Virus record (IMG/VR): IMGVR_UViG_3300023090_000181
Coordinates: 1 to 40,323 of that record
DNA length: 40,323 bases
Reading direction: 5' to 3' (one strand)
From: a virus
Position numbers and translations under genes: made by a program
The notes under the pieces: generated by a model
The model's input: only the letters and a program-made list of their open reading frames with translations
Databases searched by the model: none
Told to the model about the DNA's origin: nothing
In this document: positions 1 through 40,323 of the stretch, piece after piece
How positions within the stretch are numbered: the first letter of the stretch is position 1
Layout of the letters: each line of letters begins with the position of its first letter

Positions 1-942
1 TCACACTACTCTCCCGGTCCCAGTTAAAAGCGTGGGCATAAAGCATTCTGCCGCCCGTGAAACCGCTTTGCGTTGTTCGTCGCCGATGATATGCGAGTAT
101 AGATCAAGAGTGACCCGAATGTCACTATGCCCTAATTGGGCCTGTGCAATTTTCGGATTCGCTCCGGTTGCGACAAGGGCCGAAGATTGCGCGTGGCGGA
201 AGGCGTGAAGCCCTGCACGTGGAATCCCAAGCTGCTTGAGGAGTGGCGCCAGACGCCTGGTCAGCCAATCGTTGATGTTGACCGGGCCACCATCACGCCC
301 TCGAAACACAAGGCCTGTGGTGTTGCCCGTACGCTCCTGATGCGCTCGTAGGACGGTTATAAGTGCGTCCGGTAGGGGAATTACGCGGTTTCCAGCGCGG
401 CTCTTGACCGCTTGCATCTGACCTCGAAAACAAGAGCGCCGAACCTCGAGGTATGCGCTCTCCATGTTGATGTCTTCCCAGCACAGACCCGCCAGTTCGC
501 CAGAGCGAAGGCCGGTCAGCACTGCTGCCGCGTACAAGGACCGCTCAGGCTCTTGAGCCGCCTCAAGGATTTGCTTGACGTGCTCGGGGAGGAACGTCTT
601 GCCCCGCTGCTTTTCGCCCTCGCAGGGAATCACGAGACGGGAATGGTCAACCTTCTGAGCTTCGTGACCCCATTGAATGGCGCTGGTGAGGATCGAGCCG
701 AGCGTGCCCAGCACGTTCAGCACATAGGAACGACTCGCCCCGAGCCGGACCATTCCAGCGATCATGCCCTGTGTGGCTTCCGAATTGATGTCTTGAAGTC
801 TCATCTGTCCAAATGCCGGAATCAGGAACCGGCGGATGTGCTGCCTAGCGGTTATAGAGCTTGAAGGTTTCCACATCGGTAGCACCTTCGGACCCCAGGA
901 TTCGACGAAGTCTGAAAAAATAACTTTCTGGTGGGTCTTCAT
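1..942 (-). CDS. int: Tyrosine-recombinase integrase
   Basis: Site-specific recombinase that would integrate and excise the phage chromosome. The protein is 313 aa from the chosen start. An N-terminal SAM-like core-binding domain precedes a catalytic domain with the full set of residues: Arg in TGLRSGELAGL, Lys in VKSRAGNR, HxxR in HAFRH, His in LGHS and the nucleophile Tyr in LDLYSHI. An ATG at 942 has AAGGAG four bases upstream. A TTG at 1008 would add 22 residues, but it lies inside the -35 box of the likely promoter, so the ATG is preferred. The stop codon is the first triplet of the window, so an attachment site, if next to int, lies just outside. Confidence 0.95.
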   Translation of the reverse strand: MKTHQKVIFSDFVESWGPKVLPMWKPSSSITARQHIRRFLIPAFGQMRLQDINSEATQGMIAGMVRLGASRSYVLNVLGTLGSILTSAIQWGHEAQKVDHSRLVIPCEGEKQRGKTFLPEHVKQILEAAQEPERSLYAAAVLTGLRSGELAGLCWEDINMESAYLEVRRSCFRGQMQAVKSRAGNRVIPLPDALITVLRAHQERTGNTTGLVFRGRDGGPVNINDWLTRRLAPLLKQLGIPRAGLHAFRHAQSSALVATGANPKIAQAQLGHSDIRVTLDLYSHIIGDEQRKAVSRAAECFMPTLLTGTGRVV

Positions 943-980
943 TACACTCCTTAGCCCACTGAAAGCTCGCTTCAATGGTG

Positions 981-1008
981 ACTCTAACACATATGTCCTA
1001 CTTGTCAA
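981..1008 (-). promoter_or_regulatory. Probable integrase promoter with embedded operator-like element
   Basis: On the minus strand TTGACA (1008-1003) is followed after 16 bases by TAGAGT (986-981). The spacer carries AGGACATATG, which closely matches the spacer of the divergent rightward promoter. Transcription from here would start about 30 bases before the integrase ATG. The -35 match is perfect and the -10 match is 4/6. Confidence 0.55.
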
Positions 1009-1167
1009 GTGATTTCCCTAAAATAAATGAAATTTCTTTAAAGGGCGCTCCAGTTCGGAACAAACGCCCCGGAAAGATGCTTGCACCTTATATATATCGG
1101 CTGGCGCTTGGAGCGGGCGCGGAACTGTGATGGCTGTCACGCGAGTAACGATTTCTTGATTTTATTC

Positions 1168-1195
1168 TTGACATATAGGACTTATATGCTAAATT
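1168..1195 (+). promoter_or_regulatory. Probable rightward promoter with palindromic operator in the spacer
   Basis: TTGACA (1168-1173), a 16-base spacer, then TAAATT (1190-1195). A perfect inverted repeat CATATA-GGACT-TATATG (1172-1188) overlaps the -35 box and the spacer, so a bound regulator would block polymerase. The leftward integrase promoter has the same TTGACA, TAGGAC and ATATG order, suggesting one regulator controls both. The rest of 1009-1167 has a weak GGGCG/CGCCC hairpin near 1044-1070 and a TGTGA/TCACG inverted repeat near 1126-1140, but no gene. Confidence 0.6.
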
Positions 1196-1210
1196 GAATG
1201 AAGTAGCAAA

Positions 1211-1310
1211 CCCGCCGCCCCGCAGATTTAAGCGTGAGTCCGCAAGGACGAGACGTCCGGCAAAGAGAGAACGTGGACCCGTAGGCTCGTGTAACCGGGC
1301 AGGCGGCGGG
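1211..1310 (+). promoter_or_regulatory. Structured GC-rich leader RNA, unidentified
   Basis: Directly downstream of the rightward promoter, CCCGCCGCC (1211-1219) can pair perfectly with GGCGGCGGG (1302-1310), closing about 80 nt. Inside are a GUCC-GCAA-GGAC hairpin with a GNRA tetraloop (1238-1249), a GUCC/GGAC stem (1255-1258 with 1275-1278) and a GCUCG/CGGGC hairpin with a 6-nt loop (1285-1300). No U-run follows the closing stem, so it is not a simple terminator. It ends 15 nt before the first gene's start. An open frame crosses it but encodes an Arg/Pro-rich, unprotein-like sequence. I do not recognise a known RNA class. Confidence 0.45.
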
Positions 1311-1325
1311 AAAAGAAAGGCCAAC

Positions 1326-1580
1326 GTGAATATTGAAGCAATCGACGCGATAGACAGGGCGCGAGCCTTCAAGGGCAGAAATAGCAGCGTTGACGCGCTG
1401 GAATGGGTCTCCGGGACCGAATTCGAAATAAGAGTCGTCGGCGAGATACTTCGCAACGCTTCAGATCATCTTTACTTGCAGGTTGACGCGGAATGGGCCG
1501 CCGGTCAGACCATGGCCAGCGAGGGCTTCGCCGCTGTTGACCTTCTCGACGATTTGCGCGCAGAAATGGGGGTTTTGTGA
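1326..1580 (+). CDS. Hypothetical protein, first gene of the rightward operon
   Basis: 84 aa with no family I recognise; acidic overall, with a central EFEIRVVGEILR strand-like segment. A longer frame opens with TTG at 1194, but that codon lies inside the -10 box and the added residues translate the structured leader. GTG at 1326 is preceded by AAGAAAGG five bases upstream and is the better start. The stop overlaps the next start (TGATG), so the two are translationally coupled. The start is uncertain. Confidence 0.5.
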   Translation: MNIEAIDAIDRARAFKGRNSSVDALEWVSGTEFEIRVVGEILRNASDHLYLQVDAEWAAGQTMASEGFAAVDLLDDLRAEMGVL

Positions 1581-1870
1581 TGGCAGAGAGAATTCAGCGT
1601 AAACGCACCAAGGGATGGAGAATGCCGGACGGCGCAGTAAGTGTAAGCCGACCAGGAAAATGGGGCAATCCGTTCAAAATCGAGGAGGGGTTGACCGCCC
1701 AGGGGGCAGTAAATCTATTCCGGTCTTACCTACTCAACGGGATGCTCTCTTTCACCGTTGATGACGTGAGGCGTGAACTCAAGGGGAAGAATTTGGCGTG
1801 CTGGTGCCGTCCCGATGGGGTCTGTCACGCTGATGTGCTGTTAGAGATCGCCAATTCGGAGGCCGTTTGA
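1580..1870 (+). CDS. DUF4326-family protein
   Basis: 96 aa. It shows the DUF4326 hallmarks in order: an N-terminal basic stretch, PGKWGNPF near residue 30, then GKNLACWC and CHADVLLEIAN at the C terminus. The family is common in phages and plasmids; its biochemical role is unknown to me, though the conserved Cys and His residues look like a metal or nucleotide site. ATG at 1580 overlaps the upstream TGA, and its own TGA overlaps the next ATG in the same way. A GTG three bases earlier is possible. Confidence 0.75.
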   Translation: MAERIQRKRTKGWRMPDGAVSVSRPGKWGNPFKIEEGLTAQGAVNLFRSYLLNGMLSFTVDDVRRELKGKNLACWCRPDGVCHADVLLEIANSEAV

Positions 1871-2112
1871 TGCCAAAAGGAAAAGCAATCAACCTGTGCC
1901 CCGGCTCCTACAAGCGAGTCCAGATTGTAGACATGAGTTCCATCGACGACGAGACCGGCAGCCTGATGATTCCGTGCCCGGTCTGTGAGCGCGGGCTCAA
2001 GCCGCGCACGACGCACAGCGAGGGACCAATAGACGCTCTCCGGTTCTTTGGCATCATCCCCCGCCACAACGTCAACCGCTACCACCCGGTGAGCCAGGAG
2101 GCAAAACGATGA
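1870..2112 (+). CDS. Hypothetical small protein with CxxC
   Basis: 80 aa and unrecognised. One CPVC motif lies about a third of the way in, followed by a conserved-looking GLKPRTTHSEGPIDALRFFGIIPRHN stretch (split: GLKPRTTHSEG then PIDALRFFGI). Only two cysteines are paired in this motif, so a complete zinc site is not evident unless nearby His residues contribute. The start overlaps the DUF4326 stop (TGATG) and the stop overlaps the next gene (ATGA), showing it belongs to the same tightly packed operon. Confidence 0.6.
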   Translation: MPKGKAINLCPGSYKRVQIVDMSSIDDETGSLMIPCPVCERGLKPRTTHSEGPIDALRFFGIIPRHNVNRYHPVSQEAKR

Positions 2113-2378
2113 GCACCCAAATTCGCGGCGACGCTGACGGCCTCAAATTCTTTGTCGGTTGCCTGATCGCTTTCCCGTTCAGCATCGCCTTCTGGCTCTC
2201 GCTGGGAGCTCGGTTCGCGTGGCATAACCACCGGACTCTCGCCCTCGCCCTCCTTGCTGTGGTTACTATCTGCATCTTGGCCGGTATCAAGGCTTTGCGG
2301 TATGCTGAAGGGTCAGAGAAAGTTGACCCGGAGGCCGAAAGTGGGCACGAAGAAAGAGGAGTACGTGTGGGACTTTAG
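2109..2378 (+). CDS. Small two-helix membrane protein
   Basis: 89 aa. Two hydrophobic segments are clear, roughly residues 14-32 (FFVGCLIAFPFSIAFWLSL) and 44-62 (LALALLAVVTICILAGI), joined by a short basic loop with WHNHR. The C-terminal 25 residues are acidic and soluble. This shape is common among phage membrane proteins that affect the host envelope or superinfection, but no function can be read directly. It starts by ATGA overlap with the previous gene, and its end overlaps the next gene in another frame. Confidence 0.6.
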   Translation: MSTQIRGDADGLKFFVGCLIAFPFSIAFWLSLGARFAWHNHRTLALALLAVVTICILAGIKALRYAEGSEKVDPEAESGHEERGVRVGL

Positions 2379-2565
2379 CGAGGTTCCGGACGCACCAATC
2401 ATCGCTGAGGCGGGAAGGCGTCGCCAGAAGCTGGCCAGCCCTAGGCCCAAGGTGATGACACCCTGCAAGCATTGCGGAAAGCTGTTCGGGGCAGCAGAGG
2501 TCCGGAAGCACTGGCCGGTGTGTCCGAAGAAGCCCAAAAGGGGAAAGGCCAAGGCGCGAGGATGA
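2341..2565 (+). CDS. C2HC zinc-finger small protein
   Basis: 74 aa from a GTG at 2341 with a strong GGAGG six bases upstream. Longer frames start at 2254 or 2302 but lack a comparable ribosome site. The C-terminal half has one zinc finger, CKHCGKLF then HWPVC (CxxC-x12-H-x3-C), followed by a Lys/Arg-rich tail, which suggests nucleic-acid binding. The gene overlaps the upstream membrane gene by 38 bp in a different frame and the next gene by ATGA. A regulatory role is possible but unproven. Confidence 0.55.
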   Translation: MGTKKEEYVWDFSEVPDAPIIAEAGRRRQKLASPRPKVMTPCKHCGKLFGAAEVRKHWPVCPKKPKRGKAKARG

Positions 2566-2798
2566 GACATAAGCAAGCTCCGCGCATCTGGCGCCAGCTA
2601 CCGTTCAGGCCGCTCAAGTTCAACCTATGCAATGCGAACGCGTTCGATTGCCTGGATAAGCTGAATACCTTGTTCGCGCAGGCATACGGCGGTGCGGACA
2701 AGGTTCCCGCCATGACGATCTCCAGCCGAGGGGTCACTTACAACGACCTCGACTGGCCCACCCAAAAGCGCCATATCGGCGAGGGTGCAGGATTCTAA
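2562..2798 (+). CDS. Hypothetical protein, last gene of the rightward operon
   Basis: 78 aa, unrecognised. It has a basic N terminus and a helical middle (NAFDCLDKLNTLFAQAYGG). The start ATG overlaps the preceding stop (ATGA). It ends 12 bp from the convergent stop of the minus-strand late operon, with no clear hairpin terminator in the gap. Confidence 0.55.
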   Translation: MRHKQAPRIWRQLPFRPLKFNLCNANAFDCLDKLNTLFAQAYGGADKVPAMTISSRGVTYNDLDWPTQKRHIGEGAGF

Positions 2799-2810
2799 GC
2801 CCCGCCCTGT

Positions 2811-3230
2811 TTAAACCCGGCCATCTGGTAAGGCGGCTTTCGGAAGAATCAGCAGACCAGCCTCGATCAGCTTCGCTGTCAACCGGTCCATGGCCACGGG
2901 GAACTTGTACGCGATGGTTCTCTCGCCCATCCCAAGCAACTGAGCCGCCTCGGGGTGTGTGTACTCCTGGAGGACGATTCTCTCCAGCATGGCCCGGTCG
3001 AGGGATGGCAACGCCTTAATGCACTTCTCCATGTCATGGACGAAGATGACTGCTTCCTCGAAGTTGCGGATTGGCCGGCTGGAAACCCACCCTCTACCCA
3101 CGGAGTCAATCATGCCCGAGCCAACCCGAGCCGCCTGCATCGAGCAGTAGAGGTATCGCCTGAGCAGGCCATGGGTATGACGTCGAAAAAAATAGAGGTC
3201 TGTGGCCGTGACTTCATGAGCTTTCTTCAC
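2811..3230 (-). CDS. Sigma-70 region 4-like DNA-binding protein
   Basis: 139 aa. The C-terminal third contains a helix-turn-helix resembling sigma-70 region 4: LDRAMLERIVLQEYTHPEAA then QLLGMGERTIAYKFPVAMDRL (about residues 78-117). No region 2 is visible, so it is more likely a region-4-only activator, an ArpU-like late regulator or an anti-terminator than a complete sigma factor. It is the last gene of the late operon, starting with GTG in a GTGA overlap with the upstream gene, and it ends against the convergent rightward operon. It could feed back on late transcription (inference). Confidence 0.6.
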   Translation of the reverse strand: MKKAHEVTATDLYFFRRHTHGLLRRYLYCSMQAARVGSGMIDSVGRGWVSSRPIRNFEEAVIFVHDMEKCIKALPSLDRAMLERIVLQEYTHPEAAQLLGMGERTIAYKFPVAMDRLTAKLIEAGLLILPKAALPDGRV

Positions 3231-3445
3231 TGCCCACCCCCGGCATCGTCGGCCACCGCGAATACCTGGACGAGTTGACCCGCTTTATGCGCTGGACGCC
3301 GCCCGCGCCGTACCCGGCTCTCTGATGTGGGGAAATTGGACAGCGTTATCTCACACGGGGCACAGTACGCGCTCGACGTCCCTTGAGGACGGCACCAGAG
3401 GCAACCGCAGGCCTCGCAGATCTTCAGATTCACAACCCCGTCCAT
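3227..3445 (-). CDS. Zinc-ribbon-like small protein
   Basis: 72 aa. CEACGCLWC is followed after a short loop by CAPC, giving two CxxC pairs that could hold one zinc ion; the rest is basic and Gly/Ala rich. ATG at 3445 has a GGGGG stretch upstream. A TTG at 3478 would overlap the end of the preceding gene and is the alternative. It overlaps the sigma-like gene by GTGA and is probably co-transcribed with it. Confidence 0.5.
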   Translation of the reverse strand: MDGVVNLKICEACGCLWCRPQGTSSAYCAPCEITLSNFPTSESRVRRGRRPAHKAGQLVQVFAVADDAGGGQ

Positions 3446-3464
3446 GGTGTGCCCCCGCGTAAAA

Positions 3465-4391
3465 TCAGTTACCAACAACCCCCACGCAGTTTGTCCCGTC
3501 GTAATAAAAAAACCCCATATAGGTGCCTGTTGCCCAAGCGGGGATGGTCAGAGTGTTGCCCGACAGCACGACATTCTGATTAGATGTGAATTGCCAGTTG
3601 CAGCCGGTTCCAAAGGTGACGGACTGAGCCGTCGGCGCGGTCATCGAATGCAGCGGGTTGATAATGATCGTGAAATATGTGCTCGCGGTTAGCCCCGTGA
3701 CATTGATGGTGCGCGCCGTGATTCCATCGGACGCCGCTGGTGGCCCCACAGCATAGAGCGGGAGGGTAAACGCGCTCATGGAAGCGCCCGCCGTGTTTAA
3801 GGTCACTGTTGAGGCATCAACCGCCGTCGATTTCGATACCGGACCATTTGTGGAGACCAGGTTGTTCCACATTGTCAGCAGATCTGGCGGGTTATAGGCC
3901 TGAGAGGGTGCGGTGAAGGTGGGAGCATAGGCGTTGAAGTTGCAGCCGATGCTCTGGCACCAGTCACCGCTCCCTGTGGGCGACCCATGGGGGTTAAGAC
4001 ACTTATATCCTCCAGGCGTGATGAGATTCGCCCCTGTGCCGGTTTCCGTGGCTACCACCGAAAAGCAGATGCTCGGCGGATTGGTCAGCGTCACATCAGG
4101 CAACGCGACCGAGAAAGCCCCATTGATGATCGCCGCTGTAATTGGGGCACTCGAAAGTTGGCCAGATATACCGCCGCATGCGCCAAGGTAACTGATGGAC
4201 GACCCGGAGGCGTTGACAGGGGAGAAGGTGATCGTTCCTTGAGCCGGGACCATGCCGCTGGAGCCATTCATCCCGGACCCGTAAACACTCACGCAGCCGG
4301 TGGGAATCTGCGCGAACACTAAGGCGGGAAACAGAAGCATCAGGAGGGCCACGAGGGCCGCGAGAATTAGGATTTGCGCTTTGCGTTTCAT
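3465..4391 (-). CDS. Secreted protein with signal peptide
   Basis: 308 aa. A textbook Sec signal peptide (MKRK, hydrophobic LILAALVALLMLLFPALVF, then AQ) is followed by a Thr/Ser/Gly-rich beta-type sequence with several Cys residues that could form disulphides in the periplasm. Most phage tail proteins lack signal peptides, so this is likely exported by the host rather than built into the virion. It starts at an ATG with AAGGAG upstream, directly after the lysis genes. Possible roles are late envelope modification or a lysogenic-conversion adhesin. No family recognised. Confidence 0.7.
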   Translation of the reverse strand: MKRKAQILILAALVALLMLLFPALVFAQIPTGCVSVYGSGMNGSSGMVPAQGTITFSPVNASGSSISYLGACGGISGQLSSAPITAAIINGAFSVALPDVTLTNPPSICFSVVATETGTGANLITPGGYKCLNPHGSPTGSGDWCQSIGCNFNAYAPTFTAPSQAYNPPDLLTMWNNLVSTNGPVSKSTAVDASTVTLNTAGASMSAFTLPLYAVGPPAASDGITARTINVTGLTASTYFTIIINPLHSMTAPTAQSVTFGTGCNWQFTSNQNVVLSGNTLTIPAWATGTYMGFFYYDGTNCVGVVGN

Positions 4392-4399
4392 GGGTCTCC

Positions 4400-4699
4400 T
4401 TAGAAAATGCGCGGGATGAATTTGGCCGCGTCGTCGAGAACCTTTTGCCCCTTGGACGGATGCGCAATAGAGTGCATCTCTTCCGCCGCGTCCTGGGCGA
4501 AGGCCTGCACAGAAGTAAGGATTCCCCGGAGAGCGGCGTTGGTCTGCACGTCGACCGGATGCCTCAACGCATAATCGGCGTCGTCGATGAGCGTGATGGT
4601 GTGCTGGTTTAGCCCAAAAGCGCCCCAGGCCGTCAAGGCAAGAAATGCGATGACGGCCAGGATAAGGGCGAAGTGCGCGAGTTGGAGGAGGCGGGTCAT
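4400..4699 (-). CDS. Single-helix membrane protein in lysis cluster
   Basis: 99 aa. One N-terminal membrane helix (LAHFALILAVIAFLALTAWGA) is followed by about 70 soluble residues. The topology suits an inner-membrane spanin component or lysis accessory protein, but there is no sequence signature. It overlaps the upstream hydrophobic protein by ATGA and precedes the secreted protein, so it is part of the lysis-region operon. Confidence 0.55.
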   Translation of the reverse strand: MTRLLQLAHFALILAVIAFLALTAWGAFGLNQHTITLIDDADYALRHPVDVQTNAALRGILTSVQAFAQDAAEEMHSIAHPSKGQKVLDDAAKFIPRIF

Positions 4700-5016
4700 C
4701 AGAACGTCTTTGCGAGTGCTACGAACTGCGGAATGCTTGCCACGAGCGCCTTGACCGTGGCGATCACATTCACGTCGAGGCCAGCATCAGAAAGTTTGGC
4801 CTCAGCCGCTGCACCTCCCGCCGTTAGTACGGCCGCCAGTTCTCCCAAGACGGCATACCCCGCCTTTTCGATAGGCACCGCAAGTGGCCCGTAGACAGGT
4901 ACGACGGCGGAGACGGCCTCGACGGCTGTCGCGGTTGCCTCAACCTTCGGGATGGCGGCAACGACCTTTTGGAAGACGGTTGCGAAGAAATGACCTACTG
5001 ATTTGAACGTAATCAT
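4699..5016 (-). CDS. Hydrophobic Ala/Val-rich protein in lysis cluster
   Basis: 105 aa. A strong AAGGAGG precedes the ATG at 5016; a longer frame from 5232 overlaps the preceding gene and is rejected. The protein is rich in Ala and Val, with an amphipathic N-terminal helix and a central hydrophobic stretch (VVPVYGPLAVPIEKAGYAVL). It could be a membrane-active lysis accessory. It belongs to no family I know. Confidence 0.55.
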   Translation of the reverse strand: MITFKSVGHFFATVFQKVVAAIPKVEATATAVEAVSAVVPVYGPLAVPIEKAGYAVLGELAAVLTAGGAAAEAKLSDAGLDVNVIATVKALVASIPQFVALAKTF

Positions 5017-5041
5017 GTTTTTGGCCTCCTTTGTGGCCGGG

Positions 5042-5287
5042 TTACTGGGTTGGTCCATCGGGAAAGGTGGCGCCAGGATTGTTGATCGTGGCGTTGGGGC
5101 CTGAGGATGTGCTGTTTGAACTTGCATGGCCAGCGAAGGCCCCGAGAGCGCCGCTGACAAGGTTGCTTGCGATTGCGAGGACCGCAGTCCCGATAGCGAC
5201 CGGTTCCGGATGAAAAAGGACGGCCAATACAACGATCACCCCCAAGATTGCGAGTAGGACTGCCCAAAAGGGTTCTGGTAGTTTCAC
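5042..5287 (-). CDS. Putative holin
   Basis: 81 aa. Two hydrophobic helices, FWAVLLAILGVIVVLAVLF and a weaker second one around AIGTAVLAIASNLVSGALG, are followed by a polar Ser/Asn-rich tail. Size, topology and position directly after the lysozyme gene fit a small holin that would form membrane pores to release the endolysin. GTG at 5287 has AGGAGG seven bases upstream and overlaps the lysozyme stop (GTGA); the ATG at 5308 sits ahead of that ribosome site and is less likely. The holin label is based on context, not family recognition. Confidence 0.55.
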   Translation of the reverse strand: MKLPEPFWAVLLAILGVIVVLAVLFHPEPVAIGTAVLAIASNLVSGALGAFAGHASSNSTSSGPNATINNPGATFPDGPTQ

Positions 5288-5727
5288 GACGTTACCTCCT
5301 GATTCCATAGTTCGATTTCTGCTTCGCGGCGCGTCTTCAGCGCGGTGATTACCTCTCCGTTAGCGCGGTCCCAGCGCAGCAGTTGCTCGCTGGCGTCGTC
5401 ATAGCGGCCATTATTCAGCAGCTTCAGCAGCGTGGAGTTTGCCAGACGCCCGGCACCAAGGTTGAAGGTGAAGTCCACGAGTGCATCGAACTGGCCCTGG
5501 GTTAACGGAACCTTCACCAGGCGCTCGACGGCCTGCTCGGAATCGCGCACGTCGGCGGCAAGGATTTGCGCGGCCTGTGGCTCGTCGATTCCGTTAGGAA
5601 ATGAGTCGGAGTGGAGCAACCTGTGGCCATAGCCAACGGTTGGCAGTCCGGCAATGTCCAGGTAAACGCGATTGCGGAAGCCCTCGGACCGCTTCAGTAA
5701 TTCCATTCCAGTAGCGCTGAATTGCAT
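5284..5727 (-). CDS. Endolysin, T4-type lysozyme (GH24)
   Basis: 147 aa muramidase that cleaves peptidoglycan at the end of infection. The catalytic triad is clear and spaced as in T4 lysozyme: Glu15 in KRSEGF, Asp24 in VYLDIAG and Thr30 in LPTVGYGH. Helical C-terminal motifs typical of the family follow (QFDALVDFTFNLGAG, then LLRWDRANGEVITAL). There is no signal peptide or SAR anchor, so it needs a holin for release. There is also no wall-binding domain, which fits a Gram-negative host. It lies between a membrane/coiled-coil gene and the putative holin. Confidence 0.93.
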   Translation of the reverse strand: MQFSATGMELLKRSEGFRNRVYLDIAGLPTVGYGHRLLHSDSFPNGIDEPQAAQILAADVRDSEQAVERLVKVPLTQGQFDALVDFTFNLGAGRLANSTLLKLLNNGRYDDASEQLLRWDRANGEVITALKTRREAEIELWNQEVTS

Positions 5728-5741
5728 GAGTTACTCCTTGC

Positions 5742-6104
5742 TCAGCCACTGATACTGGGCTGATCGGGCTTTTTGTTGAAAACCGCGTACTCCAACCAGC
5801 GCCCATGTGTGGTCAGTTGCTCTTTGATGTTGGCGTAGTTGGCGTTGATCGATGCCATCGAAGAGGACATCTTTTCGTCCAATTCCCGGCGAGAAACGTA
5901 GTTTGCCCGAATATCCAGCAGATCGACGTCGTGACCGTCGAGACGCTTTGAGTGCTCCGTTTTAACCTCATCCATCGTGCGGCCCACTGCGGTGAGACCG
6001 GAACTTGTACGCGTTGCGAGAACTATCCATGCGGTGGCTCCTGAAATCGCCATTCCCCCAAGCACGATGCCGGATTGAAATAAAACGGTATTCCAATCGA
6101 TCAT
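5742..6104 (-). CDS. Membrane-anchored coiled-coil protein, first gene of lysis operon
   Basis: 120 aa. One N-terminal helix (SGIVLGGMAISGATAWIVLA) leads into a long helical region with heptad-like spacing (TMDEVKTEHSKRL through ELDEKMSSSMASINANY). The topology resembles inner-membrane spanins or membrane-bound lysis regulators, but no family is recognised. GGAAAGGG lies upstream of the ATG. The gene opens the lysis operon just downstream of one of the 18-bp operator copies, so its transcription may be controlled there. Confidence 0.6.
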   Translation of the reverse strand: MIDWNTVLFQSGIVLGGMAISGATAWIVLATRTSSGLTAVGRTMDEVKTEHSKRLDGHDVDLLDIRANYVSRRELDEKMSSSMASINANYANIKEQLTTHGRWLEYAVFNKKPDQPSISG

Positions 6105-6135
6105 TGGTGGCCCTTTCCTTCATTCTCTGTCGATT

Positions 6136-6153
6136 TGTGGCGTTTTAGACACA
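6136..6153. promoter_or_regulatory. Operator copy C, 18-bp imperfect palindrome
   Basis: TGTGGCGTTTTAGACACA, one of five copies of TGTKKC-N6-GMMACA in the window. It lies in the 73-bp gap upstream of the lysis operon, 32 bp before that operon's first ATG, where a bound protein would affect lysis gene transcription. Confidence 0.6.
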
Positions 6154-6177
6154 CTCACAGGGCGCGAAACGACAAAA

Positions 6178-6528
6178 TTATCCCGTTCCCGGCATTGCCA
6201 CCCCAAAACATGGCTCCAACTCGGCTAGTTTGGAGATCAGCGCCCCCATGCTCATCCCCGCTATTGCTCCTTGCGCCGAATAGGCGTCGATGACGGTCTG
6301 CGAAACCGGCGCGGGGTCAAAGAGAAGAGGGAGGACGATTACTCTCGGGTCTTGCGCCGCGGCCTCAAGCTGGTGCGATCCGCTGTTGACCTGACAGAGC
6401 GCCCAGCCGCCGTCAACCGTTGGCAGAATCGGGCAGTACCACCCGTTTCCGTATGCCGTCGCGACAGGCGTCAGGGCTCGCGTCTGAGGGTCAGCAAAGA
6501 ACTGGCTGTAAAACCACCGCGCCGCCAT
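6178..6528 (-). CDS. Hypothetical virion-associated protein
   Basis: 116 aa, unrecognised. The N terminus is aromatic-rich (RWFYSQFF) and the C terminus Gly/Met-rich. It follows the tail-tip gene with ATG two bases past its stop and GGGAG upstream, so it is probably the last gene of the tail operon, perhaps a small tail-associated or tail-tip chaperone protein. There is no signal peptide or membrane helix. Confidence 0.6.
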   Translation of the reverse strand: MAARWFYSQFFADPQTRALTPVATAYGNGWYCPILPTVDGGWALCQVNSGSHQLEAAAQDPRVIVLPLLFDPAPVSQTVIDAYSAQGAIAGMSMGALISKLAELEPCFGVAMPGTG

Positions 6529-6530
6529 AG

Positions 6531-9323
6531 TTAGCTCCCGATCATTCCGTTGTGGATCAGCCTTTGGGTTCCGGACACGAGATAGTAGTTGTGCTCCCCG
6601 TAATCGTCGGCCTCGACTTCGATTTCCGCCTTGATGCCAACCGACCCGTCAAAGGCCGTGCCGGCCACACGGAAAGCTGGAGTCCATTGGCCGTTGTCAT
6701 AGACGGCCTCGCATGGGCTGACACGGTGGCCGTCCAAGATGCGCCAGGCGTGGCAAGTTTCCGCACGGGTCTGAAGAACCACCCGGTAAACATCCTCGCC
6801 AGTTTGCAGGCATTTTCCCCTGATGCAGTCCCCGGCCATCACCTTTCCAGCGGCGACCTGGCCTTTGCCTTGAATGTCTACCAACTCGGCCGCTTCTGGG
6901 CAACCGCCGCCGGCGCCCCCGCCGCCGCTTCCGGAGGCGGGAGTAGTAACCGAGAGCGCGCTCAGAGGATAGCGGCCATCGAGGGCGGCCTGGGCGGCCA
7001 TCAAGGAATTTGCCGATGTGGGGGCAGGGCTGCCATTCGCGAGGTAGATTTTTCCATCGGTGATGCTGATATAGGGGTATAGGTAATAGGTTGTGCTGGT
7101 TGAAAGCCCTGTGCACGAAGCCGAGCTTGCCACAACCGAAAAGGTTGAGCCGTCCGATCGGAGCATGGACTGCGCGGCGACAGAAACAGTCACAGCGCTG
7201 GCTGTCATGGAATATGTGAGGGCGATACTTTGAAAAGGCGCGAGACCGCCTTGCGCAATCAGGCCGGACGAGACGTGATAGGTTCCGTCTGCGCTCACAT
7301 AGAGCGGCTTGACCAAATAGACGACGCCTGCGGGAGTGTAACTGTAGGCCGTGCATGTACTCAAGTCCTGGTAGCCCGACCCAACGCCGTTGAAACTCTG
7401 GAATTTAACATGGAGCGTTTTCCCGATCAGCGACTTATCGAACTGGAGCTTAAAGACCGCGTCATCGAGGAACATGAAGCTGGCACCGGACGAGTGGGCG
7501 GCAATCGTCGAACCATAGGCCCCGCGCCGCAAGGACGTGAGGTTGTAGGCGTTCGCGCCGGTCAGCGTGGCCGTGAGATAGGAAATGATCTCAGAGTCCA
7601 CAAGGCAGGCAGTGGCGAAGGCGTCGCGCCCGTTGGCGCTGGTGCTGTTCAACGTGCCAAGGCTGGCGGCGAGATTCACGGCCAGCGTGTCCGTGGTGTC
7701 CGGATCTGCAGCCGAAGGAAGCGTAGCCGTGAGAGCACCGATGCGCGCCGATGCGTTGATGGTGCCCACGGGTGCGGCGCCGTAGCTGCTGCCACCGTCA
7801 ACGCTCACCCAAACATTGCAACCGCCCCAAAGGGTAGGAGGCCCTGAAGCTCCAATCCAGATTTCTGGGCCTCCCGATTCAGACATGGCGGCAAGGGGCT
7901 CAAAGATGACAACGCTGGTCACCGAGGGGCCTGGGCTTGAAGCCGCGCTGTTTCCGCTGTTGGCCTGGGCCGGGTAGAGTGTGGCTGTGCCAATGCCAAA
8001 AGGCCATTCTTCCGCCGTGATGGCCAGACCGTCCTCTTCGCTCGTCTCATCGGGCATGTCCACCGAGACGATGCGGACGATTTTCCGAGTCAGGCCGGTG
8101 ATGGAGTCCGTCAGGGTTACCAGGTCCATCGGTTCGAGAAGGATGTACTGCCAGCCCACCTTAAAGGTGTAAGTATTGCGGACAAAGACGTTCCGCTGGG
8201 CCTTTATGGCGCTGATTTGCTGCGCATGAGCAATACGAGTGATGAGATGGAGGGTGAGCGGCGAGTCCTGCTTGAGGCCGTTCATGGAAACATCGGACGA
8301 CTCCGGAGAGTCAACAACGCTCACATCGTAACTGCTTGTGCGGTCCCAAAACTCCACCGGCACATCGTTCTTTATGTCTTGAACACTCGACCGCTGAGTT
8401 GCTATCGGGTCGTTGCCCGTCGGCTTTCCGTCCTTGCCAATAACCCCTAGAAAATCGTCATTGGTGAGGTCGTATAGCGGTGTGGTGTTTGGTGTGTAAG
8501 TGACGCCGTTGGCCGTGATGGGGGTGTCGCCGCAGGGAATGACCTTGAGGGTCATACCGCTTGGGCCAGCGCTCCAGACGATCTCCGAGTTTGTCGCGTC
8601 GAGGATCTGCTGAATGCAAGTTGCCGCATCGTCCTGGTCGCTGAAAGCCGGACTGATGGCAAAGCCGCAGGCGGTGCAATAGGTCTGGAAGCTATGCGCA
8701 CCGGTCACGAGATCGGCGATGCGCGCCGCCGTGAATCCAGCCCCATAGTACGGATTCGAGAGCAGATCGAGCAGCACTGCCGACGGCATGGCGTCGTATG
8801 ACCCTGCCCAGTTTGGGTCTTGCTCTGTGCCCAGCAGCGCCTGGACCTCAAAGTTCCAATTGGGCGGTGATCCATCAGAGCCGAGCGCAACCTGAAGGGC
8901 GGCGACACAAGCCGTTCCACTGTAGCCGAGCGCACGGCTTGGCCATTTACTAAGCCAGGACGCCCAGGGCGCTTGCGGGCGCGCACCGGTCATGAGCGAG
9001 AGGCCGTAATAGCTGAGCGTGTAACAGTCTTTGTCCTGCCAGACGCGCTGCACCCCGACGATTCCGCTGGCGCCGCCCTCGCACAGGGCGAGAATCAGGT
9101 CAGACCAGTAGTTATAACCTGAGACGCCGCCGCCTCCACCCTTGCCGCCCGATGAAGTTGGCTTAGAAGTGAATCCCGCGTAATCGATCATGTTGGCTGC
9201 AATTTTCGTGCAGCCGTAGACGAGCGGCTTCGGCTTGCCATACATCGCAGTCGAAACCTGGACGCCCACCAGCCTAACCGGCGCTTGCGCGTTCGAAGTA
9301 TTGCCCCCGAATAGACCGCTCAT
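6531..9323 (-). CDS. Tail-tip / central tail protein with C-terminal Hint domain
   Basis: 930 aa. The N-terminal part (GVQVSTAMYGKPKPLVYG, WSDLILALCEG) and the body resemble large baseplate hub proteins of the gene-transfer-agent gp15 / lambda J type, which contact the host surface and channel DNA. Position supports this: it follows DUF2460, DUF2163 and NlpC/P60 genes in that order. After a Gly-rich linker (GSGGGGAGGG), residues 808-930 look like a Hint domain (separate entry). The start overlaps the NlpC gene (ATGA). No endosialidase or intramolecular chaperone domain is seen. The C-terminal autoprocessing module is the unusual part. Confidence 0.85.
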   Translation of the reverse strand: MSGLFGGNTSNAQAPVRLVGVQVSTAMYGKPKPLVYGCTKIAANMIDYAGFTSKPTSSGGKGGGGGVSGYNYWSDLILALCEGGASGIVGVQRVWQDKDCYTLSYYGLSLMTGARPQAPWASWLSKWPSRALGYSGTACVAALQVALGSDGSPPNWNFEVQALLGTEQDPNWAGSYDAMPSAVLLDLLSNPYYGAGFTAARIADLVTGAHSFQTYCTACGFAISPAFSDQDDAATCIQQILDATNSEIVWSAGPSGMTLKVIPCGDTPITANGVTYTPNTTPLYDLTNDDFLGVIGKDGKPTGNDPIATQRSSVQDIKNDVPVEFWDRTSSYDVSVVDSPESSDVSMNGLKQDSPLTLHLITRIAHAQQISAIKAQRNVFVRNTYTFKVGWQYILLEPMDLVTLTDSITGLTRKIVRIVSVDMPDETSEEDGLAITAEEWPFGIGTATLYPAQANSGNSAASSPGPSVTSVVIFEPLAAMSESGGPEIWIGASGPPTLWGGCNVWVSVDGGSSYGAAPVGTINASARIGALTATLPSAADPDTTDTLAVNLAASLGTLNSTSANGRDAFATACLVDSEIISYLTATLTGANAYNLTSLRRGAYGSTIAAHSSGASFMFLDDAVFKLQFDKSLIGKTLHVKFQSFNGVGSGYQDLSTCTAYSYTPAGVVYLVKPLYVSADGTYHVSSGLIAQGGLAPFQSIALTYSMTASAVTVSVAAQSMLRSDGSTFSVVASSASCTGLSTSTTYYLYPYISITDGKIYLANGSPAPTSANSLMAAQAALDGRYPLSALSVTTPASGSGGGGAGGGCPEAAELVDIQGKGQVAAGKVMAGDCIRGKCLQTGEDVYRVVLQTRAETCHAWRILDGHRVSPCEAVYDNGQWTPAFRVAGTAFDGSVGIKAEIEVEADDYGEHNYYLVSGTQRLIHNGMIGS
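6549..6902 (-). other. Hint-like autoprocessing domain (residues 808-925 of the tail-tip protein)
   Basis: Block A: Cys808 in GGCPEAAELVD, ending VMAGDCIRG, the usual GD.V position. Block B: LDGHRVSPCEAVY with a His near residue 866, then NGQWTPAFRV, the common W-x-P-A pattern. Block F: EHNYYLVSG. Block G: LIHNG, with the His-Asn pair at residues 924-925. Only five residues follow the Asn, so this resembles bacterial intein-like or toxin-associated Hint domains rather than a splicing intein with a C-extein. Confidence 0.72.
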
Positions 9324-9778
9324 ATCGCCCTCGCTTTTGCCCAGGGCGACCAGATGCCCACGAACCGCTCGGCAAGCTCTTTATTCGCAACCGCATCGTC
9401 AAGCACAACCGCGCCAGCCTTCATATAGCTGTGAACGATGGTCGGCCACTCGATGACGATGGCTCCGTGCGCCGGGTTGCGCCCGTACTGATAGAGAGCA
9501 ATGTCTCCCGGCTGTGGAGACCCATCGATCTTTGAGGCGTACTTTTCGAGTATTTGGAGGTAAACCGGCTCGTCGCGGTGCATGAACCAGTCCTGGACAT
9601 ATTCTCCGGGGTCAGCAACATTCTTGATTCCAGCGCGGGTGTAGACCTCGACAAGGATCATGCCGCAATCCACTCCAGCGCCCTTGACGCGGGCATGGTG
9701 ATGGTGCGGAGTGCCAACCCAAGTAAGGGCCTCGGCAACCACCGCCTCGCGCTGTAGCATCTCATCCAATGCGGTCAT
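9320..9778 (-). CDS. NlpC/P60 cell-wall peptidase, tail assembly
   Basis: 152 aa. NlpC/P60 fold with Cys38 (GVDCGM), His104 (AHGAIVIEW) and a third polar residue, probably His116 (VHSYM). In tailed phages this family cuts peptide cross-links in peptidoglycan during entry or matures the tail tip (lambda gpK, gene-transfer-agent gp14). A HHHH run occurs near residue 25. It overlaps both neighbours (DUF2163 upstream, tail tip downstream) by ATGA, so the three are coupled. Confidence 0.88.
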   Translation of the reverse strand: MTALDEMLQREAVVAEALTWVGTPHHHHARVKGAGVDCGMILVEVYTRAGIKNVADPGEYVQDWFMHRDEPVYLQILEKYASKIDGSPQPGDIALYQYGRNPAHGAIVIEWPTIVHSYMKAGAVVLDDAVANKELAERFVGIWSPWAKARAI

Positions 9779-10647
9779 AGGCTGGTGGACGCCTCCGGGA
9801 CGTAGGGGAAGCCCTGGTAGTTGTTGCTGTTGCTATAAGCCGCGCAAGCAGCCGCTGTGCGGGCGCAACCGGGATAGATGTTGAAGGTATCCCCAACGGA
9901 AGGGCTTTGGGGAAGGGGAACGGCAAGCGTGACCGTTCCCCCGCTGGTAAAGCCGCTCACGGAGCGCCGGGAGCCGGCGGCTACTCCAGAGGTCATTACC
10001 AGCACTCCTAGATTGAAGAACCCCGCGGCCTTTCCGGTAATGCCCGAAGGAATCACACTAGCCGTCGGGCCAGCGCCCACCGTGCCGGCCGTAGTAATGC
10101 TCACCAGGTTGATGCCACATCCGGAATCCCCAAAGCAGTTGGCGCATCCAGGCTGGAAGAGAATCCGGGGCATCTGATATTGCAAAAGCTCCAGGTCGCT
10201 CTTGACGTGCAGGACAACCTGAGTCGAGGACGGGTCCACGCCAGCGCAGTTGCCCTCAAAAAGTACGACGGAGCCGTTCGAGGTATCGCCGGAGAAAGCT
10301 GAGAAAACGCGCTCCACACGCACCCGCGCCGCGTCAAAGGCCCCATTGTGAGCCGCCAGACAGATATTTGTTCCCATGAGCTGGCCAGATCCGCCGGCGA
10401 AGAGAGTAAGGTCCATTGTGGCGACTTCGGTTCCCCGTGCGTTGCGGATGGCCCCGCGCTTCACGAGCGGCTGACCGCCCTGGTCGAGAGAACAGGTGAA
10501 GAGGTTGCCCGCCAACATCAGCGAAATGTCGGCGTTCGTCCAGCGGTAGACGGAGCCGCCCTGAAGCGTCACAGTGAAGCAATCCGCCATGGTGTACGGG
10601 CCGCCCGCATCGAGGAGCGCGATCATTCCGCTGGAGGCATATTTCAT
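9775..10647 (-). CDS. DUF2163 / BR0599-type baseplate hub protein
   Basis: 290 aa. N-terminal DUF2163 features (an ADCFTVTLQGG segment, RWTNADISL) precede the BR0599-like C-terminal region: a Cys cluster PGCANCFGDSGCGINL and, later, YPGCARTAAACAAYSNS followed by NNYQGFPYVPE. In lambda gpL and gene-transfer-agent gp13 the equivalent cysteines bind an iron-sulphur cluster, so this protein probably does too (inference from family). It would form the distal tail hub between the DUF2460 and tail-tip proteins. ATGA overlaps on both sides. Confidence 0.85.
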   Translation of the reverse strand: MKYASSGMIALLDAGGPYTMADCFTVTLQGGSVYRWTNADISLMLAGNLFTCSLDQGGQPLVKRGAIRNARGTEVATMDLTLFAGGSGQLMGTNICLAAHNGAFDAARVRVERVFSAFSGDTSNGSVVLFEGNCAGVDPSSTQVVLHVKSDLELLQYQMPRILFQPGCANCFGDSGCGINLVSITTAGTVGAGPTASVIPSGITGKAAGFFNLGVLVMTSGVAAGSRRSVSGFTSGGTVTLAVPLPQSPSVGDTFNIYPGCARTAAACAAYSNSNNYQGFPYVPEASTSL

Positions 10648-11720
10648 TTGAGCGTTATCACCTTGACCGTTCCGCCGTCCCAGGCAAGCTGCATGAACCG
10701 CTTGAAGTCAATCGTGTCTTCGACAAACCGGCAGATGCGGGCGAACTGGCCGGTCCAGGTCAGCGCCGCTCCGGACGCCGGGGCTGTGGAGAAGGTCACA
10801 ATGCCGGTTGTGGAGTTGAGGGCGTAATCAGTGACGGTCGTAGGGAGTGCGGTAAGTGTTGGGATATAGCTGGTCGGAGTGGTTCCAGGCTCAACTTGCC
10901 CAAACGCAACATCCGCCTGATCACCGGAAACCGCGAGATAGATTCCCAGGCACGCAACATTGTAAGTGGAGTTATAGGGGCCTGATAGGTAGAACCGTTG
11001 CCATGACGAAGTTATGTTTACTGCGACAGGAGCGTTCGCGACCGTTGGGCCAGAAATTAAAACCGCCCCACTTCCGGTCCTTCGCCGCAACCACACAGAA
11101 CTGCAATAATTTCCCGGAGGAACGCCGCCTCCATATCCCTGGACATTTGCATTTGCTGCTGTCGCTGTCAGGGTGAACGCATTGCTCCCCCCTGCCGGGT
11201 CACTTATCCCCGAGGTGATTGTCAGGTTGGTCGGCGGACCCATCTGTTGTGGGACGGAATTGTAAGACCCCCCTAAATAATTTGTTCGCGGGTTCGGGCT
11301 AAGCAGTTGGCAGCCTTGCCAGTCGTTCTTATAGATCGCGGCAGACTGGATGATTCCCACCGGAAATCCCTCGTTGTCAACCAACGGGAAAGAGGCTTGC
11401 GCGCCGGTGCCGGTTCCAAACGAGACAGCCACCGGGTTTCCGTTCACTGGGTCGATGAAGTAGAAGGAATCCCAGGCCCCGCGCATGGTGTTGAAGAACG
11501 AGGCAAGCTGCATAAGCTCGTCAGAGAGCGTTTTTGCTGAGAAACCGGCCTGACGGACGAAATTCAGGGTCCATTCGTAGGTCCATCGGGGCATGGTCCA
11601 GAAGCTGGCGCGCTGCTCTTTTCCGCTGGCGCCGGTCTGAATCAGCGTGGCGAACTGCGAGGTTCGAGTGACCTCAATGTCCAGACCCTTCAACCCTGAT
11701 GGGAAAAACAAGGAACTCAT
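10644..11720 (-). CDS. DUF2460-type distal tail protein with inserted jelly-roll module
   Basis: 358 aa. The ends match DUF2460 (gene-transfer-agent gp12, distal tail protein): GLDIEVTRTSQFATLIQTG near residue 12, the WDSFYFIDPVNG segment near 83, and FVEDTIDFKRFMQLAWDGG at the C terminus. Between about residues 140 and 290 is an extra module with the look of a beta-sandwich carbohydrate-binding domain (SSVWLRRRTGSG, then SSWQRFYLSGP and GQVEPGTTPTSYIP). The last motif recurs in phage lectin-like modules. It is the first gene of the distal tail operon, downstream of parS and operator A. Confidence 0.8.
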   Translation of the reverse strand: MSSLFFPSGLKGLDIEVTRTSQFATLIQTGASGKEQRASFWTMPRWTYEWTLNFVRQAGFSAKTLSDELMQLASFFNTMRGAWDSFYFIDPVNGNPVAVSFGTGTGAQASFPLVDNEGFPVGIIQSAAIYKNDWQGCQLLSPNPRTNYLGGSYNSVPQQMGPPTNLTITSGISDPAGGSNAFTLTATAANANVQGYGGGVPPGNYCSSVWLRRRTGSGAVLISGPTVANAPVAVNITSSWQRFYLSGPYNSTYNVACLGIYLAVSGDQADVAFGQVEPGTTPTSYIPTLTALPTTVTDYALNSTTGIVTFSTAPASGAALTWTGQFARICRFVEDTIDFKRFMQLAWDGGTVKVITLK

Positions 11721-11737
11721 GCCGTCCGCGCCCTCTG

Positions 11738-11753
11738 TGTTCCACGTGGAACA
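11738..11753. other. parS: Perfect chromosome-type parS site
   Basis: TGTTCCACGTGGAACA, a 16-bp perfect palindrome (18 bp with flanking G/C) that fits the bacterial chromosomal parS consensus TGTTNCACGTGNAACA exactly. It is the sequence bound by host ParB/Spo0J. It lies 18 bp upstream of the DUF2460 ATG. No ParA and no Noc/Spo0J-type ParB is visible in the window; the ParB-like domains at 28-30 kb belong to nuclease/modification fusions and lack an obvious DNA-binding HTH region. Confidence 0.75.
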
Positions 11754-11756
11754 CTC

Positions 11757-11774
11757 TGTTGCTATTCAGACACA
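11757..11774. promoter_or_regulatory. Operator copy A, 18-bp imperfect palindrome
   Basis: TGTTGCTATTCAGACACA, three bases from parS and between a terminator-like hairpin and the distal tail operon. The flank is shared with copy B: CAGACACAGT, one variable base, then TAG, followed by a G/A-rich stretch. The two boundary regions therefore look like versions of the same control element. Confidence 0.65.
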
Positions 11775-11796
11775 GTTTAGCGCAGAAATTGGCAGG

Positions 11797-11828
11797 AAAC
11801 CGCCCTCGGGGTGAGCCGAGAGCGGTTT
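11797..11828. terminator. Long hairpin, probable bidirectional terminator
   Basis: AAACCGCCCTCGG (11797-11809) pairs with CCGAGAGCGGTTT (11816-11828) with a single mismatch and a 6-base loop. The U-tract is short and lies partly in the stem. It separates the moron cassette from the distal tail operon. The remaining 11829-11980 contains no convincing gene; I see only a GC-rich GAGCCGCGCTGGGCGGCTC hairpin near 11870-11888. Confidence 0.55.
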
Positions 11829-11980
11829 ATGGCTGATCTTTGTATGTGTGGGGTGACCAGAAAAGCGAAGGAGCCGCGCTGGGCGGCTCGCTCTAGCCCT
11901 ATTGTGTCCCAGGCTGGGGTTTAGCGGGCTTGCGCCCACGAACTACTAAAGTGATGATACACCCTTCTGGGCTGTGCCGG

Positions 11981-12268
11981 TCAGTTGGGCTTCGGGTCTG
12001 GCTCGTGCTCCGGAAGGCAACTACTCTCCATCTTCGCAACGACTCTACCCATGGCTGTCTCCAGCGGCGTTTCCTCTGGCGGTGTGGGTTTGACGGTGCC
12101 CTTCTCTATCGCCTCCCGGTCCGCTACGATCCTCTCCTCGATGGCCTCAAGAGAAACGCGGACGCTGGTTAGCTCCTTGAGCAGTTCCTTCTCGCGGCGC
12201 TGGAGCGCCTGTTTGGCAATCACGAACCGGACCGGGCTATTTTCGGGAGCGAACATGGGGTGCGTCAT
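11981..12268 (-). CDS. Hypothetical coiled-coil protein, moron cassette
   Basis: 95 aa. The middle is a predicted coiled coil (KQALQRREKELLKELTSV, VSLEAIEERIVADREAIEK), with a Pro/Glu-rich tail. Longer frames reach 12391, but ATG 12268 lies only 11 bases downstream of a good -10 box, so the mRNA would be nearly leaderless, which explains the absence of a ribosome site. It is divergent from the lipoprotein gene and sits outside the tail operon logic, suggesting prophage-expressed function. No family recognised. Confidence 0.5.
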   Translation of the reverse strand: MTHPMFAPENSPVRFVIAKQALQRREKELLKELTSVRVSLEAIEERIVADREAIEKGTVKPTPPEETPLETAMGRVVAKMESSCLPEHEPDPKPN

Positions 12269-12279
12269 GGTCAGTTCGC

Positions 12280-12308
12280 AAGATAGCACAGCGCCCGATT
12301 TTTGCCAA
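12280..12308 (-). promoter_or_regulatory. Sigma-70-like promoter for the leaderless moron gene
   Basis: On the minus strand TTGGCA (12308-12303), exactly 17 bases, then TATCTT (12285-12280). The -35 is 5/6 and the -10 is 4/6. The start codon follows only 11 bases after the -10, so transcription would begin within a few bases of the ATG. Confidence 0.55.
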
Positions 12309-12338
12309 TGCTGCATGGGTGCAAGTTGCTGCATGGGT
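12309..12338. repeat. Two direct repeats in the moron intergenic region
   Basis: TGCTGCATGGGT occurs at 12309-12320 and again at 12327-12338, 18 bp apart, between the two divergent moron genes. Spacing of nearly two helical turns suits tandem binding of a regulator, and the first copy abuts the leftward -35 box. Confidence 0.45.
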
Positions 12339-12359
12339 TGAACTTTCTGGCGTAAAAGG

Positions 12360-12389
12360 TTGACTTGTAACGCCCCGGTGCGGTAAACC
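12360..12389 (+). promoter_or_regulatory. Weak candidate promoter for the lipoprotein gene
   Basis: TTGACT (12360-12365), 18 bases, TAAACC (12384-12389). The -35 is good and the -10 poor. It is the best candidate I see upstream of the only plus-strand gene inside the structural region, which needs its own promoter. Confidence 0.35.
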
Positions 12390-12411
12390 ACTATGGGTGA
12401 GGAGATAGACC

Positions 12412-12729
12412 ATGAAAGCCCTGATCTTGCTTGGAGTGTGCAGCGTTGCTTTTGCGGGTTGCCACAAAACAGCGCCTAAAAACCTTCACATTACCGAGGT
12501 TGACACCTGCGCTGAAGTCTCCGTCTTGGCAACTTTCGGGGATAAGGAATACAAGCTCTCGACCGTAAATCACCCTATGGCAGTGGCCTGCTATAGCCCT
12601 ATCGGTTCAGAAAACGTGGGCAAAGACTTGCCAGCCACCTTGGACGAGCTGAAGGGTGTATTCAACGTGCGCCTGGATACCGGAAATGAGCCCTATGCAA
12701 TCCGCGCCGTGCGGGACGCCAAACAGTAA
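12412..12729 (+). CDS. Lipoprotein moron, putative lysogenic-conversion protein
   Basis: 105 aa. A lipoprotein signal peptide (MKALILLGVCSVAFAGC) ends in the lipobox AFAGC, so the mature protein starts at Cys17, acylated and membrane anchored. The mature part has two further cysteines that could form a disulphide and is otherwise unrecognised. GGTGAGGAG precedes the ATG. It is encoded against the surrounding late genes, between the tape measure and the distal tail genes, which is typical of morons expressed in the lysogen. Small phage lipoproteins often block superinfecting phages at the receptor; that role is inference here. Confidence 0.75.
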   Translation: MKALILLGVCSVAFAGCHKTAPKNLHITEVDTCAEVSVLATFGDKEYKLSTVNHPMAVACYSPIGSENVGKDLPATLDELKGVFNVRLDTGNEPYAIRAVRDAKQ

Positions 12730-12732
12730 GTG

Positions 12733-15279
12733 TCATCCACGCCGGTTCTTCAAGCCGTCCTGAATTGTGCTCAGCACATTCCCTTGCTGCTGTTGCCAGA
12801 AGGATTTAGCGTCAAAGCAGCCGTGGAAGTTGACATTCGTCGTTGAACTGCCTCCGCCTGGGCTACCTCCGCCGCCTACAACCTTCCGCAGACCCTCAGC
12901 ATAGCTGGCAGGAAGCACCTGCTCATCCTTGTGCAACATGGTCAGCGTATCTTGTGGGACGCGCTCCCAACCCCCCGCCGCCGACGAAAGGTGCATTCCG
13001 AGAGCGATTACAGAAGCAACGACGCCGGCAGCAACGGCAGGGGCAAGGAACGGCCCTACGACCGGAATGGCGCTGATCGATGCCCAGGCCGAGGCCGCTG
13101 CCTTCCAGCCCTCAATTGCGATCCACTGTATGCCCTCTGCAAGCTTGGTGGCCATGGTTTTCAGAGAGGCCCATATTTCGGCTGCAACACGCGCCGCAGA
13201 TCCGGCCCATGTAGAGCCGGTTTTAGCCTCCTCCACTCCCGCATGATGGGCAGCGGTTACCGTGTCGCTGGCCATAGTCTTTGCATCAGCCGCCGATTGA
13301 GCTCCCGTCCGCACCCCCGTTTGCGCCGTTGTCGCGGTAGTCTTGGCGATTTCGACAGAAAGGTGCTTGGCCAGCATTTTGACCATCTGCTGAATAATGA
13401 AATCCACAGCTGAGCCCATCACGTTTTTGAAGGCCTGCCCAAAGCTCTCGGTTCCCTTAATCATTCCCGAGATGCCGGAGCTAAAGCCGGAGGTCAGGCC
13501 GTCAACCCACTTCTCTGTGGTTTTCAGGTGATCAGCCGCGGCCTTCTTGTCGAGCGTGGCTTCCTCGGCAGTCTCCTTGCGCTTCATGGCCAATATCTTG
13601 TCCATCTGGACCTGATAGGCTGCCGTCCCTTCCGTAAGGAGCTTCAACTCGTCCTGCGCGGCCTGAAGTTCAATCCCATATTTCGTCTTGATGTAATCCT
13701 TTTCGTCCTGTAGAAGGGCCTGTTTGCTGATCCTTCCCGCAGCCTGCCGTTCGCGGTCAAGCTGGATTATCTTGTCTGCCCCCTCAAGCTCTAAAGTACG
13801 CTCCCCATCAATCTGCGCCTTTTCGAGCGCCCTGCGCGCCGCTGCTTGTTCTTTGGTTGCTTCAGTCAATCTCGCTTGGGCAGCCTCATACGCCGGGCCA
13901 AGGTTGTGATAGACAGCACCGACTCGCGCAACCTCATCCGAGGCTAGCTTGACGCGCTCCTCGCTGCCCTTTGCGGACGCACTGTATAGGCGCTCAAAGT
14001 GTTTTTCGGCGTTTCTCTCGTCCTCCTCGGCCCCCTTCTGTTTGAGCTTATTGATATTGTCGTCGATGTCTGCGACGGCTTTAGCACCGAGGCCAGCCGC
14101 CGTTTTTTTCTCCTGCCAAAAGGCAATCTCACGGGCAATCGACCATGTGAACCAGTTCTCCTCGAGTCCTTTCTTGGCTTCTAGCTCCTGTTTGAACCCC
14201 GTCATCTGCTCTGAGGACGGGTCTTTGTCGGCCTTGTCTCCTTTCCCGTCGCCCTTATTGCCCGCTTCGGTTTTGGCGTTTTTAGAGTTATCCGCAGTTA
14301 AGGTTTTTATTTGCTCCTCGGCCATCACCTGCTTACCGAGCGCCTCCAAGAGTTCCTTCTGTGCGGAGACTTCGCTATCAGAGACAACCAGGCTGACTTT
14401 ATGCGCCTCAAGTACCTTCTCGGCTTGGAAACGCTCATCAGTCATTCCCTCGCCGCTCTGACGGTTGGCGACGATGGTTTGTTGTGCCTTCAATATGTCG
14501 TAGGCGGTCTGGAGAGTACCCGAGAGCAGATTGCTGGCTTCCTGCTTCCCTTTATCGGTTCCCTGAGACAGCAGATTCTTGTACTTCCCATTGAATTCAT
14601 CGAGCGCATGCTTAGCCCCGTCAGAGCCTTGGCCAAAGGTGTACCAGTGACTGGTCAGGTCAGAAAACACCTTGTCGGCGGCGTTGCCTATCAGATCAAA
14701 TTGCGCAACCAAATCTTTCATCGAGGTGTGATCGATAAGTTGAAGCTCAACTGCAAGCGCACCCATGTGATCGCCCGCAAGCTCGTCGGTCTTCTTTTCA
14801 GCCTCAAGGATTTTATCGCCCAGGGAGTTGAAGGCGTTGTTGGCGGCTGTTTCAAAAGCCTGCTGGTCCTCGGCTAGCTTTTTCCCGGCCTCTCGGAATT
14901 CCATCAGCTTCTCAACGCCCTTAGCGATCCACATAATCATCTCTATGATGGCCAGCGGCGCGAAGGCCATCGATAGAGCCGCGCCGACGCCGGGTATCGT
15001 GGCCGCGAAGCTCCCAACAGCCCGGTTCATTCCCAACATGTGGGCGGCGTGGCGGGCCTCGGTTTTAGAAAATGTCTCCTCCATCTCGTCGGCTGCCCGT
15101 TCGGCGGCCGGCGGCATAGATTTGAAGGTATTTAGGACGGTGACATTCATCCCGTTAAAGGAGTTAGAAATATCAGCAGTCGCGCCCTTGACCCCAGCGG
15201 TGGCCGCGCTGAGACCATCCATCAGCCCCTGAATCTGTGCCGTGATTGTTACTTGAATCGGATCGGGATTGTCGCTCAT
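12733..15279 (-). CDS. Tail tape measure protein
   Basis: 848 aa, by far the longest helical protein in the tail module. The N terminus has TMP-type Ala/Met-rich helices, then a hydrophobic segment near residues 88-122 (GVGAALSMAFAPLAIIEMIMW). A long Lys/Glu-rich coiled-coil middle follows, then a second hydrophobic region (VVGPFLAPAVAAGVVASVIA), then the common TMP ending AAGGWERVP, LHKDEQVLP. At about 0.15 nm per residue it predicts a tail near 125 nm (inference). ATG overlaps the upstream GT frame by ATGA. Confidence 0.92.
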   Translation of the reverse strand: MSDNPDPIQVTITAQIQGLMDGLSAATAGVKGATADISNSFNGMNVTVLNTFKSMPPAAERAADEMEETFSKTEARHAAHMLGMNRAVGSFAATIPGVGAALSMAFAPLAIIEMIMWIAKGVEKLMEFREAGKKLAEDQQAFETAANNAFNSLGDKILEAEKKTDELAGDHMGALAVELQLIDHTSMKDLVAQFDLIGNAADKVFSDLTSHWYTFGQGSDGAKHALDEFNGKYKNLLSQGTDKGKQEASNLLSGTLQTAYDILKAQQTIVANRQSGEGMTDERFQAEKVLEAHKVSLVVSDSEVSAQKELLEALGKQVMAEEQIKTLTADNSKNAKTEAGNKGDGKGDKADKDPSSEQMTGFKQELEAKKGLEENWFTWSIAREIAFWQEKKTAAGLGAKAVADIDDNINKLKQKGAEEDERNAEKHFERLYSASAKGSEERVKLASDEVARVGAVYHNLGPAYEAAQARLTEATKEQAAARRALEKAQIDGERTLELEGADKIIQLDRERQAAGRISKQALLQDEKDYIKTKYGIELQAAQDELKLLTEGTAAYQVQMDKILAMKRKETAEEATLDKKAAADHLKTTEKWVDGLTSGFSSGISGMIKGTESFGQAFKNVMGSAVDFIIQQMVKMLAKHLSVEIAKTTATTAQTGVRTGAQSAADAKTMASDTVTAAHHAGVEEAKTGSTWAGSAARVAAEIWASLKTMATKLAEGIQWIAIEGWKAAASAWASISAIPVVGPFLAPAVAAGVVASVIALGMHLSSAAGGWERVPQDTLTMLHKDEQVLPASYAEGLRKVVGGGGSPGGGSSTTNVNFHGCFDAKSFWQQQQGNVLSTIQDGLKNRRG

Positions 15280-15500
15280 GGACCCTGCCTCTCAAAACCA
15301 GCTATGGCCGCCGCAAGCTCGGCCTCTGACGTTGGGGTAATGCTCTGCTCAGACTTGCCGCCGCCCATGTACGCCCGCACCAGCACATGAACAGGCGGGC
15401 TGACCTTCCAGTAACCCAGAAGGTCCAAAACATCCGGCCATGGCGTGGAATCGACAATGCGCGCCGTCCATCCGGTTCCGGTGATGAGAAGCCCGTACAA
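15276..15500 (-). CDS. Tail assembly chaperone extension (GT-like frame)
   Basis: 74 aa if read from its own TTG, but this start has no good ribosome site. The frame is open upstream to position 15614 and is in -1 relation to the preceding chaperone gene. The content (ELYGLLITGTGW, WPDVLDLLGYWKVSPPVHVL) and position just before the tape measure match the T part of phage G/GT chaperones, made by a -1 ribosomal frameshift. The likely product is therefore a fusion with the 15512-15847 protein. Confidence 0.6.
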   Translation of the reverse strand: MYGLLITGTGWTARIVDSTPWPDVLDLLGYWKVSPPVHVLVRAYMGGGKSEQSITPTSEAELAAAIAGFERQGP

Positions 15501-15511
15501 CTCGCCCCAGT

Positions 15512-15847
15512 TCAGCGGCCCCGCTTCACCATCTGGGGCTTGCCTTCCCCCTTGAGGCCGGTGACCTCCGCAACGCCTTCGACGGCCTTCTGGATCTCCG
15601 CGAAGGGCAGCGTCTCAACCGCTTCCAAGGTCAGATCGGGGTATTTGTTCGACAGGGACAGGTGGACCAGATCGCAGCAGAGCCCAACCATCTCGGGCAT
15701 AGCCTTCATGGGTGAGATTGTGCCGGCCTGGAGTTGGCCGTTGATTTCGTCTATGGCTGCCAGCTTGGCAGACGCCTGGTGGCGTAGCTGCCCGGCGGTG
15801 AAGGGTTGCAGATCGTACTCGGTGCCCTGAATCGTGACGGAGTTCAT
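15512..15847 (-). CDS. Tail assembly chaperone (G-like)
   Basis: 111 aa. It lies between the tail tube gene and the tape measure, where phages of this type encode chaperone G that loads tube subunits on the tape measure. The sequence is helical (GQLRHQASAKLAAIDEINGQ, DLVHLSLSNKYPDL). GGAGG precedes ATG 15847; longer frames are rejected. A run G-GGG-GAA near 15555 lies in the right window for a -1 slip into the downstream frame. Confidence 0.7.
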   Translation of the reverse strand: MNSVTIQGTEYDLQPFTAGQLRHQASAKLAAIDEINGQLQAGTISPMKAMPEMVGLCCDLVHLSLSNKYPDLTLEAVETLPFAEIQKAVEGVAEVTGLKGEGKPQMVKRGR

Positions 15848-15952
15848 GCTTTCGGCCTCCTGAGGCTTGGGTGATGGTGCGCGCCACTGTGCCTGCTCTG
15901 GCACTCCGCTCTCCTTTCAAAGATTGGATGGACAGCGGCGCGCACCAAGGTT

Positions 15953-16687
15953 TTACGACTGAGTGAAGACCGAGATCACGCGCCCCAGGCTGTCGGTGAA
16001 GCCCTGGAACTCGATGTCCGTCTCGGTGTAATCGTCCTGCTTGGCTGCCAAGGACAGCTTTGGCATGACTACCGCGTACAGCGTGTAGCCAAACTGCTTG
16101 CCCCCGTAGGTGTTGAAGCAGTTCAACTGGAAGATCGTCGCCGCGCCCATGAGCGGATTGGTGAGGGCGACCTTGTTGCCGGTGGTGAGGGTGTAGGTGT
16201 AGAACAGCCCGATGGAATGGGTTGTGTCAGCCGCGGCGAAGGTGTAGACACCCGCGCTGGTCACGGTGTACTGACCCGACGCAGGGGTGCCGGGCGCAAC
16301 GAGCGTCAGCCACTTTCCTGCCGTGTAGTCATAGACACCGCCGTCCTGCACGAATGTTGCGCCATTGAGCGCTGTCACGCTGTACGGCGTTCCGGGGATG
16401 GTCGAAAGCTCGTTGTTGGCGGCTGCCGTCTGTCCGGTTGTGGTTGTGGAACCTGCCAGGATGGAGGCGATGAGCGCGGCCTGAATACGGCCGGACTTCG
16501 CCTTGCCGCTGATCTTGCCCTTACCCAGAGCGACATCCTCGGGGAAGGCGTTCGCGCCGATGAGTTCCTTCACGTCGCGGGAAATGTCCAGGGACACGTC
16601 TTTCAATGTGCCCACGTTGACGGGGGTAGGGTTTGCGCCGGGCGGAACGATGAAAAGCTGGCCGACGCCAAAGTTATACTGAGCCAC
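15953..16687 (-). CDS. Major tail tube protein
   Basis: 244 aa. The N terminus (YNFGVGQLFIVPPG, TLKDVSLDISRDVKELIG) and C terminus (DDYTETDIEFQGFTDSLGRV) resemble tube proteins of GTA and siphophages, with an inserted Thr/Gly-rich middle (residues ~80-165) that may be a surface-exposed Ig-like module. It lies upstream of the G/GT chaperones and tape measure, the usual place. It would polymerise into the tail tube. Confidence 0.8.
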   Translation of the reverse strand: MAQYNFGVGQLFIVPPGANPTPVNVGTLKDVSLDISRDVKELIGANAFPEDVALGKGKISGKAKSGRIQAALIASILAGSTTTTGQTAAANNELSTIPGTPYSVTALNGATFVQDGGVYDYTAGKWLTLVAPGTPASGQYTVTSAGVYTFAAADTTHSIGLFYTYTLTTGNKVALTNPLMGAATIFQLNCFNTYGGKQFGYTLYAVVMPKLSLAAKQDDYTETDIEFQGFTDSLGRVISVFTQS

Positions 16688-16752
16688 GGTGATACTCGCT
16701 TTCTGGCGTGGTCATCGGGTCGGCCTCCGATGACACCCCGGTTGATGGTCGG

Positions 16753-16932
16753 TTAGAGAATCGCGGCCAGGCGAGCCTTGAGGGCTTCCTTGGCTGCATA
16801 GAGCTTGTTGTGGGCTTCGGTGTCCAAGACGCTGTTTAGGTTCACGCGCAGATCGCTGAACCAGGTCTCGATTTCGGTTATCCACTTGGCCGGTTCGGCT
16901 GTGGGGGTTTCGGCTTCGGTTTTCAGGTCCAT
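16753..16932 (-). CDS. Small acidic helical protein
   Basis: 59 aa, unrecognised; acidic N terminus and two probable helices (WITEIETWFSDLRVNLNSVL, NKLYAAKEALKARLAAIL). AGGAGG lies six bases upstream of ATG 16932, preferred over the TTG at 16935. It sits between the tail terminator-like and tube genes, so it is probably a tail accessory protein. Confidence 0.55.
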   Translation of the reverse strand: MDLKTEAETPTAEPAKWITEIETWFSDLRVNLNSVLDTEAHNKLYAAKEALKARLAAIL

Positions 16933-16945
16933 CAAGCGCCTCCTT

Positions 16946-17422
16946 TTAGGCGGTCGTTATAATCTCCAGGGGAATCTCGACAATGCCCTGAGTTTGAAAA
17001 AGTCCCTCATCCTTGACCACGGTGCCGAAGATTCGGCAAGACGAGACCAGCCCGCCCAGCGTGGTATGCGGCGCGTCGCTGTCGGCGGTAAAGATTCCGC
17101 CGCCCATGGCCTCGCCCGGTGTTAATTCCAGCTTTGCCTCAATTGCCGTGATGAGCAGGTTCTGCTGTGTTGACGGCGCTGCTTCCGGGTCCGCGTCGTT
17201 CCGGGTGTAGAGAATCAACTTGGGGCGCAAGGTCCATGTGGTAGGCTGGCGCCGGTCACCACCGGCCTGTTCGTCACCAGCGGCAAGGAAGAGTGCGGGC
17301 TGTGTCTCAGGCGGCGTGTCGCTGTAGCTTGCCCATTTGCGGGAACAGGGGCCAGCCATGCCAGCCACAGACGCAAGGCGCGCATTCAGAGCAACGAAGA
17401 TGGCTTCGCGGTTAAGAGCCAT
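16946..17422 (-). CDS. Probable tail terminator / minor tail protein
   Basis: 158 aa. Starts NREAIFVALNARLASVAG, a pattern common to tail-completion proteins of the gpU class, followed by a strand-rich middle (TWTLRPKLILYTRNDAD, NLLITAIEAKLEL). Position between the HK97 gp10-like gene and the tube gene agrees. It would cap the tail and join it to the connector. Overlaps the upstream small gene by 11 bp. Confidence 0.65.
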   Translation of the reverse strand: MALNREAIFVALNARLASVAGMAGPCSRKWASYSDTPPETQPALFLAAGDEQAGGDRRQPTTWTLRPKLILYTRNDADPEAAPSTQQNLLITAIEAKLELTPGEAMGGGIFTADSDAPHTTLGGLVSSCRIFGTVVKDEGLFQTQGIVEIPLEIITTA

Positions 17423-17657
17423 GTCGGCGCTCCTTTTTGCTCAGCACTTTGCTCAGTTTGGGTGATATACGGCGAAGGTTTCCGTGGACGTCGCGGTAGT
17501 AGGCATTGCGGCAGACGGCCCTTGCTTCATCCCAGATCGGCCCTTTTCCGGTGAGCACATTGCGCACAGCCTCGACAGGGACTTCCTTGATGGCATACTG
17601 TGTCTTCCGCATCTCGCGGCGACCGGTACGCAGCTCGAGCGGCAACTGCATGCTCAT
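17412..17657 (-). CDS. Small basic protein of the connector region
   Basis: 81 aa, unrecognised; Arg/Lys-rich, with EVPVEAVRNVLTGKGPIWDE and a basic tail KLSKVLSKKERRHG. It overlaps the gp10-like gene by ATGA and the tail terminator by 11 bp. Virion component or assembly factor by context only. Confidence 0.55.
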   Translation of the reverse strand: MSMQLPLELRTGRREMRKTQYAIKEVPVEAVRNVLTGKGPIWDEARAVCRNAYYRDVHGNLRRISPKLSKVLSKKERRHGS

Positions 17658-18145
17658 AACAATTCCCCTCCCATCGCACGGGCCAGCCGGCGGCGAATTT
17701 CTTCCTTCATGTCGGCCAGGGCTGGGGTGAGGAATGGCCGGGCGTCTTCATGCTTCGTTCCCGGTGGGTGCTTGGCCTGGTACTTCATCTCAGCAAGGCT
17801 GGTCATAGGCTTTTGGGGACCGCCCCGCGCACCAGCGCCTACCTTGCGGTCAAAGCCTTTTTCCCAGTAGCGGCCATAGGGTACATTCGTTCCCACGCTG
17901 CTGCTGAAGCTGTTGCCGTCCTCGCTGGGCAGGTCGCTAATGTTCCCCGAAAGCAATCCCGTCCGCCCAACGCCCAGATGCCCAGGGCGAGGCCCGTTGA
18001 GGTATTTGCTGACTACGAGGTTTCGCAGGGAAATACCCAGCGCGTTCACCGTCATGCGCACGCGCTCCCGTCGTGCGGCGCTGATCCTCTCAAGCTTGGC
18101 TTGCACAAGCTCCGAACCGACGACTTGGCCTGTGATCGTAATCAA
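17654..18145 (-). CDS. HK97 gp10-like neck protein
   Basis: 163 aa. It fits the HK97-gp10-like family: a helical N terminus (LVQAKLERISAARRERVR), the GRTGLLSGNIS segment, then YGRYWEKGF and ARPFLTPALADMKEEIRRRL at the C terminus. Proteins of this family build the neck between head and tail. It overlaps the connector gene upstream by ATGA and the small basic gene downstream by ATGA. Confidence 0.85.
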   Translation of the reverse strand: MITITGQVVGSELVQAKLERISAARRERVRMTVNALGISLRNLVVSKYLNGPRPGHLGVGRTGLLSGNISDLPSEDGNSFSSSVGTNVPYGRYWEKGFDRKVGAGARGGPQKPMTSLAEMKYQAKHPPGTKHEDARPFLTPALADMKEEIRRRLARAMGGELL

Positions 18146-18708
18146 CCGACGACCTTCTTCCAGTTGTTGAGTGAATCCTTGGCCCAGTTCGGAATAGACA
18201 ACTGCGAGAAAGCCACAACCTCACCGCCTATGCTCTTGCTGATTTGCCCTATCCGTGAGCTTTCGTTGTAGCCCCAGGCGACGATGCGGCAAGCGACATG
18301 CTCAAGATCGAATGGGACGGTTGCGAACCCGGCGGTGTACTTCAGAACGACGTTCATAATGTCGCGGCGGAAGATGGGAATATCCCAGATAGAAGTACCC
18401 GCTGGCCGCACGACAAGGCCGATTGTGCGCCGCCCATCGCTAACCGCGCTGGCGGTCACGTCAACGCCATCCACCAGCACCTGAGTGATGGCCGTAACCG
18501 GATAGTTGGCGGTCATGATCTGCCGGCCACCCGTGCCGTTCAACGTCTCGGTGTAGTCCGTCAAAAGGATGTCCCGGTTGAGGTATGACTTAATCCAGGC
18601 GCTGACGGCGGTGATGAACGGCGACAGTTTGGCGTCTGCCGTGTCGGCGGTGATTCCGAGATACGTCTTCACGCTTGTGAGAGTCGTCAGATCGCCTGGG
18701 TCAGCCAT
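18142..18708 (-). CDS. Head-tail connector (gp6-like)
   Basis: 188 aa. N-terminal TLTSVKTYLGITADTADAKL is the classic start of gp6-like connector proteins, followed by the PFITAVSAWIKSYLNRDI helix, a beta region (RQIMTANYPVTAITQVLVDG) and C-terminal helices. It binds the portal after packaging and provides the tail-docking ring. ATG follows directly after the stop of the 33-aa gene. Confidence 0.87.
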   Translation of the reverse strand: MADPGDLTTLTSVKTYLGITADTADAKLSPFITAVSAWIKSYLNRDILLTDYTETLNGTGGRQIMTANYPVTAITQVLVDGVDVTASAVSDGRRTIGLVVRPAGTSIWDIPIFRRDIMNVVLKYTAGFATVPFDLEHVACRIVAWGYNESSRIGQISKSIGGEVVAFSQLSIPNWAKDSLNNWKKVVG

Positions 18709-18810
18709 CTACTTGCCCTTCTTTGCGAGGCGCTTCGCCGCGGCATCCATCTGGCCGCGCTGCTCTTTGGTGATGCGCTGCATGATTTCGTAATAGCTGT
18801 AGCTGCACAT
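18709..18810 (-). CDS. 33-aa protein between capsid and connector genes
   Basis: Short frame encoding MCSYSYYEIMQRITKEQRGQ and a basic tail ending AKKGK. GGAG lies in the preceding gene's last codons, six bases before ATG 18810, and its TAG is followed at once by the connector ATG, filling the gap exactly. The coding is inferred from spacing and ribosome site; no homologue is known to me. Confidence 0.55.
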   Translation of the reverse strand: MCSYSYYEIMQRITKEQRGQMDAAAKRLAKKGK

Positions 18811-18813
18811 CGC

Positions 18814-19047
18814 TTACTCCGTTACAGGAGGTTCGGTGCCGGGGTCGGTGGCCTTTGCGGCCTTCGTTTTGCGGCCGGTGGCCTTCACGGGGGCAGCCTC
18901 AGGTTCGGTGCCGGGGTCGGTGGTGAAACCGTGCGAGAGCAGATCGAGGACGGCTTCCTCGGGAACATCGAAAGCGCCGGTTTCGTCAGGCTTGTAACTC
19001 TCGCCGTTCCAAGCGCATCCGGTGGCGTTATCGTGATAGAGCTTCAT
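18814..19047 (-). CDS. Small head-region protein with duplicated TDPGTEP
   Basis: 77 aa. The N-terminal half (CAWNGESYKPDETGAFDVPE, AVLDLLSHGF) resembles small proteins encoded just after capsid genes. The C-terminal half holds TDPGTEP twice; the DNA repeat is about 22 bp (18829-18850 and 18903-18924), flanking a Lys/Ala-rich stretch. Possibly a head-joining or decoration protein; no firm family. Confidence 0.55.
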   Translation of the reverse strand: MKLYHDNATGCAWNGESYKPDETGAFDVPEEAVLDLLSHGFTTDPGTEPEAAPVKATGRKTKAAKATDPGTEPPVTE

Positions 19048-19063
19048 ATTCTTCCCTCTCTTT

Positions 19064-19137
19064 TGGTTCCGGGTGCCGGATTTGAACCGGCGTCTCGGGA
19101 GTATGAGCCCCGCGGATTACCACTTTCCCAACCCGGT
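19064..19137 (-). tRNA. tRNA with anticodon CAU, initiator (fMet)-like
   Basis: A full cloverleaf fits on the minus strand. Acceptor ACCGGGT (19137-19131) pairs with ACCCGGA except at 1-72, an A-A mismatch; then A73 and an encoded CCA (19066-19064). The D-arm has G18-G19 and G10-C25, G11-C24, A12-U23; the anticodon stem is CGGGG/TCCCG with loop CTCATAC (19107-19101); the T-arm is GCCGG-TTCAAAT-CCGGC. Unpaired 1-72, purine 11 with pyrimidine 24, G29-G31 and loop TTCAAAT are initiator traits; U39 and the 13-22 mismatch depart from it. Confidence 0.85.
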
Positions 19138-19196
19138 TCCTGTGAAATGGGGCATAGCGGTTACCGCGCCATGCCCCACTTGTTACGCCCTTGCGC

Positions 19197-20672
19197 TTAG
19201 GCGTTGGCGACGTTGTAGAGCTTGAGCAGCGAGAACGGCGCGTAGTGCTGGAGAACTTCGTCCGCGTACACGCCGTACTCGAACTTGCGGCTCTTGAAAG
19301 GCCACTGGAGGCTGTAGTACTCCTTGCGCGTCTTCACCTGGAACACGTTGCCGACGCCATTCAGCGGGTACGGAATTTCGCGGCAGTAGCCGAGAATCGT
19401 ACCGGCGGGCATATTCGGGTGAACCCTGACGCGAATCAGAGTGTTGGTGATCGGGTTGAGGTACGAACCGATGGTGGCGCCAGCAGCCAGCCCGGAGACT
19501 CCGCCCTTGTCGTCCATAACGAACCGGAAGAGGGGCGCGCCGCCGTTGCCGATGCAGAGCTTGTTGATGGTGCGGATTCCGGCGCTCGAAACCAGCAGAT
19601 CGGAAGGCCCGATGCGGCTGGTGTCGAACATATTCTGCAGGAGGTTATTGATTTCCTGCACGCCGCCCGCGCCGTCTGCGGTCAGCCCAGTACCGGTGCC
19701 GGCTGTGCCGGTGGCCAAGGCAACGCTGATTGCGTTGTTGGCAACCTTGGCGAAGGAGAGCATACCGTCGTAGTTGTAGACGGCATCCTTCGAGTAGTCG
19801 GCTGCGGTGAGGGCGGAGGCAAGCTGGCGGGTTCCGTTCAGAGGAGCGGTAACCGCCAAGCTGTTGATTGAGGTAATGAACTCCAGATGCTCAGCGCCAG
19901 CCGCGCCGATGAACCACGCGTAGGCAACCGCGCCCTCAACTGGAGCCACAGAGCAGAATAGCGTCTGCCCGAGGGTGACGGCCTGGGTAGCCTCTGCCGA
20001 CTTCTGAGCCGCGCCGCCGTTGATGGTGTCGCTGCTACCGTCCGTGTTGGTCTTGGTGATCTGGCCAATAACGCCATTCGCCAAGCTAGACCGGCTGTTG
20101 CCCTGGTGGGTCAGCGCAACGCAGATAACGCCGTAGGTCAAGGCCGGCAGGGTTGCGCCGCTTCCGGAGGCAGAGAGCGACGGGGTAGGAGTGGTGCCGA
20201 GCGCCAGGCTGGCGTTTCCGCCGAGCAGCATCCCCTCTTCCTGAATCATCAGGGAGCGGAGCAAGCCGAGGGTTGCGCGGGCCTTCGGGTCGTCGAAGTC
20301 CACGGCGGCATAGTCAGCCTCGAAGCTCACGTAATCTTCCAGGCCAAGGCCGACATACGCAGCGGTGTAGCTGGCCGTCGAAGTGGCTACCGTAGCGCCG
20401 CGATTGCTTTCAGAGACGCCCGGATGCGTGTTGCCGGTGTTGATTCCGGTGATCGCCTTCCAGCGAGTCGCCGTATCGCCGCCGCCGCCTACGCGGGGAA
20501 TGTCGTTGCGCAGCATGGTCATTGCCGCGACGAACGGGTAGAGGGCCAGCGCGGGAGCTTGCAGGTCGTAACCTACGAGGCCGGTGGCCTGGGTGAACGC
20601 CTTCGAAACCACATCGGTTCCGTTTTCACTGAGGGCCTTTTTTACGAGGTCCAGCGTCTCTTGCATACTCAT
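19197..20672 (-). CDS. Major capsid protein, HK97 fold with inserted domain
   Basis: 491 aa. Early residues form an N-arm and E-loop-like part (YPFVAAMTMLRNDIPR, RWKAITGINTG). A capsid-like spine follows (LLRSLMIQEEGMLLGGN), and the C-terminal part has NLLQNMFDTSRIGPSDLLVS, typical of HK97-fold capsids. Residues about 161-282 look like an inserted Ig/fibronectin-like beta domain (VEGAVAYAWFIG). AGGAGG precedes ATG 20672. The preceding gene supplies protease and scaffold, and the tRNA lies just downstream. Confidence 0.88.
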   Translation of the reverse strand: MSMQETLDLVKKALSENGTDVVSKAFTQATGLVGYDLQAPALALYPFVAAMTMLRNDIPRVGGGGDTATRWKAITGINTGNTHPGVSESNRGATVATSTASYTAAYVGLGLEDYVSFEADYAAVDFDDPKARATLGLLRSLMIQEEGMLLGGNASLALGTTPTPSLSASGSGATLPALTYGVICVALTHQGNSRSSLANGVIGQITKTNTDGSSDTINGGAAQKSAEATQAVTLGQTLFCSVAPVEGAVAYAWFIGAAGAEHLEFITSINSLAVTAPLNGTRQLASALTAADYSKDAVYNYDGMLSFAKVANNAISVALATGTAGTGTGLTADGAGGVQEINNLLQNMFDTSRIGPSDLLVSSAGIRTINKLCIGNGGAPLFRFVMDDKGGVSGLAAGATIGSYLNPITNTLIRVRVHPNMPAGTILGYCREIPYPLNGVGNVFQVKTRKEYYSLQWPFKSRKFEYGVYADEVLQHYAPFSLLKLYNVANA

Positions 20673-20707
20673 GTTCGTAGCCTCCTCGGCTGGGTTGCCC
20701 TCGCTTT

Positions 20708-22000
20708 TTAGGCGCGGGGGTGGATTGTGGGGCCGGATGCGAAAACCTTCTTAATCACATCCAGCGGCTCTGTGGGTTCGGCCTCCACACCCGCTGCTTT
20801 GGAAATGTCTCCCTCTTTGCCTTTTTCCGGCATGACGAGGAATCCTTTGGCTTGCATGCCCTTGACGATCTCGTCGAGCGCGGCCTGGTGCTGCGTGGCC
20901 TCGCCTTGGAGCTTGGTCACGGTATCCTTCAGGGCGTCGCGCTCGGCGCTGACCTTAGAAACTTCATCCGTCAGGCCGGCCAACTTGGCGACGGTATCCT
21001 CACCCTCGGTCGCGCCTTCGGCCTTCGCCTCGTCCGCATAGCCGCTGTCCTTCATGCAGTCAGCCGCCTTCTGGATGTGATCGTGGGCTTCTGCGAGCTT
21101 CCCTTTCGTGGCTGCGCTGAACTTCGCGCCCTTCTTCTCGACCGGATCGTCGCCCGTCTTGGTGTTAGCCAAGGCAATGATCTCGGCAACCGGTGCCGGT
21201 TCGGGCGGCGTCAGAGAGGCCAGCAGTTCGTTCGTCTCCTCCTCGGTCATAGCCTTGAGGATCTCCGCGCCCGATTGCAGCCAGGCGCGCATCTGAGCAG
21301 GGATGGGGGAATTGTCGCCCTCCCAAACGCTCTCGCTCTGCGCATCGCTGGCCTGATAGCCGAGCGAGGCCAGGAGTTCGGCGAAGCGGGAGACGCCGTA
21401 CAGGCCCTTCTTCACCGTGTCGCCCTGGGCGGGGGAAGCCGCCTCAACCTTGACCGCCGTCTCGGTGGCCGCTTCGACCGTGGCATCAGCCGCGGCGGTA
21501 GTCACTTCGGTTTTCTTAGCCACTTGGGCCTCCTCTTCGTCGTCTCCGTCCAGCTTGACGACTTCGGTAACGTCGCAGTCAGGATTCGCGCCAACATCGA
21601 CCAGCGAAATCTCGCGTAAATTCAGCTTGTGAATGATTTTTCGGTCGTTTTTATCGCGGCCGCCGGGTGGGATGTTGCCCTGAATCGAAAACATCTTGAG
21701 AACTCCGGTATCGACCTTGAGGACCGTGACCGGGTCAACTACATGCGCGGTGATGTGCGTAACGTCGTCATTATCGACGTACAGTTCAGTGGTCACACCA
21801 GCAGCGATAGGCTGATGCATCTCGCGAACCGCCCGCCGTTTGGCCATGTATTCTGGAATGGCCCCACGCAGGCAGTCTCCGGTGAAGCTCTCGCCTTCGG
21901 AATCCTTCGTCGGGGTGCTGGCAATGCCGGAAACCATCCGGGTTCCGTCGCCCATGTCCTCAACCTTGGTGATCTGGCCGAACATCCGAGCCTTCGCCAT
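20708..22000 (-). CDS. Prohead protease fused to scaffold
   Basis: 430 aa. The N-terminal 180 residues look like an XkdF/U35-type serine protease: VSGIASTPTKDSEGES, a His in REMHQPIAAG and the active-site Ser in LREISLVDVGANP. The rest is Ala/Glu-rich, with a coiled coil (VSAERDALKDTVTKLQGEAT) and the short basic end typical of a scaffold domain removed during maturation. It is the first gene of the capsid-tail operon, preceded by operator B and two terminator hairpins. Confidence 0.85.
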   Translation of the reverse strand: MAKARMFGQITKVEDMGDGTRMVSGIASTPTKDSEGESFTGDCLRGAIPEYMAKRRAVREMHQPIAAGVTTELYVDNDDVTHITAHVVDPVTVLKVDTGVLKMFSIQGNIPPGGRDKNDRKIIHKLNLREISLVDVGANPDCDVTEVVKLDGDDEEEAQVAKKTEVTTAAADATVEAATETAVKVEAASPAQGDTVKKGLYGVSRFAELLASLGYQASDAQSESVWEGDNSPIPAQMRAWLQSGAEILKAMTEEETNELLASLTPPEPAPVAEIIALANTKTGDDPVEKKGAKFSAATKGKLAEAHDHIQKAADCMKDSGYADEAKAEGATEGEDTVAKLAGLTDEVSKVSAERDALKDTVTKLQGEATQHQAALDEIVKGMQAKGFLVMPEKGKEGDISKAAGVEAEPTEPLDVIKKVFASGPTIHPRA

Positions 22001-22022
22001 GCGTCCTCTTTACGCCACAGAT

Positions 22023-22040
22023 TGTGGCTAAACAGACACA
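22023..22040. promoter_or_regulatory. Operator copy B, 18-bp imperfect palindrome
   Basis: TGTGGCTAAACAGACACA, 22 bp upstream of the protease ATG. A second inverted repeat GCCACA-GAT-TGTGGC (22014-22028) shares its left arm, so two overlapping binding modes are possible. The flank towards the terminator resembles that of copy A. Confidence 0.65.
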
Positions 22041-22062
22041 GTGTAGAACGAAAATGGCAAGG

Positions 22063-22088
22063 AAAAACCCCGCCGGGTTCGACGGGGT
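22063..22088 (-). terminator. Rho-independent terminator
   Basis: On the minus strand ACCCCGTC pairs with GGCGGGGT (one mismatch) around a 6-base loop, and the stem runs into TTTTT (22067-22063). It would end transcription arriving from the portal operon just before operator B. Confidence 0.65.
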
Positions 22089-22146
22089 GAAAAATAATTC
22101 AGGTTTGGAGACTCGCTTGGGGTGATTATATGAGCGCGTGAGGCTC

Positions 22147-22182
22147 AAAAACCGGCACACACCCTGCCGAAAGCTGGTTTTT
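22147..22182. terminator. A/U-extended hairpin, probable bidirectional terminator
   Basis: AAAAACCGGC (22147-22156) pairs with GCTGGTTTTT (22173-22182) with one mismatch; U-runs occur on both strands. It follows the last gene of the portal operon by about 45 bp. Nothing else in 22089-22228 looks coding. Confidence 0.55.
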
Positions 22183-22228
22183 AGGTCAGCGCGACGCTTT
22201 TCAAGGTGCCACCGTCTAGTGTGTAGCG

Positions 22229-22426
22229 TTAGGTTGTGGTTGATGTGTCCGGGTTCTCGGCAATGATGGCACGGATTCTGTCGGCTTCTTCATCGGGCAG
22301 CAAGGGAAGGTATGGAACGATGGCCGCAATCAGGCGGTTGTAGTGCTGGTAGACCTTCTTGCAGACGGAGTGGCCGGTTTGGTCGCATTGGTGATAGTTG
22401 CAGGTGCTGTCGCTGGATAGCTGCAT
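22229..22426 (-). CDS. Small Cys/His-rich protein after the portal
   Basis: 65 aa. The N-terminal half contains a possible metal site (CNYHQC then HSVC), followed by a helix (KVYQHYNRLIAAIVPYLPLL). GAGGAGGAG precedes ATG 22426, which overlaps the portal stop by ATGA. Longer frames are shadows of the portal gene. It ends the portal operon before two terminators. Confidence 0.6.
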   Translation of the reverse strand: MQLSSDSTCNYHQCDQTGHSVCKKVYQHYNRLIAAIVPYLPLLPDEEADRIRAIIAENPDTSTTT

Positions 22427-24711
22427 CACTCCTCCTCGGTGGCGGCGTCGATTTCGTCTTGGGTCATGACTTCGGCGGTTTCTGTGCACCTGTCATTCGG
22501 GTGTATCCCCTCGCCGGGGAAATCCTCACCATCAAAGCACTCATCAAGCCCTACAACCTCGTCGTCCAGGTCAGTGCAGGCATCGCAGCAATCACCAGCC
22601 GCCTGCCAGCGACGCCCTTTGACTACTCCACTCTCTTTCCAGCCCGCGATATTTCCGGCCCGGTCAGCGATGTTTGCCTCTGTGCGGGCAATCATATCTA
22701 CCCGGTAATCACTGAATCCGCTATAGTCCTGAATCGCCTCCGCCAGCTCGTCGCTGGTCAGGCCAGTCTTGAGCGAAGTCTCCACCAACTCATTCAGCCC
22801 GGCGCGGGTGGTATCGTTGATCTGTGTCACAAGGTCGGCGGCGTGATCGGACGCCCAGGCGATAGCTTTTTCGTTAGCTTGGTTGAGCATGGCGTCGAGC
22901 GCTTCGCTGTTACCCCCGCCGCCTGTACCCCCGCCGCCTGGAATGAGGCCCACAACCTGATTCAATCCTTCGCTGGCGCCGTCCTGCGCCATGTCCTCAA
23001 GTGCTTCCTGGAGATCGGCGCGTAGCTTTTTGAGGGCCGCCGCGCTGATGATGCCCTCGAACGGGTCGTCATCTGCGGCCTTGGCCACCTTGCCCAGCAC
23101 GTCCTTGCCGATGGCAACAGCCTTTTTCTTCTGCGCATCGAAGGACTTCCGCATGATGCCCTCGATTGCCTTGCGCGCCTTGAGTACGGTCGGGCGCTCA
23201 CGGTCAATGGGCGTCAGGGTATCCGAACGCTTTTTTTTTTGAACCGCGCCAGCTCTAGGCGGGGTTTTTACCGGGTTGTTGCCGGGTTTCTTTGCCGGGG
23301 GTGGCTGGGAGGCCGACTCGTCAACCGCCCCCGGTTTGCCGCCGGATTGGTTTGCTCCCGGCAACATTGGTGCTACAGGAGGAGGTGGGGCAAGCTCTTC
23401 TTTCTGCTCGTCCGACATCGGTTCCATCCCATAGCCCATATCGCGCACTTCGTCAGGCGTCATCCACGGTTTGCTTCCACCGGCCCCGAGTGCGATTTGA
23501 TAGACCTGCGCCTTTACCAGCGGGTCTGTGATCTCTTCATCCTGCCAGGCAAACTGAAGGTCAGACGCGTTGTAGCAGCGCCGAATCAGCGTGTCCATCA
23601 GGCTCTTGAACCAGAGCTTGCGCGGTTCGATGCCTTCCTCTTGTGCCGTCTCCTTGGCCGTCTGAGCCGTTGCCCGGTTCTGCTGTTTGACGAGCGCCTG
23701 CGGCGACACACTGAAGCACCAGCAGATGATGCGCGCCAGCCACTCATCGATAGCGCCGGTCAGGTCTTCCGTCTTTGTGGCCTTGTACTCCGTCCCTGCC
23801 GGAGCCCACATGCCGTGACGACGCATAGCCGTTTGGCCGGACAGAACGATGTCCCAATAGCTCTGGAAGTCCTTCACTTGGTCCGGGTTCATCCCGGCGG
23901 GCGCAATCAACAGCGCATCGGGAATCGTGCCGTCGGTGTAGAACTCCGTCTGGTGAAGCATCCGGCGCAAGCTGAGGTTGATGATGTTGAGGCACTGCTC
24001 AACTGGCCCCATGCCGTAGATGCGATTCGGGCGTGGGTTGTAGGGCCTGACGATCATCTGGTCAAGGGTGTACTGCGGACCAGCCATGCCCTTCAAGTAG
24101 CGCTGGTAGGCCGGCAGCGGCGGGAACGGCACATCACCGTCAACCCAGATAATCGGCTTGACCGTCTCGCCCGCAATGGGTGTCGGCAGAAAGATGCCTT
24201 TGTTTGTCGGCTTGATGTAGATCGCCGGATGATCGAGGACGTAATGGTCCTCCAGGATCATGCGCTGCCATGCTGCAAAGTCCCTGATTCCGTCGGGTTC
24301 GGCCAGCAGGTCAATGATGCGCTTTGCCTTGTCGCCGCCGTCCTTGCCGTCGCGGCCCATGATTTGCCACTTCTGGCCGGCCATCTTGTCTTTGCAGGTC
24401 TCAATAGCCAACCGGAGCAAGTCGAGACCGCCCAGCGTGGGGTCAGCCATGCGCCGCAACGTGTAAAAGTCAATGGCGTTTTCGTTCGACTCGGAGCGCG
24501 GCTTGGGGTTGTAGTTGGTGCTGAACGGGTAGTCAAAGCGCCTACCCTGTACCTCCTCGGGCGCTTGCGAGGTCATCGGCGCGCCGGGTCCAAACCATGA
24601 ATCAACCTGAGTGCGCGGCTGGCCTGTCGCCTGGGCCAGCATGTCGAGTTCGATAGGCAGCAGCTTGCCGCCGCCCTTATCTGCGCGAGATTGTACGGGC
24701 TTACTGGCCAT
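22426..24711 (-). CDS. Portal protein fused to gpF/SPP1 gp7-like head morphogenesis domain
   Basis: 761 aa from ATG 24711 (GGAGG seven bases upstream). Residues to about 470 are portal-like (RRMADPTLGGLDLLRLAIE, PRPNRIYGMGPVEQCLNII, NRATAQTAKETAQEEGIEP). After a Pro/Lys-rich linker the C-terminal 200 residues match the gpF-type domain: RVDMIARTEANIADRAGN, CCDACTDLDDEVV, IHPNDRC. The first part forms the DNA gate of the head; the second is an internal head protein usually encoded separately. TGA overlaps the next gene. Confidence 0.9.
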   Translation of the reverse strand: MASKPVQSRADKGGGKLLPIELDMLAQATGQPRTQVDSWFGPGAPMTSQAPEEVQGRRFDYPFSTNYNPKPRSESNENAIDFYTLRRMADPTLGGLDLLRLAIETCKDKMAGQKWQIMGRDGKDGGDKAKRIIDLLAEPDGIRDFAAWQRMILEDHYVLDHPAIYIKPTNKGIFLPTPIAGETVKPIIWVDGDVPFPPLPAYQRYLKGMAGPQYTLDQMIVRPYNPRPNRIYGMGPVEQCLNIINLSLRRMLHQTEFYTDGTIPDALLIAPAGMNPDQVKDFQSYWDIVLSGQTAMRRHGMWAPAGTEYKATKTEDLTGAIDEWLARIICWCFSVSPQALVKQQNRATAQTAKETAQEEGIEPRKLWFKSLMDTLIRRCYNASDLQFAWQDEEITDPLVKAQVYQIALGAGGSKPWMTPDEVRDMGYGMEPMSDEQKEELAPPPPVAPMLPGANQSGGKPGAVDESASQPPPAKKPGNNPVKTPPRAGAVQKKKRSDTLTPIDRERPTVLKARKAIEGIMRKSFDAQKKKAVAIGKDVLGKVAKAADDDPFEGIISAAALKKLRADLQEALEDMAQDGASEGLNQVVGLIPGGGGTGGGGNSEALDAMLNQANEKAIAWASDHAADLVTQINDTTRAGLNELVETSLKTGLTSDELAEAIQDYSGFSDYRVDMIARTEANIADRAGNIAGWKESGVVKGRRWQAAGDCCDACTDLDDEVVGLDECFDGEDFPGEGIHPNDRCTETAEVMTQDEIDAATEEE

Positions 24712-24808
24712 CCATGCGCCTCCGATCAAACCAGATAATCCAACCAATGAGGCCGAAGAGGCCAGTCAAAACGGCGAAGGAGATTATGTCATTGATCGTT
24801 TGGCTCAC
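24701..24808 (-). CDS. 35-aa single-helix membrane protein
   Basis: Short frame from GTG 24808: polar start MSQTINDIIS, a membrane helix FAVLTGLFGLIGWIIWF and a basic tail DRRRMDGQ. AGGAGG lies nine bases upstream; the start overlaps the previous stop (GTGA) and the end overlaps the portal gene by 11 bp. The fit into the operon, ribosome site and clear positive-inside topology support a real gene of unknown role. Confidence 0.6.
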   Translation of the reverse strand: MSQTINDIISFAVLTGLFGLIGWIIWFDRRRMDGQ

Positions 24809-25065
24809 GATGCTGCGCCCTCCTTGGGTAGGAATGTGCGCGCCAACCGCTCCCAGGCCTGTTGACGGGAGACGGGGAAGAGATACTCGCCGCCCAGCGC
24901 CGCTGCGTAGCGGTCGAGCATCTTGGCAATGTCCTTGGGGATTTCAAGGGTATCAACCTCCGGCGGTGTCGGCAATGCGCCGATGACTCCATCCCGGCGG
25001 GCACGCTGCCCAAGGGTCAGACTGTCATCTTCCGAATGATCTTGAGAGTGTGTCTTTTCAGCCAC
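24805..25065 (-). CDS. Hypothetical protein between terminase and portal
   Basis: 86 aa, unrecognised; polar N terminus (EKTHSQDHSEDDSLTLGQRA) and a helical C terminus (RQQAWERLARTFLPKEG). The start is a GTG at 25065 with GAGG upstream. Operator copy D covers this start codon, so a bound regulator would physically overlap the start of the gene. Confidence 0.6.
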   Translation of the reverse strand: MAEKTHSQDHSEDDSLTLGQRARRDGVIGALPTPPEVDTLEIPKDIAKMLDRYAAALGGEYLFPVSRQQAWERLARTFLPKEGAAS

Positions 25066-25066
25066 A
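25049..25066. promoter_or_regulatory. Operator copy D, 18-bp imperfect palindrome
   Basis: TGTGTCTTTTCAGCCACA on the plus strand, in inverted orientation relative to copies A-C. It overlaps the GTG start of the gene after terminase. A GCTAAACTGT tract lies just upstream in gene direction, as also found beside copy A. Confidence 0.5.
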
Positions 25067-25089
25067 GACCGTACCTCGTCTGCAACAGT

Positions 25090-26664
25090 TTAGCCCGTTT
25101 TTTGGCCCGCAAGCATCTCCTGAGCCAGCCGAGTGTAATAATCTACGACTCCTTGACCATCAAAACCGTGGTGCAGGTAGTTAAGCGCCTGGGTGAAAGC
25201 GTCCACATCATCGTCATGGGCCAGCTTCGGGAAGCCGTAAAGCTGGTCGAGGAAGTCAGCAACCCAAGGGAGGGACGGGTCAACAAAGACGTTACCGGCC
25301 TCCCACGTCGGTACGACGGCATGGGCGCGGGTGACCTTGTCTGTGTCAACCTTGATCGGGACCAGCGGGATTGCCGACTCAAGCCGTAGCTCTTGGATGA
25401 GGCTCTGGCCACTGGCCTTGTCCTCGATCAGGAAGGCTTGCGGGTGCCACTGAGAGTTCATAGCCTTGACGCGCAGCTTGAGTTCCGGATACCCGGCCTT
25501 GTCCTTCCAGCGGTCCAGCAGGTCGTAGCCACGTCCGTCCATGCGCTCACCGACGGCCAAAACCACGCTGAAGTCGTTCTCTTCCTTCTCTTTGAACGCC
25601 GTGTCGCCACTGAGGATGATTCGCTTGTAGACCTTGATGGGCTTTTTGTCCTCGCCCAGCGTCGCCATGCGCGCCAGATTATCGGCACAGACGAAGGTGC
25701 CAACGCACTGACGGCCATCTGGAGTACTGCGCTTGAAGATTTGCCCCTCTGCCGGTGACGGGCGCTGCTGGTGCTGGCCGGCATAACCGGCAGACCCCAG
25801 ACGACGCTTTTCAGAGTCGAGAACATTTTGCGGGAAGCGGGCCGGGAAGAATAGCTCACCCTCAACCGTGCGCGGGTCAGTCCAGCCGAGCGACGTTGGC
25901 CGGCAGTCCGGGTCTGTGGGCTTGGGGTTCTCGTACTCCTCGCGGATGATGAGGACTTCCCACTCTTCGGCGTCGGTGGCTAGGATGTGGCCAGTTAAGT
26001 CCTCCTCGTGCAATCGCTGCTGGATGATGCAGCGCACGCCCGTCATCATGTTGGCCAGGCGGTTAGCCGCGGCATTGTCCCACCAGTTGATGATTGCGTC
26101 GCGGGCAGGCTTGCTGTAGGCTTCCGCCGCGTCGTTCGGGTCGTCAACGATGATTGCGTGTGACCGTGTTCCGGTGATCTTGCTCCCGGCCGAGATTGCG
26201 CGCCGAAAACCGGTGCTGCTGTTCTTGTAATGGCTTTTCGCGTTCTGGTCTCGAGTGAAACCCCACTTGGGGGTGAAGGCGCGCCGATACCATGCCGAGT
26301 CGAGGATATCGCGGCATTTGATCGAATCGCGGATGGCAATCTCGCCGTTGCCGCTGGCGAAGGTTCCGCGCCAGGCCGGGCCCAGGTCATTGTCCGCGTT
26401 TGGCGTCTGCGCCCATATCCACGGCGGAAGGCAAACCGACAGGATGGTGGACTTCATGGAGCCGGGCGGGACGTTGATGATGAGGTTGCGCTTGGAGAGA
26501 CGGCCTTCTACGAGGGCTTGGACGTGATCGCAGATGACGTCCAGGTGCCAGTTCCAGACCAGCGGCGTCGAGGGTTCGATGATCGGCCATGCCTGACGGA
26601 CGAACTCCGACAGGCGACGGCGCGCCATCTCCGCTTTGATCGCCTCGTAGGGGATGAGGTCCAT
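25090..26664 (-). CDS. terL: Terminase large subunit
   Basis: 524 aa packaging motor. Walker A is VPPGSMKST (residues 65-73), Walker B is IIVDDPND (171-178). The C-terminal nuclease has acidic residues in LSGDTAFKEKEENDFSVV, IEDKASGQ and HDDDVDAF, as expected for RNase H-like headful or cos nucleases. ATG 26664 overlaps the upstream stop (TAATG); a longer start at 26688 is less likely. It pumps DNA through the portal encoded downstream. Confidence 0.95.
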   Translation of the reverse strand: MDLIPYEAIKAEMARRRLSEFVRQAWPIIEPSTPLVWNWHLDVICDHVQALVEGRLSKRNLIINVPPGSMKSTILSVCLPPWIWAQTPNADNDLGPAWRGTFASGNGEIAIRDSIKCRDILDSAWYRRAFTPKWGFTRDQNAKSHYKNSSTGFRRAISAGSKITGTRSHAIIVDDPNDAAEAYSKPARDAIINWWDNAAANRLANMMTGVRCIIQQRLHEEDLTGHILATDAEEWEVLIIREEYENPKPTDPDCRPTSLGWTDPRTVEGELFFPARFPQNVLDSEKRRLGSAGYAGQHQQRPSPAEGQIFKRSTPDGRQCVGTFVCADNLARMATLGEDKKPIKVYKRIILSGDTAFKEKEENDFSVVLAVGERMDGRGYDLLDRWKDKAGYPELKLRVKAMNSQWHPQAFLIEDKASGQSLIQELRLESAIPLVPIKVDTDKVTRAHAVVPTWEAGNVFVDPSLPWVADFLDQLYGFPKLAHDDDVDAFTQALNYLHHGFDGQGVVDYYTRLAQEMLAGQKTG

Positions 26665-27044
26665 TAGGCCACCAGCGGAAACTTGCAAAGCGGGTCAGAG
26701 AGAGGGCGATAGACGCGGCAAAGGCGCGGACGCGTGGCATAAATGCCGCACTTTCCCTCTTCTGTGATGTGGGAGCAATCGAACTGCACAGTGCAATATT
26801 CCCGGCCATCGGCGGCGGTCCACGTTTCCGCCGGACGTGCGGGCACAAAATCAAGCTCTTTATCCTGAAGCCACTTGGAGGCATCGGCTTCCCACGAATC
26901 AACCCAAAAGGTAGGGTTCCACCGTTCCCCATCTTCGTTCGGCTCGGATAGTTTGAACCCCTTGCAGCACGCGCCTGGAACGGGGCATATTCCGCAAAGG
27001 GACATCTGAGGAGCGTCGGCGGCGAGAATGGGGAGCAGGTTCAC
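26664..27044 (-). CDS. YkgJ-like Cys-cluster protein
   Basis: 126 aa. Cys pattern CGICPVPGACCKGF at the N terminus, CSHITEEGKCGIYATRPRLC in the C-terminal half, as in the YkgJ/UPF0153 family of small metal-binding proteins thought to bind zinc or iron-sulphur. It is coupled to terminase large subunit by TAATG. The function in the phage is unknown; a phage copy next to terL is unusual. Confidence 0.75.
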   Translation of the reverse strand: MNLLPILAADAPQMSLCGICPVPGACCKGFKLSEPNEDGERWNPTFWVDSWEADASKWLQDKELDFVPARPAETWTAADGREYCTVQFDCSHITEEGKCGIYATRPRLCRVYRPLSDPLCKFPLVA

Positions 27045-27046
27045 GG

Positions 27047-27241
27047 TCAGGCCTCATCTAGAATTTCTGCCAGTTGCTCGTCTTGAGTTTTGGCCGGGTA
27101 CTCACCATCTTCAGGGAGTGCGGCTACCCAGGAAGGGTGTATTTCTGTCCCGATACAATCTGAGCAATGAGAAATGTCGGCTTTTCGTAGGTTTGTGGCT
27201 GCGAGGATTCCGACGTGACAGGTACGGCAAGAATGTTCCAT
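27047..27241 (-). CDS. Zinc-ribbon-like small protein
   Basis: 64 aa. CRTCHVGIL followed by HCSDCIG gives two CxxC pairs, then an acidic helical tail. The stop lies two bases from the next start and the start codon overlaps the terminase small subunit stop. The family is unknown. Confidence 0.6.
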   Translation of the reverse strand: MEHSCRTCHVGILAATNLRKADISHCSDCIGTEIHPSWVAALPEDGEYPAKTQDEQLAEILDEA

Positions 27242-27738
27242 TAAACCTCCTCAAGAATTGTGCTGGGTTGCGGCGCGCCAGCGGCGTAGATCGCATCCAG
27301 CCCCGCCAGTTGCTCGTCTGTGAGCTTTGACAGGTCAAGCGCGGGCGGCAGGGCTTCACCGTCAGGTGTGGTCTGCGCTACCTTTTGCGGGGCATCCAGG
27401 CCCAGCAGCTTTGCCCGTCGCTCCATCACGCGGAGAATCGAGTCTGTCACGCGGGGGTTGCTGGCACTTGGCCAGAGCTTAAGCATCAGCGTGTCGCACC
27501 GCAGCAACTCAATCGCCCTGGTGCGCGCCGCGCTCTCCTTAACGCGGGCTTCCAGGTCTGCCAGGCCTTCCATGACAAGCTCGTAGGCCCGCACTCTCGC
27601 CTGTTTGCCCTTCAAGCCCATGGTCTCGGCGATGGCTGAATAGCTTCCACCAGCCGCTCGAAGGTTGAGGGCCTGTTGGACCTTCTCGCGACGGCCCACG
27701 CGCCCCGGTTTGGCTTTTTGCCTGTTTAGGTCTGCCAC
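27241..27738 (-). CDS. Terminase small subunit-like HTH protein
   Basis: 165 aa from GTG 27738 with GGGAGGG upstream. A helix-turn-helix occupies about residues 14-50 (VQQALNLRAAGGSYSAIAET, MGLKGKQARVRAYELV), followed by long helices and an acidic tail, the usual plan of small terminases that recognise pac/cos DNA. A much longer frame to 28194 exists, but its first 152 residues read the neighbouring gene in a wrong frame. Assignment rests on the HTH and closeness to terL. Confidence 0.65.
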   Translation of the reverse strand: MADLNRQKAKPGRVGRREKVQQALNLRAAGGSYSAIAETMGLKGKQARVRAYELVMEGLADLEARVKESAARTRAIELLRCDTLMLKLWPSASNPRVTDSILRVMERRAKLLGLDAPQKVAQTTPDGEALPPALDLSKLTDEQLAGLDAIYAAGAPQPSTILEEV

Positions 27739-28187
27739 GTTCCCTCCCTTATGCGTTCGGCTTCTGTGACCGGCGCGTACTGCTGGACTCCAAACTGCCA
27801 GTTCCGGCAGGTGGTAAAGTAGGCGTTCATCCCGCGAAAGCCAACCGGCAGCGGGTTGATCGGGATGGCTTCGAAGCTGGGAATCTCGAAGATGGCCCCA
27901 TTGAAGGCTGTCACGCGGGCCACGTTGCCCTGAGATCGGCGAGCGGCCAGATGCAGGTTGGTGTGCCAGTGCCGGGTCACGCCGCAAAGGTAGAAGTACT
28001 CCCAATCGGTCGCAGGGGCGTCGAGTACGTGATCGCCGGGCCCCATCGTCGGCTTGACCACCTTGGAAAACGACCCCACCAGGCAGCGGGCGCAATGATC
28101 GCGCTGATTGAAACCGCGCACGTACTTTGCCCACAGGTATCTGAAGGCTTCGAACTGGCGCTCGGTCCCGGTTGCACGAATAATCAC
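27726..28187 (-). CDS. Hypothetical protein upstream of terminase
   Basis: 153 aa, unrecognised. It looks well folded: aromatic-rich N terminus (RQFEAFRYLWAKYVRGFNQ), DHCARCL, then DWEYFYLCGVTRHWHTNLHL, which resembles a small-molecule enzyme fold. It overlaps the methyltransferase fusion upstream and terminase small subunit downstream. Its place next to a ParB-methyltransferase suggests a link to nucleic-acid modification (inference). Confidence 0.65.
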   Translation of the reverse strand: MIIRATGTERQFEAFRYLWAKYVRGFNQRDHCARCLVGSFSKVVKPTMGPGDHVLDAPATDWEYFYLCGVTRHWHTNLHLAARRSQGNVARVTAFNGAIFEIPSFEAIPINPLPVGFRGMNAYFTTCRNWQFGVQQYAPVTEAERIREGTWQT

Positions 28188-29584
28188 GCCTCACCTCCGC
28201 CGATAGCCATGGCCCGCTGGTATGCCTCGACGATCTGCTGCCCTTTGCCTACGCTTTTCCCGTCCGGCCAGGGCAGGTTGAATTCGCGTCGCAATGACTC
28301 TATCGCAAATTCGGGCGCGATTGTGACTGTTTTACGCGCAAACATCTGAAAAGAAGTCGATTGGTTCTGCTGGTACTCCTCGCATGGACCAATCCAGTCA
28401 GCCATGAGCTTCCGGGCTTCGGATTCCCGGTGGAACTTCTGGTAGAACCATGCTCCCTTGCGATAGAGAGCAGTGAATCCGTCCTTGTCGGTGAACTCGA
28501 CGAAGCGGTTAGGACTCAAGGATTTGGTGTAGCGCGCCTGCCCTATGACCTTGTCCATGCGCCGCCCGCTCATGAAAACAGAGCCGCCCGGCTTCGCCAA
28601 GGCGTTGCAACAGACCATCACGTCATGCTCGGCGAGCGCTGTGTCCACGGAATTGAGGACGGAATCGCACACAACCACGTCGAAAAAGCCGTCCATGCGC
28701 AGTGACCGGCAAAGGTCATCGCACATCTTGTGGACAGCCGCGGGGTGAATCGCGTTGCCTTTGCGGAAGAAGAACTCCACGCCCTGGATCCGGTAGCCCT
28801 TGGCGCGCAGATCGCGGACATAATCGCCCTGGCCGCATCCAAAGTCAAGAATCCGCTGGTCTTTGGTGATGGCCGGTAGAACCATGGTCCGGTAGAGGGT
28901 TGAGGCGTTCTGCTTGCGCTCCGGGCTATCATCGTTCCGCAGTCGCATCATTTGCGCGAAGGTCTGGATCCAGGTCGTGCGCGGGAGATGATCGTAGCTG
29001 AATTCGCCGTAATGCGCGCCGAAGTATGCGCGGGCGTCTCCCTCGGCCGAGTCAGGGACGTAGAAGGTCCGGCAGCCTATCCCCAACAACTTGCAAGCTA
29101 AGGCATATTGCTGCCCGCTGACCACGTTTCCGCTTTGGGTTGCCACCGCACCGCCCCATGCGCCGTACTTCAGGACCAGGCGGCAGATTTCCTTGCGCAC
29201 CGCCGCGCCGATACTGCGTAGATTGCCGTGAATGTTCACGGCTGGAACCTTGGAAAAGCCCAGGACGGCGGACTCAGCCACCGTGACCGGGTGGTCTATG
29301 TCGTCGATGTCCGTCCCGTTGTGGAGTTGGTTGAACCGGATTTCGTCGTAAGTGGTGATCTCTTTGAGGACGAAGGCCGGGACCGTCTCGCGTTGGACAG
29401 CTCGTGACGCCTTGACGCGCTGGTGACCGGCAACGATAAGCCCGGCCTGAGTGCAGATGATCGGCTTGGCGAACCCGATGGTCGCGATGCTGGCCTTTAG
29501 GCGGTCGAGCGCATCCGGGGCAATGGCGCGGGGGTTATAGGCCGCGCCGTGCAGGTTCGCTGTGGGGAAGTCAGGCTGAAACAT
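28184..29584 (-). CDS. ParB-like nuclease domain fused to SAM methyltransferase
   Basis: 466 aa. The first 80 residues are a ParB/Srx-type domain (YNPRAIAPDALDRLKASIAT, ending VAGHQRVKASR). From about residue 240 there is a class I methyltransferase: ILDFGCGQGDYVRDL is motif I and VVVCDSVLNSVD the motif IV position. That motif is not DPPY/NPPY, so it is not a typical adenine-N6 or cytosine-N4 DNA methylase. The middle (100-235) is unassigned. It overlaps the HNH-ParB gene by 14 bp. Possibly a DNA or nucleotide modification enzyme; unproven. Confidence 0.75.
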   Translation of the reverse strand: MFQPDFPTANLHGAAYNPRAIAPDALDRLKASIATIGFAKPIICTQAGLIVAGHQRVKASRAVQRETVPAFVLKEITTYDEIRFNQLHNGTDIDDIDHPVTVAESAVLGFSKVPAVNIHGNLRSIGAAVRKEICRLVLKYGAWGGAVATQSGNVVSGQQYALACKLLGIGCRTFYVPDSAEGDARAYFGAHYGEFSYDHLPRTTWIQTFAQMMRLRNDDSPERKQNASTLYRTMVLPAITKDQRILDFGCGQGDYVRDLRAKGYRIQGVEFFFRKGNAIHPAAVHKMCDDLCRSLRMDGFFDVVVCDSVLNSVDTALAEHDVMVCCNALAKPGGSVFMSGRRMDKVIGQARYTKSLSPNRFVEFTDKDGFTALYRKGAWFYQKFHRESEARKLMADWIGPCEEYQQNQSTSFQMFARKTVTIAPEFAIESLRREFNLPWPDGKSVGKGQQIVEAYQRAMAIGGGEA

Positions 29585-30578
29585 GGCTCACCAGATAGGC
29601 CGCAAACCCGTAAAACGCGCCGTGGGCTTCCGCATATTTTTCGGCCAACCTGCCCAGGTTGCAGGATTCTTCTACGGATATTGGGATTTTGTAACTGCCG
29701 AACTTCATCACAGGAACGCGCTCTGCCCCGCCGCTGTCGTCGCGCCCTTCAGTCGGGTCCAGCGTCTCGGTGTTGATCGTGGCCGCAAGCTGGTCAAGCA
29801 GCGCTTGAACCGCCGCGTCGTCGGTTTCCACGTCATGCAGTAGGCTGGCAAGTTGCGCCTGGTCAGTCGCGGCCATCGCCGCAATCGGGTCGATGGTGGC
29901 CAGAATCTTCGCCTCTTCCTCGAGCGAGAGGTCAACGTAGACCACCGGAACGGTCGGCTGCTCGGCCTTCATGGCCAGCAAGGCGCGCATGTGGCCGTCG
30001 ACCAGATGCCCGGTGCGCTGGTTCACGATGACGGATTGCACCAGGCCAACCTCAGACATGATGCCGACCAGCGCCTTTTGCTGTGCGTCCGGGTGAATCC
30101 GCCAGTTGCCGGGGTTGGCCAGGAGTTGGTCGGGGGCCTCTTCACCGTGCCCGACAATCCGGTTGCGCCAAGGGGTCGATTGTGTCTTTTTTGCAACAGT
30201 TTTCTTCATTTGTTGCAAGTTTAGCGTGGAATTCTGTTCAAAAACTGCCAGTTCCGGCGCTGAAATCCCTTTCTCGTGCATCCCGACGAGATGGCAGCGC
30301 CAGCAGCCCCAGCGGCAATTCTCCAGCGTCCACTTCCCACCAGCACCGCGTGACCGGACGTGAACCAGGTGACCGTGACTCCACGGGTCCGGGCCGTCCC
30401 AAGGCAATACGCCCCGGATACAGTCAGGCAAAAGCCGCAATTCGCACTGGCCGCCGGCGCGCTCGTAGACCTTGAGGCGGATGGCAGACTTCTCGGCTGC
30501 TGTAGGCTGGCCGCGGCGGGGTGGGCCTGGGCGGCGCTTGCGGATGGGTGTTTTGCGGGTGAGCGGAGAGCGCTTCAC
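29571..30578 (-). CDS. HNH endonuclease fused to ParB-like domain
   Basis: 335 aa. Basic N terminus, then an HNH-type domain (CELRLLPDC, SHGHLVHVRSRG, ENCRWGCWRCH) to about residue 105. A linker with a second Met (124) leads to a ParB-like domain (NPGNWRIHPDAQQKALVGI through TGHLVDGHMRALLAM) and a polar tail. The frame is continuous; the internal ATG at 30209 has no ribosome site, but operator E begins 11 bp inside it. The start is GTG overlapping the upstream stop (GTGA). HNH proteins next to terminase often aid cos cleavage. Confidence 0.75.
   Translation of the reverse strand: MKRSPLTRKTPIRKRRPGPPRRGQPTAAEKSAIRLKVYERAGGQCELRLLPDCIRGVLPWDGPDPWSHGHLVHVRSRGAGGKWTLENCRWGCWRCHLVGMHEKGISAPELAVFEQNSTLNLQQMKKTVAKKTQSTPWRNRIVGHGEEAPDQLLANPGNWRIHPDAQQKALVGIMSEVGLVQSVIVNQRTGHLVDGHMRALLAMKAEQPTVPVVYVDLSLEEEAKILATIDPIAAMAATDQAQLASLLHDVETDDAAVQALLDQLAATINTETLDPTEGRDDSGGAERVPVMKFGSYKIPISVEESCNLGRLAEKYAEAHGAFYGFAAYLVSHVSA
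30181..30198. promoter_or_regulatory. Operator copy E, 18-bp imperfect palindrome, inside coding
   Basis: TGTGTCTTTTTTGCAACA on the plus strand, within the HNH-ParB frame at the point where the ParB part begins. Like copy D it is inverted relative to A-C and follows a GCTAAACT tract in the gene direction. It would act as a roadblock or mark an internal promoter boundary. Confidence 0.45.
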
Positions 30579-30826
30579 GCTTCGTCCTCGTCGGCGTCGG
30601 CTCTTTGGTCCAACTGTTCAATCGGTAAGAGTCTCAACTGAGTAGGTATCGGGAGACCCGCGTCGGCTTCTTGAAGATCCCTGATCGCCGCTTTTATCTT
30701 TTCGCGGATGTATACGTGGCTGATGGGCTCGAGGCGAAGTGACCCAATCATTCCAGGCTTATTCATCTCAAACATCGCCCGGTTGACTTCTATCTGGCTG
30801 CTCACGAGCGCTTGCTCCCAGGTCAT
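30575..30826 (-). CDS. Hypothetical small protein
   Basis: 83 aa, unrecognised; amphipathic helices (WEQALVSSQIEVNRAMFEM, VYIREKIKAAIRDLQEADAG) and an acidic tail. ATGA overlap upstream, GTGA downstream. Part of the middle operon of small genes between replication and packaging. Confidence 0.6.
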   Translation of the reverse strand: MTWEQALVSSQIEVNRAMFEMNKPGMIGSLRLEPISHVYIREKIKAAIRDLQEADAGLPIPTQLRLLPIEQLDQRADADEDEA

Positions 30827-31119
30827 GACATCACCTCATCAAGCCGGGTTAGGTCGCATGGACTCTTTTCCTGCAGCGGTTGGCTGCAACTTCTCTGCCG
30901 GGCCATGATGCGCGCCAGCTTCGCCGCCCAAACCGGGTCACGCCTTGCGCGGTGGTCTCCCCACTGCGAATGTGGGCTATAGAAGTCGGAGTGAGACGGG
31001 CACTTTACTGAGTCACTTCCGGGTTGCCCGACGCAATCCTCTTCGTCGCAGCGGTATTCGACGCCACACTTGGGGCAGACGTGAAGCGTGCCCATCGGGA
31101 ACATCAGCTGATCTGTCAC
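30823..31119 (-). CDS. Zinc-finger small protein
   Basis: 98 aa. CPKCGVEYRCDEEDC is followed by KCPSH, giving enough Cys/His for one zinc site; then an aromatic stretch and an Arg-rich helix (VWAAKLARIMARQRS). Joined to both neighbours by ATGA overlaps. Possibly a nucleic-acid-binding accessory; no family. Confidence 0.6.
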   Translation of the reverse strand: MTDQLMFPMGTLHVCPKCGVEYRCDEEDCVGQPGSDSVKCPSHSDFYSPHSQWGDHRARRDPVWAAKLARIMARQRSCSQPLQEKSPCDLTRLDEVMS

Positions 31120-31418
31120 AGCAGCCTTCCCATCTCCGGAAGCGGCGTCCCGCTTGGCGCGTCGCAGTCGTTGTGGCGTGGACGCCGGTCAGCGCCGAAG
31201 TACCAGCGGTCATGCCGGCGGATTCGGCAATCACACACAGAACAGATGCGATGCCCTGCCTTGGAGCCCGGTTGCTCCTCCCGCGATAGAATCACCGCCA
31301 AGGAAAGAAGCTGGTGGCAGGTACAGGACGGGCAGACCCCAGCCGCATTTGTGACGTTGTCACATTCGACGCACAGGTAGAGGGTCGAAAGCGGGACATG
31401 CAAGGGCGGGGGCTTCAT
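31116..31418 (-). CDS. Protein with two zinc ribbons
   Basis: 100 aa from ATG 31418, which overlaps the helicase-loader stop. Two clusters are seen: CVECDNVTNAAGVCPSC and CSVCDCRIRRHDRW with HNDC. The arrangement resembles phage zinc-ribbon proteins beside replication genes. A longer frame from 31541 reads the loader gene out of frame and is rejected. Confidence 0.6.
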   Translation of the reverse strand: MKPPPLHVPLSTLYLCVECDNVTNAAGVCPSCTCHQLLSLAVILSREEQPGSKAGHRICSVCDCRIRRHDRWYFGADRRPRHNDCDAPSGTPLPEMGRLL

Positions 31419-32233
31419 CCTCGAATCCTCATGCTCGGCAGCTTGTCGAGCCAGATCAGCGGCGCATCTTCCGTGAGCCGGGATACCAGCGCGGCGCCGT
31501 AGATTTCCGTCAGTTGCAATTCGGTTAGGTTGGTTGTCCAAAGCGTTGGCAGTTCTTCGCGGTAGCGGTGATTCACCAGCCGGTCAAGCTGAGAGGCTGC
31601 GAAGTCGTCCACATACGCGCCCTTGATGCGCTCCCGGCCGAGATCGTCAAGCACTAGCAGCGGAGCCGATTCAGCGCGCTCAAGGATTCGCTCAGCACCC
31701 CCGTCGATGGCGTGTACCCGGATGGCAGTCACGCTGTCGGGCCAACTCAGCCACACGGCCTGATGGTGAAACTTCACGTTGGCCTCTTTCCCGTACTTCC
31801 ACGTCTCCTCCACCAGCCGGACGATGTAGGCCTTGCGGTAGGCCCGCTGGAAGCCGCGCAGAATTGCCGCCAAGGCCATCGTTTTTCCCGAGCCGGTGTC
31901 AGCGCCTAGCCCGAACCCGGTCGTGGGAATGTTGCCACCGCTGAGTGATAGCAAGGTAAGCCGCGGCATTGCCCGCTTGATGGCTTCAGGAACCTTTTGC
32001 CAGTCGGCTTTGCACTCGCGTGGTGCAAGGCCGAATACTTTCAGAAGATCCTCGGTAACCAGCGCCTCAAGGTCAGACTCGGAGCGCTTAGCCTCAGCTT
32101 CAGCGTCCTGAATTGCCAGCGCATATTCAAAGCAGCCCCAGCACAAACCCTCGAACCCAGGCTCTGATTCGCCCATGGAGGGCTTTTTATTGCAACTGCG
32201 GCAAAGGGGCCTCGGACTGTTCTGCGGCTTCAT
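31415..32233 (-). CDS. DnaC/IstB-like helicase loader ATPase
   Basis: 272 aa AAA+ protein. It has an N-terminal Cys pair set (CRSC, CWGC) that may bind zinc, Walker A GADTGSGKT (110-118), Walker B LLVLDDLGRE and sensor-I-like LWTTNLTE, and a C-terminal arginine region typical of DnaC-type loaders. It would load the host replicative helicase on phage DNA with the upstream replication protein. ATG 32233 is chosen so the zinc part is kept; it overlaps the upstream gene by 47 bp, and other starts are possible. Confidence 0.85.
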   Translation of the reverse strand: MKPQNSPRPLCRSCNKKPSMGESEPGFEGLCWGCFEYALAIQDAEAEAKRSESDLEALVTEDLLKVFGLAPRECKADWQKVPEAIKRAMPRLTLLSLSGGNIPTTGFGLGADTGSGKTMALAAILRGFQRAYRKAYIVRLVEETWKYGKEANVKFHHQAVWLSWPDSVTAIRVHAIDGGAERILERAESAPLLVLDDLGRERIKGAYVDDFAASQLDRLVNHRYREELPTLWTTNLTELQLTEIYGAALVSRLTEDAPLIWLDKLPSMRIRG

Positions 32234-33146
32234 GCACCCGCCGTTCATCACGAGCGGTAAGTTGCTCGATGTAGCGCTGGTCACTCCCGCTTCTGTGATG
32301 CTGCTTGCCGCTGCCATTCGAGGCTCCTTGCCTTTGCGGTTGCGTGGCCTTCTCGGCCAGTTCCGTTGCTTTGCCTGCCTGTAACGCGTAATCGATCGTT
32401 GCTACCCAGCCACGGTCATTCGCCCCGGTATACCAGGGCGTTTCGGCCAGAAAAGCGCATGCGGCTCGGAAGTCCGGCAACCAGCCGGGTTCCTTGAGGC
32501 GGGTTTGAATCACCGTCTGGCGCTTGAGTGTGCTTTTGGCTTGGGGGAGTTTTCCTGCGGTGAGCGTATTCCAGATCGTGATCACCACTGCTGATTTCAC
32601 AGCGGGGACGGTCGATGGAATCGACAGAGGCTTTTGTTCTTGTACTTCTGTACTTGTTACTGTCTCTGTTAGTGTCCCTGTTGTCTCGATACTGATACAG
32701 TTATGTGCCAATACTGAGTCAGTATCGTTGCCTTTTGGTTGCGAGTCCGTCACATCTTCGTCTTCTTTTAGCTCCGGAGATGCCTCAGATTTGTTGCGCC
32801 TCCGCCCCGCGTTGATCTTTTCAAAAGACTTGCCACGGTTCTCAAAGATGGTTCTGGCATCCAGCCATTCCGCATAAAGGACGGAGTTGCGCAGTTTCCC
32901 GCCCTCAACCTCATCAAACTTGCGAATGATTCTCGCTCCATACAAGGCCCAAATCTCATCCCCCAAGCCGCTCGTTTCTGCGAGGTCGAGCGGGTCCGCT
33001 GAAACGGTGCAATCGTCCGTCTGCCATGCCGACAGAAGTAGGTAGAGGTAACCTGCCCGCGCCGCCGGGTGCATCGCCTGTACCGCAGGGCTTGCTCGGA
33101 AAGCGTCGATTTTGAGTGGCATCCATTGCTGCCATTTAGCGGCCAT
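32187..33146 (-). CDS. DUF1376-like phage replication protein
   Basis: 319 aa. The N terminus (WMPLKIDAFRASPAVQAMHP, ARAGYLYLLLSAWQ) matches the winged-helix-like DUF1376 start of phage replication initiators (O/DnaD-type role). The middle is low complexity, the C-terminal part has WLPDFRAACAFLAETPWYTG, a region seen in primosomal proteins, then a basic tail. It ends inside the helicase-loader start, the common O-P-like pairing. It would recognise the origin, but no iteron set is seen in its coding region. Confidence 0.75.
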   Translation of the reverse strand: MAAKWQQWMPLKIDAFRASPAVQAMHPAARAGYLYLLLSAWQTDDCTVSADPLDLAETSGLGDEIWALYGARIIRKFDEVEGGKLRNSVLYAEWLDARTIFENRGKSFEKINAGRRRNKSEASPELKEDEDVTDSQPKGNDTDSVLAHNCISIETTGTLTETVTSTEVQEQKPLSIPSTVPAVKSAVVITIWNTLTAGKLPQAKSTLKRQTVIQTRLKEPGWLPDFRAACAFLAETPWYTGANDRGWVATIDYALQAGKATELAEKATQPQRQGASNGSGKQHHRSGSDQRYIEQLTARDERRVHEAAEQSEAPLPQLQ

Positions 33147-33625
33147 CAGTATTTCCCTTTCAGAATTTCGTTTAGATCGTCCGTTGACCAGATGATGCCC
33201 ACAAGCGCACCGGCCTCAGCCATGGTGTCGAGAAAGGCAAGCTGGTCGTCGGTTGGTTTGCCCGGTTCGGCCTTTTGGATCAGCCGCCCGGTCTTAGGTG
33301 ATGTGGTAAGCCACTCCGGGGCCTTGACTTCGACATAAAGCGCCCGCCCGCCGGGGAGGGTGCCCAGGATGTCGGATAGGCCGGCAGAGCATGCGCCCTG
33401 TGTCCTGCCCAGGAACTGCCGAGCGTTGCTGATTCCGCCGCGGCGGAGTGCGCGCCCGACGGCCCCGCGCAGTCTGGCGCCACCAGCGTCGACGGCCAGC
33501 GCGGGGATGCGGTGAATGGTGAGGAGTTCCAGCGCGGCCTTCTGGACAGCCGCCTCGGATACGCATCCAAGGAGGTAGGCGTCGCTGTAGCGGGCGCGCT
33601 CGAATGCGAAGCGGTAGGGCCTCAT
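33146..33625 (-). CDS. VRR-NUC nuclease
   Basis: 159 aa. The VRR-NUC core is complete: Glu24 in CVSEAAVQ, Asp85 in AGLSDILGTL and ExK at 99-101 in LYVEVKAPE, with DDQLAFLDTMAEAGA after. Related stand-alone phage enzymes cut branched DNA such as Holliday junctions or flaps. Its stop overlaps the replication gene's start, linking it to replication and recombination. Confidence 0.82.
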   Translation of the reverse strand: MRPYRFAFERARYSDAYLLGCVSEAAVQKAALELLTIHRIPALAVDAGGARLRGAVGRALRRGGISNARQFLGRTQGACSAGLSDILGTLPGGRALYVEVKAPEWLTTSPKTGRLIQKAEPGKPTDDQLAFLDTMAEAGALVGIIWSTDDLNEILKGKY

Positions 33626-34041
33626 GCAACCTCCGCAACGGCTACAGGTGGATTTGCCTTCCGTGGGCCGCGCTTCCGAGCAGTCATGACCTTGACGCGC
33701 TCGAATAGATCAGCGTTGCTCGTTCCATAGGGAAGGATGAGCGATGCGGCCTCGACGTCCAAGGGAGATTTCTCCTTGAGCCGCGCAAGGACGAGGATGG
33801 GGACGCGGAGAGCCGTACCGTGAGCCTGTTTTGCGACAGCCTCAGTCAGATCATGGTCTCCCGAGTCAGCCAGGATAATCAGATCGGTTCCTTCTAGGTC
33901 GGCCCTCAGCGCGAGGATGAGGCTGCTTGCCGTTTTGCATCTCTCAGTCGTAACGTGGAGAGACGTATTCAAAGCGAAGGCAATCAGCTTAGCGTCCTCT
34001 TCCCGCTGGCTCCAGAGAAGTATCTTTCTGCGGGGCCTCAT
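33622..34041 (-). CDS. Receiver-like (CheY fold) protein, degenerate
   Basis: 139 aa. Alternating strands and helices resemble a response-regulator receiver: KILLWSQREEDAKLIAFAL, then DLIILADSGDHDL and VPILVLARLKEKSP. The phospho-acceptor Asp is not at the clean position, so it may be a pseudo-receiver. A basic, Pro-rich tail follows. ATG 34041 overlaps the upstream stop. The role in a phage is unclear. Confidence 0.5.
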   Translation of the reverse strand: MRPRRKILLWSQREEDAKLIAFALNTSLHVTTERCKTASSLILALRADLEGTDLIILADSGDHDLTEAVAKQAHGTALRVPILVLARLKEKSPLDVEAASLILPYGTSNADLFERVKVMTARKRGPRKANPPVAVAEVA

Positions 34042-34976
34042 GCTTGCACCGCCGGGAACTGCTTCCATTCGCGCCCGTCAAGCAGCGAACCGGCATCATC
34101 TCGGCCTATGCGAACCATCCGCTGTCCAGGCCGGTCGTTGTAACAAAATGGCCGGATTACCTTGCCATCGGCTTTAACCAGGCAGGTCGGAGTGCTGGGG
34201 TGAAGATGTTCAACTTCGTGATTTTCGTTCCATGGCGCCCATTCTCCCCACTGCTTGAAGAAGAACGGGACGCGGGCAGCTACACACTGGTTCCGCAGAT
34301 CACGCGCCCAGTTCGGATGCATCGGGCGCGCTTCACAGCCGCTCTCGCCGCCACAGATCACCCATCCGAGTCGCGCAAGACGCTTTTTCGAGTTCCGATC
34401 ATCGAACCGAAGAGCATCGAATCCGTCCGGGTGCCCATCCCAACCTTCCGGCCACGGGATGCAACTAAGATCCACGGGCCCTACCATCGGCTCAACACTG
34501 ACGCCATGAACAACGGCGGTGATGCTCAACAGAATCGGAATGCGCAGATCGGCCATGGGCTGATTCTCGGTAGTGACCATGAGCCAGACGTTGGGGTATC
34601 CGGTTCCCCAATCAGCGGGCAGACACGCAGCGATGCGCTCGGGGCGCTTGGTGCAAAGCTGGTAAGTGAGATTCGGCGTCTCCCGGATGATGGCCCAAGC
34701 CTCGGCGCGCCATGGGTCGGCTTCCTCGATGAAAAAGTCAGACCACGAATCGACGAAAACGCGGTTGATGTGCCCGTACTTCTCGCGGTTCTTTGCCCAC
34801 TTCAGAGGGGCGTTGAACGTCGCCTTGGCAGAGCGGATCACCACGTCGGGGTTCTGTCCGTACCGCTTTTTGTCGGCGAACATATAACAGTTCTTGCAGC
34901 CTGCCGAGACCTTGTGGCAGCCCTGCCAGCAATTCCACGTCGCGTCGGTCCAGGCAATTCCTGTGCTAGCGCCCAT
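34038..34976 (-). CDS. DUF5131 (phage Gp37/Gp68) family protein
   Basis: 312 aa. The N terminus has TWNCWQGCHKVSAGCKNCYM with Cys16, 20, 27 and 30, the signature of this family, whose Cys set suggests an iron-sulphur or radical-SAM-like site. Later conserved parts include NRVFVDSWSDFF, QLCTKRPERI, NVWLMVTTENQ and WVICGGESG. In many genomes it neighbours a three-Cys-motif partner gene (TcmP); none is present here. Substrate unknown. Confidence 0.88.
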   Translation of the reverse strand: MGASTGIAWTDATWNCWQGCHKVSAGCKNCYMFADKKRYGQNPDVVIRSAKATFNAPLKWAKNREKYGHINRVFVDSWSDFFIEEADPWRAEAWAIIRETPNLTYQLCTKRPERIAACLPADWGTGYPNVWLMVTTENQPMADLRIPILLSITAVVHGVSVEPMVGPVDLSCIPWPEGWDGHPDGFDALRFDDRNSKKRLARLGWVICGGESGCEARPMHPNWARDLRNQCVAARVPFFFKQWGEWAPWNENHEVEHLHPSTPTCLVKADGKVIRPFCYNDRPGQRMVRIGRDDAGSLLDGREWKQFPAVQA

Positions 34977-35301
34977 TGGCCACCCCCATGAAAAGAAGTG
35001 ACCGCCAAACCTGCACGCGCCTTCTGTGGGCAGATACCCGGCTGGACTTGCGTGATCGGTTCGTCTCGGTGATGATTCCCTTTGTTGCGGCGCTTCTGAA
35101 AGCAGCCCCTACAACATTCGGGTGCAGGAATCCGGTTACGCCGGCAGCTTCCAGAAGGCTCCAAGCCTCGTCGGATGTGAGTTCATGGTTGAGGGATGCG
35201 GCCAGGGCCACGGCGCTGTATGCGCGCCCAAAGTCGGCCGTCGTGAATAGCTTGTCGAGGCCCCGGTCTCGGGCTCTCTCTGACTGTCTTGTCGATAACA
35301 T
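34966..35301 (-). CDS. Hypothetical small basic protein
   Basis: 111 aa from ATG 35301 in a TGATG overlap with GAGG upstream; ATG 35331 is an alternative. It has a winged-helix-like middle (LNHELTSDEAWSLLEAAGV, AAFRSAATKGIIT) and a basic tail (RSRKSSRVSAHRRRVQVWRS). May bind nucleic acid; resembles small phage proteins with a wHTH, but no family is certain. Confidence 0.6.
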   Translation of the reverse strand: MLSTRQSERARDRGLDKLFTTADFGRAYSAVALAASLNHELTSDEAWSLLEAAGVTGFLHPNVVGAAFRSAATKGIITETNRSRKSSRVSAHRRRVQVWRSLLFMGVANGR

Positions 35302-35798
35302 CAGCGGCCTCTTTTCAGGAAATAGCTGCATTTGCACCCTTCGACGGTGCAGCGGCTCGGTTGGCCCATCTCGGTGCGGGCGTGCTGGTGGACGGAATGA
35401 CCGCAAAAAGCCTTGTCGCATTGGCGAGAGGTGATCTCGCGCATTAGGCTGAAGGTGCGGGGCGCGTAGGCATCGGGGTCATATTGGCGGGGTAGGCCGA
35501 TTTCTTCGAGGGCGGTTTCTTCAAGCGCCGTCCATTCGGCAATGAGCAAAGGCCATGCGGAGTTTTTCGCCGCGCTCAGGAACTCGAAAGCTGGCTCACG
35601 CATCCACGGGTGATCTCTGAGGAGCCGGATACAGGCGGCAAGCTCAGCGGGCTTCGCCGGCGCGTCTCCGGGGTAGCGGAGACGCATCGACGCATAAGAC
35701 AGGATGGTTACCGCCCGAGGGATGGCCGCGGCCTTCGCGGTCAGGTGCAACACGCTATTCATCCGGGCGGCTTGTTCGCGAAGTGTTAGGGTTTGCAA
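35301..35798 (-). CDS. Hypothetical protein with C-terminal Cys/His motif
   Basis: 165 aa from TTG 35798, which has GGAGG five bases upstream; the longer frame to 35915 lies over the neighbouring gene. The C-terminal part has CDKAFCGHSVHQHARTEMG and CTVEGCKC, likely a zinc site; the body is helical. Unknown function. An unusual TTG start with an excellent ribosome site. Confidence 0.6.
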   Translation of the reverse strand: MQTLTLREQAARMNSVLHLTAKAAAIPRAVTILSYASMRLRYPGDAPAKPAELAACIRLLRDHPWMREPAFEFLSAAKNSAWPLLIAEWTALEETALEEIGLPRQYDPDAYAPRTFSLMREITSRQCDKAFCGHSVHQHARTEMGQPSRCTVEGCKCSYFLKRGR

Positions 35799-35823
35799 AT
35801 TACCCTCCTGTTGTTTTTTTGTG

Positions 35824-35843
35824 GGGCGGCTGGTAGACCGCCC
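35824..35843. terminator. Hairpin between middle and recombination genes
   Basis: GGGCGG (35824-35829) pairs with CCGCCC (35838-35843) around 8 bases. No U-run follows on the minus strand, so it may attenuate rather than end transcription, or stabilise an mRNA end. Confidence 0.35.
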
Positions 35844-35856
35844 AACGGTTATTGAG

Positions 35857-36288
35857 TTATTTAGTGAACAGCTTTTCGTCCTCGGTCTCAGCCTCGGTGC
35901 CGACCTCGACTTCATCCGTGACCGATAAAACTTCGGTTGCCGGGAAGAGCTTTTCCTGTAACTCGCCGCCCGACATTTTCAGTTCGCGGACGATCTCTCC
36001 GGTGTCGAGCCGGATGATGGTCTTGATGCCCTGCTTGGGCTTGTGGAACTCGACGACGCATTCGATCTCGCGCATCTCCCAGCCCATGTTGATGTTGTTG
36101 GAGAGGCGCTGAATCATTGCGACTTCAAGCTCGATGCGTTGCTTGAATTGCGCCACTGCGGACTTCTGCTCTTCCTCGGCGCGGGTTTTGTTGGTTACGG
36201 AAAGGGCCAGATGCTTGGCGATTTCCCTCGTCTCCTCTTCCGAAAACTGGTAGCGGAGATACTCTTTAACCTTCACTGTTTCTGCCAT
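35857..36288 (-). CDS. Hypothetical phage protein of recombination region
   Basis: 143 aa. A helical N-terminal half (EEETREIAKHLALSVTNK, QFKQRIELEVAMIQRL) is followed by a beta part (REIECVVEFHKPKQGIKTII, RLDTGEIVRELKM) and an acidic tail. This layout is frequent in phages beside recombination genes; I have no family name. It follows the LRV-repeat gene. Confidence 0.65.
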   Translation of the reverse strand: MAETVKVKEYLRYQFSEEETREIAKHLALSVTNKTRAEEEQKSAVAQFKQRIELEVAMIQRLSNNINMGWEMREIECVVEFHKPKQGIKTIIRLDTGEIVRELKMSGGELQEKLFPATEVLSVTDEVEVGTEAETEDEKLFTK

Positions 36289-36324
36289 TGGTCGGTCTCC
36301 TTGCGGGTTAGGGTGAAATTCCAG

Positions 36325-36975
36325 TTACCGGTTCCCCTTGTTCTTCTTGGCTTCCCAGCGCACATCGTAGTAGCTGTCAGCCGAGAGCTTGTCCAGCACC
36401 TTGACCGGCGTGTTGGGGTTGCCAGCCACGCCCCGGCGCACATCGTTGTCGCTGTCAGCCGAGAGCTTGTCCAGCACCTTGACCGGCGTGTTGGGGTTGC
36501 CAGCCACGCCCCAGCGCACATCGTAGTAGCTGTCAGCCGAGAGCTTGTCCAGCACCTTGACCGGCGTGTTGGGGTTGCCAGCCACGCCCCGGCGCACATC
36601 GTTGTAGCTGTCAGCCGAGAGCTTGTCCAGCACCTTGACCGGCGTGTTGGGGTTGCCAGCCACGCCCCGGCGCACATCGTAGTAGCTGTCAGCCGAGAGC
36701 TTGTCCAGCACCTTGACCGGCGTGTTGGGGTTGCCAGCCACGCCCCGGCGCACATCGTTGTCGCTGTCAGCCGAGAGCTTGTCCAGGAGTGCTGGGATGG
36801 TTGTATGGTGGGCAAGCCATTGGAACCAGTCGAGTTTGTGATTCCTTAACTGCTCAAAGGTTCTCGGCCTTGCGCGAAGCCATGACAGGCAAGAGCCGCA
36901 AGCCCCGTTGATTTCACAGTCCTCGATCACCTTTTCATCGATGATCTCGGCATAGACATTCACTTCCGTTTGCAT
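36325..36975 (-). CDS. Leucine-rich-variant (LRV) repeat protein
   Basis: 216 aa. The first 64 residues include a Cys group (DCEINGACGSC) and an aromatic stretch (LDWFQWLAHHTTIP). The rest is about six near-identical 26-residue repeats with DKLSADS, then a variable pair, DVR, GVAGNPNTPVKVL. This is the LRV pattern (HEAT-like alpha/3-10 solenoid), whose known founder also has an N-terminal iron-sulphur Cys cluster. Binding of a protein partner is likely. The repeats differ only at a few codons. Confidence 0.8.
   Translation of the reverse strand: MQTEVNVYAEIIDEKVIEDCEINGACGSCLSWLRARPRTFEQLRNHKLDWFQWLAHHTTIPALLDKLSADSDNDVRRGVAGNPNTPVKVLDKLSADSYYDVRRGVAGNPNTPVKVLDKLSADSYNDVRRGVAGNPNTPVKVLDKLSADSYYDVRWGVAGNPNTPVKVLDKLSADSDNDVRRGVAGNPNTPVKVLDKLSADSYYDVRWEAKKNKGNR
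36355..36786. repeat. 78-bp tandem repeats in the LRV gene
   Basis: GAGAGCTTGTCCAG recurs at 36383, 36461, 36539, 36617, 36695 and 36773, exactly 78 bp apart. Units are near identical; differences cluster where they encode Asp-Asn, Tyr-Tyr or Tyr-Asn and Arg or Trp. Such identity suggests recent expansion or gene conversion, and copy number could change by slippage or recombination. Confidence 0.95.
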
Positions 36976-36999
36976 GTCGGTCTCCCTTCTTTCGGTTGG

Positions 37000-38145
37000 T
37001 TAGTAGCTGATGGATGTGTGCCGGACTTCGCCCTTGATGATGGCGATGGTGACGGCGCGGGCGATCTTTTCCAGGCCCATTTCTTCCGGAACAAGAGCTA
37101 AGAGTCCGATTACGCTCTGAATGTCTGCGAGCGCTTCGGAGTTGATCTGACGGGTGTGTTCCTTGTTGGCTTCCCGCAATGCCTTTGCGGTGGCCTCCAT
37201 GCGCGCCTCATCTTCCACACGCTTGCGCTCGGCTTCGGTGGCCTCAGCCCGTGCCTGTTCGGCTTCACGCGCCGCCCGATCTTCGGCGTCCTTGGCCCTG
37301 CGGTTGGCTTCCTCTGCCGCTTGCTCTGCAAGGATGGTTGCCCGACGGGCCTCTGCCTCTCGGCCAGCAGCCGCTTGCCGCTCACGTTCCGCTGTTGCCT
37401 CAGCTTCGCGCCGGCCACGCTCTTGCGCATCGGCTATCCGTTGAGCATCGGCGTCCTTACGGTCCCGCTCGGCAGCCTCAGCCCGGAGCCGCGCCAACTC
37501 GGCCGCATCGATTTCCGCCGTCCGCTTGGCCGCGTACATCTCGGTAAGGATTGGGATGGTGCGGCGGGTGATGGCCGTGGCCTCGTCCAAGAACCCGTCC
37601 CAAGCCTCGGAAGTGAGAGGCGAATTGGTCAGGGTCTCAATCTGCGCGGCGATCTCTGCGCTCGTCGCACTGGCCAGCGTGGCCGTCAGGCCGTCGATCT
37701 GGTTCAGCCGGTCACTGAAAGCCTTGGTGCGCTCCTCGTATGCGGTCAGATTGGCGCGTGTGCGCTCGGCCAGGGCGTCAAGCTGGTCCCGCATCATTTT
37801 CCTATTGGCGTCGATGCGGCGGGGCAGATCCTTGAGCTCGGCCACCATGTCTTTGCCGATGCCGTCCAGGTAGGTTTTCGAGCGGGTGATCTTGTGAGCC
37901 AGGGCGCGGATTTCTGCGCGGCCCTTGGCCGTTGTGACGTCCAGGTCAAATGCCCGGACCTTGCCCTCAATTGCGGTGATGATCGGGACCAGGCCGCTGT
38001 CGGCGGTGAACAGGTCGCGAAGCCGGGTGTCATCTGTGGCGATAGCGTATTTTTCGCCGTCGTCAATCACGGCCATCTGAGGCGCGTCGTCGTTGCGCGC
38101 CTCGAAGATGGTCGGTTGGGGTACTACTGCGAGTCCTGCTGTCAT
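37000..38145 (-). CDS. Coiled-coil protein associated with RecT/exonuclease
   Basis: 381 aa. A folded N-terminal part (AVIDDGEKYAIATDDTRLRD) is followed by a very long Ala/Glu/Arg-rich coiled coil (about residues 210-330), and a C-terminal EEMGLEKIARAVTIAIIKGE segment. Similar proteins lie with RecT and exonuclease in many phages and may be recombination accessory factors; the family name is uncertain to me (DUF1351-like at best). Confidence 0.7.
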   Translation of the reverse strand: MTAGLAVVPQPTIFEARNDDAPQMAVIDDGEKYAIATDDTRLRDLFTADSGLVPIITAIEGKVRAFDLDVTTAKGRAEIRALAHKITRSKTYLDGIGKDMVAELKDLPRRIDANRKMMRDQLDALAERTRANLTAYEERTKAFSDRLNQIDGLTATLASATSAEIAAQIETLTNSPLTSEAWDGFLDEATAITRRTIPILTEMYAAKRTAEIDAAELARLRAEAAERDRKDADAQRIADAQERGRREAEATAERERQAAAGREAEARRATILAEQAAEEANRRAKDAEDRAAREAEQARAEATEAERKRVEDEARMEATAKALREANKEHTRQINSEALADIQSVIGLLALVPEEMGLEKIARAVTIAIIKGEVRHTSISY

Positions 38146-38181
38146 GTCGTCCTCTCTTGGGTCGATCAGTTTGGCTTGCGG

Positions 38182-39099
38182 TTACTTGGTGAAGAATTCT
38201 GCTCCGTCGTCGGCGTCCGCACGCGGGGCAGATGCTTTCTGTGTGGCGGGTTGGGTTTCAGGCTGGGCGGCCGGCTTTTCCGTGCGGGCGCTTTTGACTG
38301 CATCCTTCAGGTTGGTGGCGCTGGCCTTGCCGGTGGAAGCGGGCTGCTGCTGCGACTCTTCGCTGATGTCAACGAACTCAGCATCCTGAATGCCCTGCGC
38401 AGAGATGGTGAGATTCTGAAGCCCATCGCTGGCGCGGTGTTCAAGGGTTTGCGCATTCTGAATTTCAATCGACTTCGGCATGTACTTCATGACCTGAAGG
38501 AGCGCCACCTTGCGTCCGTACATCTCAAGGTTGTTTTCGTTCTGCTTGGCGTAGTGCATATCGCCGACTTTGTTGTAAAAGGCCAGGTGCTTCTTTACTT
38601 TGGCGCGGCTCCATACCTCGATAACCGGCCACTGCGCGCCCTTTACCCAACCCACCGCGTACACATAGGTGAATTCGCCGCCGTCTTCATCACCCGGCTT
38701 GTGTTCGAGGGTTGGAGAGGAGCCGAGCGTGTAATCGAAAAGGTCTCCGTCACGAACCGCGCCCGTCCAGACCGAAGCGCGTCCGGCGCGGGAGATCAGA
38801 TCGACGTACCCTTGCCATCCGGGAACAAGCTGGCAGACGCCCTTGTAGGGCACCAGGTACGCTTGGCCCATGACGCCGACCTCAAAGCCAAGCTGCGCGG
38901 CCATGATGATCGAGGCGAGGATGCTGGTTTGTGTGCACTCGAAGAGCTTCGGGTTCTTGCTCATCTCGGTGACGGCGACACGGCAGAGACGATCAGCCGT
39001 CAGATGCTTCGGGAGCGCCATCGTGATCTGTGCCTTCTGGCTCTCCAGGAGGCCGACGATCTGCTTGCGTGCTAACTGAATTTCGGCGTTGTTTGCCAT
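38182..39099 (-). CDS. recT: RecT-family single-strand annealing protein
   Basis: 305 aa. RecT-type sequence through the core: LFECTQTSILASIIMAAQLG, YLVPYKGVCQLVPGWQGYVD, EVWSRAKVKKHLAFY, YGRKVALLQVMKYMPKS. The C-terminal 90 residues are Ala/Glu/Gln-rich and disordered, as usual. It anneals single strands exposed by the exonuclease encoded just upstream, for phage recombination and possibly concatemer formation. Confidence 0.95.
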   Translation of the reverse strand: MANNAEIQLARKQIVGLLESQKAQITMALPKHLTADRLCRVAVTEMSKNPKLFECTQTSILASIIMAAQLGFEVGVMGQAYLVPYKGVCQLVPGWQGYVDLISRAGRASVWTGAVRDGDLFDYTLGSSPTLEHKPGDEDGGEFTYVYAVGWVKGAQWPVIEVWSRAKVKKHLAFYNKVGDMHYAKQNENNLEMYGRKVALLQVMKYMPKSIEIQNAQTLEHRASDGLQNLTISAQGIQDAEFVDISEESQQQPASTGKASATNLKDAVKSARTEKPAAQPETQPATQKASAPRADADDGAEFFTK

Positions 39100-39115
39100 T
39101 TGCGAGTCTCGCTTT

Positions 39116-40156
39116 CTACTTGCTCATCCGGAACACTCTGGGTCCGGGTTTGGTTGATGTGAAGGTTGCGACGATCTCCAGCTTGTCGCTGTCGCCGAGG
39201 CCATGCTGAGGCGCGGATTCGAACCAGAAGGACTCGAAAGCGGCGTGCCAGTCGATAACATCGCTGTCTTTGTTGTTCTTCCAGGTGCAAATGCCGGGGA
39301 TGGCCGCGGCGTCGCCCATGTACGCCTTGATGCGTTGCTGAGCGGCTTCTTTGACAACCTCAGCGTCCTTGATGCGCTCCATTGCGGTGCGCAAGGAAGC
39401 CGCCCATTCGGCAACCTCAGCCGTGACCGGCATGGTGATTTCGGTGGACCGCCTGAAACGGGCCTTGAGGTATTCACCATAGGATTCGGAGCCATCCGGC
39501 TCCGGTGGTGTATCGCCGACGATGTGCTTCTGCCACCATTCCTCGGCGCGCTCTTTAATAGCCGCGTCGATCTCTGGGTCACGGTAGAGGGTGTAGGGGG
39601 CGAATTTGTGACCTCCGTACCCGCCAAAGCAGACGGCAAGATCGGCGGCTGGCGTCACGAAGCCCGTTTCCGGCTCGTCGCAAGCCATCATCTGCACGGC
39701 AAGCTGGAACTGATAGGCAATCGGGAAGTTGTCTGACCCGCTCTCGCCCCATTCGTCGGATTTGAAGCCGGCCGTCTTGGCGTCCACCGGACGCCGGTCG
39801 CCATTCAGCCGACGGGCGTCGAGTGAGGCTCCGAGGAGCGGGAATCCGGGAACATGGTGGAGTGTCCAATGGTCTGCGAACTCGAGGGGGATGCCCGTCC
39901 GCTCGGCATAGACCTCCAGGATGGGGCGCTCGAAGCGAGTCCCGAACTCCATGGCGTCGTTGACTTCGACTTCAAGCTGGGCCTTCTTGCTCAGCCAGAT
40001 GTCGATGGGACTCGCGTACTTGCTCATCCCAAAGATGGCCGCAATGTCGGTGCCGGTGATGCAGGTCCGGCGCTCGGCCAGCCAGGCGGCTTTCCGGGCG
40101 TCGTCGTCCTGCTGCTGTAGTGATGTGCTGGGAAGTTCGAGGGTGGGTGTGCTCAT
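39116..40156 (-). CDS. YqaJ-type viral exonuclease
   Basis: 346 aa. YqaJ/lambda-exo fold: TCITGTDIAAIFGMSKYASP at the N terminus, EFGTRFERPILEVYAERTG, the metal-site segment LLGASLDARR with VDAKTA, and AYQFQLAVQMMA. It degrades one strand from a double-strand end and works with RecT. ATGA overlap with the upstream small gene. Confidence 0.92.
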   Translation of the reverse strand: MSTPTLELPSTSLQQQDDDARKAAWLAERRTCITGTDIAAIFGMSKYASPIDIWLSKKAQLEVEVNDAMEFGTRFERPILEVYAERTGIPLEFADHWTLHHVPGFPLLGASLDARRLNGDRRPVDAKTAGFKSDEWGESGSDNFPIAYQFQLAVQMMACDEPETGFVTPAADLAVCFGGYGGHKFAPYTLYRDPEIDAAIKERAEEWWQKHIVGDTPPEPDGSESYGEYLKARFRRSTEITMPVTAEVAEWAASLRTAMERIKDAEVVKEAAQQRIKAYMGDAAAIPGICTWKNNKDSDVIDWHAAFESFWFESAPQHGLGDSDKLEIVATFTSTKPGPRVFRMSK

Positions 40157-40323
40157 AGAATCGCCCCCTTGAAGAAGCCGCCCCAGGTTAGGAGAAACGC
40201 GGCTACAAAGAGGCCGAAGAGCGAAGACCAGGCTCGGCGCTTGTTGCCCTCGCTAAAATCGGAGAGGGCCAGGCCGAAAACCAGAGCCATGAGTATCATG
40301 GTGATGGGTTGGGGAGCTTTCAC
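40153..40323 (-). CDS. Small two-helix membrane protein, possibly cut by window edge
   Basis: 56 aa if it begins with the GTG at the edge (40323); the true start may lie beyond. Two hydrophobic segments are seen, MILMALVFGLALSDF and SSLFGLFVAAFLLTWGGFF, separated by a charged loop (EGNKRRAW). The stop overlaps the exonuclease start (ATGA). Unknown function. Confidence 0.6.
   Translation of the reverse strand: MKAPQPITMILMALVFGLALSDFSEGNKRRAWSSLFGLFVAAFLLTWGGFFKGAIL

Follow-up and report, generated by a model that had tools for sequence, protein, structure and literature searches.

A conserved structured leader RNA at the head of a rightward operon in a group of uncultured phages

The 100 nt at positions 1211 to 1310 of the window, as we call the whole 40,323-base IMG/VR record analysed here, constitute a leader that is conserved among related phages both in sequence and in predicted structure, is non-coding, lies outside Rfam and keeps a fixed spacing to the promoter before it and to the start codon after it. 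A first-pass annotation of the same DNA had described a perfect 9-bp GC closing stem around three hairpins, one with a GNRA tetraloop, and the fold that we obtained for 1211 to 1310 agrees with this description: a G+C closing stem, P1, formed by nine perfect pairs between CCCGCCGCC and GGCGGCGGG, encloses three hairpins, one of which bears a GCAA tetraloop. The elements of the predicted fold are the following.

1211-1219, + strand: 5' strand of the closing stem P1, CCCGCCGCC (fold, pairing test, base-pair probabilities).
1221-1234, + strand: hairpin P2, CGC-AGAUUUAA-GCG (fold and alignment).
1238-1249, + strand: hairpin P3, GUCC-GCAA-GGAC, with a GNRA loop (fold, alignment, pairing test).
1255-1300, + strand: hairpin P4, with a conserved base and a variable apical arm (fold, alignment, pairing test).
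1302-1310, + strand: 3' strand of the closing stem P1, GGCGGCGGG (fold, pairing test, base-pair probabilities).

The base of P4 pairs GUCCGG (1255-1260) with CCGGGC (1295-1300), carries GUAA on its 3' side and closes a long variable arm. In the window, base-pair probabilities reach 0.99 to 1.0 for P1 and 0.85 to 0.93 for P2 to P4, and the region from 1200 to 1320 has a minimum free energy of -44.6 kcal/mol (z -2.5, with 2 of 200 shuffles equally good). Taken as a single sequence, the window leader is only mildly unusual in its folding energy, given that 66 of 4024 100-nt windows of the genome fold at least equally well (about 6% once corrected for GC content) and that six other 9-bp inverted-repeat matches with similar spacing occur in the same genome. 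It is therefore the conservation in relatives that lifts the structure above chance.

Using the putative capsid protein of the window as the query, we assembled a set of 30 related contigs, one of which (G017) matched the leader at 76% identity across about 150 bases. A pattern scan yielded further copies in L129 and L130, and in all four uncultured phage contigs, the window included, the order of promoter, leader and first gene is the same. In the comparison of the window with G017, its closest complete relative, identity is 88% over the 5' half of the leader, as against 58% for the first gene, 43% for the upstream region and 42% for the apical arm of P4, in line with the earlier suggestion that the RNA itself is under selection. 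Within the leader, the block GTAACCGGGCAG is invariant at 12 of 12 positions in all four close copies, and the P2 loop AGAUUUAA varies among them only at its single Y position.

A covariance model built from the four close copies recovered a fifth, divergent copy in G002 (31.3 bits), a contig whose capsid is 98% identical to that of the window. The remaining matches to the model, including those in some 80 more distantly related phage records that have DUF4326 genes, scored at most 21.6 bits; matches of 22 bits or less, one of them in the capsid region of G017, were counted as background. The G002 copy retains P1 and the base of P4 and is devoid of P2 and P3; it lies between two genes, beginning 12 nt past a stop codon and ahead of a DUF2786/DUF7168 gene, with no visible promoter, and the probability of P4 in its predicted fold is only 0.12. 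Just upstream of the divergent copy (2113-2199 of L118), an 18-nt near-repeat of the 3' part of the leader, with one mismatch, occupies L118:2091-2108 and overlaps the stop codon of the preceding gene.

Within the collections searched, the leader was found in this phage group only. All five contigs that reach far enough upstream of the zinc-finger gene of the operon have the element (the window being counted, and G015 being cut off earlier). Searches for relatives with the first gene alone, the integrase alone or an 18-mer gave none or chance matches, blastn against named phages and plasmids returned no copy of the leader, and tblastn with two operon proteins against phages gave no match. A strict pattern scan of 84,980 genomes had one match, in a coding stretch of Leptolyngbya that was judged a chance occurrence; with so strict a pattern, distant forms of the leader could be missed.

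The alignment of the copies lends the fold a positive but weak covariation signal. Compensatory changes, which the first-pass annotation had proposed to look for among homologues, do exist, and they are few: two pairs are changed on both sides, namely the outermost pair of P1 (C-G/U-A) and the second pair of P4 (U-G/C-G/G-C), the latter depending on the divergent G002 copy with its poorly predicted P4. All further changes in the stems give G-U wobbles, apart from two P1 pairs that are mismatched in L129. Paired cells amount to 98% in the true register and to at most 43% when the register is slid; as the covariation value was reached by 26 of 500 shuffles in a set of five sequences, three of them nearly identical, the covariation is suggestive, short of proof. 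The shuffle z-scores of the leaders of G017, L129 and L130 are only -0.7 to -1.5, and the predicted probability of P1 falls to 0.41 in L129. Moreover, RNAalifold applied to the four copies favoured an inner fold that differs in part and has an extended P3; this alternative has a probability of 0.02 to 0.28 in single sequences.

A coding role for the leader was rejected, owing to frame-shifting indels between copies, differing stops and the lack of a common start codon; the peptide encoded there had already been deemed implausible, and no homologous protein is conserved through the region. The earlier label of an unclassified RNA is likewise borne out by the Rfam search, in which the window leader had no gathering-score match in Rfam 15, and three leader copies gave no credible match, only chance-level ones at E<=10.

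The leader had also been placed between a clear promoter and the first start codon, and this placement holds in the window, where the surrounding features are the following.

1126-1141, no strand assigned: putative CRP/FNR-like site, palindrome TGTGA-N6-TCACG, read from the sequence, 42 bp upstream of the -35 element.
1168-1195, + strand: sigma-70-like promoter TTGACA-16-TAAATT with an extended -10 TG, from a sequence scan.
1172-1188, no strand assigned: operator-like palindrome within the promoter spacer, CACATAGGACCTATGTG in the consensus of the relatives, with 3 mismatches in the window.
1311-1325, + strand: purine-rich ribosome-binding region, from sequence and predicted pairing.
1326-1580, + strand: first operon gene, with a GTG start, for an 84-aa acidic protein, predicted all-helical, with no assigned function.
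1577-1870, + strand: gene for a DUF4326 protein, the second operon gene in the window and in L130.

The promoter is kept in three relatives as TTGACA...TGCTAATGT, and P1 begins 15 nt past the -10 element, a distance that is constant across the four close copies. The CACATAGGACCTATGTG palindrome is a perfect 17-mer in G017, L129 and L130, and a second, degenerate 17-bp copy of the same type occurs at window positions 988-1004, in the divergent integrase promoter; the two palindromes of the window (988-1004 and 1172-1188) are likely to be a shared repressor operator. Furthermore, the CRP/FNR-like palindrome is also present in G017 (L114) and L130, at a spacing of 42 to 43 bp from the -35 element. 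It seems more likely that the on/off timing of the operon would be set by these promoter sites, the operator palindrome and the CRP-like site, rather than by the RNA. Just upstream of the operator in G017 and L129 there is a ribbon-helix-helix-like gene (L114:1798-1995, + strand; L129:11731-11928, - strand), which scores below the cut-off of Pfam and of which no counterpart was found in the window.

On the downstream side, the distance from the end of P1 to the start codon is 14 to 15 nt in the four close copies (15 nt in the window), and the first 9 nt past P1, comprising most of AAAGAAAGG, the Shine-Dalgarno stretch, have a predicted unpaired probability above 0.9 in the window. Each of the four close copies of the leader is followed by the gene for the 84-aa protein, and a fold search with this protein gave no significant match. 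The DUF4326 gene is absent from the second-gene position in G017 and L129. The operon is about 1.5 kb long in the window, and in the window, G017 and L130 the operon strand shows no intrinsic-terminator-like site from the leader through to the operon's end.

As for the wider setting, the window has integrase, terminase, portal, tail and RecT/YqaJ genes. The record starts exactly at the integrase stop codon (1-3), and its other end (40323) is a GTG start on the - strand; with both ends on gene boundaries, it looks trimmed from a longer contig. At 19064-19137 (- strand), beside the putative capsid gene, a tRNA-Met (CAT) gene is embedded among the structural genes, and positions 2811-3230 (- strand), convergent with the rightward operon, encode a protein of 139 aa that has a sigma-70 region 4-like domain.

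The leader probably serves its operon as a controlling or stabilising element. The explanation that we tentatively prefer is that of a permanently folded, cis-acting 5' leader that would stabilise or insulate the mRNA or raise the expression of the operon, perhaps binding a protein through its conserved loops. The stabilising stem-loops of ompA-type 5' untranslated regions, in which a stable stem near the 5' end leaves the ribosome-binding site free, resemble the leader in both these respects, whereas the loops of the leader are conserved beyond the needs of generic stability. The main alternative, possible and on balance unlikely, is a put-like RNA, in which case the nascent leader would bind RNA polymerase and render it resistant to pausing and termination throughout the operon. 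The put RNA of phage HK022 suppresses termination by binding to the zinc-binding domain of the RNA polymerase beta' subunit. In its position the leader is indeed comparable to HK022 putL, being a structured RNA in cis immediately downstream of a temperate-phage promoter, which for putL is an early one (PMC9378689), and the operon in the window is probably an early one as well. However, put is about 70 nt long, consists of two tandem stem-loops and acts on terminators (PMC9378689), whereas the leader is a 100-nt element in which one stem closes a multi-branch fold of three hairpins, and its short operon shows no intrinsic terminator. The sequence relation between leader and put was compared through Rfam only. 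The first-pass annotation had offered a regulatory leader and an anti-terminator RNA as options; the two are indistinguishable here, and an anti-terminator would have no intrinsic terminator within the operon to act on.

A ligand- or protein-sensing leader, either a riboswitch or an autoregulatory site that switches the operon, appears unlikely. Junctions and loops are conserved beneath a G+C closing stem, as in the P1-closed multi-branch aptamers of riboswitches, and the extended-P3 alternative fold likewise speaks for this reading; unlike such aptamers, however, the leader shows no visible expression platform, since there is no terminator and the Shine-Dalgarno stretch is not sequestered, Rfam gives it no credible match at E<=10, and within the collections searched its copies come from one phage group only. 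Moreover, RNA binding by the first-gene product is improbable because this protein is acidic. It is very improbable that the operon transcript is processed into a trans-acting or immunity-type RNA, of the P4 CI or P1/P7 c4 type. Such RNAs are likewise leaders of phage operons, and stable hairpins at the head of an operon near the integrase would suit them; the immunity option raised earlier nevertheless finds no support, as no terminator follows the leader, the leader does not pair stably with the ribosome-binding site downstream of it (1311-1360) in the predicted folds, and its best match in the rest of the phage, a 12-mer with an E value of 1.6, is not significant. The largely unpaired Shine-Dalgarno stretch and the lack of an intrinsic terminator thus argue at once against a standard riboswitch switch and against a c4/CI-type immunity RNA. 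It is also highly doubtful that the element acts as DNA, through protein-binding inverted repeats or as a recombination site. Its place in the intergenic region between the integrase and the rightward operon, beside two operator palindromes, would fit this role, but the + strand has G-U wobbles in P1 of G017, in P3 of three copies and in P4 of the window, and these would be mismatches in a DNA palindrome or on the other strand; moreover, the element stands at fixed distances from the promoter and the start codon.

Under the preferred explanation of a folded cis-acting leader, transcription of the region would yield the 5' leader of a short rightward operon, accessory or early in kind, that adjoins the integrase of a temperate phage, with the RNA starting, as we infer, about 8 nt ahead of P1. 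On leaving the polymerase, the leader would adopt its compact multi-branch fold, closed by the G+C stem. This fold would end 15 nt short of the start codon and would leave the ribosome-binding site largely free. It would then act in cis, presumably by shielding the 5' end of the transcript and by insulating or presenting the ribosome-binding site. Generic stability would not by itself lead to the conservation of loops, so the invariant P2 loop, the GCAA tetraloop and the GUAA loop are probably sites of contact with a protein of the host or of the phage. It is possible to speculate further, as an unlikely extension, that the element is the founding example of a new class of leader RNAs in phages. 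These would bind the transcription or translation machinery of the host, resemble put in their action while having an unrelated fold, and move between genes within the phage group.

For this uncatalogued structured RNA there are now five copies, exact borders and a covariance model, and the phages that carry it are so far represented by metagenomic sequence only. If it acts on RNA polymerase or on the ribosome, it would be an addition to the very short list of RNA-only control elements of phages.

What the first reader, a model, noticed from the sequence alone, without database searches (positions are those of the whole stretch)
19064..19137. Initiator-type tRNA-Met(CAU) in the capsid operon
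The cloverleaf has an unpaired 1-72 position (A-A), R11-Y24, a G29-G31 run and the TTCAAAT T-loop, the set that distinguishes bacterial fMet tRNA from elongator Met. The CCA is encoded. Phage tRNAs are usually elongators clustered outside structural operons, so a lone initiator-like tRNA between capsid and connector genes is unusual. It might raise initiation on the many GTG/TTG starts, or be processed from the mRNA and thus adjust capsid versus downstream expression.
Basis: partly seen in the sequence, partly recalled or inferred. Interest (0 to 1): 0.75.

Follow-up and report, generated by a model that had tools for sequence, protein, structure and literature searches.

The report
Phage initiator-type tRNA beside capsid gene
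A phage carries one extra copy of the tRNA that starts proteins, inserted next to its capsid gene and altered in the loop where a known bacterial toxin cuts the host's copy; similar lone start-type tRNAs turn up in many phages, so it is unusual but not unique.

Summary
The tRNA is real: ARAGORN and Rfam find one 74-nt tRNA-Met(CAU) at 19064-19137, minus strand, co-oriented with the capsid operon, CCA encoded. It is initiator-type: A1·A72 mismatch, G11-C24, G29-G30/C40-C41. An initiator covariance model beats an elongator-CAU model by 9 bits (bona fide host initiators: 28). It departs from host initiators at positions 38 and 39 (C38, G31·U39), where enteric VapC toxins cut tRNA-fMet. None of 182 loci with relatives of its capsid protein has this tRNA; in those inspected the site between a post-capsid hairpin and the next gene is empty or holds a small ORF. 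It looks like a single-gene insertion across a GGAACC repeat. It is not a freak: lone initiator-type tRNAs occur in many unrelated phages, and at least two, with undetectably related capsid proteins, repeat the order capsid gene, hairpin, tRNA, next gene. Variants at loop positions 32 or 38 recur in viral contigs and were absent from the bacterial genomes searched (about 595 for position 38, 120 for T32). Best reading: an extra or replacement initiator tRNA made from the late operon. Nuclease evasion and mRNA processing are plausible, untested refinements. The GTG/TTG idea has no support.

The parts
19064..19137 (-). initiator-type tRNA-Met(CAU), 74 nt, CCA encoded, A1·A72, G11-C24, anticodon arm CGGGG-CUCAUAC-UCCCG (C38, G31·U39)
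19149..19177 (-). hairpin after the capsid stop codon (GGGGCATGGC...GCTATGCCCC), conserved with covariation in relatives that lack the tRNA
19135..19140 (-). 5' copy of the GGAACC direct repeat (last 3 nt of flank plus first 3 nt of tRNA)
19065..19070 (-). 3' copy of the GGAACC direct repeat (within the tRNA 3' end)
19048..19063 (-). short spacer with Shine-Dalgarno-like AGAGAGGGAAG for the next gene, directly after the tRNA CCA
19197..20672 (-). major capsid protein candidate, 491 aa, phrog_13692 (family without assigned function; role inferred from position after the head maturation protease)
18814..19047 (-). 77-aa gene downstream of the tRNA (weak phrog_26071)
18142..18708 (-). head-tail adaptor (phrog_442)

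Best explanation
A phage-borne initiator-type tRNA gene was inserted as a single unit into the junction between the capsid gene and the next gene of a temperate tailed phage. Shown: the gene, its initiator-type features, the empty site in relatives, co-orientation with the late operon, and the recurrence of such lone tRNAs in unrelated phages. Inferred: it is transcribed only with the late structural operon, released by host RNase P and 3' processing, charged by MetRS (CAU, A73), formylated because of the open 1-72 position, and used as an additional or replacement initiator when virion proteins are made in bulk.
For: Single high-scoring tRNA. The initiator model scores 63.5 bits and the elongator-CAU model 54.6 bits on it; held-out Acidobacteriota fMet genes differ by about +28 to +29, and CAU tRNAs judged elongators by -2 to -27. 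A1·A72 is also the mismatch of some Acidobacteriota fMet genes (L242, L246, L247). 0 of 332 non-CAT tRNAs combine the three features. Most of the ten most similar tRNAs in the collection are phage CAU tRNAs with a GGG stem. All stems intact, CCA encoded. Empty site and GGAACC repeat show acquisition. Same order in unrelated phages L410 and L642.
Against: G31·U39 and C38 break two features of the initiator anticodon arm; the review calls the 3-GC stem highly conserved and the C32·A38 pair peculiar to initiators. The 2-71 pair is C-G, not G-C, and 11-24 is G-C, not A-U (formylation aids named). The D-stem has 3 pairs. The score is intermediate, below host initiators. Present in one phage only among the relatives found, so no conservation shows selection. 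No expression data.
Confidence: 0.6

Rival explanations
1. Nuclease-resistant replacement initiator (a refinement of the best explanation): on infection the host cleaves its initiator tRNA in the anticodon loop, for example by a VapC toxin, and the phage copy, altered at positions 38 and 39, survives and keeps late translation going.
For: Enteric VapC cuts tRNA-fMet between A38 and C39 (PMC4105405); the window has C38 and U39. Position-38 variants of the initiator-type arm: C38 in 59 viral contigs, T38 the great majority of a capped scan, against 0 of 597 bacterial genomes for C38 and 0 of 594 for G38/T38, where A38 is found in 111 of 160. Fisher p about 3e-6 using an extrapolated bacterial count. 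The general hypothesis is published (PMC10264068).
Against: In a viral sample not chosen by position 38, 101 of 109 hits keep A38. T32, not at the cut site, is also common in viruses (97 contigs) and absent from 120 bacteria, so relaxed constraint on the 32-38 pair explains the pattern as well. No host, no VapC and no cleavage data for this phage; the effect of C38/U39 on VapC is unknown.
Confidence: 0.3
2. Cis-acting processing element: RNase P and 3' enzymes cut out the tRNA, leaving capsid mRNA ending in a stabilising hairpin and a separate downstream mRNA with its own ribosome-binding site, so capsid is made in excess of the connector proteins. The tRNA itself need not work in translation.
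For: Hairpin 11 nt upstream, ribosome-binding site directly after the CCA; no promoter-like and no minus-strand terminator-like site nearby; same arrangement in L410 and L642.
Against: The hairpin exists in relatives without the tRNA. A pure processing element would not need initiator-type features. Two capsid-adjacent cases (L410, L642) among roughly fifty surveyed loci is near what random placement would give.
Confidence: 0.2
3. Neutral or recently acquired cargo at an insertion-prone junction, not used or already decaying.
For: Restricted to one phage among 182 related loci; five relatives carry a small 51-52 aa ORF at the same junction instead; loop and stem departures from canonical initiators.
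Against: All stems, T-loop, A73 and CCA are intact at 58 bits; the initiator-type 1-72 mismatch is kept in 31 of 44 C38 phage tRNAs, which points to retained initiator identity in the class.
Confidence: 0.2
4. An elongator tRNA-Met, or tRNA-Ile2 with lysidine at C34, that only resembles an initiator.
For: C38 with U39 occurs in phage CAU tRNAs with Y11-R24 (L407, L431, L746).
Against: 1-72 mismatch, R11-Y24 and the 9-bit preference for the initiator model.
Confidence: 0.1
5. Attachment site, or tRNA-dependent lysogeny (the phage integrates into the host initiator gene and complements it).
For: The phage has a tyrosine integrase at 1-1008; such systems exist (PMC10865867).
Against: The tRNA is 18 kb from the integrase, in a late operon expected to be silent in a lysogen; no other tRNA fragment above chance in the window.
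Confidence: 0.03

Closest known systems
Bacterial initiator tRNA-fMet
   Same: CAU anticodon, A73, unpaired 1-72, purine 11 with pyrimidine 24, GG/CC at 29-30/40-41, TTCAAAT T-loop; A1·A72 seen in some Acidobacteriota fMet
   Different: C38 instead of A38, G31·U39 instead of G-C, C2-G71, G11-C24, shorter D-arm and variable loop, 74 instead of 77 nt
Phage-encoded initiator-like tRNAs (annotated only as tRNA-Met, e.g. Mycobacterium phage Erdmann, Pseudomonas phage pf16)
   Same: Initiator-type acceptor end and anticodon stem in a phage genome
   Different: Those two sit in tRNA arrays of large phages and keep the CUCAUAA loop; this one is alone in a capsid operon of a 40-kb contig with a CUCAUAC loop
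Phage tRNAs with anticodon-loop changes proposed to evade host tRNases (eLife 2023, PMC10264068)
   Same: Loop change at a known toxin cut site
   Different: That study reports that phages generally avoided encoding the VapC target tRNA-fMet; here an altered initiator-type tRNA is encoded. Resistance untested
Lone initiator-type tRNAs in L410 and L642 (uncultured viruses)
   Same: Order major head gene, hairpin, initiator-type tRNA, next gene
   Different: Capsid proteins not detectably related; L642 has T32 and two hairpins

Membership tests
tRNA (RF00005) | cloverleaf covariance score above cut-off | tested here: met
   58 bits vs 29; ARAGORN
bacterial initiator tRNA | mismatch or weak pair at 1-72 | tested here: met
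   A1·A72
bacterial initiator tRNA | purine 11 - pyrimidine 24 | tested here: met
   G11-C24; canonical is A11-U24
bacterial initiator tRNA | three consecutive G-C pairs 29-41, 30-40, 31-39 | tested here: not met
   two G-C pairs, third is G31·U39
bacterial initiator tRNA | C32·A38 loop | tested here: not met
   C32 and C38; feature described in PMC4611024
bacterial initiator tRNA | overall initiator rather than elongator profile | tested here: inconclusive
   +8.9 bits for the initiator model, against about +28 for host initiators
bacterial initiator tRNA | formylated and used at the start codon | not testable with these tools
   needs biochemistry
nuclease-evading phage tRNA | change at the nuclease cut site relative to the host tRNA | tested here: inconclusive
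   C38 and U39 at the VapC 38/39 site, but the host species and its nucleases are unknown
nuclease-evading phage tRNA | resistance to the nuclease | not testable with these tools
   needs cleavage assay
attP / tRNA-dependent lysogeny | tRNA or fragment next to the integrase | tested here: not met
   tRNA 18 kb away; no other fragment above chance

The most novel reading that the evidence does not exclude
Phages carry a subtype of initiator-type tRNA, altered at the 32-38 loop pair and not seen in the bacterial genomes sampled, that resists host anticodon nucleases aimed at tRNA-fMet and takes over translation initiation during late infection, often as the phage's only tRNA.
Probability: 0.28. 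Interest if true: 0.78.

Novelty: new variant of a known kind. Interest (0 to 1): 0.5.

Why it matters
Why phages carry tRNAs is an old open question. A lone initiator-type tRNA is hard to explain by codon supply, because it is used once per protein and the host already makes it. The altered 38/39 positions point to one experiment, VapC cleavage of host versus phage initiator tRNA, that could decide between nuclease evasion and relaxed constraint. The recurrence of the order capsid gene, hairpin, initiator-type tRNA, next gene in unrelated phages also makes a cis-processing role testable.

Tried and rejected
Folding energy as evidence for the tRNA: not significant (z = -0.78). Search for the exact anticodon arm GGGGCTCATACTCCC in viral contigs: ten hits, one of them a tRNA (L036). 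Search for the capsid protein in genome contigs with one sequence: none; the alignment gave 80 loci, none with a capsid-adjacent tRNA. Direct donor of the tRNA in 199 Acidobacteriota genomes: none, mostly fMet genes at 77-82% over the 3' half. Best whole-phage similarity is to Geothrix prophages, a weak host hint only. The idea that position 38 alone is the phage-specific change was weakened by the T32 control and by A38 being the majority in viruses. My early count of 100/100 A38 in canonical initiators was a selection effect of the search pattern and is not used. Placement beside structural genes is not claimed as enriched: 9 of 19 C38 loci surveyed, but structural genes fill much of such genomes. 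Attachment-site role rejected.

Full report
OBSERVATION. ARAGORN finds one tRNA in the window, tRNA-Met(CAU), 19064-19137, minus strand, and Rfam RF00005 matches it at 58 bits against a gathering score of 29. The minus-strand sequence is ACCGGGTTGGGAAAGTGGTAATCCGCGGGGCTCATACTCCCGAGACGCCGGTTCAAATCCGGCACCCGGAACCA. The tRNA is co-oriented with the late operon, between a capsid candidate (phrog_13692, after portal and head maturation protease) and a 77-aa gene followed by a head-tail adaptor. The next gene's ribosome-binding site begins right after the CCA.

CLASS. Published determinants of a bacterial initiator are the 1-72 mismatch and three G-C pairs in the anticodon stem, with help from G2-C71, C3-G70 and A11-U24 (PMC7949028); pairs 29-41 and 30-40 contact the 16S rRNA, and C32·A38 is peculiar to initiators (PMC4611024). 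The window tRNA has the mismatch, the two rRNA-contacting pairs, C3-G70 and R11-Y24, but lacks the third G-C pair, A38 and G2-C71. Of 332 non-CAT tRNAs collected here, 5 have the mismatch, 21 R11-Y24, 78 the GG/CC pairs, none all three. I built two covariance models from viral-contig CAU tRNAs, one initiator-type (R1) and one elongator-type (R2). The window scores 63.5 on R1 and 54.6 on R2. Held-out Acidobacteriota initiators prefer R1 by about 28-29 bits; CAU tRNAs judged elongators prefer R2 by 2-27 bits, except the ambiguous PfAn1 tRNA (+3.8 for R1). Other C38 phage tRNAs lie at +10 to +14, near the window. The call is initiator-type, not canonical. A1·A72 is not odd in itself: some Acidobacteriota fMet genes have it.

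ORIGIN. Capsid relatives were fetched from viral contigs and bacterial genomes. ARAGORN finds no tRNA in the first 30 loci and only two, distant from the capsid gene, in all 182. In closely related loci the capsid stop is followed by a hairpin, a short spacer and the next start codon; the hairpin shows covariation. In the window the tRNA sits between the hairpin and the ribosome-binding site, bounded by a GGAACC repeat of which the 3' copy is part of the tRNA end. Removing one repeat plus the intervening stretch (70 nt) gives a spacer that aligns with L003 better than the full one (score 69 vs 63), including GAACCAA...AGAGG. The same junction in L005, L006, L016, L018 and L020 holds a 51-52 aa ORF, so it accepts insertions. 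Best whole-phage similarity to bacterial records is to Geothrix prophages, only a weak host hint.

NOT UNIQUE. A canonical initiator tRNA matches 294 of 50,697 phage records, often annotated as tRNA-Met. In viral contigs the C38 pattern GGGCTCATACYCCN{6,16}GTTCRA occurs in 59 contigs, mostly as true ARAGORN tRNAs with an open 1-72 position (33 of 46 distinct, window included), and in many 25-65 kb records as the only tRNA. Neighbouring genes in 9 of 19 surveyed C38 loci are structural or packaging genes. L410 repeats the window's order exactly: major head protein (phrog_1357), 53 nt with a hairpin, C38 tRNA, ribosome-binding site, next gene. L642 has a major head protein (phrog_11589), hairpins, a T32 initiator-type tRNA, next gene. 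The three capsid proteins show no detectable similarity. I do not claim enrichment beside capsid genes; two such cases in about fifty loci is near what random placement would give.

LOOP VARIANTS. T32 variants occur in 97 viral contigs. In bacterial genomes C38 is found in 0 of 199 Acidobacteriota and 0 of 398 of a second phylum, that of G004, a Methylocapsa; G38/T38 in 0 of 594; T32 in 0 of 120; the A38 control is found in 49 of 60 and 62 of 100. In a viral sample not chosen by position 38, A38 is 101, T38 7, C38 1. So loop variants are a minority in viruses but were not seen in the bacteria sampled (Fisher p about 3e-6 with an extrapolated denominator). Among viral CAU tRNAs with a GGG stem, the mismatch is kept in 31 of 44 (C38), 48 of 91 (T38) and 47 of 72 (T32), against 8 of 61 without that stem.

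MECHANISM. Shown: gene, class features, insertion, co-orientation, recurrence. Inferred: co-transcription with the late operon (no promoter-like site nearby), RNase P and 3' processing, charging, formylation, use as an extra or replacement initiator. Two refinements are open. Enteric VapC cuts tRNA-fMet between A38 and C39 (PMC4105405), the two positions changed here; nuclease evasion by phage tRNAs is a published hypothesis, whose authors report that phages mostly avoid encoding tRNA-fMet (PMC10264068). Against this, T32 variants are also common, so relaxed constraint on the 32-38 pair is as good an account. Second, excision of the tRNA would leave capsid mRNA ending in a hairpin and a separate downstream message. 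A role in GTG/TTG starts has no support: 16 of 22 likely genes start with ATG by mechanical calls, and the anticodon is the host's. An attachment-site role is rejected: the integrase is 18 kb away and no other tRNA fragment is present above chance.

VERDICT. Real, initiator-type, a single-gene insertion, a new variant of a known kind (phage-encoded initiator-type tRNA), with a testable link to initiator-directed anticodon nucleases.

Noticed in passing
window 19149-19177 (-); L003, L005, L007, L008, L011, L016 after the capsid stop: A hairpin directly after the capsid stop codon is conserved with covariation in relatives that lack the tRNA; it has no T-run and may be a 3' stabiliser or processing signal.
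   Followed up: partly
L005, L006, L016, L018, L020 downstream of the capsid gene: A 51-52 aa ORF (MSGSSNDMYGGIQDFAAAKKRAEEI...) occupies the junction where the window has the tRNA, suggesting an insertion-prone site.
   Followed up: partly
L391, L515, L679: Members of phrog_17745 (unknown function) lie just upstream of lone initiator-type tRNAs of three different loop types.
   Followed up: no
L746 (Serratia phage Kashira) 1475-1551: A tRNA-Met in a large tRNA array has anticodon arm CGGGG-TTCATAC-TCCCG, the window's arm with T32, but an elongator-like D-stem and a paired 1-72.
   Followed up: no
L744 (Xanthomonas phage Elanor) 2495-2570; L745 (Bordetella phage PHB04) 2001-2076: Unannotated CAU tRNAs with initiator-like anticodon stems and open 1-72 positions in published phage genomes; in Elanor it follows the terminase large subunit gene.
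   Followed up: no
L258, Acidobacteriota genome contig: Array of at least eleven divergent tRNAs, probably a phage or prophage.
   Followed up: no
window 34038-34976 (-): DUF5131 protein that also matches PADLOC candidate-defence models PDC-M41B and PDC-M30B.
   Followed up: no

What the first reader, a model, noticed from the sequence alone, without database searches (positions are those of the whole stretch)
36325..36975. Near-identical LRV repeat array with variation limited to a few codons
Six 26-residue repeats differ almost only at a Tyr/Asn/Asp pair and an Arg/Trp position, on likely surface positions. The phage also encodes RecT and an exonuclease just upstream, which could promote copy-number change. 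A Cys group precedes the repeats. This looks like a fast-evolving binding protein, perhaps against a host defence or replication target.
Basis: partly seen in the sequence, partly recalled or inferred. Interest (0 to 1): 0.7.

Follow-up and report, generated by a model that had tools for sequence, protein, structure and literature searches.

The report
Phage repeat protein with variable binding face
A bacterial virus carries an optional gene for a spring-shaped protein whose nearly identical repeats differ only at a few surface positions, on the face that protein engineers randomise to make artificial binders in a similar scaffold, so it looks like a natural, fast-changing binding protein whose target is still unknown.

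Summary
The 216-aa minus-strand ORF (36325-36975) has a 62-residue helical N-terminal domain, five full 26-aa LRV units and a sixth truncated into a C-cap. Among full units (unit 1's first codon aside) only codons 10, 11 and 15 differ, always by an amino-acid change; no synonymous difference exists. I found three homologues in other viral contigs (N-terminal domain 49-59% identical; 7, 14 and at least 3 units). Each has its own homogenised unit and varies at nearly the same sites. Across the four arrays, 12 of 16 amino-acid-variable columns lie on positions 11/12/15/16/19 (p = 2e-6). These correspond to the positions randomised in the artificial HEAT-like binder library alphaRep, also the top structural match (Z 15.9). 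In 51 other viral LRV arrays the same five are the most variable, and the face is rich in Tyr, Ser, Arg and Trp. The gene is accessory: five syntenic phage contigs have an empty site, and a sixth carries a different near-identical repeat protein in that slot. No reverse transcriptase was found; RecT is not shared by the other carriers. Best reading: an accessory, recombination-diversified protein-binding solenoid. Its target (perhaps a host defence protein) is inferred, not shown.

The parts
36325..36975 (-). LRV repeat protein gene, 216 aa
   Evidence: AF2 model mean pLDDT 92, pTM 0.85
36790..36975 (-). N-terminal helical domain (aa 1-62), conserved in three viral homologues (IDxKVIExCE...AC...L.WL...PRT...LR...W..W.A); C20 and C26 invariant
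   Evidence: no Pfam/PHROG family above chance
36712..36789 (-). repeat unit 1 (D10 N11 R15)
36634..36711 (-). repeat unit 2 (Y10 Y11 R15)
36556..36633 (-). repeat unit 3 (Y10 N11 R15)
36478..36555 (-). repeat unit 4 (Y10 Y11 W15)
36400..36477 (-). repeat unit 5 (D10 N11 R15)
36328..36399 (-). truncated unit 6 (Y10 Y11 W15) running into C-cap VRWEAKKNKGNR
   Evidence: a similar cap (VRRxAKx) ends the L001 and L016 arrays
36976..36985 (-). 10-bp direct repeat GGAGACCGAC before the LRV start codon (one edge of the insertion relative to the empty site)
36291..36300 (-). 10-bp direct repeat GGAGACCGAC before the next gene (other edge of the insertion)
37000..38145 (-). upstream neighbour, phrog_1376, unknown function; flank of the accessory slot
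35857..36288 (-). downstream neighbour, phrog_12688, unknown function; directly follows phrog_1376 in five relatives without LRV

Best explanation
The gene is an accessory ('more-on' type), probably early gene encoding an alpha-solenoid binder. A conserved helical N-terminal cap holds a stack of LRV (HEAT-like) two-helix units. Scaffold positions are kept identical by recombination and duplication of units within the array, while positions 10-12, 15, 16 and 19 at the start and outer face of helix B are selected to differ. Together these residues form a continuous Tyr/Arg/Trp/Asp-type surface that recognises a protein target, much as engineered alphaRep binders do. Unit shuffling and copy-number change re-pattern the surface. 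Shown here: the array, shared homologues, site-restricted amino-acid change, block duplications and recombination signatures in relatives, the empty site, and the fold model. Inferred: that the surface binds protein, and that the target is a host factor such as a defence protein or a competing-phage factor.
For: (1) All unit differences in the window are amino-acid-changing; across four arrays 12 of 16 such columns fall on face {11,12,15,16,19}, p = 2.1e-6. Face nonsynonymous 12/47 sites against synonymous 4/82 sites anywhere, Fisher p = 0.001; off the face 4/183 against 3/69. (2) The face was defined externally: alphaRep libraries randomise positions 18, 19, 22, 23, 26 (PMC3754942), and alphaRep chains read xxVRxxAAxAL, matching LRV 11,12-VR-15,16-VA-19. 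AlphaRep proteins are the top structural matches, Z 15.9, ahead of 1LRV, Z 12.2. (3) In 51 other viral LRV arrays the five most variable positions are 12, 16, 19, 11, 15; face composition over 561 units is Tyr 14%, Ser 10%, Arg 9%, Trp 7%, against Tyr 1.5%, Trp 0.2% at other variable positions. (4) L001 units 1-3 and 4-6 are a 234-bp block duplication differing by three amino-acid changes and no synonymous change; L016 has exact one- and two-unit duplications and four-gamete patterns between patches. (5) Empty site in five syntenic contigs, L124-L128.
Against: No partner, expression or phenotype is known. Column counts are small and neighbouring columns are not independent. In the window alone three nonsynonymous columns out of three would be expected by chance nearly half the time. 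Site 10 varies in the window and in L016 but is not in the alphaRep set. The 51-array survey used a DNA pattern that fixed some scaffold positions, so the ranking is meaningful only among the free positions. LRV exposed positions may simply tolerate change.
Confidence: 0.6

Rival explanations
1. Neutral concerted evolution: a recently expanded LRV array, homogenised by slippage or recombination, in which only the exposed positions tolerate change; the differences have no specific function.
For: In the five LRV arrays from plasmids and cellular genomes the same positions rank among the more variable (12, 11, 10, 15). The window alone has only three variable sites. Persi et al. 2016 (PMC5120217) describe relaxed purifying selection as common after repeat expansion.
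Against: Relaxed constraint predicts synonymous changes over the whole unit; face nonsynonymous density is about five times the synonymous density (12/47 against 4/82, p = 0.001). L001's block duplication changed by three amino-acid changes and no synonymous one.
Confidence: 0.22
2. A modular nucleic-acid binder: positions 10-11 of each unit act like the repeat-variable diresidues of TAL effectors and read a DNA or RNA sequence.
For: The two adjacent variable residues per repeat formally resemble such a code; the gene lies in a recombination/replication cluster here and beside DNA-metabolism genes in two relatives.
Against: Predicted pI is 5.0 (L016) and 5.3 (L001), charge -10 and -5; the window protein is near neutral (7.7) although its repeat part is basic. 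The variable set spans two helical turns and is Tyr/Ser/Trp/Cys-rich in other viral arrays. The top structural neighbours are protein binders.
Confidence: 0.08
3. Targeted hypermutation by a diversity-generating retroelement acting on the repeats.
For: Several variable codons are related as AAC/GAC/TAC/TCC, as A-directed mutation would give.
Against: No reverse transcriptase (PF00078) in the window phage or seven other LRV-bearing records. Other variable codons (CGC GGA to TAC TAC; ATG/AGG) are not simply explained by mutation of A.
Confidence: 0.03
4. Assembly artefact: unit number and order are wrong because short reads cannot resolve 78-bp repeats.
For: The window is a virus record (IMG/VR) and no reads are available; the L109 contig ends inside its array, with a degraded third unit.
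Against: The frame stays open to a proper C-cap, homologues in independent contigs have the same architecture, including the 14-unit L016 array, and the flanks match the empty site in relatives.
Confidence: 0.07

Closest known systems
LRV family, Pfam PF01816; Azotobacter vinelandii LRV protein (PDB 1LRV)
   Same: 26-residue two-helix unit; Pfam match far above the gathering score; structural match Z 12.2 over 179 residues.
   Different: No match of the N-terminal domain to any Pfam family, so none to an LRV iron-sulphur domain; only two conserved Cys; units 97% identical in DNA.
alphaRep artificial HEAT-like binder libraries (PMC3754942)
   Same: Constant scaffold repeats with N- and C-caps, diversity confined to two pairs plus one position on helix 2 (18,19,22,23,26, matching 11,12,15,16,19); top structural match, Z 15.9.
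   Different: Natural, 26 rather than 31 residues per unit, LRV not HEAT by sequence; few residues per site within one phage; target unknown.
LRV proteins of uncultured Caudovirales (BFVD A0A6J5PUA4, A0A6J5NQI3, A0A6J5NW00)
   Same: Phage LRV solenoids with 32-34% identity to this protein.
   Different: The N-terminal domain and within-array homogeneity were not examined in those entries here.
Repeat proteins under the accelerated 'horizontal' evolution of Persi, Wolf and Koonin 2016 (PMC5120217)
   Same: New repeat copies diverging under positive and relaxed selection.
   Different: Here changes sit on one predicted binding face, in a phage accessory gene.

Membership tests
LRV (PF01816) | Match above the Pfam gathering score | tested here: met
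   109.9 bits against 21.6; five stretches
LRV (PF01816) | 26-residue period, two-helix solenoid | tested here: met
   Period 78 bp; AF2 model with repeated helix pairs, pLDDT 92; 1LRV Z 12.2
LRV proteins with N-terminal iron-sulphur domain (A. vinelandii type) | Match to an iron-sulphur LRV domain and its Cys set | tested here: not met
   No Pfam match of that kind for the N-terminal domain at E up to 10; only C20 and C26 conserved among homologues
HEAT repeat (PF02985) | Match above gathering score | tested here: not met
   21.0 bits against 23.5
alphaRep-like binder (functional analogy) | Diversity restricted to helix-2 face positions on a constant scaffold | tested here: met
   12 of 16 variable columns on the equivalent face, p = 2e-6
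alphaRep-like binder (functional analogy) | Specific protein binding through that face | not testable with these tools
   Needs pull-down or binding assays
Diversity-generating retroelement target | Reverse transcriptase in the same element | tested here: not met
   No PF00078 in eight records; three control genomes ring
TAL-effector-like DNA binder | Sequence-specific DNA binding by repeat diresidues | not testable with these tools
   Only composition examined: two homologues acidic
Known anti-phage defence protein (PADLOC) | Match to a PADLOC model | tested here: not met
   No PADLOC family for P0001 at E up to 0.01

The most novel reading that the evidence does not exclude
Phages carry natural, modular, antibody-like binder genes: solenoid arrays kept identical in scaffold but re-patterned on one face by unit shuffling, sitting in an exchangeable genomic slot where other near-identical repeat proteins (such as the 26-unit hexapeptide solenoid of L123) can substitute, and aimed at changing host or competitor proteins.
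Probability: 0.3. Interest if true: 0.8.

Novelty: new variant of a known kind. Interest (0 to 1): 0.58.

Why it matters
Artificial binder libraries were designed by fixing a solenoid scaffold and varying five helix-face positions. Finding the same layout, with a sign of diversifying selection, in an accessory phage gene suggests that phages evolved a comparable solution for tracking a moving protein target. It gives a concrete, testable source of natural binders and, if the targets are host defence proteins, a new class of adaptable counter-defence. If the target is something else, the locus still offers a compact system for watching repeat arrays evolve under selection.

Tried and rejected
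RecT-driven copy-number change as a general explanation: RecT was not found by family search in the other three carriers. Diversity-generating retroelement: no RT. Iron-sulphur N-terminal domain: no Pfam match. N-terminal domain alone: AF2 pLDDT 81, no PDB match better than E 4, so no fold is claimed beyond a helical cap, and a related fold is not excluded. Campylobacterota hits L003-L013 share only generic LRV repeats, and L002 is a chance stretch in a long protein. Plasmid hits, including Synechocystis pSYSA and Deinococcus, are other LRV proteins; none with the N-terminal motif was seen in those translated. The long antisense ORF 36043-36849 (+) stays open because 78 is a multiple of three; not treated as a gene. 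Literature search found no paper joining 'leucine rich repeat variant' with 'phage' in the held library.

Full report
WHAT IS THERE. The window is a 40,323-base virus record of a temperate tailed phage: integrase, tail, head, terminase and a replication cluster. Its terminase and a capsid-like protein are 40-44% identical to Roseobacter and Brevundimonas phage proteins. On the minus strand the order is RecE-like exonuclease (39116-40156), RecT (38182-39099), phrog_1376 (37000-38145), the LRV gene (36325-36975), phrog_12688 (35857-36288), phrog_1229, a small ORF, DUF5131, then replication genes. The LRV gene begins 24 bases after its upstream neighbour's stop and ends 36 bases before the next start, as in an operon.

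THE ARRAY. The protein has 62 N-terminal residues, five full 26-residue LRV units and a sixth cut at position 15 into a C-cap. PF01816 matches at E 1.9e-32. Apart from the first codon of unit 1, the units differ only at codon 10 (GAC/TAC), 11 (AAC/TAC) and 15 (CGG/TGG); all differences change the amino acid. Mean unit identity is 97% in DNA, the highest of about 90 arrays compared.

RELATIVES. Pattern and profile scans of viral contigs gave three homologues sharing the N-terminal domain: L001 (7 units), L016 (record named as from an isolate genome, 14 units) and L109 (contig ends after three units, the third degraded). Each has its own unit consensus, so units within a phage resemble each other far more than units between phages: concerted evolution. 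Variable columns are 12, 15, 16, 23 in L001; 10, 12, 15, 16, 22 in L016; 11, 12, 15, 19 in L109. L001 units 1-3 and 4-6 are a block duplication that has since changed by three amino-acid changes and no synonymous one. L016 holds exact one- and two-unit duplications and four-gamete combinations between the 10/12 patch and the 15/16 patch, as expected from recombination within the array. So copy number and content do change, by visible unit duplication and shuffling.

STRUCTURE AND FACE. AlphaFold2 gives a confident two-helix solenoid (pLDDT 92, pTM 0.85) with helix B at unit positions 11-19; 13, 17 and 18 are conserved scaffold positions and 11, 12, 15, 16, 19 form one face by helix geometry. 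The best structural neighbours are alphaRep proteins, artificial HEAT-like binders (Z 15.9; 1LRV Z 12.2). Helical repeats give generous Z-scores, so this shows a shared layout, not descent. AlphaRep libraries randomise positions 18, 19, 22, 23, 26, and the A3/bA3-2 complex meets through concave faces that hold those residues (PMC3754942). Real alphaRep chains read DEDxxVRxxAAxALG, so these positions align with LRV 11, 12, 15, 16, 19. Using this externally defined face, 12 of 16 amino-acid-variable columns in the four natural arrays lie on it (expected 3; p = 2.1e-6). Per site, face change is about five times the synonymous density (p = 0.001), while off-face change is about half of it. Caveats: few columns, neighbouring columns are linked, and the window alone would not be significant. 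I did not have model coordinates, so that the face is exposed and concave is inferred from helix geometry and from alphaRep.

WIDER SURVEY. A degenerate DNA pattern for LRV units gave 79 viral stretches. In 51 arrays outside this family the five most variable positions are 12, 16, 19, 11, 15; the pattern fixed some scaffold positions, so the comparison is fair only among the free ones. Over 561 units the face is Tyr 14%, Ser 10%, Arg 9%, Trp 7%, Cys 5%, against Tyr 1.5%, Trp 0.2%, Cys 0.3% at the other loosely conserved positions. Such a composition is typical of protein-binding surfaces (general knowledge). L001 and L016 proteins are acidic, which argues against nucleic-acid binding.

THE GENOMIC SLOT. 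Searching with the upstream neighbour gave six syntenic contigs. In L124-L128 phrog_1376 is followed about 20 bases later by the phrog_12688 homologue (86-87% identical) with no LRV gene; a 10-base repeat, GGAGACCGAC, lies at both edges of the window's insert, before each start codon. Thus the gene is dispensable and was gained or lost cleanly, probably by recombination at the gene boundary. In L123 the slot holds another repeat protein: 26 hexapeptide units (I-K/E-A-G-G/D-W/G) of 18 bases, again with only amino-acid-changing differences. In the LRV carriers the neighbours are a C5 DNA methylase (L016) and a RecF/SMC-like ATPase (L109's contig). RecT is found only in the window phage among the four.

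INTERPRETATION. The RecT mechanism is not supported as a rule. A retroelement is unlikely. The most likely mechanism is a protein-binding solenoid re-patterned by within-array recombination under selection from a changing partner; that the partner is a host defence protein is a reasonable but untested guess (perhaps 35%). Neutral homogenisation with tolerant exposed sites is the main rival.

Noticed in passing
L123:4483-5289: The LRV slot of a syntenic phage holds a 268-aa hexapeptide-repeat (likely beta-solenoid) protein: 26 units of 18 bp with variation only at K/E, G/D and W/G (one S), and no synonymous difference; no relative in the phage collection.
   Followed up: partly
contigs 3300044591_002420, 3300042561_002100, 3300044678_001935, 3300028735_000003 (e.g. 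L045, L074, L086, L088; also L038): Several viral-classified contigs carry clusters of many LRV genes, some in direct succession, with strongly variable helix-B faces rich in Tyr, Ser, Trp and Cys. Whether these contigs are truly viral was not checked.
   Followed up: partly
window 34038-34976 (-): DUF5131 protein near the slot matches PADLOC candidate-defence models PDC-M41B/M30B and weakly a radical-SAM mobile-pair model; in relative L127 a helicase-methylase takes its place.
   Followed up: partly
L019:2822-4738 (Synechocystis pSYSA): Plasmid pSYSA encodes a 638-aa LRV protein with near-identical units (LTQLALDNNSDVRRGVASNPNCPVEV), beside a DUF262 gene.
   Followed up: no
L020:2348-5782 and 7178 onwards (Deinococcus psychrotolerans plasmid): Two large LRV proteins encoded close together, the complete one 1,144 aa with 32 detected units, the other also LRV-rich.
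   Followed up: no
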